From assembly GCF_003324165.1 (NCBI RefSeq), contig NW_025407825.1, positions 771,983-835,982 on the forward strand: a stretch of 64,000 nucleotides of DNA, read 5' to 3'. The notes beneath the pieces are model-generated. The model searched no databases, was not told where the DNA came from, and saw only the letters and a program-made list of their open reading frames with translations. Shown one piece after another: positions 1 through 64,000 of the stretch (position 1 is its first letter; each line of letters opens with the position of its first letter). Both the position numbers and the translations under genes were made by a program. Source of the stretch: Naegleria lovaniensis (taxonomy: Eukaryota; Heterolobosea; Eutetramitea; Acrasida; Naegleriidae).

Positions 1-471
1 GGATGAACTTGCAAAATTCAAAAAATTGAAAAAGGTCCCTCACGGTCCGACTGTGTCGAACTAGGGAAGTGTGAAAGATGATTTCCCACTTCCCAAATTT
101 AATGTTTGTTGTCAACATAAAACAAACGCAGTTGGTACCTTGGTTTGGTGTTAGCCGCACCTACAGTAAAGCAACTACTTCCTTCCAGCTCCATTTCAAT
201 TCATTACAAATTCACCAAGCTTTTAAACTCGGGCTGAACCTGAAGACGCGCGTTAGCACTGAACTGCAGGAAGCGGATGAGAGCATGGTGTTGGAGACAT
301 GGTTGGCATTAACAAAAGTTTTTGGGTGTGACTTGTGTCAGATTATCGAAGCCAGTCTTTTAGACTCGGGGCTGAACCTGAAGAAGCGCGTTAGCACTTG
401 ACCGCAGGAAACCAATGAGAGCACTAGCTTGAGGGAATCTGACACACGTCACAGAATATATGCATCTCACT
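1..471. repeat. Left-edge non-coding stretch with short direct and inverted repeats
   Basis: No convincing gene. A roughly 67-bp imperfect direct repeat occurs at 221-287 and 358-425, sharing the core gctgaacctgaag then gcgcgttagcact. An 18-bp inverted repeat with one mismatch pairs 327-344 with 436-453 and brackets the second direct copy. A perfect 8-bp hairpin pairs 64-71 with 87-94. A 107-residue open frame runs through 78-401 but consists largely of the repeat translated twice, so I do not call it a gene. The stretch lies just 3' of the transposase gene and could be its transposon end; I could not define paired terminal repeats. Confidence 0.6.
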
Positions 472-2442
472 TTATATTCCACACGTATGGTATTGAAACC
501 AACAATGTGAGTGGGCATGTTTAGCGCATGCGCTGCATTTGAAAGTGGTGTTGGAACGAATTCCTTTTCTCTTACAAAATTCACATGGTTTGGGTTGTTG
601 GGTCAACATTGGAAAATGTTGCAACGTTGAAATTTCCTTATACCGAGGTTGTCGATCACTAAGGCTGTAAATAATGGCAACCAAATGGCCTAATTGTTGA
701 GGCTTTCGGTTATTGGGTCCCATATGGAAATATTGATATAATTTGTGAGAACCAACCACAAGTGTCTTCATCATTGCAAAAAACATGCATCGTTTCCAAC
801 TTCTATGTCTACTTCGAAAATGGTACAAATTCAATGCAGCGTCAAATGAATCAACACTTCCCATGTTCATGTTATAAAATCGTAAAATGTCACATCTTGG
901 TGTTTTGTTAGACCTTTTGGCTTTGACACGTTCTAATTCTTCTCTTGGAATTGAAGTGGACCCAACAGACGCCATAAAATTACATTTACCAGAATCAAAC
1001 ACTGAGAGTGCTGCAAAAGCGTTATCATTTCTAACAATAAAGCTTTGATCTCCTTTCTGTTTGAGATCCGGTTGCAAATAATTGGAAAATATTTCGGAAG
1101 GCCGATTACTTTGGCAACTCAATACAAATTCAAAGTTATTTTGTTTCAATTGCTCAGCTAATGTCAAACTTCCGTAAAATTGATCAGTAATTATTGCGTA
1201 CTTTCTTGTGTTGTAATCTGGAAGTTTCTTGGCCAAATCCATAACATAATCAACTACGGTAGTACTAAGGTTATGCTCATTATTTTTCCCTCTGTATAAC
1301 CAAAACCAAACCGGCATCCCGAAACTGTCACATAGAATAAATAATTTTAAACCTGTGGCATGTGGTTTACCACGGACGTGTTGTCTTCCCTTAAACCGTC
1401 CTTTGAACAATATAATACATTCATCAACAACCCCAATATTACTTGGGATCCAACACTCATGAAGCAGGTTGCAAAACGTGTCTAATATCCAATCAATATC
1501 GTATGATATGCATTGATGAATTTCTCGAAAACGTTTCTTGGTCATTATGTTGCGAATTAATCCGTTCCCAAATAAATATTCCTCTTCCTTTGTCCAATAA
1601 TGTGCCAACTCCGGCATTTTGATAAGCCCCATTGTAAAAGTAATCGCAAAATAATAGTTCAATTCCTGCAAGGTAACCTCAGGTTTTTTCAATTCAGCAC
1701 ATTTTAAATTAGTTTTTTCTAAAATATGCTTTTCCACCTCAGCAGTGTATAATTGTTTGAATAATTCAAAACTATTTCCGTTTGTAACTTTGTTTGACGG
1801 TTTGCCACATTCTTTGGTGATGTATGGATTACAGAATTCCGGTGCTTTTTTCCAGCCTTCAGGAATATAACCATGCTTGTCTTTGTTGTGGGAGAGGAGA
1901 GCTTTTTTGCTTGCAAATTTCTTATTACATTCTTCGCAAACAATACTTGATTTTTTCTTTTTTTTTGATTTCTCAATTAATCTACTTGATGTCATTGATT
2001 TCTTTCTTTTCTTAGTTTCCTTGGTTTCGGCTGATGAATTATTGTTTGTAGATTTTTTCAATTTTTTAATGCTCCGTAGATTCCCTTCAAACTCATTTTG
2101 AGATGCGTTTGGATTAAGTGATGCGTAGAAGTTCATTATAGTTTGGACTAATTGTTGTTTGTTTCCTGATGTCCTAACATGATATTGTTTACATAATTCT
2201 TTTAAATTCTTGTTTGTGAGTTGTTGTAGCTCATCTTGTGACATTTTGATGATTTGTTGTTCCGATGATTTTGTTTGTTGAGTTTCACCCGAAGGTAGTT
2301 GTTGTGATGATTGTGGTAAAGTACTAGGTTCATTTTGTTGTGATGATTGTTGTGATGAGCAAAATGTGGCGCGTCCGTGTTGTTGTGGCCTGTTTGACTT
2401 GCTCATTTTTTCGTTATTTTCCAACAACACCAACGGCAACAT
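472..2442 (-). CDS. PiggyBac-type transposase with SAP and C2H2 domains
   Basis: A 656-residue uninterrupted protein. A Gln/Ser-rich N-terminus leads into a SAP-like DNA-binding helix pair (about 70-105). A lysine-rich stretch and a C2H2 zinc finger follow (C169, C172, H185, H190). The DDE_Tnp_1_7 (piggyBac) core starts near 220. The three catalytic aspartates expected of piggyBac are visible: D340 in VVDECI, D420 in IITDQFYG and D531 in GSVDSFD. The last 40 residues are Cys/His-rich (C620, C623, C636, C639, C647, C654), matching the piggyBac C-terminal domain that binds transposon ends. PiggyBac enzymes cut and paste DNA at TTAA in the nucleus. The frame is intact, so the gene could be active or domesticated. 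The ATG at 2442 is used; a second ATG at 2406 is equally possible. Confidence 0.9.
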   Translation of the reverse strand: MLPLVLLENNEKMSKSNRPQQHGRATFCSSQQSSQQNEPSTLPQSSQQLPSGETQQTKSSEQQIIKMSQDELQQLTNKNLKELCKQYHVRTSGNKQQLVQTIMNFYASLNPNASQNEFEGNLRSIKKLKKSTNNNSSAETKETKKRKKSMTSSRLIEKSKKKKKSSIVCEECNKKFASKKALLSHNKDKHGYIPEGWKKAPEFCNPYITKECGKPSNKVTNGNSFELFKQLYTAEVEKHILEKTNLKCAELKKPEVTLQELNYYFAITFTMGLIKMPELAHYWTKEEEYLFGNGLIRNIMTKKRFREIHQCISYDIDWILDTFCNLLHECWIPSNIGVVDECIILFKGRFKGRQHVRGKPHATGLKLFILCDSFGMPVWFWLYRGKNNEHNLSTTVVDYVMDLAKKLPDYNTRKYAIITDQFYGSLTLAEQLKQNNFEFVLSCQSNRPSEIFSNYLQPDLKQKGDQSFIVRNDNAFAALSVFDSGKCNFMASVGSTSIPREELERVKAKRSNKTPRCDILRFYNMNMGSVDSFDAALNLYHFRSRHRSWKRCMFFAMMKTLVVGSHKLYQYFHMGPNNRKPQQLGHLVAIIYSLSDRQPRYKEISTLQHFPMLTQQPKPCEFCKRKGIRSNTTFKCSACAKHAHSHCWFQYHTCGI

Positions 2443-3277
2443 TGATTCATAAATCTACTCACTCACCACATGTGTGATGAGTAAGGATGAAGTCATTGTT
2501 TAGTGTGAGCCTGTTGCAAACGGCTGACTCAAAATCCTACACCTCCAAATTAATTTGGATGCGGCTTTCCGAACCGTGACTCACGAAATACAAAAATAGG
2601 CGTGGGAACTTGGCATTTTATTTTTAAATTTGCTGCTTTTTGATTGGATGCAGGAAAGAGATATAAATGGCAGGTGATGTTGAATGACGTTTTTGAATGG
2701 AAAGTCCCTCTCATGATGTAAGACACGACCAATTCTTTTAGCAAGCAAGGATTTTGAACTTATCAATATCAAAATTCAACAGTACCAACCTGAAACCTAG
2801 ATGTTCTTTGTACAGACAGACATAATAAACAACAACTTGGCAAAATATTAAGCAACGTGAAAGATTGTGTTAAAAAAGTTGTGAACTTTAACACATATGC
2901 TTTCTTTAATTTCAAAAACTCAGAATCTGCCAATCACTTCATTCCGTTATGAGGATCATGCTTTTTGTGGTTTTCCGTGAAATGCAGATAACATCATTGG
3001 TAAGGAGTGGCGTATTGGAGGAACGATGAAACATGGAATGTCTTGTTAATGAAGTCACCACATTTACCGAGCCTATTTGTAGTTTTTGTTAAGGTTGATG
3101 CAAGTTTTTGTTTCTCTTTCGTCGAGCAAAGGAAATTTAAAAGCAGATAATTTATTTTAAATATATTGGAGGAGTCGACAATTGTCTCAGATCCTTGGCA
3201 ACTTGATACTTTGTCGAACACATTCTTTTTGGACTGATTTCGTTTCTTGTCCATCAAAAATTTAAAATTAAAAAAAA
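2443..3277. other. Intergenic region between divergent genes
   Basis: This 835-bp AT-rich spacer separates the leftward transposase from the rightward RasGAP fusion. It should hold both promoters and possibly the other transposon end. The TTAA sites present (for example in ccaaattaatttgg near 2550) are too common here to identify an insertion boundary. No gene or RNA was recognised. Confidence 0.4.
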
Positions 3278-6200
3278 ATGAGCCAAAACAACCCTTCATC
3301 CTCACCACCTGCAAAGGCTTCTTCGTACAAGGTACTCCCAACCACTCCTCCCAATAACAACAGCAGCACGAGTAGTGGAGCTCAGACCAGATCAAGAACC
3401 ACCATAAGACCATTGCCAGGAAGTAGTGGAGGAGGATCGGTTGGTCATCATCATCCGAACAACAATAACAGTCCCTCTTCCACGAGTGGAGGAAGACCAT
3501 CATTACCAGTGTTACCTTCTCAAGATAATTTGGGTGCTCATACCCATCGGTTGGTATCCACAGTGAAGACTAGTTTGGATTACGATCAATTTGCTCAGAT
3601 CATTACGACGAGCCCAAGGTTGGTAAAATTTTTGTTGTTATACGAACTGATAACTATTGAATGACATAATTTTCGAATTGGAAATACGTCCACACAAAAT
3701 ATTTTATGATGATGATGATATCTTCTTGAACTTGTGGTGACAATATTATGAAATAATGGACAACATTTTGTGTGAACTAATTTTCGTGTCACTTTTAACA
3801 ACGACTTTTCATGTGTCATTTTCCGTTATGGTGCACTGTCATCGGAAACACTGTTATGTACATGCCAACACTCATTAACACTTCATCATCACTCCCACAA
3901 CAGCCTTCTTTCTGCTCTCCATTCACAACGATTATTGACTTCTTCAGAAGTGGACGAGATGGCCTCTGCGTTGTATCAACTGGCAAGCGCACTCTCTACC
4001 TTGTGTTTTATGAACAAGGTATTAATTGGAATTGAATTTGAAAGAGGAACAGATACATCTACTACTCCAACTGGAAGCGGATTAGTCATTATGAGAGGAA
4101 ATACAATCGCTACTAAAATCATGGACAATGTTGTGAAATCGGAAGGTGTCAATTATTTAAAGAGCATTCTTTTAGAACCAATGAAAAAAGTTCTCCTCGA
4201 TGAAGCTCTCGATTTAGAAATTGATCCAAGCAAATTTGAGGCCAGTTCCAGAATGGAGTCAGAAACTGATTTACCTTCCTTGGAAGATACAAACTTTGAA
4301 GGAAAGCCCAATCACGAGATTCGAGTTGAAGAAAATTTGGAAAATCTCAATCTGTTTTGTAGATACTTTTTGGATAGAATGTTGTCTCGTGAAGCTTTGG
4401 ACACAATGCCTTTCAATATTCGATACATTTGCAAGATCATTTATGAAATGTGTCGCGACAAGTACCGAGTCGAAAATGCGGAAACTCTCATTGCTAGCTT
4501 TGTTTTCCTAAGATTGTTTAATCCAACCATTGTTTATCCAGAGTCAAGAGAAATTTTGCCTACAGAAGTCAAGATTCATTCCAAACAACGAAGAAATTTG
4601 GTTTTAATATCAAAAGTGGTCCAGCAAATTGCAAATGGTTTCGAATTTGGAGCAAAAGAAACCTTCATGATTCCTCTTAATCCTCTCATCAATGAGTATA
4701 TTGAGAAGGCCAAGAAATTCCTTGTCGAATGTGCAACCCTTGACTGTGAAAAGAAATTGGAAGCCATGGAAAAACAAGTGCCTGAAAAAGTGAAGAGTAA
4801 GGTCATTTCAAACGATGACCAACTCATTCAAGATGCAATGAATGTTCAAATGTTGATCAAGGCTCACGAAAAGACCATTCTTGAAAAGAACAATCAAAAC
4901 TGTAAGGACTTGATCAATGTTTTGAGTAGATTGCCAAAAATTGAAGAGGCTATCAAAACCGAAATGCTTCAACACTCATCATCAAGCAACAACAACAGCA
5001 GTCATTCACTCACATCTTCATCTGTCACATCAAAAGAAGACAAAAAGTATCAAGACTCTGAGCGATATTTGGAATTGCTTGAGAAGGCCAAACAAGAAGA
5101 TGTCAGAGATTTAGAAGCCATGAACGTTCTCACATGCAGACACACTGATCCACAAGGACGACCAGTAGTCATCTTCTCTGAAGAAAAGATTAGAAAAGAA
5201 GATTTGGACAGAACTCTCCTTTACATGATTGCCAAGTTGGACAAGGTCGTAGAAAATGACTATGTCATGATATGGTGCGTGAGTAATTCGACGTCACAAG
5301 CTCGCCCTGGATTTTCATGGATGTTAAACGTTTATAGAACCATTACTAGAAAATATAAGAAGAATCTCAAATCCTTGTACATTCTTCATCCAACCATGAT
5401 GATTAAGGTCATTATGAAATGTTTCTCTCCATTTGTGAGTGAAAAATTCTGGAAAAAACTCCACCTCGTTGACTCTATTCAAGACATTTACAAAGACATT
5501 CCAGAAGAAACTCTTCCATTGCCACCAACCACCATTGCATACGATATCATGCAAAATAATATCAAGAGTAATCAATATGCTCTGTTTGGAGCTCCTCTGG
5601 AAGATATCATGACCAATAGAAAGGATTGTATTGGATGTCTTGTTCCAACTCCAATCAAGAATTGCATGGACTTTATGAGAGAACATCATGCAGACACACG
5701 AGGTATTTTCAGAATTAGCGGAAATCAAGCCACTGTGAATCAACTCAAGATTTTATTGAATCATGGTACGAATGTAGATTTACATCATGTGGATTGCCAT
5801 GTTCTTTCAAGTCTGATTAAGCTCTTCTTCCGTGAATTACCTGATCCTCTTTTCAAATATTCCATGTATGATGAAATTATTAAGTCTGTGAAAGGTTAGT
5901 TGTTCACTTTTTTACAAATTCACTCTTAATTGATTTGAACATGGTGTGTTATTGTGACATTCCTCATCTTCACCCTCACCCACTATGTAATAATAATAAC
6001 TCTTGATCTGACACATGACAGAGGCTGGAAGTTCTACCTCAACCATTATTGAAAGTTTAAAGACTATTATTGCCAAATTACCTCAATATCATTTAGAGTT
6101 AGCAAAGGAATTATTTTCTCTCTTGTATTATCTCCAAACGCTTTCTGAAGAAAACATGATGAATGCACACAATTTGGCAATTGTTTTTGGCCCAAATATT

Positions 6201-6416
6201 ATTAGATCTAATAGTCCTAATCCTTTGTTGGCGCTGCAAGATAACGGACCTCTGACATATGCCACAGAAATTATGATTGGCTATTATGACCAGTTATTTA
6301 CGTCAAGCCCAAGCGGTAATGACAATGCACGACCTGTTTCTCGAAACCATCGTCCACAAGCACTCGACGCTGGAGATTTGGAACAATTGAAAAATTTAAA
6401 CTTTGACCAACAATAA
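3278..6416 (+). CDS. RasGAP-Sec14-RhoGAP fusion protein
   Basis: Three exons, 3278-3618, 3904-5894 and 6022-6416, give about 908 residues with both GT-AG joins in frame. A low-complexity Ser/Asn/Gly N-terminus precedes a neurofibromin-like RasGAP domain (about 113-390) with the arginine finger in MRGNTIATK (R178) and the FLRLFNP motif. A Sec14/CRAL-TRIO region follows (about 510-660; YILHPT). A RhoGAP domain lies at about 680-890, with GIFRISG holding its arginine finger (R717). RasGAP and RhoGAP domains switch off Ras and Rho by speeding GTP hydrolysis; Sec14 modules bind lipids. Both fingers are present, so both activities are predicted. Neurofibromin has RasGAP-Sec14 and ARHGAP1 has Sec14-RhoGAP; this protein joins both plans around one Sec14 unit. 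The first acceptor (after 3903) was chosen because it restores the SLLSALHSQRLL helix of the RasGAP fold. Confidence 0.88.
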
Positions 6417-6514
6417 TACTGATGTGGTCAAATGAATGCAATGTACCCTTTACAAACACCATTTCCAATAATAAATTATTATTTGATTGATTTAATGTGA
6501 GATGGTGTTTGCAT

Positions 6515-9500
6515 CTAGTTCGTTATTTCTTTCAAAAAACTAACAACCAATTCATCTGAAAAGCCAGCTCTCCTTCCAAAACTAAAAAAGAACGATTGCG
6601 ACGCTTCTTTCCTTGTCCTATTGATGATTTTACAAAATTTAGGGAAGCAACTTGGTCTCTCTATCAGAACTTGTTGAGTTTGGTGGATCAACTCGGGAAT
6701 TTTCGAAATTTGCTCCATAAAGCAAAGCGTAAAATGTGTCATGTAATGCTTATCTTCATGCACAACCTTCTCAGCATGTTCCTCAACGAGATGTAGTATG
6801 AATTTTTGCACGAGTTTGTCACTCTTCCTAGAGTCGATCGTAGACGAGTTCAATGAAGTTGGAACTTTCTCTCGCAAGCTCAAAACAAATACTGAAAAAT
6901 ATGCCAACAATGAACTCAACATGGGCAAATATTCTACATTTGAAATGGCCTGAATGGAAGACCCACTTCGTTGTCTCGAATAAATAAATGTTCCATTCTC
7001 CAAGAATTGTTTTGTTTGTTCTGCGTGATGTGACAAGATAAATTCAAATAATCCTTCAGGAGATGTCGATGCCTTCTGAAGTAGAGTTTCAACTCCATCT
7101 TCTCCAGCGCTAATATAGAACATGATTGCAGCTGCCTCTGCCACTCTAAATCCGTCAAATGGCTCTTGCTCCTCTTTTAACAGACATTCATAGATTTGAT
7201 CAATCATGAATTTAAGAAAATTGAGACATCCCATCGATCGATACGCGCGTCGAAGTGTGAAGAATGAATCAAACATGGATGGTTTCATGAGTCCAATAGT
7301 GTTAAGTGACGTCAAGCTTCCACCAATGGTTAAACTTCGGTAAATATTTTCGAATTCTTGTTGTACCCAAGTCTGCACCACAGCAGACGACGATGAAGAA
7401 GTCACACCAACACTGGAACTGCCAAAAGATTTTGCCTTTGGCAGTAGCACAGTTTCCTGTTCACCTTTCCTATACTCGAGCGAGTTGCTATTGGCTGGAA
7501 TTGTGTCCATGAGTAAAAGCGGTGTCATTGCAACTTGCCATTCCACGTTTTGACCCGTAATCAAGTAACACTCGGTGAGCAAGGATTGAAGAGATGGATT
7601 GTTGTAGTTAAAGATCACTGCTGGTACTTTCTTTTTTCCTGGTTCCTTATTATTTTGATAGTAGGTATGAACAGAATCGACAAAGATGTTGTGCAGGATG
7701 ACACTGGAAATATTGAAACCAATGGTACTTTCTTTCACCTTTTCCAAATCTTTAAAGGTAGTAAATAGAACGTCTATAAAGGTGAAAACAGAATCACTGG
7801 CTTTTTCCATAGAGGAGAATACTTGATTAACTGTGAAGAGAATTCCTGAAGCAAATCCAATTTCTGTATGGTACCCAAATTGTTCAATAAATGTAGAAAT
7901 TATTGGTATAATCCTCTTTCCTAGCTCTTCTGGTTGAGCCATGTACCAAAGAAAACATTGTTGAGCGATATAGGACGACACTCGAAGTAAATGTGCCGGA
8001 GAGTACTCCTTTCGAATTTTGGCTAAACCAGCCATGTCATAACTAGCTTGTTCTGTTTGAGCTTGCAAGTCTAAATTCAACAACTCTTGAAAAATCCTAT
8101 CTCCTGTTTCTTGAATGTCTAGATGATTATCAGAGTCGATCCTATCCTCGAACCAGTTTTTAAACCATTCTTTCACGTGTATCAGAGGTGAATCTTCCAC
8201 GAAATAGCGGTCCATCATTTCGAAAAAGACGTCCTTGTTTTCTTTGATTTTCTTAAACTCAAATCTTTCTAATATGATGTAGAGTGCGGAAAATCCAAGT
8301 GAAAAGTTCGCTTGAATTTTTTCATCTCTATTACTTTCGTCCATATCATTTTCTTCTGTATTGCTCCAAATATTTCTCATAGATTGAAATACCTTTTCCA
8401 TCACTTGTGGCATGTAACCATGTAATTGAATAAAATCTAGGAAATGTGTGTGGCTAATCAGAAAGTCAATTTCCGAAATAAAATCCTTTGATGAATTTTC
8501 AACAAAATCGTTAATAATTAGAGGTGCTTGTAATCTAGGATATTTGAACATTGTTGCAATGTATCTCATGTCAAGAAAGTTGGAAAACTTGTTTTGCTGA
8601 ATTTCTAACGCATTGTTCTCTAAATCTAACACCACATCACTTGTATACTGCGATATAAGCTCATTGATGTTCTGCCGAGAGACCAGCTTTAGGTAGAGGC
8701 ATGAGTTGATTAGTTCTGTCAGTACATATTGGTTGGTCTTGTCATTTAGCCAGGGAAATTTAGAAATCATAAATAAAGCCTTCTCTATGTTGTTGTATTT
8801 GATGTCGCTTAATCGGTCAATGTCGTTCGAAGAATAATTGGCGTGTAAATTCCTGGTACTTGCACACGCAAAAAATTGATCATAAAAATCTTTTTCATCA
8901 CAATAGGTATCATTCCAAATTTTGAGTAGGAGAGGAAATTTTGAGGTTATGAAGCTCTTTCTGATAAGCATCTTATGTGATTTCTCAGCCACAATAAATC
9001 CAGGTTTGTGGTCTGACATGGGAACTTGAGAAAAGTCATAAATCTTGTCCAAAGCAGTGTACAAAATGTCAAGAAAGTAATTTACAAAACTTCTCTCCTT
9101 CAAAGTTCTTGAGTTTTCAAATCTAGCGAATGTTTGATAAATATTGGTGCGTGTGATTATTTTGGTTGAAATCTCATCTTCAATCAGGAGAGATGTTACA
9201 AAACATGTTTTTTCGTTGAGAGTGGACTGAAGGGATTTGGATGGCCTCGAATGTTGCAACTCTTTAAATTCAATCGCCTGATACGGTACTGATTTCTCTA
9301 CGGACAATAAAAATATAAGGAATTGATTAATAGCTCCCCATAAATGCATCAAGAGATTTTCTAGCTTGGTGTTTTCATTCTTTTTTCCTTTAACATGGGA
9401 TAAAACTGGAATAACTTCTTTGTGCATTACTTGCGTAAATATTGACCACAAATGTTTTTCTTCATACTTATTCAGTAAAAGAAAGGTCCTAAAGTTTGTA

Positions 9501-10831
9501 TTTCCCAATTGTGTAACTAGAATTTGAATAGACCTTTCACAATTCAGTATGACATGGGGATCCTTGGTCGTCATATTTCCGAACATGTTGGTCATTGAAG
9601 TCTCGGGAAAGAGTTTGGTTTGAGAGAGAGAGTACGTTAAATGTCGTAAAATAATGATTAAGCATCTGATGACAACTCGTGCTGTATAGTATAAAGAAGA
9701 AACATCCTCTTTCGTGCTTGAAATGATGAATTTTCTGCGCTTAGGGTTATTCATTTCATCGTTATCAATAAAATCGATAGTCACATTGTTAAGAGTATCT
9801 TCTCGTTTTCGTTTCTTGTTGTCCATTTCCAAAAAATTGTCTTCGTCATCGTCATGGTTTGGTGATATGCCTTGATTGTCCACAGATGATGATCCTCCCA
9901 AATCATCTTGAGATGTGCTGCTGTTAGAAACGTTTAAAGAGCTGAATTTTTCCAAGACTAGTGGTAAATGATAGTCAAAAAGTTTAAGCAGCTCAAACCA
10001 TGATGTTGGCTTGTTCCATACGTTTGCAATGCGCTTGGTATTGCTTGTTTCATGGCTTTTTCTTAATTCCGACTCGTTTTCAATCATCAAGTCATACAAT
10101 GACTTGGTGAAAGCATCAAAAGAAATTAATTCTGTCATTAGCGCATGATTTAAATATTTGAAGAATATTTCGCTTGGTGAAACATTTCTTAGAGTAACAT
10201 TTAAAAAGCATTCTGTATTGCCGAATTGCCATGTAATCCGAGTAGTTAATAGACAGGTCGTCCACACACAATTGTTGACAGTAAGAGATTTTAACAACTA
10301 CCTACCAATAACTTGACTTTCAAAATTTGGATTATTCTTGTTTTTTGATTTTAGATGAAAAGCCCATTTGAAGGGAGAGTAATTCTTGTTCCACGAAGTG
10401 ATAAAATGGTCTTTGATAAGCCTCATATATTCTGATGGCGATAATGTGCCATTGTTACCACTGTTGTTCAATAAATTACTATGGTTTCCATCACAAGTGC
10501 CATTCAATCCGATATGTTGTTCCTTCTCCTCAGTGATCATTTCAGATTGATTCCTACCATTCTCATCACGATGATTTTCCGTTTCTCCATTCATTGTATT
10601 CATTTGTATCGATGATGATGATGTGTCTTGAGTTGTTATGATTGGCACTTCCGGAGTACTTGATACTTGCTGTTGTTGTTTTTGATCCTTCTCATCCTCC
10701 ATACCCGATACCGCTGATGATGCGGAAGAGGAAGGTTGTGGTTGCTCCCTCTCGTCCTCTGATGATGATGATGAGGACGAAGCCTGCTGCTGAACCACTT
10801 TCTTTCTCTTGCTGTTCTTACGAGGAGGCAT
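6515..10831 (-). CDS. Large helical protein, possible Mediator subunit MED24/MED5-like
   Basis: Two exons, 10831-10306 and 10212-6515, give about 1407 residues; donor and acceptor are phase-compatible and make a Glu codon. The N-terminus is basic (MPPRKNSKRKK) then Ser/Glu-rich. Just before the intron the protein reads DHFITSWNKNYSPFKWAFHL, close in pattern to the start of animal MED24. After it comes SPSEIFFKYLNHALMTELIS, again in MED24 order. The rest is mostly alpha-helical with no catalytic motif, as expected for this Mediator tail subunit, which links activators to RNA polymerase II. The identification rests on remembered N-terminal patterns and is tentative; other helical-repeat families are possible. 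An upstream GTG extends the frame to 10918, but the ATG at 10831 gives a better N-terminus. Confidence 0.5.
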
Positions 10832-11188
10832 TTTTTTGGATGAGAAAATAATTGTTTGAGCACAAGGGAATGTGAATGATAATAAGGAAGAAGAAGCATG
10901 AAACAATGACAATAACACGGAGTAAAATTGATGTTAATATATTTGGCAGAGGTCATTGATAAATTGATTGGGTGTAGAGATGGATCGTTGTTCGTCATGG
11001 AAATGTATCAAGAATGGATGATTGTACGAAATCTCTCTCTGGTGTTGGAAATGAATCAGACCTTAAATGAATGACACTTGGTGACAAGTATTCATCATGC
11101 AAAAATCCATTCTTGAAAATAAAGAACCTATGAAACCTGATTGAAACCTGATAGAATGGACAACCTTAAAAAAAACAAATTTTGAGTT

Positions 11189-11629
11189 ATGAGTGAAAAG
11201 TTGCACCTGAGAAAACAGAGCATTCCCAATGACCAACTGAATCAAGTCTCGGCTGGACTTGGCTCACCTAAGAGTCAGTTGGTCAAAACCATGATGATGA
11301 TACATTCCAATAGTGCTTTCAACTCACAAGATATTTCGAATGACCATGAAGACAATTTCTCAATGTCAAACACTCCAAAAAGAAATGAAACACATCCAAC
11401 TCTGACAGATGCAGGAGAGGGACAAGTAGTACTTTGGGTGATTGTACCATTCGTATCTTGTTTGGTTCTTCCATTACTTTCTTCCTTAATTCGATTGTTG
11501 AGACCTCATGTGTCAGAGTCGTCAGATCGTTCATGTTCTATCAAGAACACGTGTAAATGGATTCTTTCATTCCTGATAACAGCTCATCACTCTCTTCAAA
11601 GCTGCATCAAAAATCAATCACCACGCTAG
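11189..11629 (+). CDS. Small putative membrane protein
   Basis: An ATG-started frame of 146 residues. The N-terminal 75 residues are polar. A strongly hydrophobic segment (about 80-105, VVLWVIVPF onward) looks like one membrane span, followed by a basic, Cys/Ser-containing tail. No family was recognised. It lies 160 bp upstream of the ankyrin-lipase gene on the same strand and could be a separate gene or an unspliced upstream part of it; I see no convincing in-frame intron joining them. Confidence 0.4.
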   Translation: MSEKLHLRKQSIPNDQLNQVSAGLGSPKSQLVKTMMMIHSNSAFNSQDISNDHEDNFSMSNTPKRNETHPTLTDAGEGQVVLWVIVPFVSCLVLPLLSSLIRLLRPHVSESSDRSCSIKNTCKWILSFLITAHHSLQSCIKNQSPR

Positions 11630-11788
11630 TCTTTCTGAAAAATCTCAAAGATATACAAACTTGGAAATCGAATTGGAAAATATTTTGCTTGCGTGAAGGT
11701 TCAAAGCCATTTTTAAAAAATAGAACAACATCACCGCGCAATTGCTACAACTACTGCTTGCTGCTGCTGTTGCTGTTGATCATCAACG

Positions 11789-14700
11789 ATGCATCACGTG
11801 GATCGTATCATGAATTCCAAGACCCAACAAGAGCATCCAAATCATGGTGAGCCTCTTCTTACGAGTACTAACGTTAATGACGATTATCATTCCGAAACAA
11901 GTAGTATGAGTAGTATGAAACAACCACAGGAAATTTCGGATCTTGTTCTTCTTGATGATAGTCGGTTTGCATTAGCTGTTAATAATGCAGTGAAGCAAGG
12001 ACAAGTGGAATGGTTGGATAATATTCTGAATAGAAAACGGCTTCTTATAGAAAAATCATCGGTCAATAACATGAGTAGTAGTAATAACTCATCAAACAAG
12101 AATGCAATGAATTACAAGGAAACGAATACAACTCTCTCCGGAGCTTTTGAAATATTACTCGACACAATTTTGATTGGGAAAAAAACCAGTTATTTGAATT
12201 TAGGAAAATGTTCGATTTTGCAAATTGCCGTTCGAAGAGCAGATTTACCAATGATCAATTATTTGGTCTATAAGAATCCATACATATCGGATTCTACAAT
12301 TCGAAAACTGCTCCTCATGAAAGCCTCAAGAAATGGAGACAATATTCTTCACGTCGCATGTCAAACTGGAAATCATGAAGTGGTACAGACTGTACTTTCA
12401 ATTTTGAGAGATGATTTTCATATTTTGAAAGATGTGACAAAACCTAAATCAAGACCGGCAAGCCCTCAACATGGTGAAAAATCTCCACCTCTTCATCATT
12501 ATGATGGACAAAACATGGCCAATGACAGCAACAATTCCAATAATCCAGCTAGACGTTCCATCTCATCTGAATATTTAGCATACTATTACAGCAAGGTTGC
12601 AGACTGGACTGATAATATCAAAAAAGCCGTTGTTTCACAGAGCCCAGACAAATCCTCCTTTCTCTCGTTATTTTCATCCAAAGATTCATCACACAAAAAT
12701 TCAGATTCTATGAGTATGATAGGAATTAATGATGTGAATGACGAGAAGTATAATGCACTATTTTGTGCAATTTTATCTAAATCACCTCTAGAAACCATTC
12801 AAACTCTTTTTGACATGGGATGTGACTTGTACAATATAACAGCAATGCATGAAAATGTTGTCCATGTAGCAGCAAAGAGTGGTGTTGAGGAAATTTTGAA
12901 ACATATTCTTTTACTTGTTGATGAAAAGAAGCTAAAAACACTCCTCCTTGAGGGTGACAAAATAGGAAGAACTCCATTCCACATTTGTGCTCAATCGGGA
13001 AATTTAGAAGTTTGTAAAATATTAATTGAGGAATATCGAAGTTTAGAAATTTTGGATCAAGTTTTGAAGGCTAAAGATTCTTATGGTAGAGTGGCCTATC
13101 AAGTCGCTATTGAAGAGCTTGGAGATTCTATTCAAACTAAGAACAATAATAGTATGGCCAAACTAATTCATCAACACATGCCAACAGCTCTCTTATTGGA
13201 AGTTGATGAACGAATCAAATATTATGAAATTGAGAAAAATTCAATGGAGCAAATTTCGAAAACATTACAAGATATGCCTTTATCGTCCTCATTGGCAACT
13301 ATGGAACATGAACGAAGCAACTTGGGTGAATGGGAAGTCATTTCCCAAGTTGCTACGGCCTCATCATCTGATCAATCACCTCCATCCAAGTCATCTCTTG
13401 TATTTACTGTCAACGAAAATATTATGAGCGCTCCACACAAATTTAAAGAACAAAACGAATTGCACTATCACAAGAAAAGCTCAAAAGTCAAGCTCACCTA
13501 CCACGACGAAGAACAAGAATCCATCTTTGATTTTGTGAGAGAACAAGGTTTTCCCATCGAGAAGCATGAAACAGTGACGAGTGATGGCTACGTTTTGCAA
13601 ATTCACCGAGTTCCTCATGGCGACCTCGACTCTCTGAAATACTTTCCCGATGAAATTCTTCTCGATGATGAGCTTGAAAGAAGAAAAAATCAAAAGAGAC
13701 CAGTTGTTTTCATACAGCACGGCGTGTTAAACTCGAGTTCAGCGTGGCTTATTGGAGGAAAAAAGCACAGTCTTGCACTCATGCTAGCCAATGCTGGGTT
13801 CGATGTTTGGCTTGGAAATAATCGAGGTGTCCAATTTAGTCGAAAACATATTACATGGAATAGTTTCACAGACAAGGAATTTTGGAGATTTTCTTTTAGC
13901 GAAATGGCCAAGTTTGACTTTCCAGCTCAAATCAAATACGTACTCAAATATACGAAGAGTGAGAAAATTAGCTATATTGGTCATTCTCAGGGAACTACAC
14001 AAGCGTTTGTTGCCTTGTCTCTCTTTCCAGAATTACAAAAGAAGCTTGATTTGTTCGTTGCCCTTGCTCCCGTATGTTCCTTGAAACATCAAACAAGCAA
14101 GCTCCTTTCCATGGTTACTCGATTGAATACTGATATTTTATTTTCGACGCTTGACGTGATTGGGATTGGAGAAATTGGTGCCACTCAATGTAAGTTTATG
14201 TTGATGATTTTCTGATTCGTGTTAAATATATTGTGCTTACTCGCAATTGTGAATATTTACTGTACCATATGCTACTCAATATTTACTGTACCATATACTA
14301 CTCACACCTCACACAATATTGGATGAACATTTAGTGAGTCGAACCTTTCTTCCCAAGCTCACTCAAAGTCTCTTCAATGAAGCTTGGTCAATTTTAACCG
14401 ATTGCAACATTGACCATGATATTCTTCCCATTCTCTCACGATATGAACCATCCCCAACCTCTCTTCAAAATCTCATTCACTGGGGACAATTAATCAAATC
14501 CGAGACGTTTCAATCCTTTACTTTTCCTGCCAACAGTAAGAAAGAAGCTCCCAAAGTTGAACAGTATGACCTTAAAAAGATTACAGAAGTTCCAATCGCC
14601 ATATTTTACGGAACACAAGATTACTTGGCAAATCCCAAAGACGTTGAAGGTTTTCTGATGGAACATTTACAGTATTCACTGGTCTATCACAAGAAAATTG

Positions 14701-15155
14701 AAGGTTTCAAACACAATGATTTCGTATGGGGAAGAGAAGCCCGTAACGAGGTGTACAATTTTATTTTGCATTTACTAATCCAGAAAACAGCTGCATTCAA
14801 AGATGTATCATCTCCTCCAAAGACTCAGCTCACAATTGAAGAACAAGAACAAGTGGAGAAGTGTTTACAAATGACTCCTCGCTCGGCCAATGCTGCCATG
14901 TTTTTCCCATGTGTTGAGGGTAGTAGCAGCAATCACAATGTCAATGGTGAAAATAGTGATCGTACACTGGTTCCTGTAATAAGTCATAACAACCAAGAAC
15001 CATTGAATCATACATTCCATGAACAAGTCGAAGAAGAAGAGAAGAAGACGACTGGAAACGAGCAGGTTAATACAAGTACCGAACACAGTGACTCTGTGTA
15101 TTATTCGACCTCCACAAATATCCATGTAACACGATCATTCGAAGATATTGTTTGA
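11789..15155 (+). CDS. Ankyrin-repeat / acid lipase fusion
   Basis: Exons 11789-14189 and 14335-15155 encode about 1073 residues. The first half carries ankyrin-type repeats (about 45-470, for example NGDNILHVACQTGNHEVVQ and IGRTPFHICAQSGNLEVCK). From about 570 the protein is an AB-hydrolase lipase of the lysosomal acid lipase/gastric lipase type: the entry motif ETVTSDGYVLQIHRVPHG, an oxyanion region with VFIQHGVLNSSSAW, LGNNRG, and the nucleophile elbow GHSQG (S733). After the intron, Asp in YGTQDYLANP and His in FKHNDFVWG complete the triad. Such enzymes hydrolyse neutral lipid esters, usually in lysosomes or secreted. No signal peptide is visible and the ankyrin half implies a cytosolic protein, which is unusual. 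The tail is acidic and Asn-rich. The intron contains a 26-bp tandem duplication. Confidence 0.87.
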
Positions 15156-15297
15156 ATGTAAATTCCATGTTGCATTTGTCAAATTGGATCCATTGCCATA
15201 AAAGCCCGAGCAAAAATTTCGCTGGCATTGTAAACAACCCGTCAACTGAGGTGCCGTTTCTCTTTGAAAAAAAATACCCTAACACCAACAATACACC

Positions 15298-16094
15298 ATG
15301 TCTGGTACGTTTTCAATGAACACGGCTTCCAAGCTTACCTGAATTTACATGAACATGCTATTCTAATTTGACATATTTGATGATCATCATGAATAAACAG
15401 ACGAAGACCAAACATTCGAATCCGCATCCTCTGGTGCATCCCACACCTATCCAATGCAAGCGTAAGTTTTTGAATCGAAAACGATTCTTTGGATGATCAT
15501 TCTGCTATTTATTCTTCAAAATTGGATGGAATTCCAAACAACCTGTATTGATGCACGATACCGTTTCAAATATATTCATCATAACATTCATTGAATACCC
15601 TCTCTCATCATCATCAAACTCACACAACAATGGTTGCTCTACTATCGAAACAAAATGATTTTGTTTGGCTCTCCTTCGTTTTACACAGTGGTAACTTGAA
15701 GAAGGGAGGATATGTCGTCATCAAGGACAAGCCATGCAAGATCACTGAAGTTACCACCTCAAAGACTGGTAAGCACGGTCACGCCAAGGCCAACATTACT
15801 GGTATTGATATCTTCACCGGAAAGAAGTATGAAGACGTTTGCCCAACTTCTCACAACATGCCAGTTCCAAACGTTACCAGAAATGAATATCAAGTTATCG
15901 ATATTTCAGGTGAATATGTTTCCATCATGTTGGAAGATGGTTCCACCAGAGATGACCTCAAGTTGCCAAACGAAACTGAAGAAGATAAGACTCTTGCTGA
16001 AAAGATCAAGGCTGCATTCGATGAAGGTGCAGAATTCAACGTCATTGTCATGAGTGCAATGGGTGTTGAGAAAATCGTCGAAATGAAGTTGTAA
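15298..16094 (+). CDS. eIF5A: Translation initiation factor 5A
   Basis: Three exons, 15298-15304 (only ATG TCT G), 15401-15461 and 15689-16094, give 157 residues, the normal family length. The reconstructed start reads MSDEDQTFESASSGASHTYP, matching the acidic eIF5A N-terminus. The hypusination loop TSKTGKHGHAK is intact, with the lysine between G and H as the modification site. GIDIFTGKKYED and the C-terminal OB-fold are also conserved. eIF5A binds the ribosome and relieves stalling at difficult peptide bonds such as polyproline. The seven-base first exon is easy to miss; without it the start would be placed wrongly in the second intron. Confidence 0.95.
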
Positions 16095-16254
16095 ACTTTT
16101 TTGGCAATTAAACAATCTTTTTTATTTCACCTGTACTGGTGTTTTCTTTGTCTTGTACATCAGAAATTTCACTAGGCCACACACAGGATCCTACTTTCGT
16201 TATCCATCCTGTGCGAACTCGTTGGAAACGTAATTTGGAAGCCAAATTTAAAAA

Positions 16255-17884
16255 ATGCTTCAATTTTCGATAGATAAATCACTTCTCAACACGAACCAAA
16301 CCATTCCATTGGGAGGTTTTTCAACACTGACCATCACAAACACCAGTTCAACAAGTAACAATACTTTTGTTCCGAGCTCGAGCATAAATTCCGATCCATC
16401 CATGACAATAACAAATCATCATGAAAACACTCAATCATCATCATCCTCTGTTCCATGTAAAAATGATGGCACTTGCTCACATCATCATCATCATAGATCT
16501 CCATCACCCACTCTTCATAGAAAATCCTCACAAGATGCCTGCTGTTCCAATTGTGTCAAAGTTTGCCAAAATTCTCTTCTTCCAGGTGTTGTTGTTGCCC
16601 TCTCTTGCGGAGCCTATCTTGTCGGTGCCTTGTTTATTGTACCATTTGCCTTTCCATTATTTCATCCCGAAAGAAGTACATCCATGATGTGGTTTTTACA
16701 TTTTCTCAATCAAATTTGGGGTCTTTTTGAACTCTGTATGCTCTTGTGGAGTTATTTCCGATGCATGAAAACAAGTCCTGGAGTGGTTTCAACCAATTGG
16801 CAAGATTCATTCTCAGAGGAAGAGGTTAAAACATTGTTAGCTTTGGAGCCTCAAAAACATGGAGAACCAAGGTATTGCTCCAAGACTGGAATGAATATTC
16901 CTCCGAGAGCTCACTTTTCATCGGTACAGAAGAAGGTGATTTTGAGAATGGATCATTATTGTATTTGGGTGAATAATGTAAGTGTGTTGCAATTAGAGCA
17001 ATGTTTCATGAATATGGTATGATCATTAATTTTTCACACATTAATGTTGTTGTTTATGTTTGTTGACATGTCGCGTGGTGGCTGTGTAACATTTACTGGA
17101 CATGTCATGTTTAATTGACAATTTCAATGGAATCACATTTCGCAGTGCGTTGGATTGTACAATCACAAGTATTTCTATTTGTTTTTGACATATTTAGGTT
17201 TGTATTTGAAATCAAGAGTTATGCTCTTTAACTGCTCATTTAATTGTTGGCTTGTGTACTCTATGAAATTTTATTACTTCTTGTTGAACCACAACAACAA
17301 CTCCAGTTATGGCTGTGACACACTTTTTCTTTGTCACAATTTTTGTCGTGTTGGCTTTTATTAAGGATTCAAGTAATATTGATGTGACTGTATTTTTATT
17401 GACCTTGGTATTTAATGTCTTTTTAGTTCCCATGTCTTGCATGATTTATCTGTTTTGGGGATGGAACACTTATTTATTGTTACTCAATCAAACTTCCATT
17501 GAGAATTTTCAACTTTCCGAGAAGAGAGCTCGTTCACAAATGAAGAACTTGAATCCAGAACATTTAAAGTATTTGAACTTTTACAATGTCTCGTATTTGA
17601 CCAATATCAAACAAGTATTAGGTCAAAACGTGTGGAAATGGTTTTTGCCAATACCAGATGATTTAGGAACTGACGGATATCGATATCCAACCATTCTTCC
17701 CTACGAAAAGATTATTGAAATGCAAAAAGAAACCTTCACACATGTTCTTCCAGATTCGAGAGAACTTGCTCGATCTTCGAGGGGACCTCATTCCAAAGCT
17801 CATCACTCCTCTCGATATTCATCAACGAGAGATGATGACGACGATGACAGTAGTGAATATGGAACAGACGATGAATTGGTGTAA
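16255..17884 (+). CDS. DHHC-type palmitoyltransferase with reduced zinc-binding motif
   Basis: Three exons (16255-16977, 17146-17197, 17307-17884) give about 450 residues. A Ser/His-rich N-terminus leads to two hydrophobic spans, then the cysteine-rich domain. The catalytic signature reads LRMDHYCIWVNN then CVGLYNHKYF across the first intron, so it is DHYC rather than DHHC. The usual zinc ligands around PPRAH are mostly replaced: PPRAHFSSVQKKVILRMDHYC has no cysteines where CCHC ligands are expected. Two further spans follow, then a TTxE-like NQTSIENF and an acidic Asp/Ser tail. Family members attach palmitate to protein cysteines at Golgi or plasma membrane. DHYC variants such as yeast Akr1 are active, so function is plausible but the metal site is atypical. 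Confidence 0.85.
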
Positions 17885-18094
17885 ATGATGACTCATGTTC
17901 AATGAACATTACAGTATTCATACTATTTATTCATTCACTTACATATTTATATATTTACAATGGATGAAAATCTCTAAAGAGGATGATGGTTTCGTTTCTC
18001 ATCATGATGAATTTCACACACACTGGAGAACATGTCCATATGGTGCATGTATCATCATCATCATTGTATGATGATTTCCTACCCAACGTTCCAT

Positions 18095-18952
18095 TTACCA
18101 CTTGACGTTCTGATCCTGCATTCCAACACTCGTCTCATCCTTCTTACTGGATGTGACCTTTTCTACAGTTGCACCCACTCCTAAATTCTCTGTTCCTTTC
18201 TGCAATTCTCTCTGAATGATATCCCTCAATGCCTCCAACGAGTAATTATTTCCACTTCGAAAGACCACTCTTCCATTCCTGCTGACCACAAACTTTTCAA
18301 AATCTTCGAGAATGGTCTTGGCTGAACCCTCTGCATAATTACACAAATAATTTAAGGCATCTCCAATTTCTGAAGAGACATTATTGTACAATTCCAAATC
18401 TGTGTCAAATGTTTGAGAAGAGTCTTCCGAGATGTAGGAATTGGGAATTCCTCGACACACGATAATATCTTTTAATTTGAGAGAGGATGACAATGTCGAA
18501 GAGGTTTTTGCTTCATCTGAAAGAAATTGTTGAATGGGAGATTGTTGATTCTCCAAAGCCTTCTCAATAACACGAGCATTAAGAATGGAATCTAATTTGG
18601 GAATGACCATAATTTCAAAATCTCGAGAATTCATCGAGTATTTAAAATCAGCCAAATCATACAAGTATTTTCTATAATTTTCATTGGAAATGTTGCAGAC
18701 AGTGACAAGAGTGACTTTTCCTTTCAAGTTTTTCAAATGAAACCATTCACCATTGGCAGTGCGAACGGAATAATTGTAAAATGTGAGCAATGAAGAGTGA
18801 CAAGTCGAGGAGGAGGTGTGAAACGATCGAAGGACGGATTGGCTACTACTATTGCTACTGATGAAAGGAATATGTGAATTGGAACGTTTTAAAGATGAAG
18901 CATTGGAGGATGGAAAGGAAAATTTGAGTTTTGGATGAAAAAGAGATTTCAT
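18095..18952 (-). CDS. Glutathione peroxidase-like protein lacking the standard active-site motif
   Basis: 285 residues. The N-terminus (about 1-55) is rich in Ser, Arg, Lys and Phe, lacks acidic residues and could be a mitochondrial presequence. A thioredoxin-fold region with the glutathione peroxidase layout follows: FYNYSVRTANGEWFHLKNLKGKV, then VTVCNISNENY where active members carry (N)VAS(C/U)GLT, then FEIMVIPKLDS for FxILAFPCNQF. The C-terminal FEKFVVSRNGRVVFRSG matches the conserved strand-turn-strand. The catalytic Cys/Sec position, the following GLT and the FPCNQF Cys/Asn/Gln residues are missing; one Cys sits a few residues early. Peroxide reduction by the usual mechanism therefore seems unlikely. 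Confidence 0.7.
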   Translation of the reverse strand: MKSLFHPKLKFSFPSSNASSLKRSNSHIPFISSNSSSQSVLRSFHTSSSTCHSSLLTFYNYSVRTANGEWFHLKNLKGKVTLVTVCNISNENYRKYLYDLADFKYSMNSRDFEIMVIPKLDSILNARVIEKALENQQSPIQQFLSDEAKTSSTLSSSLKLKDIIVCRGIPNSYISEDSSQTFDTDLELYNNVSSEIGDALNYLCNYAEGSAKTILEDFEKFVVSRNGRVVFRSGNNYSLEALRDIIQRELQKGTENLGVGATVEKVTSSKKDETSVGMQDQNVKW

Positions 18953-19613
18953 TTTTTGTGTGAATGCTCATCGTCGATGAGGTGAAGGCTTGCTGGTAAT
19001 GATCACATTGCGTTAATATTAACAAACGAATGCATTTGAATGGACATGTCTTATATGTAGCATTTCTAAAAAAATAAATAACCAAAGATAGAATCGAATG
19101 ATGAATGGTAAGGGTTTAAAGGGTGTAATTAATCTATTTACCACTGGCAGGTCAAGGTCTTTGGTAGCACAAAACAAGAAGACATGCGATCTTAAAAAGC
19201 AGAGACCTCTTTACCCTTCCGCATGTCTCTGACTTGCGGACTTTAGCAACATGTTGCTTGGTCACCCCTTAGCAACTATCATGCGCCGTTGTTCTTGCTG
19301 TTGGGCGAAATTTAACTTGTAAATTTTTTTGGTTTGGGGTTGCAACCAGCTGGGGTGTTGGAATTTTCGCGCAATTTTTGGCAAGTTTTTTCGCGCCTGA
19401 TGTTGCTAAGGGTTCCAGAAAGTAGATACTACAAGTACCATCCACTCTGTAAAGAAATCTCCACCAAAGATTGCAGTAGGAATTTTTGAGACATCGTGCA
19501 AATGTTAAATTTTACACTTGAGGTAATATGGTTTAGAAATAAAAGTTCACATTATTATTGTCGTCATCACAAAAGTTGCTTAAAAAATATTATTATCAAT
19601 CTCTCTGGCAAAA
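18953..19613. other. Intergenic region with inverted repeats, possible small mobile or RNA element
   Basis: No coding gene. Around 19150-19460 the composition is noticeably less AT-rich than nearby spacers and has three self-complementary features: arms agacatgcg at 19180-19188 with cgcatgtct at 19220-19228; a perfect palindrome gcaacatgttgc at 19246-19257; and 11-bp arms cccttagcaac at 19266-19276 with gttgctaaggg at 19402-19412. It could be a degraded miniature element or an RNA gene. It does not fold as a tRNA by eye. Confidence 0.4.
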
Positions 19614-21634
19614 TTATTGAATTTCAGAGGTTGGCGTGGAGCATGATGTCGTCGTCGAAGAAGAATCACTTGTTGCTGCTGGTGAAGCTTCGGCATACTT
19701 TTTGTAAAATTCTTCCAATTTTTCAACACATTCATCTGCGGAAGGTCTCTCTGCTGGATTTAACTTTAACAAAGACACGACGAATTGCACTACATCTTCT
19801 TGTTTTCCATAAATCTTTTTCATATCATCCAAAATTTTCTCAATGTATTTTTCATTGTTCTGAAGTGCTTTGGTGTAGTGTGAAAAACCTTTAACTCCAC
19901 AATTTAAGGTCAATAATTCGTAACACATGACACCAAAACTCCAAATATCTGCAGAGAAGGTGTATCCATTGATTTGTTGACCGGAGGATTTGATGGCAAT
20001 TTCTGGAGCCATGTAATTGGTGGTTCCTAAAACAGTGTATGCGAGAGATTTTTCATTGAGGGAACGAGAAAAGCCAAAATCACCCAATTTTAACGTGTTG
20101 TAACTGTCCGTTAAAAAGACATTCTTTTTAAGATGATCGTGAAATGATTTGAACAAACAAGTGTTTTTCATAAGGTTGTGACCCCATGAATCAAAATGTT
20201 GAAAAATTTTTCACAAAAACGTATAAATATTGTTTGTGAAAATGGTCATTTGTGAAATTCAATGTGTTATACTCGATTCAATATTGTCCCATAAAACTCA
20301 CCTTATGTTTCAAATCTCTGTGAATAATTCTCTTGGAATGCAAAAATTCAATTCCCTTTGCAATTTGAAGCATGTATCCAATACATCGATGAACAGAAAA
20401 GAATTTTCGTTGTTGTCTTCTCTTCATAATCAATGAATCTAAATCTCCATCCTTATAATAAGGCATGACAAAACAAACATTGAAAGAAACTTCTTTGGTG
20501 TTTTCATCTTCGACAAATTCAAGAAACATGTCATCGTAGGATGCCAAATTTTCATGTTTCAAATTTCGAATGTACCAAACTTCTTGAATGGCTTGATTGG
20601 CTTCTTGATCCGTGTCACATTTGATTTTTTTCATTGCCTTGTAATTTGGCTTATCTGTGGTAGATTGCTTATCTTCGAGATCGATCACCTTGTAGACAAC
20701 TCCAAATCCTCCTTTTTGAAGTTTTTCTACAATTTTGTATTGTTGCATCTTTTTCATTCTCTTTCGAGTATCAACTGAAACTTCAGCAGTACTGGAGGCA
20801 TCTTTGATTTTCAAAATGTCTGATTTGGTGAGTTGGAATACACTGTTTTGTTGCTTGCCTGTATTCAAGTATGTGTCACGTTCCGTTTGTGATTTGAATC
20901 CAAAATTTCGAGGAATGACTTGTAAATGAATTTTTCCTCTTTCCACACCAATTAAATCCAGTGTGTAATGATGGATGTGATCTTCGACAAGTGATTTTAA
21001 TGGAATGTTGGCAGCTCCCCTTCATTGTGAAAATATTGTTAATATTTCATGAATTCAGGTCAACAAGACAGATATAAAGAATATATAAAGAATGAAAAAA
21101 CAAATAATTGACGACTTACATGAAACTTTCAACTCCAGAATTAAACACTCCCTTATGCCACACCTGTATGGCAACAATCTCTTCAATCTGGCCCTTTTCT
21201 TTCACACTCGGAGAAACCTCAAATTCAAACACTTCATTCCAAACTGGATCTAATTGATTTTTCACGCTCGATGATTCCAATCTTCGTTGTGAAAGAAACG
21301 CATCATGACACAAATTCAACACTACAAAGGGCGAACTTGTTGCTTTGGATGATTTTCTTATCGACAATCCCTCTCCCTTCTCCAATAAAATTTCCAATTT
21401 TGGAATATTCAATGCCAACAACTTCTTTTTGGATGACACACCCGAACCAGACGAGAGAACGAGAGATTTTCTTGGAAATTTATCCCAACCCGAAGATCCT
21501 TGTATTTGAGAAAGATTTGTCAATGAGATCAATCCCGGACTCAATGAAGAATTAAAAGATGATGAGCCTCCACCTCCATCGCTACTGTTACTACTAGAAT
21601 TTGAGAGAGTAGTATTTGATTCAGAGAAGGACAT
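19614..21634 (-). CDS. C2 domain-protein kinase fusion
   Basis: Three exons (21634-21120, 21019-20302, 20123-19614) give 580 residues, all joins in phase. After a Ser/Gly-rich leader, a C2 domain (about 75-210) shows the PFVVLNL, NQLDPVWNEVFEFEV and FMGAANIPLKSL signatures. The kinase domain spans about 270-550: glycine loop LQKGGFGVVYK, lysine in YKAMKKI, catalytic loop HRDLK, DFG in KLGDFGFSR, and APE as APEI. All key residues are present, so it should be active; it resembles NEK/other-group Ser/Thr kinases. C2 domains bind membranes, often with calcium; the aspartates for calcium are only partly evident, so calcium dependence is uncertain. The tail is Ser/Thr-rich. Confidence 0.85.
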
Positions 21635-21943
21635 TTTTTTTTGAATAATAATATGAAAATGGATGATGATTTGATGAGAGATAGGAAAATTGTTTTTTTT
21701 TTCAAATTTGAAAAAGAAATTGGAAAATGAAACTTCTATCAATTCGTGGAGCGAGTGTACAACACATAAATTTTTGGTCGATTGGAACATGCGACGAACA
21801 AGTTATTGATAGACTGGAGTTTGGTCAGCAGATTGAATGACCGGAAATGTGGAATTTACTCAACTTGGAATTGTTTTTTACAATGCACGTACTTGAAAAC
21901 CACTGTCAACACATGTTGAATGTGAAGGTTGGAAAGAAGATTA
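21635..21943. other. Short intergenic spacer
   Basis: About 309 bp between the start of the C2-kinase gene and the stop of the purple acid phosphatase gene, both leftward. It should contain the kinase promoter. Nothing else was recognised. Confidence 0.4.
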
Positions 21944-23731
21944 TCAAAGATCATCTTTGGTAATGGTGACTGAATCAATTAATTGATTTTCTCCAGCAGA
22001 ATAGAAGGAGAAGGTTAAGGAATGAATTTTCGATTGAGGATTGAAGGAAGTTTTCAAAATGCCATAACCTTCGTCCTTGTTGTAAATGTGTGCACTCCAA
22101 TTGATGCCCCAATGATACATAAAGCTCCATGTGAGACCTTTTGGAATGATTGGTGTGTTTTGTTGTAAAGTGTGAAAGGTGTGAAATGTTAAAGAGATGT
22201 GCTTACCTTCAATGCAACCACCGGCTCCATTGACAATATGAATAGGATATCTTAAATTGTGGAAATTATCTTTTCTTTCGACTAGTGTCTTGTAGACTGG
22301 ATAGGTTCTTTCATAGGACTGTCAAATGTCAAATGGGAAAATGTTTCGAGAACATTTCAACAAACAAAATACATACATGTACATGACCCACTAACATGAT
22401 ATCAACATGATATTTCACAAGTAAATCCTCAAATGCTTGTTGTACAGGCACGCTTTGTCCATCTGGAATTCCGTGAGAATTGCTATAACCAACAGCACTC
22501 GAATAAATTGGTCTGTGACCAGTGACAATCACCCATGGAGTTCGTTTTCGATCAATTTTTGCCAAAGTTTGTTCTAGCCATGCTAATTGATCACCCTTAA
22601 ACACATATTCAGGAAAGAAGTTTTCTTTATGAAACGTCGAGAAGTGTGTTGTAATCATGAATGTTAAATCATGTTGCGAAATTAATTTTACCAAAAATAG
22701 TAAGAAACAACCTACCAGGATAATTGGTTTCAGTAGAGATGGAAACAAACGTAATTGGACCGTATTCAAATGAATACCACATATTATGTCCAAAATTAGA
22801 GTTGTTTCGAAGAGGCATGAAAAATCGATGATTCAATGCTTGAAATCCCAATTCAAAGGAATAATAAGGATGATGTAAAGGACCCATCTTTGAAATGATT
22901 CATTCATATTCATACCAATTCATTCATTTAATACTTACTTCATGATTTCCTGGAAGAACCATATAAGACACATAGGGCATGATGGATGTCATTTTGTTCA
23001 TATACCAAGACCAAACAGCTTGATAAATTAATCCAGGATAATCATCGGCGTACTTTTGAGACATGATCATTCAAAGCGAGTTGTTGAGAATTTTTGAAAA
23101 AACTTACTGAAATGTCACCTAAATGATAAACAAACAAATTCTTTTGACTGGAATTGTAAAACTTTGAAATGTAGTCCTTGACACGTTCCATGACGTAATA
23201 ACTGTTTAAAATTCCTTGATCACCATACGAAATGACAGTGGTTTCATAACTCTCCGGACTTTGTGGATCAGTTCTTGTATGAAAATGATAAATGTCACTT
23301 GACACATTTTCATTTCTTGTAAACGTGCATTGATAATAATACAACTTGTCAAATTCCAAATTACTCAACAAGACATTAAAATCATATCCAGTATGCGAGA
23401 CTTCTCCGTATTGTGTCACGACATTTCCAAGTGTTGCTGTCTGAAACTCTCCTTTCAATGTTCGATCTTTGTGTGAAAATTTAATCATTGGAAATCCCAA
23501 TAATTTTTCATCGTAATTTAATGTATGAAAGGAAACAACGATTTGATTGGGAATTTGTGTAAAAGCTAAATGGACTTCAACGGGAGTGAAATCAGAGGAG
23601 GAGGAAGCAGAATGAAGAGTTATGGATTTAGCTTTAATACAAAATAAGACAAGAAGCAAAACAAGACAAGCACTTGACAAGTGACTTTTGAGTGAGAGGG
23701 AATCAAATTTTCGAATATCGAGCAGAGACAT
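21944..23731 (-). CDS. Purple acid phosphatase
   Basis: Six exons (23731-23108, 23052-22939, 22887-22716, 22624-22377, 22318-22207, 22137-21944) join in frame to 487 residues. A hydrophobic segment near the N-terminus (SACLVLLLVLFCI) fits a signal peptide or anchor. A fibronectin-like domain follows. All five metal-binding blocks of the purple acid phosphatase family are present: YGDQG, HLGDIS-YADDY across the first intron, LPGNHE, TGHRP and VGHVH. The enzyme uses a two-metal centre to cleave phosphate esters at acid pH, usually secreted or in lysosome-like compartments. NNSN and YNSS sites could be N-glycosylated. Several introns fall directly beside metal-ligand motifs. Confidence 0.92.
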
Positions 23732-24023
23732 GGTGGTGTTTTTTTTGACGTTGTGTTATATTCAGATCTACCAGTCCTCAGCTGGTGACAGAACGTTGAT
23801 GTAGGACAGTTGTGCGCTCTTTTGGATGAGAATTGAGGTGCCTGCTTTTTTTCAAAATTGTGCAACCTTCAAAAAACCATTTTTGATATCAAACGGTTAG
23901 TAATTGGAGATTGGATGGAACTGAGCTCGTCAGTTGAGAAAAAAAATCTTTTGTGAATTTGTTTGTATTAATTGGTGATCCATTAAGAAAATGTGTGAAT
24001 ATAATTTTTATTTATATTGGTTC
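23732..24023. other. Spacer upstream of purple acid phosphatase
   Basis: An AT-rich spacer of 292 bp between two leftward genes. No gene, RNA or repeat was recognised. Confidence 0.35.
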
Positions 24024-25589
24024 TCAATAAAAGTATGGACCTTGGGGTGGTAGTTGAGGTGAATAGACATTTCCAAACATATCTGTGTGAAATACATTAT
24101 GAGTGGTGGTGGTCGTTGTGGTTACAATTTGAGGAGAATTCTGAGGTGGAATTCCCATCATGTTTGGTTGTGGAATTCCCATCATTGGCATGATTTGTTG
24201 TTGTTGTTGTTGATACTGCATGGTGTTCATGGTCATGTTCATTGGATAAATTGTTGGTTGTTGTTGTGGTTGCTGAGAGGTTGATGTTGAACTAAATGCA
24301 TTTTGAGAAGTTGTAGAATTTGGTAAATAAGCTGAAGATGGATGTGACATGTTATTTGGATAAGATCCACTCGTACTAATACTAGTAGTGCTCGAAGGTA
24401 ACCATTGTTGTTGTAATTGAGCTGTGACTGGACTTTGAGGACTTGAAATTTGGATATTGGGGTACATGCTTTTTTGTTGAGGTAAATAAACTTGTTGTGA
24501 CAAGTGACTGCTTGGAAGATTCATCATACCCGCTTCAGGTTGAGAAGATGGAGGTGGTTGGTTCACGAGAATGGGTTGTTGGGGTTTGGGTTGATGATGT
24601 TGATATTGAGGCATTTGTTGAGGTAATTTAGGAGGTTGTACGTGAACAACTGCAGACGTTGGAGGTTGTGAAATTGGATTGACATTTGACACTTCTTCCA
24701 ATGGAGGTGCTGAAGAAGCACTCAATTCCCGATCCATGTCCACTGGAGGTTGAACCACAACATGTTCTTCAACTTTCTTTGGCTCTTGTACCATCTGAAC
24801 GGGTGGAATTTGGACAGTTGGAGGAACAATCTGTTGTTCTTCATTCTTCTTTTTCACCATTCTAAAATATGAAAGATAAGCAATCATACTGAATCGATCA
24901 GGAGATTGCGCTAAATCTTGTGCATCCTGAATTCGTGGAATGTGCAATTCATTTTCAGCTTGATCGATGCAAAGAGAAAGTTTCTTGACAGGATCGAACG
25001 AAGACCATTCAGGATCATTGAGAGTACTGGATTGACCATTGGTTAAATGCAAGATGAGTTTTTTCAAATTTTCACCATCGGTCCAGTCTGTTGTTAAATT
25101 GGTCAATACTGGTTGATTATTGTAAAGTGTGGAATTTAACCATTGTAATAGCAATTGTTCAATATAGAGAAGAGCTTCTGGATTTTGTTTGGTTAAATTT
25201 TCCTTTCCTGCAAGATCAGCTTGATCCAATACTTGACAAATTTGGAATTTGTAAATCAATGCATAGACCACTGCAAGAATGAGTTTCAAATTTCCATCCA
25301 CAATGTCATTGCTGTCAATATTCACCAATTGAATACCCAAATCTTTGGTAATAATGTTCAAAGCTTCTGCAATATTATTCATCATTTGAATTCTATATTG
25401 AGGACGAAGAGAAGCCAATGGATATTCTGTTTTGGTTAATTCAGACAATAAGAGTAACAAGTTTTCACCAGTTTTGAAATCTTCGGCAAGATTGGTCAAT
25501 TGAATGTTTCGGTTTTTCAATTTGGAGTTGACCCAGTTTAAGAAGGATCGATGTTGGACTTCAACCCAGTTCGGATCTAATGGATTCAT
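24024..25589 (-). CDS. Tandem calponin-homology actin-binding protein
   Basis: 521 residues from the ATG at 25589 (the frame extends to a TTG at 25622). Two calponin-homology domains occupy the first half: residues about 8-115 (HRSFLNWVNSKLKNRN, DFKTGENLLLLLSEL, LKLILAVVYALIYKF) and about 135-245 (LLQWLNSTLYNN, DWTDGENLKKLILHL, SMIAYLSYFRM). Paired CH domains form the actin-binding unit of alpha-actinin, filamin and spectrin. Instead of spectrin or filamin repeats there is a 270-residue Pro/Gln/Ser-rich tail with no predicted fold. A role in linking actin to other partners in the cytoskeleton is inferred. Confidence 0.88.
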   Translation of the reverse strand: MNPLDPNWVEVQHRSFLNWVNSKLKNRNIQLTNLAEDFKTGENLLLLLSELTKTEYPLASLRPQYRIQMMNNIAEALNIITKDLGIQLVNIDSNDIVDGNLKLILAVVYALIYKFQICQVLDQADLAGKENLTKQNPEALLYIEQLLLQWLNSTLYNNQPVLTNLTTDWTDGENLKKLILHLTNGQSSTLNDPEWSSFDPVKKLSLCIDQAENELHIPRIQDAQDLAQSPDRFSMIAYLSYFRMVKKKNEEQQIVPPTVQIPPVQMVQEPKKVEEHVVVQPPVDMDRELSASSAPPLEEVSNVNPISQPPTSAVVHVQPPKLPQQMPQYQHHQPKPQQPILVNQPPPSSQPEAGMMNLPSSHLSQQVYLPQQKSMYPNIQISSPQSPVTAQLQQQWLPSSTTSISTSGSYPNNMSHPSSAYLPNSTTSQNAFSSTSTSQQPQQQPTIYPMNMTMNTMQYQQQQQQIMPMMGIPQPNMMGIPPQNSPQIVTTTTTTTHNVFHTDMFGNVYSPQLPPQGPYFY

Positions 25590-26016
25590 TGTTTGTGAAA
25601 ATAATTGATGGTGATGATTCAATGGTGATGATGTGATCGGATTAGATCGAGTCTTGTTGTGGTTGTTGTGACTTTTAAGAGCGCACGAACGGTTATGTAG
25701 TGACAGTGAAATGAATGGATCTCAATTCTTGTTGAGTCACAGACGGCAAAATCAATGGAGCGAAGAAGAAGGAGTTTGTGTTGAATAATTTTTTTTGTGT
25801 GTGACTCCAAAAGTCATCGCCCCGAAACGAGTTCCAAACTGTTTCTAAAGAACGATGAAGGAAAAACGCCTTATTAATGTTGAGGGCGTTCAGGTCAAAT
25901 TGACTGGAAATTTGATCAATTGGAATGGGCAGAAAGGAGTGAATGAACCCTCTCAGCAACAAGAAGTCCCTTCATAGATGTTTGGAGTTCGTTCACAGTG
26001 ACACAGTTGTGGTGGT
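25590..26016. other. Intergenic spacer
   Basis: A 427-bp stretch between the CH-domain gene start and the PTEN gene end, both leftward. It presumably holds the CH gene promoter and the PTEN 3' end. No gene or RNA was recognised. Confidence 0.35.
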
Positions 26017-27309
26017 TTAATCGTCGAGTGTAAAGTTTTCATTTAACACTTCTTCTTGTAGAGCAATGTCCTCATCGAGCTCATCTTCTTCACTTCCTTG
26101 TATCTTCTCCCATGTTAAGTCCATAAAGAAATCATTATCAAAAGCACTTGATTTTAAAGCATCATCAATTTCCATCTTGGTTAATCGTAAAATACCATTG
26201 TTAGGCATCATGCCTACATGGAATGAAATACGAAACATGTATTTGGGTTTCTTATTGTCTCTATGATGATAACCTCGAATGTAAACGTCACCACTCAATA
26301 TCGTGTCAATATCAAACTCAATCACTCCATCTTCTTCTCTGTAATATCGTAATGGGTTTCTATCAGTACTTGAAAAGAGTAATTGTTTAGGATTGAATTG
26401 AGTAGGTGCTGTGTAAATTTCAATGACTGGACAACAACCATCTTTTGAAAATTTGGGAACAGTATACATGGTGATGCTTTTTAAAATTTGTTTTCCTCGT
26501 TTTCTAAAGTAGTTGCTGATGAGAGATTTGAGATTGAGGGTGTCTTGGCCAAACATGGAGACCAATTCGCTCACGTATTGTACATAACGACGTTGACTGG
26601 GTTGAGCAACACCACGCTCTCGAGTCGATCGTTTCGATGCAAAATAATCTAAAGCTTCTGTTCCTGATTCAAACATTCCACTGTAAGTCATGTAACAAGC
26701 AATGACAGTTCCCTGTAAAATGGGGTCATTATAATCAAGTACGTGGCCAGAGAAAATGATGAATGAAATTGAATGTTGAATAAGTCAATGGTTGTTGATT
26801 GTGAGATAGTAATGATGCATTTCATAGAATGATCATTTCAAAATATGAATCAAATGCATTAATAAAATTGCAAAATCACGTACAGTTCTTCCTCTTCCTG
26901 CTAAACAATGCACGGAGACCACATTATTTGGATTATCCTTCAAAAATCGATCCATCTCCTCACAAATTTCAATTAAATATTCCACAGGCGGATTATGATG
27001 ATCCGGAAAACCCTTCTCAATGACTTTACCACCTCCAACTCCCTTTTCAAACAATTCATAATCATAGGGTATTTCCGATAAATTAACAATCATAAAGTGT
27101 CCTGCATGTTTCTGTTTGAAAAATTCAGCAACACTCTCAATATGATTTCTATAGACCGAGCTAAAGCCTTCTCCAGGAATGGCCATTGCAATAATTCTAT
27201 TCGTAATGTAGGTTAAATCTAAATCAAAATAAGTAGAGCCTACTTGTTCCTGACATCGGATTTTATCACCCGATACCAGTGTCCGAATGAAATTCGTTAG
27301 AAAACTCAT
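26017..27309 (-). CDS. PTEN-type phosphoinositide phosphatase
   Basis: Two exons (27309-26884, 26712-26017) give 373 residues. The phosphatase domain opens with the PTEN-like YFDLDLTYITNRIIAMAIPGEG and carries FPDHHNPP, the conserved Asp loop. The P-loop is HCLAGRGRTGT (nucleophile C135, R141), split by the intron right after Arg-Thr. A PTEN-type C2 domain follows (about 185-345: KQILKSITMYTVPKF, CCPVIEIYT, GDVYIRGYH). PTEN removes the 3-phosphate of PI(3,4,5)P3 at the plasma membrane and opposes PI3K in chemotaxis. The two P-loop lysines of canonical PTEN (HCKAGKGR) are Leu and Arg here, so substrate preference may differ. The C-terminus is acidic. Confidence 0.9.
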
Positions 27310-27507
27310 GATGATGAAATATCAAGTCCAATAAATTAAAAGAGTACAAGATATGAATCAATGAATTGAAATAAATTTTTGAATATTTTGATCCGTAAGA
27401 GTCAGACAATGTCAGAGAGTCGTATTGGAAGAGTCTTTCTATATTTTTTTGTAATCCTACCAAACTTCAAAGTGTGTCGCTGGTAGAAATGCTGAGAAAT
27501 TAAAAAA

Positions 27508-29115
27508 ATGCAACAAACAGAAGGCTCTTCTTCTCCGTCCTTTATTGGCTTTGGGTTAGAGGTGGCTCGTAGTGATGAATTGATAGAACATCCCAATTCA
27601 GTGATCCTTCTGGAAAATCAACATCTTGATGGAGGAATTGATGAAGGAAATGAAGCAACAACGACACCACAAATTCCGAATCCCTTGTTGAAGAAATTGA
27701 AAAAACAAGAATTGGAACTGGAATTATCGGATATGAATTTTGCGTATCATTGTAAATTTCCAGTGGATATTTTGATGAAAGGCTCTTCTGGTATTCGTCA
27801 ATTAATTTCAAAATTACTTTTTAGTAATCACCGTATCGAAAATAGAGAGAATGACAATTTTGAGAGAGTGCAACAACATCAAGCACTGATAGAAAATAAT
27901 GAGAATCACCACAATGATGAATTGTTGGGACAGAGATCAACACAAACCATTGTAAAACCAAATAACGATGGAAATAATTTATTGGAGAATCAAATTGGAG
28001 TGACGTTTGTTGTGCCGCATGACTTGTCGTTCTCAGATCCATCCATGAATCAATATTTGTTTGAACAATTTTCTCATCAAAGTTTATTGAGCTGGAATTG
28101 GAATTCAAAAGCAGATCATACACAAAGTGTCTTTTCAATGATGCAATATTATTATGGACCTTTCAAAGTGTTTTTATTATTTATGGTAATTCTTATTTTC
28201 ACAACCATCTGCATGGTGAGTCTTGTGAAAGTGTCTTCACTTGGAAAGCATATCGAGAATGTATTATTTGAAACCGTGAGGACTGAAGCATTGAAAGTGA
28301 ACCATTCAGCAAGCGTCACATCCATTTTGAAGACTGCTCCAGCAATCAAAACTATCATTTATTTAACGCTATTTCTAATAGCAACAATTTTGATCATTCT
28401 CATCACATCAATTTATGTGATGCGATTGATATTAATTTTTATAAGGAGAAGAGTGTTACAAAAATTCGCAAAAACCAAGAAGGCTTTCAACTTGGAAGTG
28501 CCTCCTCCTCGAGAGAAGCTCGATTTGGTTCTCTATGACGACAATTACAATGGCACTTCTGAAGAGAAAATATCACAAGCTGTTTATGGATACATTCAAT
28601 TATCCAAACGATTGATAGTCACCAATAGTAATTCCTCAATTCTTTCTCAAAAGACAACCATCCAGTCGTCATCCTCTTCACAAGAATTAGCCATTTCTAA
28701 TTTCGTGCTAGAGCACATGATGAAATCCATGATTGATTCACACAATTCATCATCATCATCGTCTCCTTCTTCCTCTGTAGATGCATCCATCACAACTTCA
28801 AATTCTATTCCTCTATTACAACCTGCCATCATAGAAATTGAACATTTCTTATTGAAAGAACAAATTCCAACCTTTTCCAAACCCCATGAATATCATGCTT
28901 CCAATTTTTCCATCGCTCAAGAATTTCTCTTAATTGCACTTGCAATGGCCCGAAAAGAAGTCATGTTTAAGAATTGTGGATTTGTATTGATTCGAGTTCC
29001 CTCTGTGCAGTATGGCATGATGCGATTATGTGAACAATTGGGATTTACAATGATTCATCAACAAGTTGGAGAATTTCCAATGAGTTGGAGTGTTTATATG
29101 AGTCCATTAAATTGA
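27508..29115 (+). CDS. Two-span membrane protein of unknown function
   Basis: 535 residues with no introns. An N-terminal polar region of about 210 residues is followed by two clear membrane segments (about 218-238, VFLLFMVILIFTTICMV; and about 280-305, IIYLTLFLIATILIILIT) separated by a short loop with an N-glycosylation-type site. The rest is a large C-terminal domain containing a Ser-rich insert and ending in a compact region (GFVLIRVPSVQYGMMRLCEQ then LGF) that faintly resembles the end of a GNAT acetyltransferase fold. I cannot support that fold assignment. It is divergent from the PTEN gene, with 198 bp between them. Confidence 0.7.
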   Translation: MQQTEGSSSPSFIGFGLEVARSDELIEHPNSVILLENQHLDGGIDEGNEATTTPQIPNPLLKKLKKQELELELSDMNFAYHCKFPVDILMKGSSGIRQLISKLLFSNHRIENRENDNFERVQQHQALIENNENHHNDELLGQRSTQTIVKPNNDGNNLLENQIGVTFVVPHDLSFSDPSMNQYLFEQFSHQSLLSWNWNSKADHTQSVFSMMQYYYGPFKVFLLFMVILIFTTICMVSLVKVSSLGKHIENVLFETVRTEALKVNHSASVTSILKTAPAIKTIIYLTLFLIATILIILITSIYVMRLILIFIRRRVLQKFAKTKKAFNLEVPPPREKLDLVLYDDNYNGTSEEKISQAVYGYIQLSKRLIVTNSNSSILSQKTTIQSSSSSQELAISNFVLEHMMKSMIDSHNSSSSSSPSSSVDASITTSNSIPLLQPAIIEIEHFLLKEQIPTFSKPHEYHASNFSIAQEFLLIALAMARKEVMFKNCGFVLIRVPSVQYGMMRLCEQLGFTMIHQQVGEFPMSWSVYMSPLN

Positions 29116-29315
29116 AAAGGTAAACATTGTTTGTGTTTGGGATTAGTAACGAGGTTGATGAGGAACTGAGGAATTAAGACCATCTCTTCTCTTGAACTCT
29201 GTGCTCTCGAACAAACTTCCAAGTTCATCTCTGCTGTCAAATGTCAAATCTGCCATCACTTCTACCCAACAACAATAAAAAAAATTCACTAGAGCATCAA
29301 CTAATCTCATCAACA

Positions 29316-30221
29316 ATGCCAAGAAACGACAAGAATGAAGAAACATTCACCTTTGCCGTCTGCGGAGGTGGTGCAGTGGTAAGTATTTTCAGGAAATTTC
29401 AAAATTAAATTTTCTTGATCATCATTTTGAAACTATATATCATCCAACCCAACAGGGAAAATCATCCATTACGATTCGATGGACTCAAGATACATTTATT
29501 GAACTTTACGATCCAACCATCGAAGCAACTTTTAACATTGCTCGAAAAGTTGACAATCAAACTTCGTTTTTAACAATTATTGATACTGCTGGACAAGGTG
29601 AGTGTAACTTATTGATGAAATTTTCATAATCATCAATTCTTGTAATGTCAAACTTTACTTTGGATCATGAATCACATACACATCATTGATTATATTTCAA
29701 CTCGTGTCAAATGTCAAAAAATCCACACAGACGAATTCTCTGCTCTTCAAGACGTCTACATGAGAAACGCTTACGGCTTTGTTCTCGTCTTTGATTGCAC
29801 TTCCAAAACCACTCTCGAAGAATTACAAAAATACACGGAAAGAATTTACAGAATCAAATCCGAAGAATTCAAACAAGTCGATGGAAAAGATTATCCTGTC
29901 ATTTTCGTTGGAAACAAATATGATCTCATTCAAGAAAATCCAAAAGGAAAATATTTAACAGAAAAGGAAATTAAGGAGTTTATCAAAACTCAATTAGGAC
30001 TTTCTGAAAAAACTCCATTTTTATTTGCGAGTGCAAAGAATGGTTTGAATATGAAAGAAGCATTGGAAAACATTGTTCGAGAAATGAGAGAATTTGAAAA
30101 AGGTCAAAAACCTGTCACTAATCCATTGAAACCACCCAAGTCGCCAAGAAAGGGAATGTTGTCATCCGTGTCGGATAAGGGTGATACACAAAGTGATTTG
30201 GAGAGAATGAACAATTATTGA
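29316..30221 (+). CDS. Ras-like small GTPase, copy 1
   Basis: Exons 29316-29378, 29456-29597 and 29731-30221 give 231 residues. All G motifs are visible: P-loop CGGGAVGKSS formed across the first intron, effector-like YDPTIEATF, DTAGQDE formed across the second, GNKYDL and ASAKNG. The catalytic Gln of DTAGQ is kept, so GTP hydrolysis is expected. An extension of about 45 residues follows the G domain. The protein ends ERMNNY and has no CaaX cysteine, so membrane attachment by prenylation is not predicted. A close relative lies 224 bp downstream with its first intron at the same place in the P-loop, indicating tandem duplication. Confidence 0.92.
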
Positions 30222-30444
30222 AATTGTAAAATATCAAACTCTAGATTTTGTAAAAAAAATTAAATATTGAATATTGAATATTCAAATTATTAAAATAAAT
30301 TAATAATCATTATTGAATCATTGATGAATTATATTAACTTTTGATTTAATATCTCTCATTACCTTTTGAAACTTGGAATTAGGTTTTTGGATGAACATGA
30401 AATGTCAATAATTGTCATTTTTGTTGTCTCATATTGAGAAAAAA

Positions 30445-31296
30445 ATGTCCCAACCAGTTTCTGATGAATTTACACTAGCTGTTTGTGGTGGAGTTGTAAG
30501 TATTTCTATGATGAATTCGATCACTCTTGCTGTCACTTGTCAATAATTTTTCTAAATCATCACAATGTAACCAACAACTTCACATCTTGGATATCAAATA
30601 ATATTTCATCAACAGGGAAAATCCTCTCTCACTGTTCAATGGACACAAAACCACTTTATGAAATACTATGATCCAACCATTGAATCCACCTTTTCGGTTC
30701 ATAAAATTATTGACAACAAGGAGACTCATCTCACCATCATTGACACTGCTGGACAAGATGAATACAAAACATTACGAGATGTCTATATGAGATCTGCTTT
30801 TGGATTTGTTTTGGTTTTTGATTGTACTTTAAAATCTTCTTTGGAAGAGTTGAAAGAATTTACAAAACAATTGGAACGTCTTAAAAAGGAAGAAGTTCAT
30901 GACGAAGAAGAACATGAAAAGAAGTGGAAAGGAAATTTGTATCCTTGTGTGGTAGTGGCAAATAAGTTTGATTTGATACCTGAAGATTATGAAAATCGAG
31001 AATTGACAGAAAAGGAAATTAAGGAATTTATGAAAACGGAATTACTACTTTCGGAAAACACACCTTTAATTTTTACAAGTGCCAAAACGGCTTGGAATGT
31101 TGTGGAATGTTTCGAAACGATCGTACGAGAAATGAGAGCCTTTTCAAAGGTGGAATTGCCTCCTCAAGAAGTAACCTCTTCACATCAAGCAAATTCGTCA
31201 ACAAGTAGAAAACGAAATTCATTGTTTTTGACTAAAATGGCATCCGTTTCTGACAGTCATGATTGTCAAAATGATTTAAAAATGTTCTTAATGTAG
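30445..31296 (+). CDS. Ras-like small GTPase, copy 2, with altered P-loop
   Basis: Exons 30445-30495 and 30616-31296 give 243 residues. The body is clearly Ras-like: YDPTIESTF, DTAGQDEYKTLRDVYMRSAFGFVLVFD, ANKFDL and SAKTAWN. The P-loop reads LAVCGGVGKSS, two residues shorter than in copy 1, so the first glycine of GxxxxGK falls on Val. An insert of basic and acidic residues (KKEEVHDEEEHEKKWKGN) lengthens the loop before the NKFD motif. There is no CaaX box (end DLKMFLM). The intron between DTAGQ and DE in copy 1 is absent here. Nucleotide binding may be weakened, or the loop may tolerate the change. Confidence 0.88.
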
Positions 31297-31381
31297 AATT
31301 TTGAAAAATTCTTTTTCACACTTTCTGTGTATATAAAATTAAATTGAAATTTATCAAATTGATTTTAAAATTGATTTAAAA

Positions 31382-34300
31382 TTACAAAATATCTTTTCGT
31401 GAACTTCCAACTGGTTCTCTTGTTCTCGCAAGCTTGATATAATGTTCAACACTCATCATACTCGTGGATCCATAAAGTAAGGCAGTATCTCGTTGTTGCT
31501 TTTGAATTAACATTTGAATTTGGAAAACTGGTTGCAATGCATAATCTACTCGACATTTTTCCAATCGATTCAAAGCAACTGCGACTTGTTCGAATTTTCC
31601 CCAACGAACCATATTATTTTGATGTTTGACATTTTCAGTAATTTCTGTCGAGTAACAATAATTCAATTCCTCTTGATGTAAACAATCAGAATAATGATTT
31701 TGAATATACATAATTTCTCGCAAATGAGCTTCAACCACTGGAATGGCTGGTAATCGACATCCATCAAAAATGTCATTATAATTTTGATATCTTTCGTCTT
31801 CGACAAATAAAACGTCAGCATAGTGAAATTTTGTTCGAATGTCAAATCCATAAAAGGAATCGTATTTGGACTTGAAATGGAGAAGAGGTGGAGTTGGCAT
31901 GTGTGAAAATGCAGCATTCGAATTTGACAACTTGTCATCATTTTGAGTTGAAATGGAATTTCGTTCGTATTGATTTTCAATAAATACAGAATATTCAGAA
32001 TCTAATTGATTATTATTCTCATCGCCGTCTTCATCGTCGGAATGATCATTCATATGGTCACTGTCTGCAGCATTGCTTTTTCGAATTTGAGGACGTTTGG
32101 AAGGACTGTTCGAGGTTGTTGACAATAATGAAATATTCTGAGAAGCGTTGTGATGATTGGCATGTGACAGCACATGTAAGGTGCTAAATGTCGAACAAGT
32201 ACTGAATCGAGTTTGTCCAATCTTGATGGGAATAATCTTTGAATCATGTGAATTTGTGGAATTTGTGGAATTGGGTCTCGATATCGAACTTTCTCTAGAA
32301 TTCTCATTCGAATGATAAGTGACTAATTCATCTCGTTGTTTCTGTTGTTGTTGTTGTTGTTGTGCCCACAAAATTGCATGATGATGTTTTGGATTTCCCA
32401 ACACTCTCATGACATGTTTAAACATGTGATTGAAATTTCCTTTTTCTTTCTTTTTAGCATCCAAGAGTGTAAATTGTAAATGATTCTTAATGGCAGGATG
32501 TGTGAACATGGTGGCCATGGCATGAGCACTGGCATAGTTTTGAAGTGTATATAATTCAACAATGATGTGTTTCACCTTGTTCATCATTTCAACTCGATCT
32601 TTGATATGGGGTTTGTCCAAAATATCTAAAATGAGCCAATTCACACGATCATGAACAAGTTCTAAAAATTTACACAATTTCGGACAACTCATTTTGAAAA
32701 ATTGAGTTCTAAAACCAGTATTGAGTAAATTGAAATCTAAATGTCCTTGAGTTTTCTTGCAATTATTGAGTGTGAATGAAGTATAATCTAAAAATTCCAC
32801 ACTTGAAATTTCATTAAAGAAAAAGTGATCCACAATTGTGATTTGTCTTGCAAGTTCGAGAGGTGACACGTCGACCCATCTGAGAGATGCTGAAAATACA
32901 TTTTGTGGAATGACAGGTCTTGGACATTTGGAAGAATCTGTATAAATGGTTTTGTAAAAGTAAAAGAATTCTCCTGTTGATCCACTTGAAGTTTCTTCAT
33001 CTTCCTTGTCGTGTGGAGAGCTAAATTCATCATCGTCCATATCAAAGTGAGATTTCTTTCGATAGCCACCGCTAGAGTCCGTAGATGTCACAAAATTCGA
33101 TAATTTGTTTTTAACAAACGAGCTCACCTTGTTGTTTTGACTGGCTTCCACTTCGAGCGATGCAAATTCCATATATTCCTTAATTCCAACTTTCTTTTTG
33201 AGAGATTTTTTGTAATTGGCTAGTTTTTGCTTCTTGTGGACATGATCGAGCAAGACATGACTCAATTCTAAAATGTTGTTAATCTTGCTGAGGAAGACGG
33301 TTGGTTCTGGCAATTTGGAATGATCGGTTTTCTTCAATTTTCCAATCACAGAGACTTGTTCCACAATCTTGCTCAGAAATTCTAACATGTTTGAATTCCA
33401 TTGATATTGATAATTGGAAATCCAAAATCGAAGCATGTCAAAACAGCAAATTATAATTTCCAAACATTCAATATGATTCAATAATTGAGACATGGTTCTT
33501 GTAATTCTTTCAATGTGTTCACCGATGGATTCTTCCAAAATACTCGTACCGCCAGTTGCAGTGGTCACCTTGTCTAAATTGTAACTTTTCAGAAGGAGCA
33601 TTAATGGCAAGCTTAATCTTTCAAATATTTTCAATAAAAGACCATCTGGAGAGAGTAAATGTAAATAGCCGACAAAGAATGTCTTTCTGAATAACTCCTT
33701 GTTTTCAATATTTGCTTCAGGTCGAATACAATCTTCACCAAAAACTTCAAAATAATCATTAGCGACATCTGAATATTCTCTAAAACGAACATCTTTGATT
33801 GCATCATAGAGTCGATGTTCAGTGACGGTAATCATCTCAATGAGCTTGTTGAGAGAAATTCCAAACAGCAATTGCTTCTTATCTTGTTTCATGACATAAA
33901 AATTCGAGAATTGATCAAATAAAGAAAGCTCTGGAGGTGTCACGGTTTGTTTCCTCTCTAAAAATTGTTTGATTTGTTTGACATCGTTGGACGTGAGAGA
34001 TTCGTATGCAATTTTTGGAATAATTGAAAATTCTTCCCAATACGAAGGTTTCAAGCTTGTCTTGTTCGATTGAGAACGTAATAAAAATTTCTGGTAAAAG
34101 TTTTGAGTTATTGTTTTGGATGGAATAGCAGTGTTTCTTCTCGCGTTGGCCATACTGTGACGAGCTCTGGAATTTGGAAGTGTTGCTTTCGATCCAATAA
34201 TTGTCTTTAAAATTTCAACAGTTTGAGAAGCAGTTGGCCGATTGGAAGGAACTGGATCCAGTAATCGACAAATGAGTTTTGCCAACTCCTCGCCGTTTGG

Positions 34301-35452
34301 AACACACTCTGTAATTTGTTGAGTCAATTGAGCAAAAAAATGATTATTCTGAAAGACCTCAATGTAAAATTGTCGATTCAATACTTGAAAAATCATTTCA
34401 AAGAATACACATCCGAGAGACCACATGTCTGTCGAGTAACCAAATGGTTCTTGTGACATCATTTCAGGAGAACAATATTTCACAGTTCCATAAAGTTTTT
34501 GATCTGAATTATAGGATGATGCGTGATGGAAAGACAGAGATTCAACAAAAGCATAGGGATCATGGATACTCGTTCCAGATTCTTTCATCTTTTGAATTTC
34601 TTTTGCTTCATCTTGTACTTTGAAATCAAGTTTTCGCAATGTTTCAAAATCTCCAATTTTGATCGATTGTTCGTCATTGGTAACAAAAATGTTTTGCGGT
34701 TTCAAATCCAAATGCACAAATCCTTCGTGATGTAAATACTGAACTCCTTCTGCAATTTGCAACATGAAATGTAAAAGTTGGTCTCGACTAATGACTTCAA
34801 ATACAGAACCTAAATGTTGACTTGTTGGAGAAGATGCATTCAATGAATTCGATTGTTCTTTTTGTTTAAATTTTCGTTTGATATATTGATTTAAATCTCC
34901 ATTCTTAAAGTATTCCATTAAAAAACAAATCCAATATTTTTGAGAATGTGACGTGAGAGAATCATTCAATGAAGAAGAAGAGGACTCATCGGACGTATGA
35001 TTCTGTTGTTGTTGTATTTGCTGAGAGGATGACGAAGATTCTGACTGGAGACCTGTGACAGAATTGACACTATGATTGCTGTCAAAAGTCACACGAGTAG
35101 AACCTTGTTGATTCAACAACAACACCGACGACATGTTAAACTTTTCAAAAAACACATCCTCAATTTCCAACAAATACGGACACTTCAAATGTCTCAATTT
35201 CCATCCTTCCGAAATTCTCAAATTCAATTCCTTTTCAGAATGACACAATACTTTTTTCAAAACTTTTGTAATTCGTTCTTTCGTAACAATCATGGCTACT
35301 AATTGTTGTGAAGACATGTTGAAATCTAGACCAGAATCCTCATCGAGTGAAGAAGAATTTGAAGAATGAATTCCAGAGGTGCCTCCGCTACTACTACTAC
35401 TGATGAAACCATCCGAAGAGGAAGTTAAATATTTTACAATTTGATAATTCAT
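31382..35452 (-). CDS. Pseudokinase-RasGEF fusion protein
   Basis: 1356 residues in one exon. The N-terminal kinase-like domain (about 1-425) has the right order but altered key residues: no glycine loop or VAIK lysine is apparent (QLVAMIVTKE), the catalytic loop is HLDLKPQN (Arg of HRD lost), and DFG is DFE. The SPEMM and DMWSLGCVFFEM segments are normal. A RasGEF N-motif-like helical region follows (about 500-780), then a CDC25/RasGEF domain from about 855 (SPLELARQITIVDHFFF). That domain appears interrupted by a Gln/Ser/Asn-rich insert (about 1040-1210) before its last part, LPAIPVVEAHLREIMYIQN. RasGEFs load Ras with GTP. The gene converges on two Ras-like genes next door. The kinase part is more likely a regulatory scaffold than an enzyme. 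Confidence 0.83.
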   Translation of the reverse strand: MNYQIVKYLTSSSDGFISSSSSGGTSGIHSSNSSSLDEDSGLDFNMSSQQLVAMIVTKERITKVLKKVLCHSEKELNLRISEGWKLRHLKCPYLLEIEDVFFEKFNMSSVLLLNQQGSTRVTFDSNHSVNSVTGLQSESSSSSQQIQQQQNHTSDESSSSSLNDSLTSHSQKYWICFLMEYFKNGDLNQYIKRKFKQKEQSNSLNASSPTSQHLGSVFEVISRDQLLHFMLQIAEGVQYLHHEGFVHLDLKPQNIFVTNDEQSIKIGDFETLRKLDFKVQDEAKEIQKMKESGTSIHDPYAFVESLSFHHASSYNSDQKLYGTVKYCSPEMMSQEPFGYSTDMWSLGCVFFEMIFQVLNRQFYIEVFQNNHFFAQLTQQITECVPNGEELAKLICRLLDPVPSNRPTASQTVEILKTIIGSKATLPNSRARHSMANARRNTAIPSKTITQNFYQKFLLRSQSNKTSLKPSYWEEFSIIPKIAYESLTSNDVKQIKQFLERKQTVTPPELSLFDQFSNFYVMKQDKKQLLFGISLNKLIEMITVTEHRLYDAIKDVRFREYSDVANDYFEVFGEDCIRPEANIENKELFRKTFFVGYLHLLSPDGLLLKIFERLSLPLMLLLKSYNLDKVTTATGGTSILEESIGEHIERITRTMSQLLNHIECLEIIICCFDMLRFWISNYQYQWNSNMLEFLSKIVEQVSVIGKLKKTDHSKLPEPTVFLSKINNILELSHVLLDHVHKKQKLANYKKSLKKKVGIKEYMEFASLEVEASQNNKVSSFVKNKLSNFVTSTDSSGGYRKKSHFDMDDDEFSSPHDKEDEETSSGSTGEFFYFYKTIYTDSSKCPRPVIPQNVFSASLRWVDVSPLELARQITIVDHFFFNEISSVEFLDYTSFTLNNCKKTQGHLDFNLLNTGFRTQFFKMSCPKLCKFLELVHDRVNWLILDILDKPHIKDRVEMMNKVKHIIVELYTLQNYASAHAMATMFTHPAIKNHLQFTLLDAKKKEKGNFNHMFKHVMRVLGNPKHHHAILWAQQQQQQQKQRDELVTYHSNENSRESSISRPNSTNSTNSHDSKIIPIKIGQTRFSTCSTFSTLHVLSHANHHNASQNISLLSTTSNSPSKRPQIRKSNAADSDHMNDHSDDEDGDENNNQLDSEYSVFIENQYERNSISTQNDDKLSNSNAAFSHMPTPPLLHFKSKYDSFYGFDIRTKFHYADVLFVEDERYQNYNDIFDGCRLPAIPVVEAHLREIMYIQNHYSDCLHQEELNYCYSTEITENVKHQNNMVRWGKFEQVAVALNRLEKCRVDYALQPVFQIQMLIQKQQRDTALLYGSTSMMSVEHYIKLARTREPVGSSRKDIL

Positions 35453-35886
35453 GATGTGGAAACACGTCGACGACAGATGGGAATGATGAATTTAGGTTGT
35501 GTGTGATGGTTCTTGTTATTTTTGAAAGAACAAACTTTGTGTTTGAAAGAACGAATGAGAATGCTTGTTGTCAATTACTCGGAAAGTCAATGATGTGTTT
35601 TTAGGAGAGGGTGATGAAGAGAGAGAGAGTACTGAGATTGGAATTTTTTGTTTGTTGTTGATGATAGTTATAATGAGGGTTTGATGAGACAGTTTCATTA
35701 ATTTGTCCGTTGTTCATTTAATTTTGGCTGTATTTGAAAAGTGACGTTTTGGAAGATACATGACCTGATAAAATCGTATCTTCTGGGAAATTCATTGAAT
35801 GAAAAAACACTGTAACAACATTGCAAGATTAATAACGATTAGTCCAATATTAATTTCCATCATTCCAATTCATAATAAGGACATCA
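35453..35886. other. Intergenic spacer
   Basis: 434 bp between the RasGEF gene start and the LRR gene stop, both leftward. A short GA-rich run lies near 35620-35632. Nothing else was recognised. Confidence 0.35.
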
Positions 35887-37932
35887 TTATCTTACGCCAT
35901 ATTGATCTCTTAATTGACGCACAAAAGATAGATGAGATGCAAAATAACTCCAGTTCGTAATAATGTATGGAATGCTAGATTCCATATCTTTGCTCGCCAT
36001 ATTGCATAATTGAGATCGTGATTTGGTAAAATAAATTTTCGCAAAAAAGCACCACTTTTTCTCTCTCATCTTGTAAACGGCAAATTGAGTAATTTCTCGC
36101 ACCAAGTCCATGTTTGTCGAAGAATCAATTTGTGCCGAACATAACACGTTCCAGAATATAATATTTTGAGGTGGACCTAACACACTCTTCTTTAAATATC
36201 GAATAAGGTAATAATGAGGCTCTGGAATGTAAGGATTTTTCTCAAACTCGTCTCGAGAGAATAAGCTTTTAAGGCGCCTATAAATGTCTGCGTCGCTTCC
36301 TAATACAAAACTACAACCGCTGGGACTGTCATAGTACTTGTTTCGTTCTGTCTCTTTTAGAATATCTTCTGAGTATGATTGAATAGATCCATTCACTCTC
36401 ATTAGTTTGCCCTTAATAGAAAGGTCTCGAATGTCAAGACGTTGAAATTTTTTGAAAAGAGGTTCCAAAGTAGTTACAAGCCGAATATCATTGTTACGTA
36501 ATACGAGATGCTTAAGTTTGGTATGTTGTAAAATGTAGGAGACGTTGAAAGTATGATCGTTGATTCGATTGCCCTCTAAATTAAGGGAAGTCAAATTTGG
36601 AATGTTCTCACTGCTCCATGTTGGAACCTGTTTCAAATTCATTTTGATCAAACTGATATCTGTGGCATTGGGTATTTGAAGCATGTGAATAAAGCGAGAA
36701 TTATCTTCTCTCCAAATAACCTCATCGCTATCTGTAGTCTTTTCAAATGAAAATGTACAACTTTGTAATGTCAACACATTGAGATTGGGCATGTAAAATT
36801 GTCTTTCTGAATTGTTGTTGTCATTTTCTTGTTGTGCAATAGAAATTTTGCAATTATCCAACCCTAGTTGTTTCAAATACAGTAAATTTGGTAACAAGTT
36901 CAAAGTTGTAAAACTTTGAGCTAAATAGTTGTCTCTAATATTAGCAAATTCTAATTTTTCACAAGTATTCGATACTACTTGGGGAAGAAAAATCTTTGAA
37001 TTGGTGTTGTTCGGGCCCCTTATTGTTAACGATTTTGTTTTCACTTTGAATGAGCTCATCAGCTCAGTAGATGATCCTCCATCTACCAGCACCTCCAATG
37101 ATGAAAACGCAAGTTGATCCATAATTGGTAACAATTGAATAGCCTCTTCACTTGTAAGAACCACTTTTTCAACGAGTACCGTTGTGTTTTTTCCAAACAT
37201 TTGTGAAATGTCAATCATTTCTTGAACTAAAAAGACTCCACCAACAGTCAATCGATCAATTTGAAGACCTTGTTCCAGTGCATTCGTTAGTGCTTTCATG
37301 GTGCCGTTACAAATCTTCACATGTTTGATGACAAGATTTGAAAATTGGGCCATCAATAGAATATTGCTGCAAACGAGTTGAGCAATATCTAAAAACAATG
37401 ATTTACAAGTATTGGCAACAACTGATAAATCTTTGTAGTAGTGCAGTTCATCCACGATCATCACGACCTCCTTCCGATTCGAATGGCAGGCCAAATGTTC
37501 CAATACCATCTTTGCTACATTCATTCTCGTGTTATGATTCAATTCTTGCTGTTTTTGACTCGATGGATAGGGCCAATAACCCACTCTCAAACCTTTCACG
37601 AAATAAATCATGGATTTAAAAACCGTCTTGTTGATTTGTTGTTGTGGTTGTGGTGGATGATCCGTAGTACTACTGCTTGTTGAAAGATTCACGACAATTG
37701 TATGATGATCTTGTTGTTGAATGAGCCTTGCGATCGGTTTTGAAACAAGATACAACGTATTGAGAAGAAAGGGAACATTCAAGTACGGAATGATTTCATG
37801 AATGAAGAGAGAACCATTAGCACTCTCGAGGAGTAGATCTCGCCAACGAGTGGAAATGAGAGGCTCCGATGATGATGAATCACTCGGTGGATTGCATGAT
37901 GATACTGTCAACATTAAATCGGATGATGACAT
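35887..37932 (-). CDS. Leucine-rich repeat protein
   Basis: 681 residues in one exon. After a Ser-rich start, a segment near 28-75 (WRDLLLESANGSLFIHEIIPYLNVPFLLN) could be an F-box-like helical motif, but it is not clear enough to call. Irregular leucine-rich repeats fill about 180-500, best seen in IPNLTSLNLEGNRIND and TKLKHLVLRNNDIRLV. The C-terminal 150 residues are a separate, unrecognised domain. LRR proteins usually act as protein-binding scaffolds; no enzymatic motif is present. Confidence 0.75.
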   Translation of the reverse strand: MSSSDLMLTVSSCNPPSDSSSSEPLISTRWRDLLLESANGSLFIHEIIPYLNVPFLLNTLYLVSKPIARLIQQQDHHTIVVNLSTSSSTTDHPPQPQQQINKTVFKSMIYFVKGLRVGYWPYPSSQKQQELNHNTRMNVAKMVLEHLACHSNRKEVVMIVDELHYYKDLSVVANTCKSLFLDIAQLVCSNILLMAQFSNLVIKHVKICNGTMKALTNALEQGLQIDRLTVGGVFLVQEMIDISQMFGKNTTVLVEKVVLTSEEAIQLLPIMDQLAFSSLEVLVDGGSSTELMSSFKVKTKSLTIRGPNNTNSKIFLPQVVSNTCEKLEFANIRDNYLAQSFTTLNLLPNLLYLKQLGLDNCKISIAQQENDNNNSERQFYMPNLNVLTLQSCTFSFEKTTDSDEVIWREDNSRFIHMLQIPNATDISLIKMNLKQVPTWSSENIPNLTSLNLEGNRINDHTFNVSYILQHTKLKHLVLRNNDIRLVTTLEPLFKKFQRLDIRDLSIKGKLMRVNGSIQSYSEDILKETERNKYYDSPSGCSFVLGSDADIYRRLKSLFSRDEFEKNPYIPEPHYYLIRYLKKSVLGPPQNIIFWNVLCSAQIDSSTNMDLVREITQFAVYKMREKKWCFFAKIYFTKSRSQLCNMASKDMESSIPYIITNWSYFASHLSFVRQLRDQYGVR

Positions 37933-38207
37933 TTTTTGTTTTGGTCAACAGGTGTTTTGGCATGAGTAGTTGGAGAATGATACAATTGGTGTGTCAGTGG
38001 TGACAGTGTTCTGTGCTGAAGAACCGAATTTGAATTCATCATCTTGATTTATGTCACGGAATGAAAATTGTTGAAGTTCGAGTAGTGGCTAGAACATCAC
38101 CAACTTCACACGTTACTGTTGAATAAATAGATGAAATTTTCCAAAAGATATTAATAGTCAAAGCAAGAAACAAAAAAATTAAAGTATACTACCTCAGTTA
38201 ATCCAAA

Positions 38208-39044
38208 ATGAAGAGAACTAAAGAACAAACAACCATTCTTGATATCATTAAATCGGAATCCAAGAAGAAAAAAGTTGAAAATACTACTCCAATTAAGCCT
38301 GTTAATACCAATGTCACAAATACATCATCCACATCAGCAACTTCCTCCTCACAAACTGATTCAACAAAAAATTTTACCTATCTCATCAATGACATTGATA
38401 CTAATGGATCTCAAGTAAAATATGTTCCAAATTTTCTCTCCAAAACAGAGTCAAAACAATTGTTTGACAAACTCATGCAAGTGTGTACATGGGAACGAGA
38501 TGAGTATAACATTTTTGGAAAGAAAATATTATCACCTAGAAAAATTTCAGCATTTGGAGAAACAAACTATGTCTCAAAACTAAAAGGTAATTATTCACAG
38601 CGCCATAGAAGACCAACACATAGTGAGTGGCCTGAAGAATTAATTGCTCTTAAGGAAAAGGTTGAAAAATTCACAGGTGAACAATTCACATTCGCCTTAA
38701 TTAATAGATATGACAGTGGTCAAGATTCCATCATGTGGCATTCTGATCAAGAAAAAGACTTGGCTCAACATTCATCCATTGTGTCTATTTCATTGGGAGA
38801 AGTACGAGACTTTCAATTTAGACCAATTCCTGACAAACGTGACAATGAAGAAGGTGAGAATGAATCATCTAATAAGGATGGGAAGAAACGAAAAAAGAGC
38901 CCAATTATCACTAAGGCTCTTGAAAATGGTTCAATGGTTGTCATGAATTATCAGACACAACGTAATTATCAACATGCACTTCCAAAAAGAAAAAATGTTC
39001 AAGGAGTAAGATTGAATGTAACTTTTAGACATGTAGTGAGATAA
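38208..39044 (+). CDS. AlkB-family 2-oxoglutarate/Fe(II) dioxygenase, ALKBH2/3-like
   Basis: 278 residues in one exon. The double-stranded beta-helix core carries the iron ligands WHSDQE (His and Asp) and QHALPK (His), and RLNVTFR, whose first arginine binds 2-oxoglutarate. PRKISAFGE and the NRYDSGQDSIMWHSD stretch match the DNA-repair branch (ALKBH2/ALKBH3). These enzymes remove methyl groups from 1-methyladenine and 3-methylcytosine by oxidation. The N-terminus begins MKRTKEQTTILDIIKSESKKK, which has the position and partial pattern of a PCNA-binding motif followed by a basic tract; the aromatic pair is missing, so this is a guess. Nuclear location is likely. Confidence 0.9.
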   Translation: MKRTKEQTTILDIIKSESKKKKVENTTPIKPVNTNVTNTSSTSATSSSQTDSTKNFTYLINDIDTNGSQVKYVPNFLSKTESKQLFDKLMQVCTWERDEYNIFGKKILSPRKISAFGETNYVSKLKGNYSQRHRRPTHSEWPEELIALKEKVEKFTGEQFTFALINRYDSGQDSIMWHSDQEKDLAQHSSIVSISLGEVRDFQFRPIPDKRDNEEGENESSNKDGKKRKKSPIITKALENGSMVVMNYQTQRNYQHALPKRKNVQGVRLNVTFRHVVR

Positions 39045-39146
39045 ATTGTAATAATCATTATTGGTGTTATGGTTGCAAAAAGTGTGAGTTACATACCAAT
39101 AAGTTAAAATATTCATTTTCAATCATTGTAAAATCGTCTATTTGGC

Positions 39147-40246
39147 CTATACAGATGTGTTGGATCGATTCAACTCGAGGTCTGTGGAATCCATGTCATC
39201 CATGACGGAGTCTTTAATCAATTCCTGTTGTTTTTCCAGTTCCTTTTTATAGTTGCGAATTCTTCTAGTGGCAATAAAACTCAATACGATAAATGGAGAG
39301 CATGCAGCTAGTGCAACCACCGATGTTAAAATTAAAATAATTACATCTGTCTGTACATCTAATTCTGGCATGGACTTGAATCTCTCAATCATTAAATGCA
39401 TGACACTCACGCCTACACCTGCTAAAATCATTCGTCCAACCTGAAAAAGTCGAATGAAATTCCAAAATTCAAGATGTAACACATATTTCACCAATTGGGA
39501 ATATTCAATATCATATTATGTGTGTAAAAAAGTATTTCGTCACCATTCATGATTTGCCAACTCTTCTCATCAACACATACCTGAAATAATATTGTCAACA
39601 CTGAACACACCAACCAAATAATACTACAATAATAACGTATATTTGCAGTTTTCAAAGCTCTAGAAATAAAAATTGGATTCCACATGTTTCTATTCGCCTG
39701 ATCGACAGCACTTCCCAAACTTTGTCCAAAATCTCCAACTGCAGCTCCGGAGCCATGAATGGACACACCCATACTGTCGCTCACGACATTACTTGGCTTA
39801 CTACCCGGATACAGACTTGCCACAATTCCACACACCGATCCTACCACCATCACCGTTCCCGTAAACAAATGTAACAATGAAACTCCCACCATAAATGCCG
39901 TCAATTTACTTGTCATTGTTTTATCATATTTTTCCAATTCATCCACATCTCCTAAAGCCACAAATGTATTAATGGCCACTGCAAACACAATGATTGCAAA
40001 CGTAAATTTTACAACACAACTCAACCAATAAAGCATTAATTTTCTCGGATGAGATTTTATAAGTGCCAACGTGAAGGAAGAAGGAGCCTCATGATCCGAT
40101 GGGATGGTGGTTTGATGATGATGGGAGGAAGGGATCATCGGATGATGCTGATGAGAATGTCTTGTTCGGGAAGGATGAGAAATTTCCTCATGATGATGAT
40201 CATCATCATCACGGACCACTTCTTCTAACACAACATTCGGAGACAT
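39147..40246 (-). CDS. Four-span membrane protein of unknown function
   Basis: Two exons (40246-39581, 39440-39147) give 319 residues. A His/Asp-rich cytosolic-looking N-terminus of about 75 residues precedes four hydrophobic spans: WLSCVVKFTFAIIVFAVA, AFMVGVSLLHLFTGTVMVV, IIWLVCSVLTILFQ continuing into VGRMILAGVG across the intron, and VIILILTSVVALAACSPFIV. A basic and acidic tail follows (RRIRNYKKELEKQQELIKD). The arrangement is tetraspanning, but no tetraspanin CCG motif or other family signature is visible. Confidence 0.75.
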
Positions 40247-40543
40247 TGAATTTTTTAATGATGATGACGACTGTATGATTTTCTTGAAAAGACAATTTTT
40301 TTTTGAAATTCAAATTAGGACCTTTTGACAATTCAAGGCCTGTTTAGTAGTTTCACTAAGATCGTAGTCTCAGTTTGTGGGATGTTAATTTCAGAAGATC
40401 AAGGTCAGAATCATTGAGTCAATCCAAAGGATCAAATTCATTCCAATAGAATCAGAAAAGAGAACTCGAGATTAACAAAAAGATCATCTTAAAAAAAAAT
40501 ATTACAGCCTTTGTTGCCTCATCATTACACACCCTCATTCATC

Positions 40544-41338
40544 ATGACCAATATTACTTCGGAACAAGTTACTTGTGCGGTTTGCTCTAAAAAATCAAAA
40601 CAAGATGTTTTAATCTCTACCAATACGATGGGAGGTTCCGATCTTGATTTACGTCCTCCTCCCATGAAACGAGATACCATGAATTGTTGGTTACAACGAT
40701 GTGCTCATTGTGGATACGTTTCCTATGATATTAGTGTCTTACCTGAGAATGAAGAAGGTCATGAAGGAGTATCATTGGAGAAGGTGAAAGAAATTATTGA
40801 ATCCGAAGATTATGTCGAACAATTACATAATAGTTCATTGTCTCCTTTGGCTAATACTTTCTTGTGTTATGCCATTTTGCAAGATAAGGGATTTAGAAAT
40901 TATGCAGCAAGTGGATGGGCATCTCTTCGTGCTGCTTGGGTCTGTGACGATGGAGTCATCCATGACAAGTTCAATGAAGAGAAACATTTGGACAATGCTG
41001 TGAAATGTAGAAAGAAGGCAATTTATTGGTTTGAAAAGTGTCGTTCATTATCAGTACCTTTTGTCCAACAAAACGGAACAGAAGAAATGATTTTAACTGA
41101 TCTCTTCAGAAGATGTAGAATGTGGGAAGATGCTGAAAAGGAACTTCAACGAGCACAAGTCTTTAAGGATGAAATTGATGACTTTGTTTGGAAATTAATT
41201 GAATATGAAATGTATTTGGTGAAGAAGCAAGACACTGAATGCCACAAGGTCAGTGATGCACAACTGAACTTTAATAAGGACGGCGACTCCACTGTCACCA
41301 ATGAGAACAATACTGCTCCTCGAAGTAGTAGGGATTGA
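40544..41338 (+). CDS. DUF2225-like zinc-binding protein
   Basis: 264 residues from the ATG at 40544. Two CxxC pairs near the start (CAVC at about 12-15 and CAHC near 55) frame the signature STNTMGGSDLDLRPPPMKRD then WLQRCAHCGY. This is the pattern of a family common in bacteria (TSTNxFGSPDLDTRPP, DUF2225). The remainder is helical and repeat-like (AIYWFEKC, RRCRMWEDAEKELQRA), resembling TPR-type helices. No catalytic motif is seen. Its role is unknown; the bacterial resemblance makes ancient transfer worth testing. Confidence 0.7.
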   Translation: MTNITSEQVTCAVCSKKSKQDVLISTNTMGGSDLDLRPPPMKRDTMNCWLQRCAHCGYVSYDISVLPENEEGHEGVSLEKVKEIIESEDYVEQLHNSSLSPLANTFLCYAILQDKGFRNYAASGWASLRAAWVCDDGVIHDKFNEEKHLDNAVKCRKKAIYWFEKCRSLSVPFVQQNGTEEMILTDLFRRCRMWEDAEKELQRAQVFKDEIDDFVWKLIEYEMYLVKKQDTECHKVSDAQLNFNKDGDSTVTNENNTAPRSSRD

Positions 41339-41483
41339 ACATGATTCTTTAGAATTCATCAAAACTCCAAATTACCTTTAAGAAAAGCAGTTTGTTTATA
41401 AACTTTCAGCAAAATCGATCAACCAAACTATTACCATTCGATTTGTGGAATCAGAATGGATATTCATGTATTAGCAACTGCGT

Positions 41484-42253
41484 TCAGTTATTATAATTAG
41501 GTTTCCTAAAAAATGCTCCAAAATAACCATGTTCCATTCTTGCTTGAAATAATGCGTCGCTATACTGTAGAGCAAAACCATTACATTTAAGAGCTTCCAT
41601 AACTAATTCTGGATCGTTCTTCAAAGCATCTTCTGCATAATAAAGAGCAAAGCCATTGTTTTTCACAGCCTCCAACAATATTTCCTTGTCGTTCAAATGC
41701 TCACGAACACCACAGATTTGAATACCATTTAGCTTGACCATTTCCATTACAAATGATTTGTCTGAGCGTAATTCTGGAACTGCATATCGGAGAAGTGGGA
41801 AATGTCCAAACTCGATAATGGCATTCCGTATGACTTCTTTGTCTCTTAATAACTCTGGTGAGGCATATTCAATAGCACCGTTGTAACTTTGGATAGCTGT
41901 CCATACAATTTCTAGATCTCCTCTAAGCTCGTCTGAAACAAAGGCAAAAGCAAAACCGCTATGTTTGATAGCAGTCAATACAACCTCTCTGTCAGCTTTC
42001 ATTCGTGCAGACGCATGATGTATGAAATAACCTTCCCTTGACACTGCACACAAAGTAACTTCTTTGTCATCCTGCAGTTCTTCAGATACATAGCAATAAG
42101 CTCGTGGTCTTGTTCGATCGCCAACAATGCAATTTCCTTGTCATTTCTCAAGTCATCGGATGCAAATTCAAGTATGTTGCCGTTGAAGCCAAAAGAACAA
42201 TTACAGCAATTTCTTTCAAAAACCATCAGTAAAACACAGTCCTGATGACGCAA
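41484..42253 (-). pseudogene. DUF4116-repeat gene, 3' part, frameshifted
   Basis: The clean frame (41484-42053) has at least five DUF4116 repeats of about 50 residues with the pattern DxE(V/I)xxxAI...G.AxxYAS.EL..DKE. Upstream in the same direction the repeat continues in another frame (ILEFASDDLRNDKEIALLAI), which must shift by one base near 42100 to reach SEELQDDKEVTLCAV. A further shift is needed near 42200 to reach KEIAVIVLLA. No GT-AG intron explains these changes. It looks like the broken 3' half of the DUF4116 gene whose 5' half lies at 43728-44342, beyond the Fanzor-like remnant. Confidence 0.75.
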
Positions 42254-42607
42254 GGGTTTATTAATAACCTTGTTTGTTTTGGAGGTTTTGTTTTTTTAAT
42301 CGGTTTTAAATTACTCAGCACTAAAATAAAAGAGAATTTATTACAAACACAACAAGTCATTTTTATCATCAACTGTCAGTTCCTGACGAACCATTTATTC
42401 ATTCTTTGAATCAAAAGTGTTGTTTTGGAGGTGGATAAGGAATTGTCAAGGCGTTCACTTTTCCATGATCAGTTCGGACGAAAAGAATGAATCAAGTTAT
42501 TCAAATTGATAGAGTTTCAATTCAATGAGTCATTCAATACTGATAGAGTTTCAACTCTTGTTGAGGTTATCAAAAAAAAAACTCAACAACAACCTTAATC
42601 TCAACGA
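42254..42607. other. Left flank of the Fanzor remnant
   Basis: 354 bp upstream of the Fanzor start. It contains the direct repeat noted at 42499-42557, and ttgttttggaggt occurs twice (near 42270-42285 and 42420-42432). It probably holds the element's left end and promoter. No gene was recognised. Confidence 0.4.
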
Positions 42608-43599
42608 ATGAAGAGAAGTAGAGAGGATGAACCTACTCATCCTCCTACTAATCCATCTCTTGCACACAGCATCATTCCATTCTGGGATGAGTACTCACAA
42701 CAAGTATCGGATAAGCTTTGGGCATGTGCTAGAGATTCCTTTCATGAGTTTAATCAGTACAACAACAAGGGATGCACTGACGGATGGTTCAACTTTTCTC
42801 AATTCAGTGTGATTGAATCAAAGCCAGTGTTTGATGTTCCACTCAATGTCCATCACTCTATAACAGAGAATGTGGCTTTTGATAACTCTAAAAAGCCACC
42901 TCAGCTCAAGAAAGCAAAAAAGAATCAAAAGGTGGCCCAAAAATTTCAAGCAGACAAATCATTGAAAATCCGACTCTACCCCAATGAACAAGAAAGGACA
43001 ACATTGAATCAGTGGATGGGAACTGCTCGTTGGATCTACAACAGGTGTTTAGAATTTACACACAACTTCAAAGATGTCAAGAAAAATAAGAAGAATTTCA
43101 GAACGTTTGTGGTGAACAACGATAATTATCAGACAGAAAATCAGTGGGTTGTGAATACTCCTTATGACGTAAGAGATGCTGCCGCTATTGAATTGTTGAC
43201 TGCTTTCAACACTAATTTTGAAAAGAAGAAGGCTGGAACGATTGACAAGTTCATGATCCCTTCAGAACTAGAGCTAGCTATAGGTCTATTGCTATGGTGA
43301 CCTTGATCAGTACTCTTACTGGCGGTTGGTTTACTACTATGTGATGGATCCATGTTGTTGGTAGGTAATGATAGACACAAAGATTGCTTCACAAAGCTAG
43401 AGAGCATCCGTGGACACACATTTATATTGTCAACGAAGCGTACACATCCAAAACTTGCTCATGTTGTGGACATGTTTATACAGTTGGATCATCGGAAGTG
43501 TTTCGTTGTCCATCATGTGGCTCAATTTTTGACAGAGATATCAATGGAGCCAGAAATATTCTTCTTCGATTCCTTACTACTCATGGAATTAGTTTTTGA
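42608..43599 (+). pseudogene. Internally deleted Fanzor (eukaryotic TnpB-like) nuclease
   Basis: The first segment (42608-43300, 230 residues) has the N-terminal OrfB/TnpB-type helical domain: SLKIRLYPNEQERTTLNQWM then GTARWIYNRCLEF. After a stop and a frame change, the second segment (about 43375-43599) carries the C-terminal zinc ribbon and last RuvC motif: EAYTSKTCSCCG, FRCPSCG and FDRDINGARNI. In full-length Fanzor/TnpB proteins several hundred bases encoding RuvC-I and RuvC-II lie between these parts; here only about 100 bp remain, with stops. Intact Fanzors are RNA-guided DNA endonucleases; one from Naegleria lovaniensis (NlovFz2) has been characterised. This copy should be catalytically dead. 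Confidence 0.85.
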
Positions 43600-43600
43600 G

Positions 43601-43730
43601 CACCTTGTGTGTTGGGTCTTCCCCACCTTGTGTGCGTTGGGTCCTTTCCCCTGGCTTTCACTCTTTGAGTGTTTGCTTGCAAGATCAGCACTTTGTTCGA
43701 TTTGTTTGTTTTGTTCAAATTGTTGATTTA
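43601..43730 (+). ncRNA. Possible guide-RNA (fRNA/omegaRNA) remnant 3' of the Fanzor
   Basis: Directly after the Fanzor stop the sequence becomes GC-richer and repetitive: caccttgtgtg-ttgggtc-ttcccc (43601-43624) is repeated imperfectly at 43624-43651. A short hairpin cactc-ttt-gagtg follows. In TnpB and Fanzor elements the scaffold RNA is encoded at this place and its guide comes from the DNA just past the right end. Position and composition fit; no family model was applied, so this is tentative. Confidence 0.3.
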
Positions 43731-44342
43731 AATAAAGGCGTCATGTTTCACAGCAGCAAGTACAATTTCACGATCACCCTTAAATTGGTCCTTCACATAA
43801 CGGAGTGATTTTCCATTATGTTGAACTGCTTCCAACACAAACTCTCGATCGTTCTGTAATTCTTGAGAGGCCAACATGATGGTTTCGTAAGCTTGCTTAA
43901 TAGCCGTGAGCACGAATAATTTCTCATTTCGTAATTCGGAAGGAGCATAATGCAATTCTAAGCCACACCGCTGAATTGCTTCCCATAGAACCTCTTTGTC
44001 TTTTTGTAATTCCAATGATACTCTGGGTAAATAAAGAAAATTTTGATCCCGACACTTTTTCAAATGATCCAAGATAAATACTTTGTCGTTCATGAACTCG
44101 ATTGGAATGAAGGATCTATGTTCTAATTCAATGTTCTTTAACCATTTCTTCTTTCCCGATTGTTGTCGTTGAAATTTAATTTTAAGCAAATTCTCCAAAC
44201 TGCAAATCGTAAAGTGAGAAGAATTTGGGTTTTCAAATCGGACGGAATCATCATGGTGAGAAGAAAAATCCATCAATATTATTTGAACACAAGGATGATT
44301 CATGGTGTTGTTGTTATTGTGCAAAAATTCAGTAATCATCAT
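43728..44342 (-). pseudogene. DUF4116-repeat gene, 5' part, truncated
   Basis: 204 residues from a good ATG at 44342. After about 95 residues of N-terminal leader, DUF4116 repeats begin (ELQKDKEVLWEAIQRCGLEL, ELRNEKLFVLTAIKQ, ELQNDREFVLEAVQHNGKSL, KGDREIVLAAVKHDAF) and stop abruptly in the middle of a repeat at the mobile-element border. The same repeat type resumes on the same strand beyond the element. DUF4116 repeats are abundant in amoebae and in giant viruses of amoebae; their function is unknown. It may still be expressed as a short protein. Confidence 0.7.
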
Positions 44343-44600
44343 CAGCCTTTAGTAAGTATTCATTAAATTTTGTTTATAATAATAATAATAAATTGAACGA
44401 TGAGAACATTAAATATCGCGAGGTGGAACCTTCCTCATATTGGAAAATGATCTTCGAATACGGGTTTGAAGTAACACTCTTTTCCTTTGTATTGATACCT
44501 ATTACAATATTTTACAAATCATCCATCCGTTTTTCTATTTTTTAATTGTTGAATGTTCCACATTGAATGAGCTCCTTTTATTATTATTGCTACCAAATTA

Positions 44601-45404
44601 TCATTCATTAATTTTCACAACCAAGCTTGCATGCTCTCCTTCTTCCACCTTCTTCTCGTTTCTCTGTTCTGTACATCTTCGATAACATCTCAAAATTCTC
44701 AATGCCACCACACTAAAGAGTCCCATGCCAACACTTGTCATCAACAATGCAAACGTCAAGGTTGGAATATAACTCGTCGAGCTAGGAAACCATGTCAAAT
44801 CATTGAAATAATTCAAAAAACAAAAGTATTTGACATGAAGTAAAGGTTGATTCAACACTTGTTGTGCTTTTTCGAGATTAGTGGTTATAAAACCAGACAA
44901 CAATTGAGAAGGAATGGTTTCATGCATCAATTGAACCTGCCATGACGGAGCATAACATGTACTGACACCACTCGTACATGCTTCATTCAATGGTTTTTCA
45001 ATCCAATCTCCTGATTTGGAATAGACTTGATCTTGCAACTCACGAGAGAAGACTGGTGTGAAAATTGTACTTGAGGGATAGTATTGAGTTTGGATGGATA
45101 AGGGAGCGTGGAACTGAATCTTTTTGTTGGTAACAACGTTGCAATCGTAATCGGTACAAACATGTGCATTCAAATTTCCATTCAACACGTGACAGGTTTG
45201 AACATGGACATGATTCAATTCGAATTGATCTGCCAAGAATGAGTTCAAGATGATAAAAAACGAAGCAATGGAAATAACGAGAATAACAATCAAGATGAAA
45301 CGTAAGGGATCCTTGCGAATCAAATTACGAATGGCAATAATTTGTTCTTTTCCAATCATTCCGGCAAAGGCAAAGGTGGTCAGTCCTGTAGTAGATGAAT
45401 TCAT
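44601..45404 (-). CDS. Two-span membrane protein with Cys-containing external loop
   Basis: 267 residues in one exon. Span 1 lies at about 35-58 (FILIVILVISIASFFIIL) and span 2 near 215-240 (LTFALLMTSVGMGLFSVVAL). Between them is a loop of about 155 residues with seven cysteines (including CHVLNG, CTDYDC, CTSGVSTC), which probably forms disulfides outside the cytosol. Short basic tails flank both spans. The topology recalls channel auxiliary subunits or CDC50-type proteins, but no signature supports either. Confidence 0.7.
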   Translation of the reverse strand: MNSSTTGLTTFAFAGMIGKEQIIAIRNLIRKDPLRFILIVILVISIASFFIILNSFLADQFELNHVHVQTCHVLNGNLNAHVCTDYDCNVVTNKKIQFHAPLSIQTQYYPSSTIFTPVFSRELQDQVYSKSGDWIEKPLNEACTSGVSTCYAPSWQVQLMHETIPSQLLSGFITTNLEKAQQVLNQPLLHVKYFCFLNYFNDLTWFPSSTSYIPTLTFALLMTSVGMGLFSVVALRILRCYRRCTEQRNEKKVEEGEHASLVVKINE

Positions 45405-45738
45405 GAAGTTGAGTTTTTTCCTTGGTGAAATTTTAGTGAAATGCTGAAATGCATTTGGTTGTGTGAGTTTGAGTTGGAAACGAGTTGGAAATGCAGAAAT
45501 TACGGAGTTATTGAATGAATTTCAGCTAAAACACCGCCTTTTTTTTTCGTACAAACCTTGTTTCATTGAGTTATGATGTTACAGGATTTATGGACACATT
45601 GGAAAGCCGGTAGAACTGGCCAAGTTCACCACAAGTTTTTTTGAATTGGATTTCGCACATATAACTTGAGTTTCCAAATCTATCCCCAATGGAAATACTC
45701 ATGGATCTGTGTTCACATGTCAAAAATTGTACAAGTTT
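45405..45738. other. Intergenic spacer
   Basis: 334 bp between the two-span membrane gene start and the stop of the next leftward gene. No gene, RNA or repeat was recognised. Confidence 0.35.
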
Positions 45739-48700
45739 TTATTGTTGTTGATTATTTGTTGTTAAATTGAACGTGGAAATCCAATTTCGTCGATAGGGCA
45801 CCGAAGGTTCATAATCGCCCAAGGATGAACTATCTGCCAGTTTGCTCATCATATCAATCTCAATGGTACTCAAAGCTTCTGGGTTAAATGGGCAATTAAT
45901 TTCTTCCTTACAATGAACGAGTACGTTTCCTTTTTGTGTGACAACATGCTTAGATTGACTAAGCTGTTCTAATGACTCTTTATGGAGAGTCAATCTTGCA
46001 TTTTGTTTGGTCAGTGGATAATCTTTGCTATTTCTATCCACTGGTTTTTTAGATTGTGTGACACGAACCCAGAAACTTCGGTCAAATAATTGTAACAACC
46101 AACGATCCCATTGACCTTCAAAGCTGTTAAAGTAATCATTACCTTGACCAAAAGCACTCTTAATTTGAAAATATAAATTATCCACATCTCGATGTTCTTT
46201 AAATGTAATAAAATCTTTTTCATTCCAATTGAAAATTGTTGCATTTGTACCATTCTTATTGATGTATGAAAGTTGTGGAGATGGAGGCATGTCACACACC
46301 ATCGAAGAACCTGCAGTCATGACTCCAGGCGAAGAAGAAGTCGAAGTGACAGTAGTATTCGAAAAAGTAGTAGCTGTGGAAATAATAGATGCACGTGTTG
46401 AGGTCGCTGATTGAGGAGGAGAGGCAACAATTCCAGCCATCGTAGATTTTGTAGGAGATGATCCCATGCCATGGTTATTCGTTTTGGTTGGAGTCGACGA
46501 GGATGTTGTCTTTTTCTTCTTTCCATATAATACTTCTTTCACTTCTTCGTTGGTATAAAAGGCAATTGAGGAATAACCATCTCGTTGGATTCGATGCAAA
46601 AACATTTCAACACTCGTTCCGAAAAGTCTTATTGGAATTTCAGGAGTGTTGCCATGATCACGATGTGAATTTCCTATATGAATGGGGCTCGAAGATGCCA
46701 AATTTCCAGTTGGATTGGTAATTCCCACTGGTGGCAATGGAGGTACAAATGATGCTTGAGTGGCAGTGACAGGTAATGGTGAAAACAAATTTTCAGATTC
46801 CAACAATTCCAAAACATCCCTCACAAAATGTTGATGATTACAATTCTTTAAATCGTACACAAAATTGCCATTCCATAAGCAACATAAATTGGAGAGTTTG
46901 ATGAGTGCCTTTTCTACATTTTCACCTTCAATTTTACGAAGAGGAATGTAATGATAGTTGTGATTGAGACGAGTGCCATGAGGAGACTTTCGAGAAGGAA
47001 CAATGAGAGAATATTCATTCCATTCTAATAACCAATTACCAATGGCAATGGCAGATCTGTGTATGAAATCAATAGAATCAATTTTAGAAATTGGAACACA
47101 ATGACAGCTCTGACACTTACCTAAATACATTATGTTCAAAACCTGATGGAATTTGAATGAGACGAGAATCTGCAACTTCCAACAAGACAATATAGACCTG
47201 TAAATACATGGACTTGTCTGTGATTGGATTTCCACCTCCACGTCCGACAGCATTCGAAAGTTGTTGTTGTTGTTTCTTCTTTGATCCTCCAAACCAATTA
47301 AAACGTTTCTTTTTCTTTTCATTCGTTGATGGCGATGTTTCTGGTGAACTTGCATCACTGTCAATACTATAATTCATCTTGTATCTACCAATTGCCTTAT
47401 TTTGCTCAATGAGAGATCTCGTTGGGTTATCGAATAACATGTAATTGAAACAATCTGGAAGTGCCAAATTTTGTGCAATGAACATCTTTTCAGTGAGGGT
47501 AAAGTCGTGTTGAAGAACAGAAATCTTTTTCAAAACGTTACAGCTACATTTGAGTTCATCGATATTCAATGAATTCCAAGAAATGTAAATTGGAAGGGAT
47601 TGAAGAGGTGTTGAGTTGGATGGGATAGTCGAAGAAGGTGAGTGATTTGCAGTCGTTGTTTCATTCTTGACGCTTTCCAATGATGGTGACATGATGGAAT
47701 ACAGAAATTTCAATTCTTCTTGACAATATTCAATACATGTTGCATTGAAAGATTGTGTGAATGCTTCAAGTGACGAAAATGTGAAAGTTTGAGCTGTTGC
47801 TTGCTGAGAAGATGCTTCATCTTGTGCATTCATTGTTGGAGGTGTACGAACCATTTGTGGTGTCAAGAGTTGAGGAGAATTGGAGAGTGATCCACCCATC
47901 TCATCACTTCCACCGTAAAAATTCTCAGATTCAATGAGACGGTCCGATAGCGATTGATATCTGGTTCTTACTTTTTTCAAATGTTCTAAAAAGACAAGAT
48001 CCGAGTCCAACATGTTGGCATTTCCCTCCTTGCATTGAATTAAATCTTCAATATTTACAGTATTCACATTTCGAACAATATACAAGTCATTATAACCACT
48101 GAGTTCACTTCCGCTCAATTCGTCATAGTCCGTTCCCGTTGAGCTATTGTCACTGTGCAAGTGTGACGAAAATTCGGGTAAGCTCGTACTCTTTTTAGAA
48201 ATGACGGAATCAAAAAGATTTTGTTTTTGTGAAAGAAGCAAGACAGCATTTCCCGAAGGTGCATTAGGGTTGAAATTCATGGTCAACGTTGAAATGAATT
48301 TGCTTGAATTGTATGGATTATTGTGTTGCTGAGTCATCATGGTTGGAAGCGATTTTGGTGATCCCACTTGTGGTAAACCATTGCTGGGTGGTGAAAACGC
48401 TTCCACACTATCTGTGGTTGATGAAGCTGATGAACAATTTGAGTCCAGTGACGTGCTGGAATTTGCTCGATTTGGTTCTCCTGCTGATCCCAACACTTGA
48501 AAGGATCCTCTATGATGATGATAGTGTCGTGTTGAATTTGGTGAATCGGTTTTTGATCGCAATTGCTGTTGTTGTTCACCAACACCATTGGATTCTATAC
48601 AGTCATTACTGCAAGAAGAAGTATTATTTCCATTTTCAGAAATTGTCATCATTGAAGTCTCTTGAGGCAAGAGCTGCGTGCTTAAAATTGCTGGTTTGAT

Positions 48701-48928
48701 GTTGTGATTTCTATCACCGAGAAGAATGACTTGAAGAATTGTTTCTTCTTGTTGCGGTGGTGTTGTTGTCGTAGTGGAAGATGATCGCTGATGATCAGAA
48801 GTTGTTGTTGATCCTTGCTTGTCACTACTACTACTCTGCACAGTTGTGAGATCCATTGGGTGGGTATTAGGTTTGGTTGTTGGTGTTGAATGTGCATCGC
48901 TCATTGGCTCAATAACCACTTGAGACAT
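45739..48928 (-). CDS. Large Ser-rich protein with possible PPPDE/LRAT-like thiol hydrolase domain
   Basis: Exons 48928-47121 and 47056-45739 give about 1041 residues; the join makes an Arg codon. The first 290 residues are low complexity (Ser/Thr/Gln/Asn). A helical central part follows (about 310-560). Across the intron the protein reads GFEHNVFRSAIAIGNWLLEW, then NYHYIPLR, and NCNHQHFVRDVLELL about 80 residues further on. A His before a small hydrophobic strand and a later NCxHFV is the arrangement of circularly permuted papain-like folds (PPPDE, LRAT). The C-terminal third is again partly disordered. The fold assignment is an inference from two motifs. Start chosen at MSQVVIEP; an ATG-like extension to 49030 exists. 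Confidence 0.6.
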
Positions 48929-49547
48929 TTTTTGCGCAAGTTTTGTGTTGGACGGACGAGGGAAATGATCAATCGATCGAGCGCACGTCTGTGTCAAACT
49001 TCGAAGGGTGCTGACACTTTTTATCAGCAAAGTAGTTCCTGTAGAGGATTTTGAGTGTTAGAAAAAAAGTCAATGGTTTTGATATGTCAACACTGGTTTT
49101 GGAAAGGCAAGTACATCCAAAACCAAGTCAACAAAAAAATTGCAATCTGGTCCTGATAATTGTTGATGTGTAAACAGATGACAAGGAGTTTGAAATGAGT
49201 CATTTCGATTGGAAATCATGGTCTTATTTAAAACGCCTTGAAAGTCGATCCAGTTGCCGTATTCTCACAAACTCCTGTCTCTGTTATTTAGAGAAGGTGA
49301 ACTCATAGCTTGTTATTACTGAAAAGACTTACGTGAGATTTATTGTCGTTAGTGAGGCCCAAAACCAAGGTCAAAGAGCTTGGACAATGACACTTTTACA
49401 CAAAATGTCGTAATATCCACAAGGTTCTGATCTTTTCACTGTGACAAAAGGCAGTACATTCTCGTAAGATCAGACTACGATGCACTCAAGCGTAGCTCTT
49501 TCATGACCGTTGATTGCGACATTTACACAACATTGCTGAATCACCAT
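48929..49547. other. Intergenic region with a 9-bp hairpin
   Basis: 619 bp between two leftward genes. A perfect inverted repeat tctgatctt (49426-49434) and aagatcaga (49466-49474) with a 31-nt loop is present. No coding frame or tRNA was recognised; it should include the promoter of the upstream-starting gene and the UBE2S 3' end. Confidence 0.35.
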
Positions 49548-50279
49548 TTAGAGTCTCTTTAGGCTTGTTGGTTTTGCAGTGGTGGTCGAAGATGTTGAGG
49601 ATGTTGGTTTTTTGAGGAGCAGTGGTTTCTTTTGAACTGACTGTGATTGTGGTGTGTTGTTGTTACAGAGATTTTCCTTGACATCAGAATTCTCGTCACT
49701 AGGGGTGGTTGGAGTGAATGCAGAGGTCTTATTCAGAGATTGAGTATCAACATTGCTGCTTTCAGCAGATGGCGAAGATAAACCTTGTTGTTTGGCATAA
49801 ATATCAGTGAACATTTTAGCCTTATTCGCAAATGCTTCATAGTTATCTTGAATTAAACGTCCAGCTTCTGCGTTCAAAGCACTATCTGGATTTGGTTCAA
49901 TCATGAGACATCGAATAACCATGAGAACGTGCTTAAATCCCAAAGTACTCTTCCAATCTCGCTTTAATGTATTCACGCAAATCTCACCTTCTCTTGGAGA
50001 AACATTGGGATGGAAGATTTTGGTGACAAAGTAACCTTTTGGAGGTTTACTTGGAAATTCTTGATCCATGACCAATTTGACGACAAATTTACCAGATTCG
50101 AAAGGAGTGCCTTGTGGACCATCGATACAAGCATAAATCTCACTGAGATCGCTCAACAAGTCAACATTTCGAACAGGATCGTACGTGAGAATTTCAATGC
50201 CATCAATCTTGTTCTTTTGCAAGTCCATAATTTCTTTCGAAATTCGTTGAATGGTATTTGGTGGGAGGAATGTGCTCAT
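49548..50279 (-). CDS. UBE2S: Ubiquitin-conjugating enzyme E2 S
   Basis: 243 residues. The UBC domain (about 8-160) includes the E2 signature HPNVSPREGEICVNTLKRDW with the catalytic Cys, preceded by PPKGYFVTKIF. The stretch LGFKHVLMVIRCLMIEPNPD then SALNAEAGRLI is characteristic of UBE2S. A Ser/Thr/Lys-rich tail ends in TSLKRL. In animals UBE2S ends in LRRL, which docks on the anaphase-promoting complex while the enzyme elongates Lys11-linked ubiquitin chains. The matching LKRL end supports orthology and a mitotic role. Confidence 0.93.
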   Translation of the reverse strand: MSTFLPPNTIQRISKEIMDLQKNKIDGIEILTYDPVRNVDLLSDLSEIYACIDGPQGTPFESGKFVVKLVMDQEFPSKPPKGYFVTKIFHPNVSPREGEICVNTLKRDWKSTLGFKHVLMVIRCLMIEPNPDSALNAEAGRLIQDNYEAFANKAKMFTDIYAKQQGLSSPSAESSNVDTQSLNKTSAFTPTTPSDENSDVKENLCNNNTPQSQSVQKKPLLLKKPTSSTSSTTTAKPTSLKRL

Positions 50280-50536
50280 GATGAAACGGGAAGGGTCAGT
50301 ATGTGTGTTTGAGAGATGTGGAGGATCGGCGTTTTTGTTGTTGTATTGAACGGAAACAGCAGAAGAAGGCGTTCCGAATGTTGAATGATGAATTTTTTTA
50401 AATAATTGAAAAATTTAAAATTTACAGATGTAACGGTTTTTTGGGAAGGCGCTCAAAACCGTTACGACCTTCCAATAAATAAAAAAGTATTTTCTTCAAG
50501 AATTGTTTATTGCAGATGATGATCTCGAGAGAGTTG

Positions 50537-50626
50537 CTGAAATACTTGGCCTCGGAGATATTCAGTTGCTGGTGCTTCAGCCAATTCACTGAAAGTAGCC
50601 TGAAATACTTGGCCTCGGAGATATTC
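50537..50626. repeat. 27-bp perfect direct repeat at the RGS gene 3' end
   Basis: The sequence ctgaaatacttggcctcggagatattc occurs identically at 50537-50563 and 50600-50626 (63 bp apart). The second copy lies in the last codons of the RGS gene (residues RISPRPSIS); the first is just after its stop. It appears to be a recent local duplication, and the translated unit would be the same SPRPS tail. Confidence 0.85.
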
Positions 50627-53600
50627 TTCCTCGTGGAGAGTAGTAGCAATTGGCTGCTAAATTGTTATTGAACTCTTCACTAAGATTATTATTATTGATA
50701 TTCAAACCACTGATGTTCAATTTGGACAAGTGGCCTCCATTCGTTCTCAATGGAGAATGGGCCTGTGCTCCCATGCCATATGTTGTTGCTGTTGATGATG
50801 ATGGATCATTCAGAGAGGACATTTCCAAAGCTTGTTGCATTTCCCAATATTCAGATGAAACAACAAAACGAAAGAACATGTCGGGTAATACACTCTTCAC
50901 CAATTCACTGACGACCTCATCAAACAAGTGATCGGCTTGATCAATGAAATCCCAACATGATAATTGCATGTTCTGTTTCACTTGTTCGACTAATTTGTTA
51001 CTGGTATTAAGGCAATAGACACTCTCGGGATCGAGTAAATATTTGAGAGAAATGTATTCGGCCATTCGAAATATCTTCTCATAGAGGTCTTGAACGAGTT
51101 CAGAGTTTTTGGGAAGGGTGAATGTTTGTAATGGGTTAGTGGAACTATGGAGAGATGTTTCCAAAGAAGGAGGTGATGCATCACGTCGATGGGAACGAGA
51201 TTTTGAAGAGGTTTCAATAATGGAAGTACTTGAAAGTGATTTGGAATGATGAGATGGAGAGGAATGAGTGGATGGTTGTTGTTTGGATTTTGAAGAGAAT
51301 CCAATACTTGAAAGCTTGGACTTGTTTGAAGATGGAGCTGTTGAAGTGGAGCCATACAGTAGTGAGGTCATTGTAGGCGAAGATTGTCCACTAGTTGCTG
51401 TATTTGGAGGAGTGTCATGAGGTGTGGACATGGACACATTTGTTGTTGGAATCATGTATGGTCGTTTCAACTCTGAGACAATCTTCTTGTAGAACAATTT
51501 GACATCCTCGTAGAAGAGCAAATTCTCTGCATTGAACTGTTTCAAACTGTACAACTTGAAATATTGTCGTTTCATGTCATCATGCATAATTTGAAACATT
51601 TCAGAAATGGATTGATCGTAGGAATCGACATTTCCTAATGATTTCTCATCGTGTTGAGTTGGACGTGAAAGTGGAGAGGTTTCTTCATCAATATTTTCTT
51701 TGGTGAAGCCAAAACAAAGGGCAAAGATGGATCTTTTTGAGGTAACACTATTGCTGCTTGTTCTCTCTTTGTTTCGTTCTTGTTTCTTTTTCTCACTCTT
51801 TTGAATTTGCATTTCACGTTCAAGTCTCTGCTGCTCCAATGCAATTTTTTCAATTTCAAACTTTTCCCTTAATTTTCTGAAAAGTGAAAATCGTTTTCGT
51901 TGCATTAAATGTTCAGCAGAGGTCACGGTGGGAGTAGTACCAGTAGGAGAAGTGGCAGTATGATCTGTGTTGAGAGAAAGAGAGCTCGTGTTTGGAATGC
52001 AGTGTTGTTGCGAGGATGTCATGTCACTGGTTTGAGTTCCAGAAATGAGCGTTGAAGAAGAAGAATTTGAATCCACAATAACAACTGAAAGGGTGCTTGT
52101 TGACAAGTTGTGAAGTTGAGAGGACTTGTCTGTGGTTGTTGAATTTCCAAGTAAGGGAGTGCCATGAGTTAAAGACGACGACACTATGGAAGAATTGGAA
52201 TGGGATTTCATGTCAGTGTTGATGTGAGATGGCGATTGAATCGTGTTAGATTGAGGCGAGGTAAGGAAATTTGTTCCTTCAGAACAGGTTAAGGAAGATT
52301 CTTGATGTTTGTTGGGAGATTTCTCTTGTGATGGATGTGGCAGATCACTTTGGTTGAACATTGCAAAGTGTGAAGTTGTGACAGGATTGGTCATGGTCTC
52401 GGAAGCATTTTCTGTTTGTGTCACTGTGGCAACAAATGAATCCTCTTCATGAAATGGCTCAACATCCTCGTGATGATGACGATCATCCATATCAGTGAAT
52501 ACATTTCCCTTGTCACCACTTCCAACAATGGCTCGAAGAAGATTATTCTCACCTCCATCACCGCTGAGATGACCTCCACTTGCCGATCCATTGGAATACG
52601 AACGAGCACTGCATCTTCCGGTCAATACCCCAAATGCATCTTGAAGTGACATTCCAGTAGGTACAACAATATGTGAAGAAGAGGACGTCGAAGGACTCAT
52701 CTTTTCTGAACTCGCACTCGACGATCTGGAATTAAGGTGATGACCGTTCATACCTGTCGAACATGCATTTTCATCTGCAACAATATCTTCTGTCGACATG
52801 GTACACTGTGGCAATTTTAACACAATGGTTGAGAGTACACTTCCCATAACATTATCTTGTTCCATGATGGTACTTTCATCCCAATGGAAAACAAGTTTGT
52901 TCTCACGTATGAGAAACATTTTAGGTAATAATTTTGAATGTTTTCCGATATTCGTGTGACTATTGGAGCACAAATTCATGCTGTTTGCTGTTTTGTTTGG
53001 TGATTCCAATGATGATATTTGTGATTTGGAAAATGATTGATGACCTTTTCGAGGGCTTGTTGTTGATCGGTATGAATTCTGAGCTGCCTGCTGTGGATGT
53101 AGAAATTGATTCAGTTGTTGTAGTTGATGAAGATTTGAATTCGAGATGAGATTTTGCTCTTCCCACACAAGTTCCATTAATTGCTTGGTCAATTCATACT
53201 GTTCATCTATGATTCTCAACAAGTGACTCGAGGATGATTTCAATTTGCTGACAAACTCTTCTTCACTTGATTTATCAGAAAACACAACCACAGGCAGAAC
53301 GCCGAGCTGCCGTAATGATTTCTGCCTTTCAGTAATCATCTCTAACAATTTGATGTGTGTATTATATTGATTGGAAGATGTTTGTGAATCTCGAGCATTG
53401 TCATCTTCATCATTTTGAATATCTTGAATGACAATTAATAGAATGGTAAAGGAAAGTGATAATTGTGAGAGCGGAGTGGGATATTTAATTTCGGGCAGGA
53501 GGAGAGATCCACTGCTACTACTTCGGTGATGTTGTTGTTGTTGATGATGGTTGGAGGAGTGTGCTATGGGTGATTTTTGAAGCGTATTATTGTTGTTGTG

Positions 53601-53924
53601 CAAATGATGAGTGGTGTGGAATGAAAACGCAAAGGCATCTGCGTCCATCACACTTGTAAACGAAGAAAGAGAAACGGAGTGAGAGGAATGTTTGTTGATG
53701 TAACTATTGAAAATAGAACTTGAAGGTTGATGATAGGGAGTGGGTGTTTGGGTGGTTGAAGAAGTGTTAGTGGCGTTTGGGTTCCCACACGTCACATTCA
53801 TTTGACTCAAAAGTGTGGAGAGAGTGAAGGAATTGATGGACCATTGAAGTGAGTCATCCTTTCGGATAACGTTGTTGTTACCAAGTGGTGTACTGTTTGT
53901 TGATGAACCGTAAAAGGAGGCCAT
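50586..53924 (-). CDS. RGS-domain protein with interrupted RGS domain
   Basis: About 1112 residues from the ATG at 53924 (frame open to 53972). The first 700 residues are mostly Ser/Thr/Asn/His-rich with short helical parts (MITERQKSLRQLGVLPVVVF, ELTKQLMELVWEEQN). A basic coiled-coil-like segment follows (REKFEIEKIALEQQRLEREM). The RGS domain starts with SISEMFQIMHDDMKRQYF and SLKQFNAENLLFYEDVKLFY, is then interrupted by about 140 Ser-rich residues, and resumes with VQDLYEKIFRMAEYISLKYL and DHLFDEVVSELVKSVLPDMF. RGS domains speed GTP hydrolysis by G-alpha subunits. The tail is SPRPS-like and adjoins the 27-bp repeat. Confidence 0.82.
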   Translation of the reverse strand: MASFYGSSTNSTPLGNNNVIRKDDSLQWSINSFTLSTLLSQMNVTCGNPNATNTSSTTQTPTPYHQPSSSIFNSYINKHSSHSVSLSSFTSVMDADAFAFSFHTTHHLHNNNNTLQKSPIAHSSNHHQQQQHHRSSSSGSLLLPEIKYPTPLSQLSLSFTILLIVIQDIQNDEDDNARDSQTSSNQYNTHIKLLEMITERQKSLRQLGVLPVVVFSDKSSEEEFVSKLKSSSSHLLRIIDEQYELTKQLMELVWEEQNLISNSNLHQLQQLNQFLHPQQAAQNSYRSTTSPRKGHQSFSKSQISSLESPNKTANSMNLCSNSHTNIGKHSKLLPKMFLIRENKLVFHWDESTIMEQDNVMGSVLSTIVLKLPQCTMSTEDIVADENACSTGMNGHHLNSRSSSASSEKMSPSTSSSSHIVVPTGMSLQDAFGVLTGRCSARSYSNGSASGGHLSGDGGENNLLRAIVGSGDKGNVFTDMDDRHHHEDVEPFHEEDSFVATVTQTENASETMTNPVTTSHFAMFNQSDLPHPSQEKSPNKHQESSLTCSEGTNFLTSPQSNTIQSPSHINTDMKSHSNSSIVSSSLTHGTPLLGNSTTTDKSSQLHNLSTSTLSVVIVDSNSSSSTLISGTQTSDMTSSQQHCIPNTSSLSLNTDHTATSPTGTTPTVTSAEHLMQRKRFSLFRKLREKFEIEKIALEQQRLEREMQIQKSEKKKQERNKERTSSNSVTSKRSIFALCFGFTKENIDEETSPLSRPTQHDEKSLGNVDSYDQSISEMFQIMHDDMKRQYFKLYSLKQFNAENLLFYEDVKLFYKKIVSELKRPYMIPTTNVSMSTPHDTPPNTATSGQSSPTMTSLLYGSTSTAPSSNKSKLSSIGFSSKSKQQPSTHSSPSHHSKSLSSTSIIETSSKSRSHRRDASPPSLETSLHSSTNPLQTFTLPKNSELVQDLYEKIFRMAEYISLKYLLDPESVYCLNTSNKLVEQVKQNMQLSCWDFIDQADHLFDEVVSELVKSVLPDMFFRFVVSSEYWEMQQALEMSSLNDPSSSTATTYGMGAQAHSPLRTNGGHLSKLNISGLNINNNNLSEEFNNNLAANCYYSPRGRISPRPSISGYFQ

Positions 53925-54546
53925 TATTGACTCAAAATTTAATTCTTGTGTAATACTGTATTGAATGATCAATGTAAAATTGTAATATCAAATGCTAGTT
54001 CAAATAACCAACTCTAGAGGATGCTTCGTTGAACGGAATCAATGATCATACAACACACACGCCAAGCAACACTCGTAATCTGATGATTAACTTGTTTTTG
54101 AAGTATTAATTAATTTCGTATCACGATTCCTTTACAAGAGCCACTAAGAGATGCACACAACAATTTGTCTCAAGCTCCAGAGAGACATCCGCAGTAAGGC
54201 CCAAAATTTTAATTGGGACTCACAAACTATTTAGAGGTGATGCTAAAATTTTAATTCTTTTTATGGATGAGGATTTTCTTTTCATGAAGGGTGTGATAGC
54301 ATTCTGTTTGGTTTCTCAGAGTCATGAAAAGCAGCGTGTGCGAACAGGATGAAGTCAACAATTTGTGTTTCAGGTTGCTGATGTTTCAAGTTGTGAGCTA
54401 GGATTCTCGAAGGCTTTGAGCATTTCAGTAGTCTCCTCCTAATGGTGACACAAGAATTGAAACCCAACAACGAGTAACCAAAAAATTCTAACTTTGCTGC
54501 ATGCTTATAAGGAAGGCCTCGCATGGATCTTGAGCTACAACAATTA
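53925..54546. other. Intergenic region
   Basis: 622 bp between the RGS gene start and the NAR1 gene end, both leftward. A small hairpin tgtctc/gagaca (54166-54187) and two copies of aaaattttaatt (near 54214 and 54246) are seen. No gene or tRNA was recognised. Confidence 0.35.
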
Positions 54547-56739
54547 TTACCATTTCAAAGCACTGGCTGAGATCATACCCATCTTTTCCACTGCATGATA
54601 CGTGGTATGGAGATATTTCTGAGCTTGAGGTGAGCCAACAGCTCCTTGAATCCAGGTGTTATACAACCATGATAAATACATTTTAGATTGTGGGTCGTTT
54701 TGAGACAAATTCTTCAAATGAGATAAATACTCTCGATAAAGTCTCTCTGTTTGAGACAAATGCTGTTTGGGTGTGAGAGTTGTAGTGAGTGACAAATCTT
54801 GATGTTTGGGTTGAGCTTCTGTTTCATCGTTCATAGATGATTGTGCAGACAACAATTGAGGTGTTTTTGCTTTGACCTGTCCACCTCCATTGAGACAACC
54901 AATTGGACATGCCATAACTTCTACAAAGTGGAATGCATCCGATAACTCTGTACTTTGTTTCATTCTTCTCACCAAATTTTGAATATTTCTAAATCCATTA
55001 GCAATGACAAATTTTAAGAGAACTTTTTGATCTGTCGTGTTTGGGTCATAGAGAACCACTTCTCGATAGTCACTATTTCTCTTACTTTCGAATTGGAGTG
55101 TCGTGTTTCTAATGTCAATATTGAACAGTTTTTTTGCCGCATATTTAAATACAATTTCACAATATCCTCCTGAACCCGTAGCATCACTTCCATCGCTCAG
55201 CCATTCGAGTAGGGATAGATCTAACATGTCATTAGTATTCTCCATAAAATTAGTCTCGTTTAACATGTTATTACTTTGTGAATTTTGTAAAACGTCAAAC
55301 ACATTATCCAATGTAAGGTCATTCAAGTCAAAATGGGTAAGGGAGTGAAAATCTTGTGGAGTATCAATTTGAAATTGTTTTTTTAAAAGCTCAGTAATTT
55401 CACTACTCGTCAATACCATGTCGACCTTGTCGAAAGGATCATTGGTAAAATCTGGCCGACTTGCCTCAAGTTTCTTATCAAAACATGGCATGACTGTTGT
55501 GTGATAAATGTTAAAATCATCAATATGATACTTTGCAGAAATGTGGTGCTTAATAAACTTCTTGACAAATGTTCCCATAATTTGTTGAGGAGATTTCACA
55601 GTTGAAATGTATGGCAAAATTTCAGGATGAGTCTTCTCTGCATAACAAATCCAACCAGGACATGAACTCGCAAATAGTGGTATCTTGGAATTTCCCTCTC
55701 TGTAACGCCTCACAAAATCTTCACAAATTTCCAAATGAGAGGCCATTCTTGCCAAAGAAGCGCTCTCAAAAACAGCAATAGCACCAAGCTTAGTTTTGAA
55801 AAGGTATGAAAGTCTATTGAGACAATCTCGCACTGATTCACATTGGTAATAGGATGCCAATGAAGCTGCACTTTGTTGTGAAATGGTCACAAAAAACATC
55901 GTTTGTTTTTTGGCAGTGTTGTTGGTTTTGTTTCGTTGCTTCAAGAAGGATGACGACGATGAGAGAATGTCATCCAATAAAGCATCTTTGAGCTCTGTTG
56001 TGGAATCCATTTCCGCAAATCCAATATCAGTGCCATTGCTGTGGATTTTCAAATGACTTGATGATGGGTTGTTCACAGCTCCTCCATTATTGCTTTCATG
56101 ATGTAAAAAATAGGGAGAAAATAAATTCATTTCCCGTAACGTATTCAAAAATTGTTCGACACTTTGCTGATTCACGAGGACACTTTCGGCTGTAGTAACA
56201 CATCCTGAACATGCCAAACAATCGGCAAGTTCGATTTTAGCTATTTTCTTTGGTTCTGATGTTTCCGATAGGGTGTTGTTGTTGTTGGCTTGTTGAAATT
56301 TCAATCGGTTGGTCCTTCGGGCGTTGTTGTTGGTTGATTTGGATGATGATGTACCAACAACTCCTACCAAAGCAACTCCTCCTTCATTGTTGTTCATGGA
56401 AGACGTGGTTCGGGAATCTGAAATTGGATTAGGTTGCAGCTCCGATATTCCCAACTTTTTCGTGTTGTTGTTGTTGTTGTTGGTATGAGTGTTGTTATTC
56501 AGAAGGAAAGGTTTAATACATTCTTGTCGTGTAATGGGCAGAAAATCATCCAAATCTGCCAACATTAATGCGGTAGATAGAGTGGGTTCTTGTTGTGGAA
56601 TGAAAGCATGAGAGTGGTTATTCGTGTAGGACTTGTCTGCCGACATACGGAAGGTAATTTTTGCGTGGAGGAGTTTTTTTTTGACTTTGCAATTGATTTC
56701 GTGATCCTTACTTGCGCACATGGAGTGCGTATCTTCCAT
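54547..56739 (-). CDS. NAR1: NAR1/NARF-type iron-only hydrogenase-like protein
   Basis: 730 residues from the ATG at 56739; an ATG at 56646 (MSADKSYTN) is also plausible. The N-terminal iron-sulfur site shows DDFLPITRQECIKP and, after a long Asn/Ser insert, CLACSGC. The hydrogenase-like body has FASSCPGWICYAEKTHPEIL, STVKSPQQIMG, MPCFDKKLEASR and VMACPIGCLNGGGQ. These are Nar1/NARF forms, without the TSCCPxW of true H2-evolving enzymes. Nar1 passes Fe-S clusters to the cytosolic targeting complex. The chain ends SALKW; a C-terminal Trp is important in Nar1 for docking to that complex. Two Asn/Ser-rich inserts make it longer than the usual 450-500 residues. Confidence 0.92.
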   Translation of the reverse strand: MEDTHSMCASKDHEINCKVKKKLLHAKITFRMSADKSYTNNHSHAFIPQQEPTLSTALMLADLDDFLPITRQECIKPFLLNNNTHTNNNNNNTKKLGISELQPNPISDSRTTSSMNNNEGGVALVGVVGTSSSKSTNNNARRTNRLKFQQANNNNTLSETSEPKKIAKIELADCLACSGCVTTAESVLVNQQSVEQFLNTLREMNLFSPYFLHHESNNGGAVNNPSSSHLKIHSNGTDIGFAEMDSTTELKDALLDDILSSSSSFLKQRNKTNNTAKKQTMFFVTISQQSAASLASYYQCESVRDCLNRLSYLFKTKLGAIAVFESASLARMASHLEICEDFVRRYREGNSKIPLFASSCPGWICYAEKTHPEILPYISTVKSPQQIMGTFVKKFIKHHISAKYHIDDFNIYHTTVMPCFDKKLEASRPDFTNDPFDKVDMVLTSSEITELLKKQFQIDTPQDFHSLTHFDLNDLTLDNVFDVLQNSQSNNMLNETNFMENTNDMLDLSLLEWLSDGSDATGSGGYCEIVFKYAAKKLFNIDIRNTTLQFESKRNSDYREVVLYDPNTTDQKVLLKFVIANGFRNIQNLVRRMKQSTELSDAFHFVEVMACPIGCLNGGGQVKAKTPQLLSAQSSMNDETEAQPKHQDLSLTTTLTPKQHLSQTERLYREYLSHLKNLSQNDPQSKMYLSWLYNTWIQGAVGSPQAQKYLHTTYHAVEKMGMISASALKW

Positions 56740-56799
56740 TCATCCAATTTGAAAACTACCAAGTCGTAATATGGGTGATAGAATTGCATGCTTCGCATT

Positions 56800-59700
56800 T
56801 TACTTTTCTTGTTCTTCTTTTTGTTTCATTTTTACCTTCAATTCAAGTAAAAGTTTGTTCTGTTTGATAAATAGTCGATTCAAATAATTGAAAAGATCGT
56901 CATGAGTAATTCCATATTCAGCATTAAAGAATTGAATGACCTTAATGGTTTCACGATTGGAAAAGAATAAATCTAAAGGTGTTTCTTCTACTTCAGATTT
57001 TTCAAGAGTCATGTTATTGACGCTCATGGTTCGAGCCTCTTCCACCACTTGATTCATGATGGAAAAGAAAAAATTCTCCTTACTTTGTTTGCATGTAGGA
57101 TTATTGATGAGCTTGGTACGGATTCTATTCAAAAAACTTAGTAATAATCGATTTGATTGTGAAGGTGCTTGTATAACTTCTAAAAAGACGAGTAACCTCT
57201 TGTAGAAAAGTACAGATTGATAAAATTTGGTAGTTTGAATGTCCAGCCTCTTCTTTGCTTTGTCCCACAGTGAGTCATTAGAGTGAAATTTCTTATTTCC
57301 AGTTACACCATAGAGAGCCATTCGCTCAGCGCCATGCATAACCTTCTTACTCACTCGTGATAAATGCTCATTAGATTCAGCTACCACGTTTCTATTCTCT
57401 GAGCGATCATCAAGCTTGACTAAAAGTTCGTATTGTTGTTTGGTCTGGCATGAAATGAACGAATTCCTCCAGGTTCCACTAGGAACATTTCGAATTTTTG
57501 GTTTCTTCAATTCCCTCTTTTTCTTTACGTTGAGATTGGATGAAGAGTCGCTTTTTCGTGGACTCAAATCTTTTGTCTTGTAGAAGGTTTCTCCATTAAT
57601 TTCCACCACTTGTTTCTTAATAGAGTATGATGATGAATAGGGAGAGTTTTCAGAGTTGGCAGTTTCAAAATTAGGAGCCACTTGTTGAGTGATTTTATGA
57701 ACATCTCCAATAATTACTTTAAAATCGGTATCATATTGTTGAAGTTTCTCATCTAACATTTGTTCATGTTGTTCATCCACAATTTGATTTCGTAACGTTT
57801 CAGTGTTAAGCTCATCCACATTAATATTCGAAATATTTTTGTACTGAATTTTTGCTCTAATATTTTCAATAATATAATCAATATTAGACCCATATGGATT
57901 TGAGTATGATGTATATGAATTATCTCTGAAACTTGCAGAATGTGCACTGGTATTTGTGATATTTGCATTGGAAGGGTTGTTAACAAGAGCGTGTAAAGAA
58001 GATGTACTGGAATTTGATGATGAATTGCCACTAGCAAGACCTGGATTTGGGGCTGTGGTATTTGTGGAAAATGTTGCAATTTTGATGGGAGGAAATACCT
58101 TTTCTAGGTCCTCTGGAGCATAATCAAAGTCTGCCTCTTCCACATCAATAATTGTGTGATATGATCCTGTGTTGTCGAGAGGCATTTCTTTTGCTTTGAT
58201 GCGTTTCAATCTTTCATCGCTTACTCCTAACTCCTCAGCTGGAAATCTTGCTACAATGCCTCCAATTCCACTTTGTGCAGAATGATTAACCCCCGTAATA
58301 TAAGTACCTTTGGTTTTTTCTTGACAACCACTCGCTCGTTTAATGGTTTCAATGAGACCAACTTTGGCTTTCTTATTACGTTCTGCATAATCAGCTTGCT
58401 CGTCAGTAATAAATAAATCATAGCCCGTACCAGTCCCGTTTGTACCAATACTAGATGTGACGCTTCTTGCACTAAGTGGTACGTTTTGCTGAGAATTTGA
58501 TTGATTTGAAAAAAAACTTCCTCTAAACGACGAAGTCTTTCCTGCAGGTGAGTTGATGTTTAGATGAAGACATTGTGATGAATTGGTTCGTAACGGTGTT
58601 GAAGGACTATTGTTTGTGATACCACTTGCACTGTTCGTATTATTTTGAGTTGCACTATTGTGAGTGGCAGTATTGACCTCTGTAATAAATGTTCCACCTG
58701 CATTGGTTTGTTGTTCGCTTGTAAGAATATTTTGGTGGTGTCCGACTTGTTCTTGAACGAACTGTGAAATTGGCTTAAGTCTCTTCTTTTTCTTTCGTTC
58801 CCATAAATTATTACAAAGTAAGGGCTCCTTATTAACATTTTCATCTGATTGACGCTTAATAAATAGAACTTTCTTCTCTGATTTAGTTTCAGAATGTTGA
58901 CCTTTTGCTTTCACTGGAGAGGATCCAGATGGTTTCATTCTAAGACGTATTCGCTTCATTGTTTGTTGCATGGACTCAAAATCTTCATGTTTTTCTATGA
59001 GGTCCTTCTGATAAAGCAGGTACTTGTTGTAGAATTCTTCAACTGGTTCTCCTCTATTAAATAATTTGACTGTGTTGCCGTGAGTAATCATGACATTTCG
59101 ATTCTTTCCTCGTGAAACATGTTCAAACTTCCATAGATCTTGTTCTAATTTTTCATAGTAATCACTGGTGATTTGGCCAGATAGAGTGTCCGCTGCCAAG
59201 AGCTCACTAGAGTGCCTCAATATTAAATGTTCTGCATTTGATTTTGGAGCATTCTTGTAACAGTTGTATGGAATTCCTGCATCTCCTTTTGGAGGAGCAA
59301 TAATTCCTGGAATTCCCAATAAAGTTGTACTATCAGGTACATTCTCTCTCTTTTTCGTTTTAGAATTTGATGGCATTCCTGTATCTACAATTAAGTCTGC
59401 TGATGTGATGTGAATTCTTGATGAGTTCAATACATTTTCATCATCATCTTCATCTTTTATACCTCCTCTTCGAGAAAATGTTCCAGTTGCAGTATGCGGT
59501 CGAGATTTTCCTCTTTTTTGACTGTGTGATTTTGATTCATTTGATCCAGCAGTACTACTCCGATAATTTTTCTCGTGTAATGTTTTAATGTACAAGTCAT
59601 TGATTGTTTGTGGATTATGTGGGAGGAGTGTGGGTACTACATATTCATATTTTTGAGAAGCTTGAACTCTTTCTTTCTGTTCATTGAACACAGACTCCCT

Positions 59701-60321
59701 TCTTTTTGTTGATGATTGTGCCGAGAGTAAATTTGTCGAAGAATTGGAATGAGCATTTTTTTGGTTGATTTGTTGTGCGTTGTGATGCCTCGACGACACG
59801 CGTTTGCTGTCAGCTTGATCTGTATTGTCAGAGCCTGGCAAAGCTGGAGCAGTGGTTGGAAGACTTATTGAACTCATTTGATTTGAGATTATTGATTTTG
59901 ATGTTGGTGGACCTGAAGACTCCCCAAACACTAGCACTGTCTCTTCAATTCGAGGAGATTTTGCTGTATCTATTTGAATAGATGGAATGTCAAAAATTGT
60001 TGGAGGTGTTACTGCTGATACGGATCCTCTTCGTTGCTTAACCACGGTCTTGATCGGGGAAGTATCAACCAATGACGTTGCATTTGATGACTGGGTGTTG
60101 CCTGATGATTTTCCGAATTGGAATGATTCAAGCTTGGATTGAAGGTATTCCTTTGAATTTTCCTCCGTGTGGGTTGTTGTTGAGATTTGTTGATTACTTC
60201 TTAAGGGTTGTGATGTTTGTACATTGGATGGCTTGTGCTTCCGAGCACTGAGATGAGCACCTGAACCTCTCAATTGAAGTTCAGCTTCCCCTGAGGGAAT
60301 GGCAACGGAAGATGAAAGCAT
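56800..60321 (-). CDS. Large protein of unknown function
   Basis: 1173 residues in one exon. Much of the N-terminal 350 residues is disordered (Ser, Gln, Asn). A compact conserved-looking segment spans about 350-470, including LEQDLWKFEHVSRGKNRNVM then ITHGNTVKLFNRGEPVEEFYNKYLLY. Further disordered stretches alternate with basic ones. The last 200 residues are predicted helical (VLFYKRLLVFLEVIQ, LLLSFLNRIRTKLIN) and end in a lysine-rich coiled-coil-like tail (LLLELKVKMKQKEEQEK). A cytoskeletal or flagellar role would fit this style, but no motif proves it. The NAR1 gene starts only 60 bp downstream on the same strand. Confidence 0.8.
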   Translation of the reverse strand: MLSSSVAIPSGEAELQLRGSGAHLSARKHKPSNVQTSQPLRSNQQISTTTHTEENSKEYLQSKLESFQFGKSSGNTQSSNATSLVDTSPIKTVVKQRRGSVSAVTPPTIFDIPSIQIDTAKSPRIEETVLVFGESSGPPTSKSIISNQMSSISLPTTAPALPGSDNTDQADSKRVSSRHHNAQQINQKNAHSNSSTNLLSAQSSTKRRESVFNEQKERVQASQKYEYVVPTLLPHNPQTINDLYIKTLHEKNYRSSTAGSNESKSHSQKRGKSRPHTATGTFSRRGGIKDEDDDENVLNSSRIHITSADLIVDTGMPSNSKTKKRENVPDSTTLLGIPGIIAPPKGDAGIPYNCYKNAPKSNAEHLILRHSSELLAADTLSGQITSDYYEKLEQDLWKFEHVSRGKNRNVMITHGNTVKLFNRGEPVEEFYNKYLLYQKDLIEKHEDFESMQQTMKRIRLRMKPSGSSPVKAKGQHSETKSEKKVLFIKRQSDENVNKEPLLCNNLWERKKKKRLKPISQFVQEQVGHHQNILTSEQQTNAGGTFITEVNTATHNSATQNNTNSASGITNNSPSTPLRTNSSQCLHLNINSPAGKTSSFRGSFFSNQSNSQQNVPLSARSVTSSIGTNGTGTGYDLFITDEQADYAERNKKAKVGLIETIKRASGCQEKTKGTYITGVNHSAQSGIGGIVARFPAEELGVSDERLKRIKAKEMPLDNTGSYHTIIDVEEADFDYAPEDLEKVFPPIKIATFSTNTTAPNPGLASGNSSSNSSTSSLHALVNNPSNANITNTSAHSASFRDNSYTSYSNPYGSNIDYIIENIRAKIQYKNISNINVDELNTETLRNQIVDEQHEQMLDEKLQQYDTDFKVIIGDVHKITQQVAPNFETANSENSPYSSSYSIKKQVVEINGETFYKTKDLSPRKSDSSSNLNVKKKRELKKPKIRNVPSGTWRNSFISCQTKQQYELLVKLDDRSENRNVVAESNEHLSRVSKKVMHGAERMALYGVTGNKKFHSNDSLWDKAKKRLDIQTTKFYQSVLFYKRLLVFLEVIQAPSQSNRLLLSFLNRIRTKLINNPTCKQSKENFFFSIMNQVVEEARTMSVNNMTLEKSEVEETPLDLFFSNRETIKVIQFFNAEYGITHDDLFNYLNRLFIKQNKLLLELKVKMKQKEEQEK

Positions 60322-60435
60322 TAATTTTTTTCTGCAAATTCTGAACTTTGATTGGCGGGAGCGGAACCTTTGAGCTGTGTTTATTTACATTGTTTAATTA
60401 TATTTACAAGATCGATCTCTCTAGGGTGCAATGTT

Positions 60436-60648
60436 TCATTGGAAATCTTCCTCTCTGGTTTTATCAATTTGGATATTCTTCATACCTTGATTGATATGTT
60501 TATTTAGGGGAAGATCAGAAGCACACAAGGGTGGATCTGCCATCAAGTCATCTACAAAATCGGTAAAGTGAGGTGTTGGTGGTTTGTCTTGTAAGGGCTT
60601 TTTACCAAATGTTGAAGGATATGTTCCAGGGTTTCGTTTATTCATCAT
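60436..60648 (-). CDS. Small conserved-looking protein
   Basis: 70 residues starting with two ATGs. The sequence is proline-rich and acidic (KPPTPHFTDFVDDLMADPPL then SDLPLN) and unlike random translation: it has balanced codon use and a defined N-terminal NKRNPGTYPSTFGKKP motif. No family was recognised. It lies upstream of, and on the same strand as, the large unknown gene. Confidence 0.45.
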   Translation of the reverse strand: MMNKRNPGTYPSTFGKKPLQDKPPTPHFTDFVDDLMADPPLCASDLPLNKHINQGMKNIQIDKTREEDFQ

Positions 60649-61032
60649 TATGTTCTACGTGAGAGGGAGAGGTTAATTGTTGCTCGATACAGTTCAACGT
60701 TTTTTATAATAGAATTTGTAAAACGAGAGAGGAGGAGCAAGAGTGATATTTAATGGTATCGAGTCTCAGGTAAAAGAAGAGTATGGTTTGTTAAAGAAAA
60801 TTGAAATATTTGAACAAGTTGTCCAAAATGGCAATTCACTTAATTCGGAGAGCGTTAGATTCGTGTCATCTTATAACGAATGGACCAGTGTGATTTTTCT
60901 TTCAGACCAGGTGTTTCTCTGATGCTCAGACACCTCTCATTCCCTATGAAAGTTGATTGAAACGAATATTAAGTATTTGCTTTTAATATATTATACTATT
61001 TCCTTCATGTAATATTAAAAAGTATGGCTTGG
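60649..61032. other. Intergenic spacer
   Basis: 384 bp between two leftward genes. An A/G-rich stretch near 60720-60745 and an AT-only stretch near 60965-61020 are the only features seen. Confidence 0.35.
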
Positions 61033-61794
61033 TTATTTGGCGTTTGGATCCTTCTCTGAGAGTTGAGGATTTAATTGAGGGTGACCACTGCTAAACATTC
61101 GTGACGGTTGTTGTTGATCTTGCTGATCTGCAACAAACGAGTATTGTGGATAAGGATATTGTTGTTCCATATTGTTTTCAGAGTCTTTGGGAATTAAGTG
61201 TTCCTTAAGCACTTCATTTTGCAATTGATGTTGTTGGTGATGATGACTAAATGGGTTATCACTTGGAGGCAGGGACAGATTTGATGTAATTTCAGAACCC
61301 TTCTGGTTATGATGCGAGGCATGTTCATGAGTAATTTCTGAAATGTTACTTGCTGTGACTCGGCCTACATTCGAAGAGGATTGAGAGGGCTCCTGCACGT
61401 CCCAAATCTCTCCTCCTCCGTTCACATAAATGTAGGCGTTGATAAATTCCTCCAATGAAATCAAGCCATTCTCACTGGAATGAACAATACGACTCAAATT
61501 CTTGGCTTTTGTAGGTTCCAAACCGAATTGTTGGAAAGCCATTTTGAATTCTTGTTTGGAGATGGCAAACGTTCGGTTCGTATCATAATGAAAGAACAAG
61601 TGTTCTGCCTGTTGAATGAGATCATCCCTCTGTTGAAATAAATCAGCTCGAGGATAAAAGTTATTGGGAAGCCACTCTGGTTTTTTACCTTTGAACCAGA
61701 GGTGGTTGAGGATTTCTTCGAACTTATCCTTGTTTTTTTCTTGATCTGAGGTTGTTGGAATGTGGTGGACTGGAACAGAGAATGTGGAGTGCAT
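61033..61794 (-). CDS. EF-hand-like protein
   Basis: 253 residues. An N-terminal region with WLPNNFYPRADLFQQRDDL leads into a helix-loop-helix pair at about 66-125: AEHLFFHYDTNRTFAISKQEF then KMAF, and RIVHSSENGLISLEEFINAY. The first loop keeps the Asp-x-Asn-x-Thr pattern of a calcium site; the second (HSSENGLISLEEF) is degenerate. The rest is His/Gln/Ser-rich and disordered. It probably senses calcium or acts as a structural EF-hand adaptor. Confidence 0.75.
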   Translation of the reverse strand: MHSTFSVPVHHIPTTSDQEKNKDKFEEILNHLWFKGKKPEWLPNNFYPRADLFQQRDDLIQQAEHLFFHYDTNRTFAISKQEFKMAFQQFGLEPTKAKNLSRIVHSSENGLISLEEFINAYIYVNGGGEIWDVQEPSQSSSNVGRVTASNISEITHEHASHHNQKGSEITSNLSLPPSDNPFSHHHQQHQLQNEVLKEHLIPKDSENNMEQQYPYPQYSFVADQQDQQQPSRMFSSGHPQLNPQLSEKDPNAK

Positions 61795-62127
61795 GGCGAT
61801 ACTTTTTCTTTAACGTAATAATTGCATCAAGCCGAATAAACACAATCCTCTCATTTACATTTAAAAAACTGCAATGATCATTATTTGGACTATTAACAAA
61901 ATGGGTTTGTATACGACGCTTCCGTCCGTTGTAATCTTTGGCTCCCCAACGAAAAACACAAAAAAATATCTGCTCAGCTTTTGATTTTCAACTCTCTCAC
62001 CACGACTTTCATCTTGATCACAACAACAAGCTGATTTCATCACTTGAACCCTCCATCGTTTTCATTGCCATCATTATTGTACCACACTCACCACTCAAAA
62101 CCGAACTCTCCAACCCGACGAACAAAG

Positions 62128-62844
62128 ATGAGCAACCCATCTGTGTCTATGAAATCCTTTGAAGAGGAAACGACATCTCAACAACAACGAAGAGATTATA
62201 TTCTCTCATCCGATCACGCTACTGACGAATCATTGATTGAATCGAAAATTCCTGCCAAGAGTATTTATGCTTTTGGTGCCGATAAAATCCTCCATTCCGC
62301 ACGTATAAGCCTTCTGGATTCGGAACGGTTATCAAATTTGAGATACCTCATCATCACGAATGAGGCTCTTTACATTTTTGATGATCAAGACTTTGAGAGA
62401 AGAATTCCTAACGAACAAATTATTGAGATTGTTAAATATCAAGACCCAGCAGGATCACCAAATGTTACAAAGAGTCCATCCAATGAACAAAACAAATCAC
62501 ATCGTTTATTGTTTCGTGTAAAAGACGATTCCGATTTGTTAATTATTTGCAAAGGCGCTACTGGAGTGTTGGAAACTTTGCAAAAACAAGCAAAAGATTG
62601 CAATGCTTATCGCTTCTCACAGGTGGACCCTGCTGAAGATTTATTTTCGAAGGCAACCTTCATTGAAAATCAAACAACAAAGTGTTCATCATCACTGAAA
62701 CAATCTTTAGAAAATGCTTTAAACGCATCTGAACTGAAAAAAGTCATGTTGTATTTGGAATATTTGAGAAGACAATGCAGTCAAAATGAATGGGAATCAG
62801 ATTCTCTAATTTTAAGAGCGATTGAATATGTGAAGAGCCAATAA
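62128..62844 (+). CDS. PH-like domain protein
   Basis: 238 residues from the ATG at 62128. The central part (about 45-165) alternates short strands in a PH-like pattern: KILHSARISLLD, LRYLIITNEALYIFD, RRIPNEQIIEIVKY, HRLLFRVKDDSDLLIIC, then a helix VLETLQKQAKD. Similar modules include the TH1 domain of class I myosins and GRAM domains, which bind acidic lipids. A helical C-terminus follows (KKVMLYLEYLRRQCSQNEWE). No enzyme motif is present. It is the last intact gene before the chromosome end. Confidence 0.65.
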   Translation: MSNPSVSMKSFEEETTSQQQRRDYILSSDHATDESLIESKIPAKSIYAFGADKILHSARISLLDSERLSNLRYLIITNEALYIFDDQDFERRIPNEQIIEIVKYQDPAGSPNVTKSPSNEQNKSHRLLFRVKDDSDLLIICKGATGVLETLQKQAKDCNAYRFSQVDPAEDLFSKATFIENQTTKCSSSLKQSLENALNASELKKVMLYLEYLRRQCSQNEWESDSLILRAIEYVKSQ

Positions 62845-63032
62845 TTTTTGTGGTGGTCCTGATGCTACTGAAATTGTTGAACTGTGAAAATGTGATCACA
62901 CTTTAGAGACAATCTTGTCACCCTACTTGACAAAAGTAAATTTTGCGAGTGCACTAAATTTTTATAATAATTATTCAGGTTTGGTTGATTCGACCAACAA
63001 TCGCACATTATCGTACTGCGCTTGTTAAAAAA

Positions 63033-63287
63033 ATGTCTCAACAACTAATTGCTGGCATTCTCTCCACTCATCTTCAAATCGTCAGAGAGCCCATGTTTTG
63101 GCTCGTATTGCAAGTTGATCTTTTACTGACAATTTTAACCTTTATCGGATCGATATATTACAACAACAGCAGTATTTATGACCCGTATTGGAGTGTATTT
63201 CCTCCATTCGCATTATTGACCCTCGTTGTCGATTATTTTATGTCTGATAGAATGCTCAGCAAGTTTTATCTAGGCCTATGGGTTTAG
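63033..63287 (+). pseudogene. DUF1295 / steroid-reductase-like membrane protein, truncated at the telomere
   Basis: 85 residues from the ATG at 63033. VREPMFWLVLQVDLLLTILT then IYDPYWSVFPP is the N-terminal signature of the DUF1295 family (DxYWSxxP), multi-span membrane proteins related to 3-oxo-5-alpha-steroid dehydrogenases that are normally about 250-300 residues long. The frame ends LGLWV-stop, and these last codons with the stop lie in telomere-like DNA (gggtttagg). About two thirds of the protein is missing, so it is probably non-functional. Confidence 0.7.
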
Positions 63288-63305
63288 GTTGGGTTTGGGT
63301 TTGGT
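63279..63305 (+). repeat. Interstitial telomere-like patch
   Basis: gggtttagg, ttgggtttggg and tttggttt form about 27 bp of imperfect telomere-type units, separated from the main array by roughly 118 bp of unrelated sequence. It supplies the stop of the truncated DUF1295 gene. Confidence 0.8.
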
Positions 63306-63423
63306 TTATTCTGCCAACATTTTGCCCGATTATTGGGTTCAAAAAATTAAAGTAATCTTTATTCAAGTCTTCTACACTTTCCAACTCTCTTGTAGGAAAA
63401 ATGCGTCGGCACTCAAAAAAATT

Positions 63424-64000
63424 TTGGGTTTGGGTTTGGGTTTGGGTTTGGGTTTGGGTTTGGGTTTGGGTTTGGGTTTGGGTTTGGGTTTGGGTTTGGG
63501 TTTGGGTTTGGGTTTGGGTTTGGGTTTGGGTTTGGGTTTGGGTTTGGGTTTGGGTTTGGGTTTGGGTTTGGGTTTGGGTTTGGGTTTGGGTTTTGGGTTT
63601 GGGTTTGGGTTTGGGTTTGGGTTTGGGTTTGGGTTTGGGTTTGGGTTTGGGTTTGGGTTTGGGTTTGGGTTTGGGTTTGGGTTTGGGTTTGGGTTTGGGT
63701 TTGGGTTTGGGTTTGGGTTTGGGTTTGGGTTTGGGTTTGGGTTTGGGTTTGGGTTTGGGTTTGGGTTTGGGTTTGGGTTTGGGTTTGGGTTTGGGTTTGG
63801 GTTTGGGTTTGGGTTTGGGTTTGGGTTTGGGTTTGGGTTTGGTTTGGGTTTGGGTTTGGGTTTGGGTTTGGGTTTGGGTTTGGGTTTGGGTTTGGGTTTG
63901 GTTTGGGTTTGGGTTTGGGTTTGGGTTTGGTTTGGGTTTGGGTTTGGGTTTGGGTTTGGGTTTGGGTTTGGGTTTGGGTTTGGGTTTGGGTTTGGGTTTG
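63424..64000 (+). repeat. Telomere-type (TTTGGG)n array
   Basis: About 577 bp of almost perfect six-base units run to the window edge, roughly 95 copies. The G-rich strand points 5' to 3' toward the right edge, as in a true right-hand chromosome end. Rare variants occur: one TTTTGGG near 63590 and short TTTGG units near 63840, 63900 and 63928. The unit differs from TTAGGG and TTTAGGG in lacking adenine. Confidence 0.93.

Follow-up and report, generated by a model that had tools for sequence, protein, structure and literature searches.

The window analyzed here is a 64,000-nucleotide stretch of the Naegleria lovaniensis genome (G000:C4:771983-835982), and all searches of the genome covered 30.69 Mb in 97 contigs. 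In this window, a DUF4116 gene on the minus strand is split by an antisense Fanzor element of 1,556 bp (Table 1). DUF4116 repeats are present on both sides of the element, in one gene. On the 5′ side, the open reading frame (ORF) at 43728-44342 (minus strand) matched PF13475 (Pfam, E=1.8e-47); on the 3′ side, the same profile matched two minus-strand ORFs (41484-42053, E=3e-59; 41999-42253, E=1e-9). These two ORFs are in different frames, which places a frameshift near 42,095 (read from the sequence) that is separate from the element. The host gene therefore appears to carry a second lesion besides the element, and this frameshift may be a sequencing error. A previous sequence-only reading of this locus had described two DUF4116 blocks (5′ block, 43728-44342; 3′ block, 41484-42253) with one break in the repeats coinciding with the element. 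The order and strands of the blocks agree with the PF13475 matches and the repeats do run on across the element. However, the second lesion had been overlooked and the extents were too wide, as 42183-42253 and 43728-43738 are element sequence that happens to be read through by chance.

Table 1. Features of the interrupted DUF4116 gene and of the Fanzor element within it (positions in the window).
Feature	Position	Strand	Remarks
3′ part of interrupted DUF4116 gene	41484..42182	-	Contains a frameshift near 42,095
Target motif CCG at left end	42180..42182	+	CG repeated after right end
Fanzor2 element, internally rearranged	42183..43738	+	1,556 bp; full-length sister in L042 is 2,061 bp
5′ remnant of Fanzor ORF	42608..43300	+	Codons 1-218 of 495, then 12 patch codons
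Patch, 121 bp	43261..43381	+	Replaces 611 bp of Fanzor core (L042 1894-2504)
3′ remnant of Fanzor ORF	43384..43599	+	Zinc ribbon, DRDINGARN
Predicted guide-RNA scaffold	43600..43740	+	Closes GG-CG; from fold and low variation
Predicted guide (host sequence after CCG before insertion)	43741..43760	+	From junction and published guide rules
5′ part of interrupted DUF4116 gene (N-terminal block)	43741..44342	-	Matches N-terminal region of paralogues

On the plus strand, the 5′ remnant of the Fanzor ORF matched HTH_OrfB_IS605 (Pfam, E=6.5e-10) and is 95% identical to codons 1-218 of the full-length copy in locus L042. A search of this N-terminal remnant against PDB gave no match at E 0.001. The 3′ remnant matched the Cas12f1-like_TNB zinc ribbon (PF07282, E=5.5e-18) and is 97% identical to codons 421-495 of the L042 copy; the one TAG within this match (43372-43374, read from the sequence) is inside the patch. 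These Pfam matches and the sequence itself bear out the earlier description of a remnant with an OrfB/TnpB N-terminal domain, a zinc ribbon, and DRDINGARNI.

Compared with the full-length L042 copy, codons 219-420 (RuvC-I/II) are gone from the window copy, as is the DPG motif of RuvC-I. The loss of this core had been proposed from the sequence and holds against the sister copies, but it is not a plain deletion: 611 bp gave way to the patch, which had escaped notice. The patch is 97.5% identical over 121 bp to G000:C17:684837-684957, a place on another contig and the only other match listed for that stretch. At its two joints, patch and element share 2 bp (TT) and 4 bp (CAAA), a pattern that end joining with a copied patch would be expected to leave. 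Among 22 listed internal joints of the element copies (inserts below 200 bp and overlaps below 30 bp), only the patch joint has more than 19 inserted bases; the remaining joints overlap by 0-13 bp or carry 4-19 inserted bases. Since the patch joint is absent from the other listed copies, the event is private to the window copy or to a parent copy that was not found.

Insertion into host genes

When the two flanks of the element are joined at one CG, a minus-strand frame of 263 codons runs through the junction, compared with 213 and 206 codons if the join is shifted by one and two bases, respectively. The joined protein reads IVLAAVKHD-GNILEFASDDLRNDKE at the junction, which falls at residue 203 and lies within the best DUF4116 match of this protein (residues 192-230; profile positions 1-39 of 49). 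As agreement of the frame is expected by chance in one of three cases, it is this domain match that carries the weight. All nine paralogous DUF4116 loci searched with the joined protein (L032-L040) gave matches. In the uninterrupted paralogues L032, L035, and L039, the best match begins at residues 9-17 and continues through the junction to residues 228-232, and it ends at residue 207 in L036 and at residue 202 in L033; the best ranges are listed for these five of the nine loci. The repeats can be aligned in more than one register, so the paralogues support a single empty allele rather than prove it. No empty allele of this gene was found in the searched genome. The insertion of the element into a host repeat gene, as had been suggested before, is thus upheld by a frame restored at one junction, a DUF4116 repeat that is whole across it, and paralogues that align through it.

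A second gene interruption was found for the intact-ORF copy in L042, which lies within a UPF0515-like gene (L042:1-3654). The joined frame has 376 codons, compared with 271 and 200 when shifted, and the UPF0515 match (Pfam, E=1.3e-23, residues 148-363) spans the junction at residue 191. Among 19 copies with both ends that were tested for frame restoration, the DUF4116 site and L042 are clear cases; the others have no clear preference except for L060, which is a weak case (108 codons vs. 61 and 63). That unrelated loci were joined by misassembly is very unlikely. Nothing was found in its favor; the two flanks are parts of a single DUF4116 gene and fit together precisely at the CG, and the termini of the element are those of the family.

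The element family and its ends

The element has 76 matching pieces in the genome. Forty loci were fetched and 39 of these contain sequence of the family, which, to judge from these copies, is interspersed; the exception is L073, the source of the patch, which has no element. Four short left-end places (on C50, C4, C35, and C19) and further partial protein matches (e.g., C40:330838-331173) lie beyond this set of 40 loci. Left ends are detectable in 23 loci, and all 23 begin with CCG followed by TTGAAGCC or TTCAAGCC, with different flanks before them; this is the unbiased count, as the regular expression used in the frame-join test itself contains CCG. For comparison, the frequency of CCG across these loci is 0.36% of positions. 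The base preceding CCG is A in 21 of 24 cases and G in three.

Nearly all copies have TTTAAATAAAGG as their right end. Among the 28 copies located by this motif, the two bases that follow are CG in 23, CA in three, TG in one, and AG in one; in the window copy, this second CG is at 43739-43740. The list of right ends has 31 entries, and L077-L079, with decayed termini, are outside the 28. Two loci, L049 and L066, represent one duplicated insertion (right flanks 95% identical over 702 bp), so the 28 right ends correspond to at most 27 independent insertions. As one of these two has CA and the other CG, the CA is probably a later change. The element has no terminal inverted repeats (5/20 terminal positions match). 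A subterminal imperfect pair (42191-42209 and 43711-43729, 74%) was discounted, as the element contains 39 inverted pairs in all, this one included.

Two further observations concern individual copies. Another copy, L043, has its left flank near G000:C26:408402-408570, less than a few hundred bases from a second DUF4116 match. In addition, a lone left-end fragment (G000:C35:251432-251480) is located ~1.9 kb from L057, a copy without a left end, and the two may be parts of a single copy that a later insertion divided.

The earlier reading had proposed a genome search for full-length copies of the Fanzor, and such copies were found, four of them (L042, L046, L047, and L050) with an intact 495-codon ORF. 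The dN/dS values are 0.128-0.230 in all six pairs, which points to purifying selection on the intact ORFs. The L042 protein (495 aa) matched PF12323 (E=5.4e-10) and PF07282 (E=4.4e-19); its match to PF01385 (E=2e-5, 25.2 bits) is under the cut-off of 30.5. Among PDB entries, the family matched the TnpB-like protein L79 (9b0l; E=6.2e-26), a mimivirus protein. The DPG motif, D300-P301-G302, is the same in three aligned sequences and is described as a Fanzor signature (PMC10711439). Another Fanzor/TnpB-like family, which also has a DPG motif, was observed in 12 places (G000 contigs C2, C5, C11, C28, C34, C38, C45, C46, C55, and C57; L081 and L082), with 38-41% identity to the C-terminal part of the first. 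Two copies of this second family, with 97.9% identity over 1,635 bp, have a common right boundary that ends with AATTTTGTAAAG.

Transposition and comparison with known systems

Elements of the IS607 family exchange over two identical base pairs at a preferred (G)GG and leave the host sequence unduplicated (PMC6188088, Chen et al., 2018). The TnpB of ISXfa1, an IS607 element, recognizes a GGG TAM, and a fixed base after the right end is part of the RNA scaffold (PMC10711439, Yoon et al., 2023). Compared with these descriptions, the Fanzor family resembles IS607 in having no terminal inverted repeats, one dinucleotide common to both ends and the target, a preferred target that equals the TAM, and a fixed base after the right end. 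It differs in having CG rather than GG as the common dinucleotide, and in that TnpA was found neither in the Fanzor loci nor as PF00239 in the genome. The element seems to work like IS607 at its ends, yet we do not file it as an IS607 member.

For the serine recombinase PF00239, the genome gave no match in a search whose control gave matches in 10 of 14 genomes and that ignored introns, such that a spliced gene could escape it. In IMG/VR, a query with a three-row alignment found 28 viral loci with 25-37% identity in the best segment, whereas a single-protein query found none in 26 candidate stretches. A neighboring ORF with a serine-recombinase motif (regular expression) is present at 18 of these 28 loci, several of which are near-identical, and all four of the neighboring ORFs tested by Pfam matched Resolvase. 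These TnpB/Fanzor2 relatives differ in this from the Naegleria family, in whose loci no TnpA was found. We infer that the viral contigs belong to giant viruses. A tree of 23 viral and three Naegleria rows placed the Naegleria sequences weakly and contained one very long row, and a viral origin is not claimed. The absence of a mover in this genome may indicate that it was lost, was overlooked, or is supplied from outside.

Alternatively, an unrelated transposase that duplicates 2 bp of the target may have moved the family, with no IS607-like serine recombinase involved. This explanation would account for the lack of PF00239 matches (introns ignored) and has a precedent in the Fanzor2s reported as captured by cut-and-paste transposons of molluscs and Chloropicon (PMC10711439). 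However, those captured elements have the inverted repeats that are missing here, the target motif of the present family equals the TAM and is on one side only, and 18 of the 28 viral relatives have a neighboring ORF with a serine-recombinase motif (Resolvase in all four tested). We consider this explanation unlikely.

Within N. lovaniensis, Saito et al. (2023) reported that the TAM of NlovFz2 is CCG (PMC10432273). A figure legend of the same paper names Fanzor and ghost loci of this species, and the NlovFz2 loci seemingly have neither inverted repeats nor a clear transposase association (PMC10432273). The family described here likewise comprises Fanzor2s with an N-terminal extension, and this published TAM equals the CCG found at 23 of 23 left ends. 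NlovFz2 may accordingly be a member of this family, an assignment that rests on the TAM and the N-terminal extension, with the sequences themselves uncompared. Beyond the NlovFz2 account as given in that source, the present analysis provides the exact ends, a target rule (CCG/CG), interruptions of two genes, and a copy repaired by a patch. In the literature consulted on Naegleria Fanzors, we found neither the ends nor a rule of insertion at CCG stated for N. lovaniensis. We take to be new the ends of the element, the rule that the CCG target is the TAM, the missing transposase, and the patch repair. Taken by itself, this locus is a decayed representative of a known kind, and we take the novelty to lie in the family-level rule.

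The right end and the fate of the window copy

The right end of the window copy (43590-43729) has a predicted fold of -36.7 kcal/mol (z -3.21). Variation at the two ends was compared in an alignment of 16 of the 39 element loci, 12 of which have a broken ORF. Relative to the majority, 11 of 2,147 sites differ in the right non-coding end (0.51%) and 213 of 6,434 in the left (3.31%), such that the right end is 6.5-fold less variable. The window copy differs from the majority of the 16 at none of 137 sites in the right end and at 11 of 423 in the left. For changes private to single copies, the contrast between the right and left ends is weaker: 8/2,147 vs. 60/6,434 in all 16 copies (p=0.011), 7/1,622 vs. 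43/4,897 in the 12 ORF-broken copies (p=0.099), and 6/801 vs. 26/2,317 in the six internally deleted copies (p=0.42). The low variation of the right end is therefore mostly inherited, and this end was under constraint during the spread of the family. Ongoing selection on it in dead copies was considered and dropped, as the latter two contrasts are not significant.

The genome gave no second exact match to the guide target. With CCG and 17 nt of the predicted guide, 13 places were found within three mismatches, compared with none in a reversed control; the closest place is the right flank of the window copy itself, which has GCG. Two other places (G000:C15:38503-38522 and G000:C25:91988-92007) have two mismatches and keep CCG, and the former is ~340 bp from a DUF4116 match. 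Both are possible secondary guide targets.

The window copy has kept both ends and the predicted guide-RNA end and has lost the nuclease ORF, as is the case for ghost loci. It is probably a non-autonomous ("ghost") Fanzor2 copy that moved in an IS607-like manner, has an RNA end that would be usable with a nuclease supplied in trans, and may be copied into empty alleles by homing. The element would have been moved by an IS607-like exchange of 2 bp at (C)CG. Its intact right end would give rise to an RNA with a scaffold ending in GG-CG, followed by a guide that corresponds to the host sequence after CCG before insertion, with the nuclease provided in trans by full-length sister copies. Such a guide would fit the uninterrupted allele, which has CCG before the guide sequence; the inserted allele has GCG instead, lacks the TAM, and would be spared. 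Repair of a cut empty allele would then copy the element into it. This scheme of guide and self-sparing is drawn from the parallel with the rules of the IS607 TnpB.

It is also possible, with a likelihood slightly short of even, that the copy is simply dead. In that case, it would be an old insertion into a redundant host gene, degraded since then by deletion and patch repair, and its RNA would have no present role. The conserved right end would then reflect constraint on active ancestors or the need of the mover for that end. This account shares its anatomy with the ghost-copy interpretation and differs from it only on present function, so the likelihoods of the two are not additive. It agrees with the broken ORFs in 12 of the 16 aligned copies, with the second lesion in the host gene, and with private right-end changes that are not significantly rarer in ORF-broken copies (for both tests given above). 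On the other hand, the low variation of the right end together with the selection on intact ORFs indicates that the family as a whole was not neutral.

A broader proposal, which we regard as tentative and rather doubtful, is that these elements constitute a eukaryotic, transposase-less, IS607-like Fanzor2 family in which the (C)CG rule equals the TAM. The serine recombinase would come from outside, e.g., from infecting giant viruses, copies would be retained by homing, and gutted copies would serve as guide donors to intact nucleases. If true, guides directed at the genome's own empty sites would be distributed across that genome. As to the benefit of Fanzors to their elements, the NlovFz2 loci as published hinted at a role unlike that of TnpB (PMC10432273), whereas exact ends with a target that equals the TAM favor a TnpB-like holding of the element. 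The exact ends also provide testable pairs of guide and target, one of which lies in a gene with repeats that allow the empty form to be deduced. The window copy illustrates one route by which an element of this sort can lose the nuclease and yet retain the RNA end.
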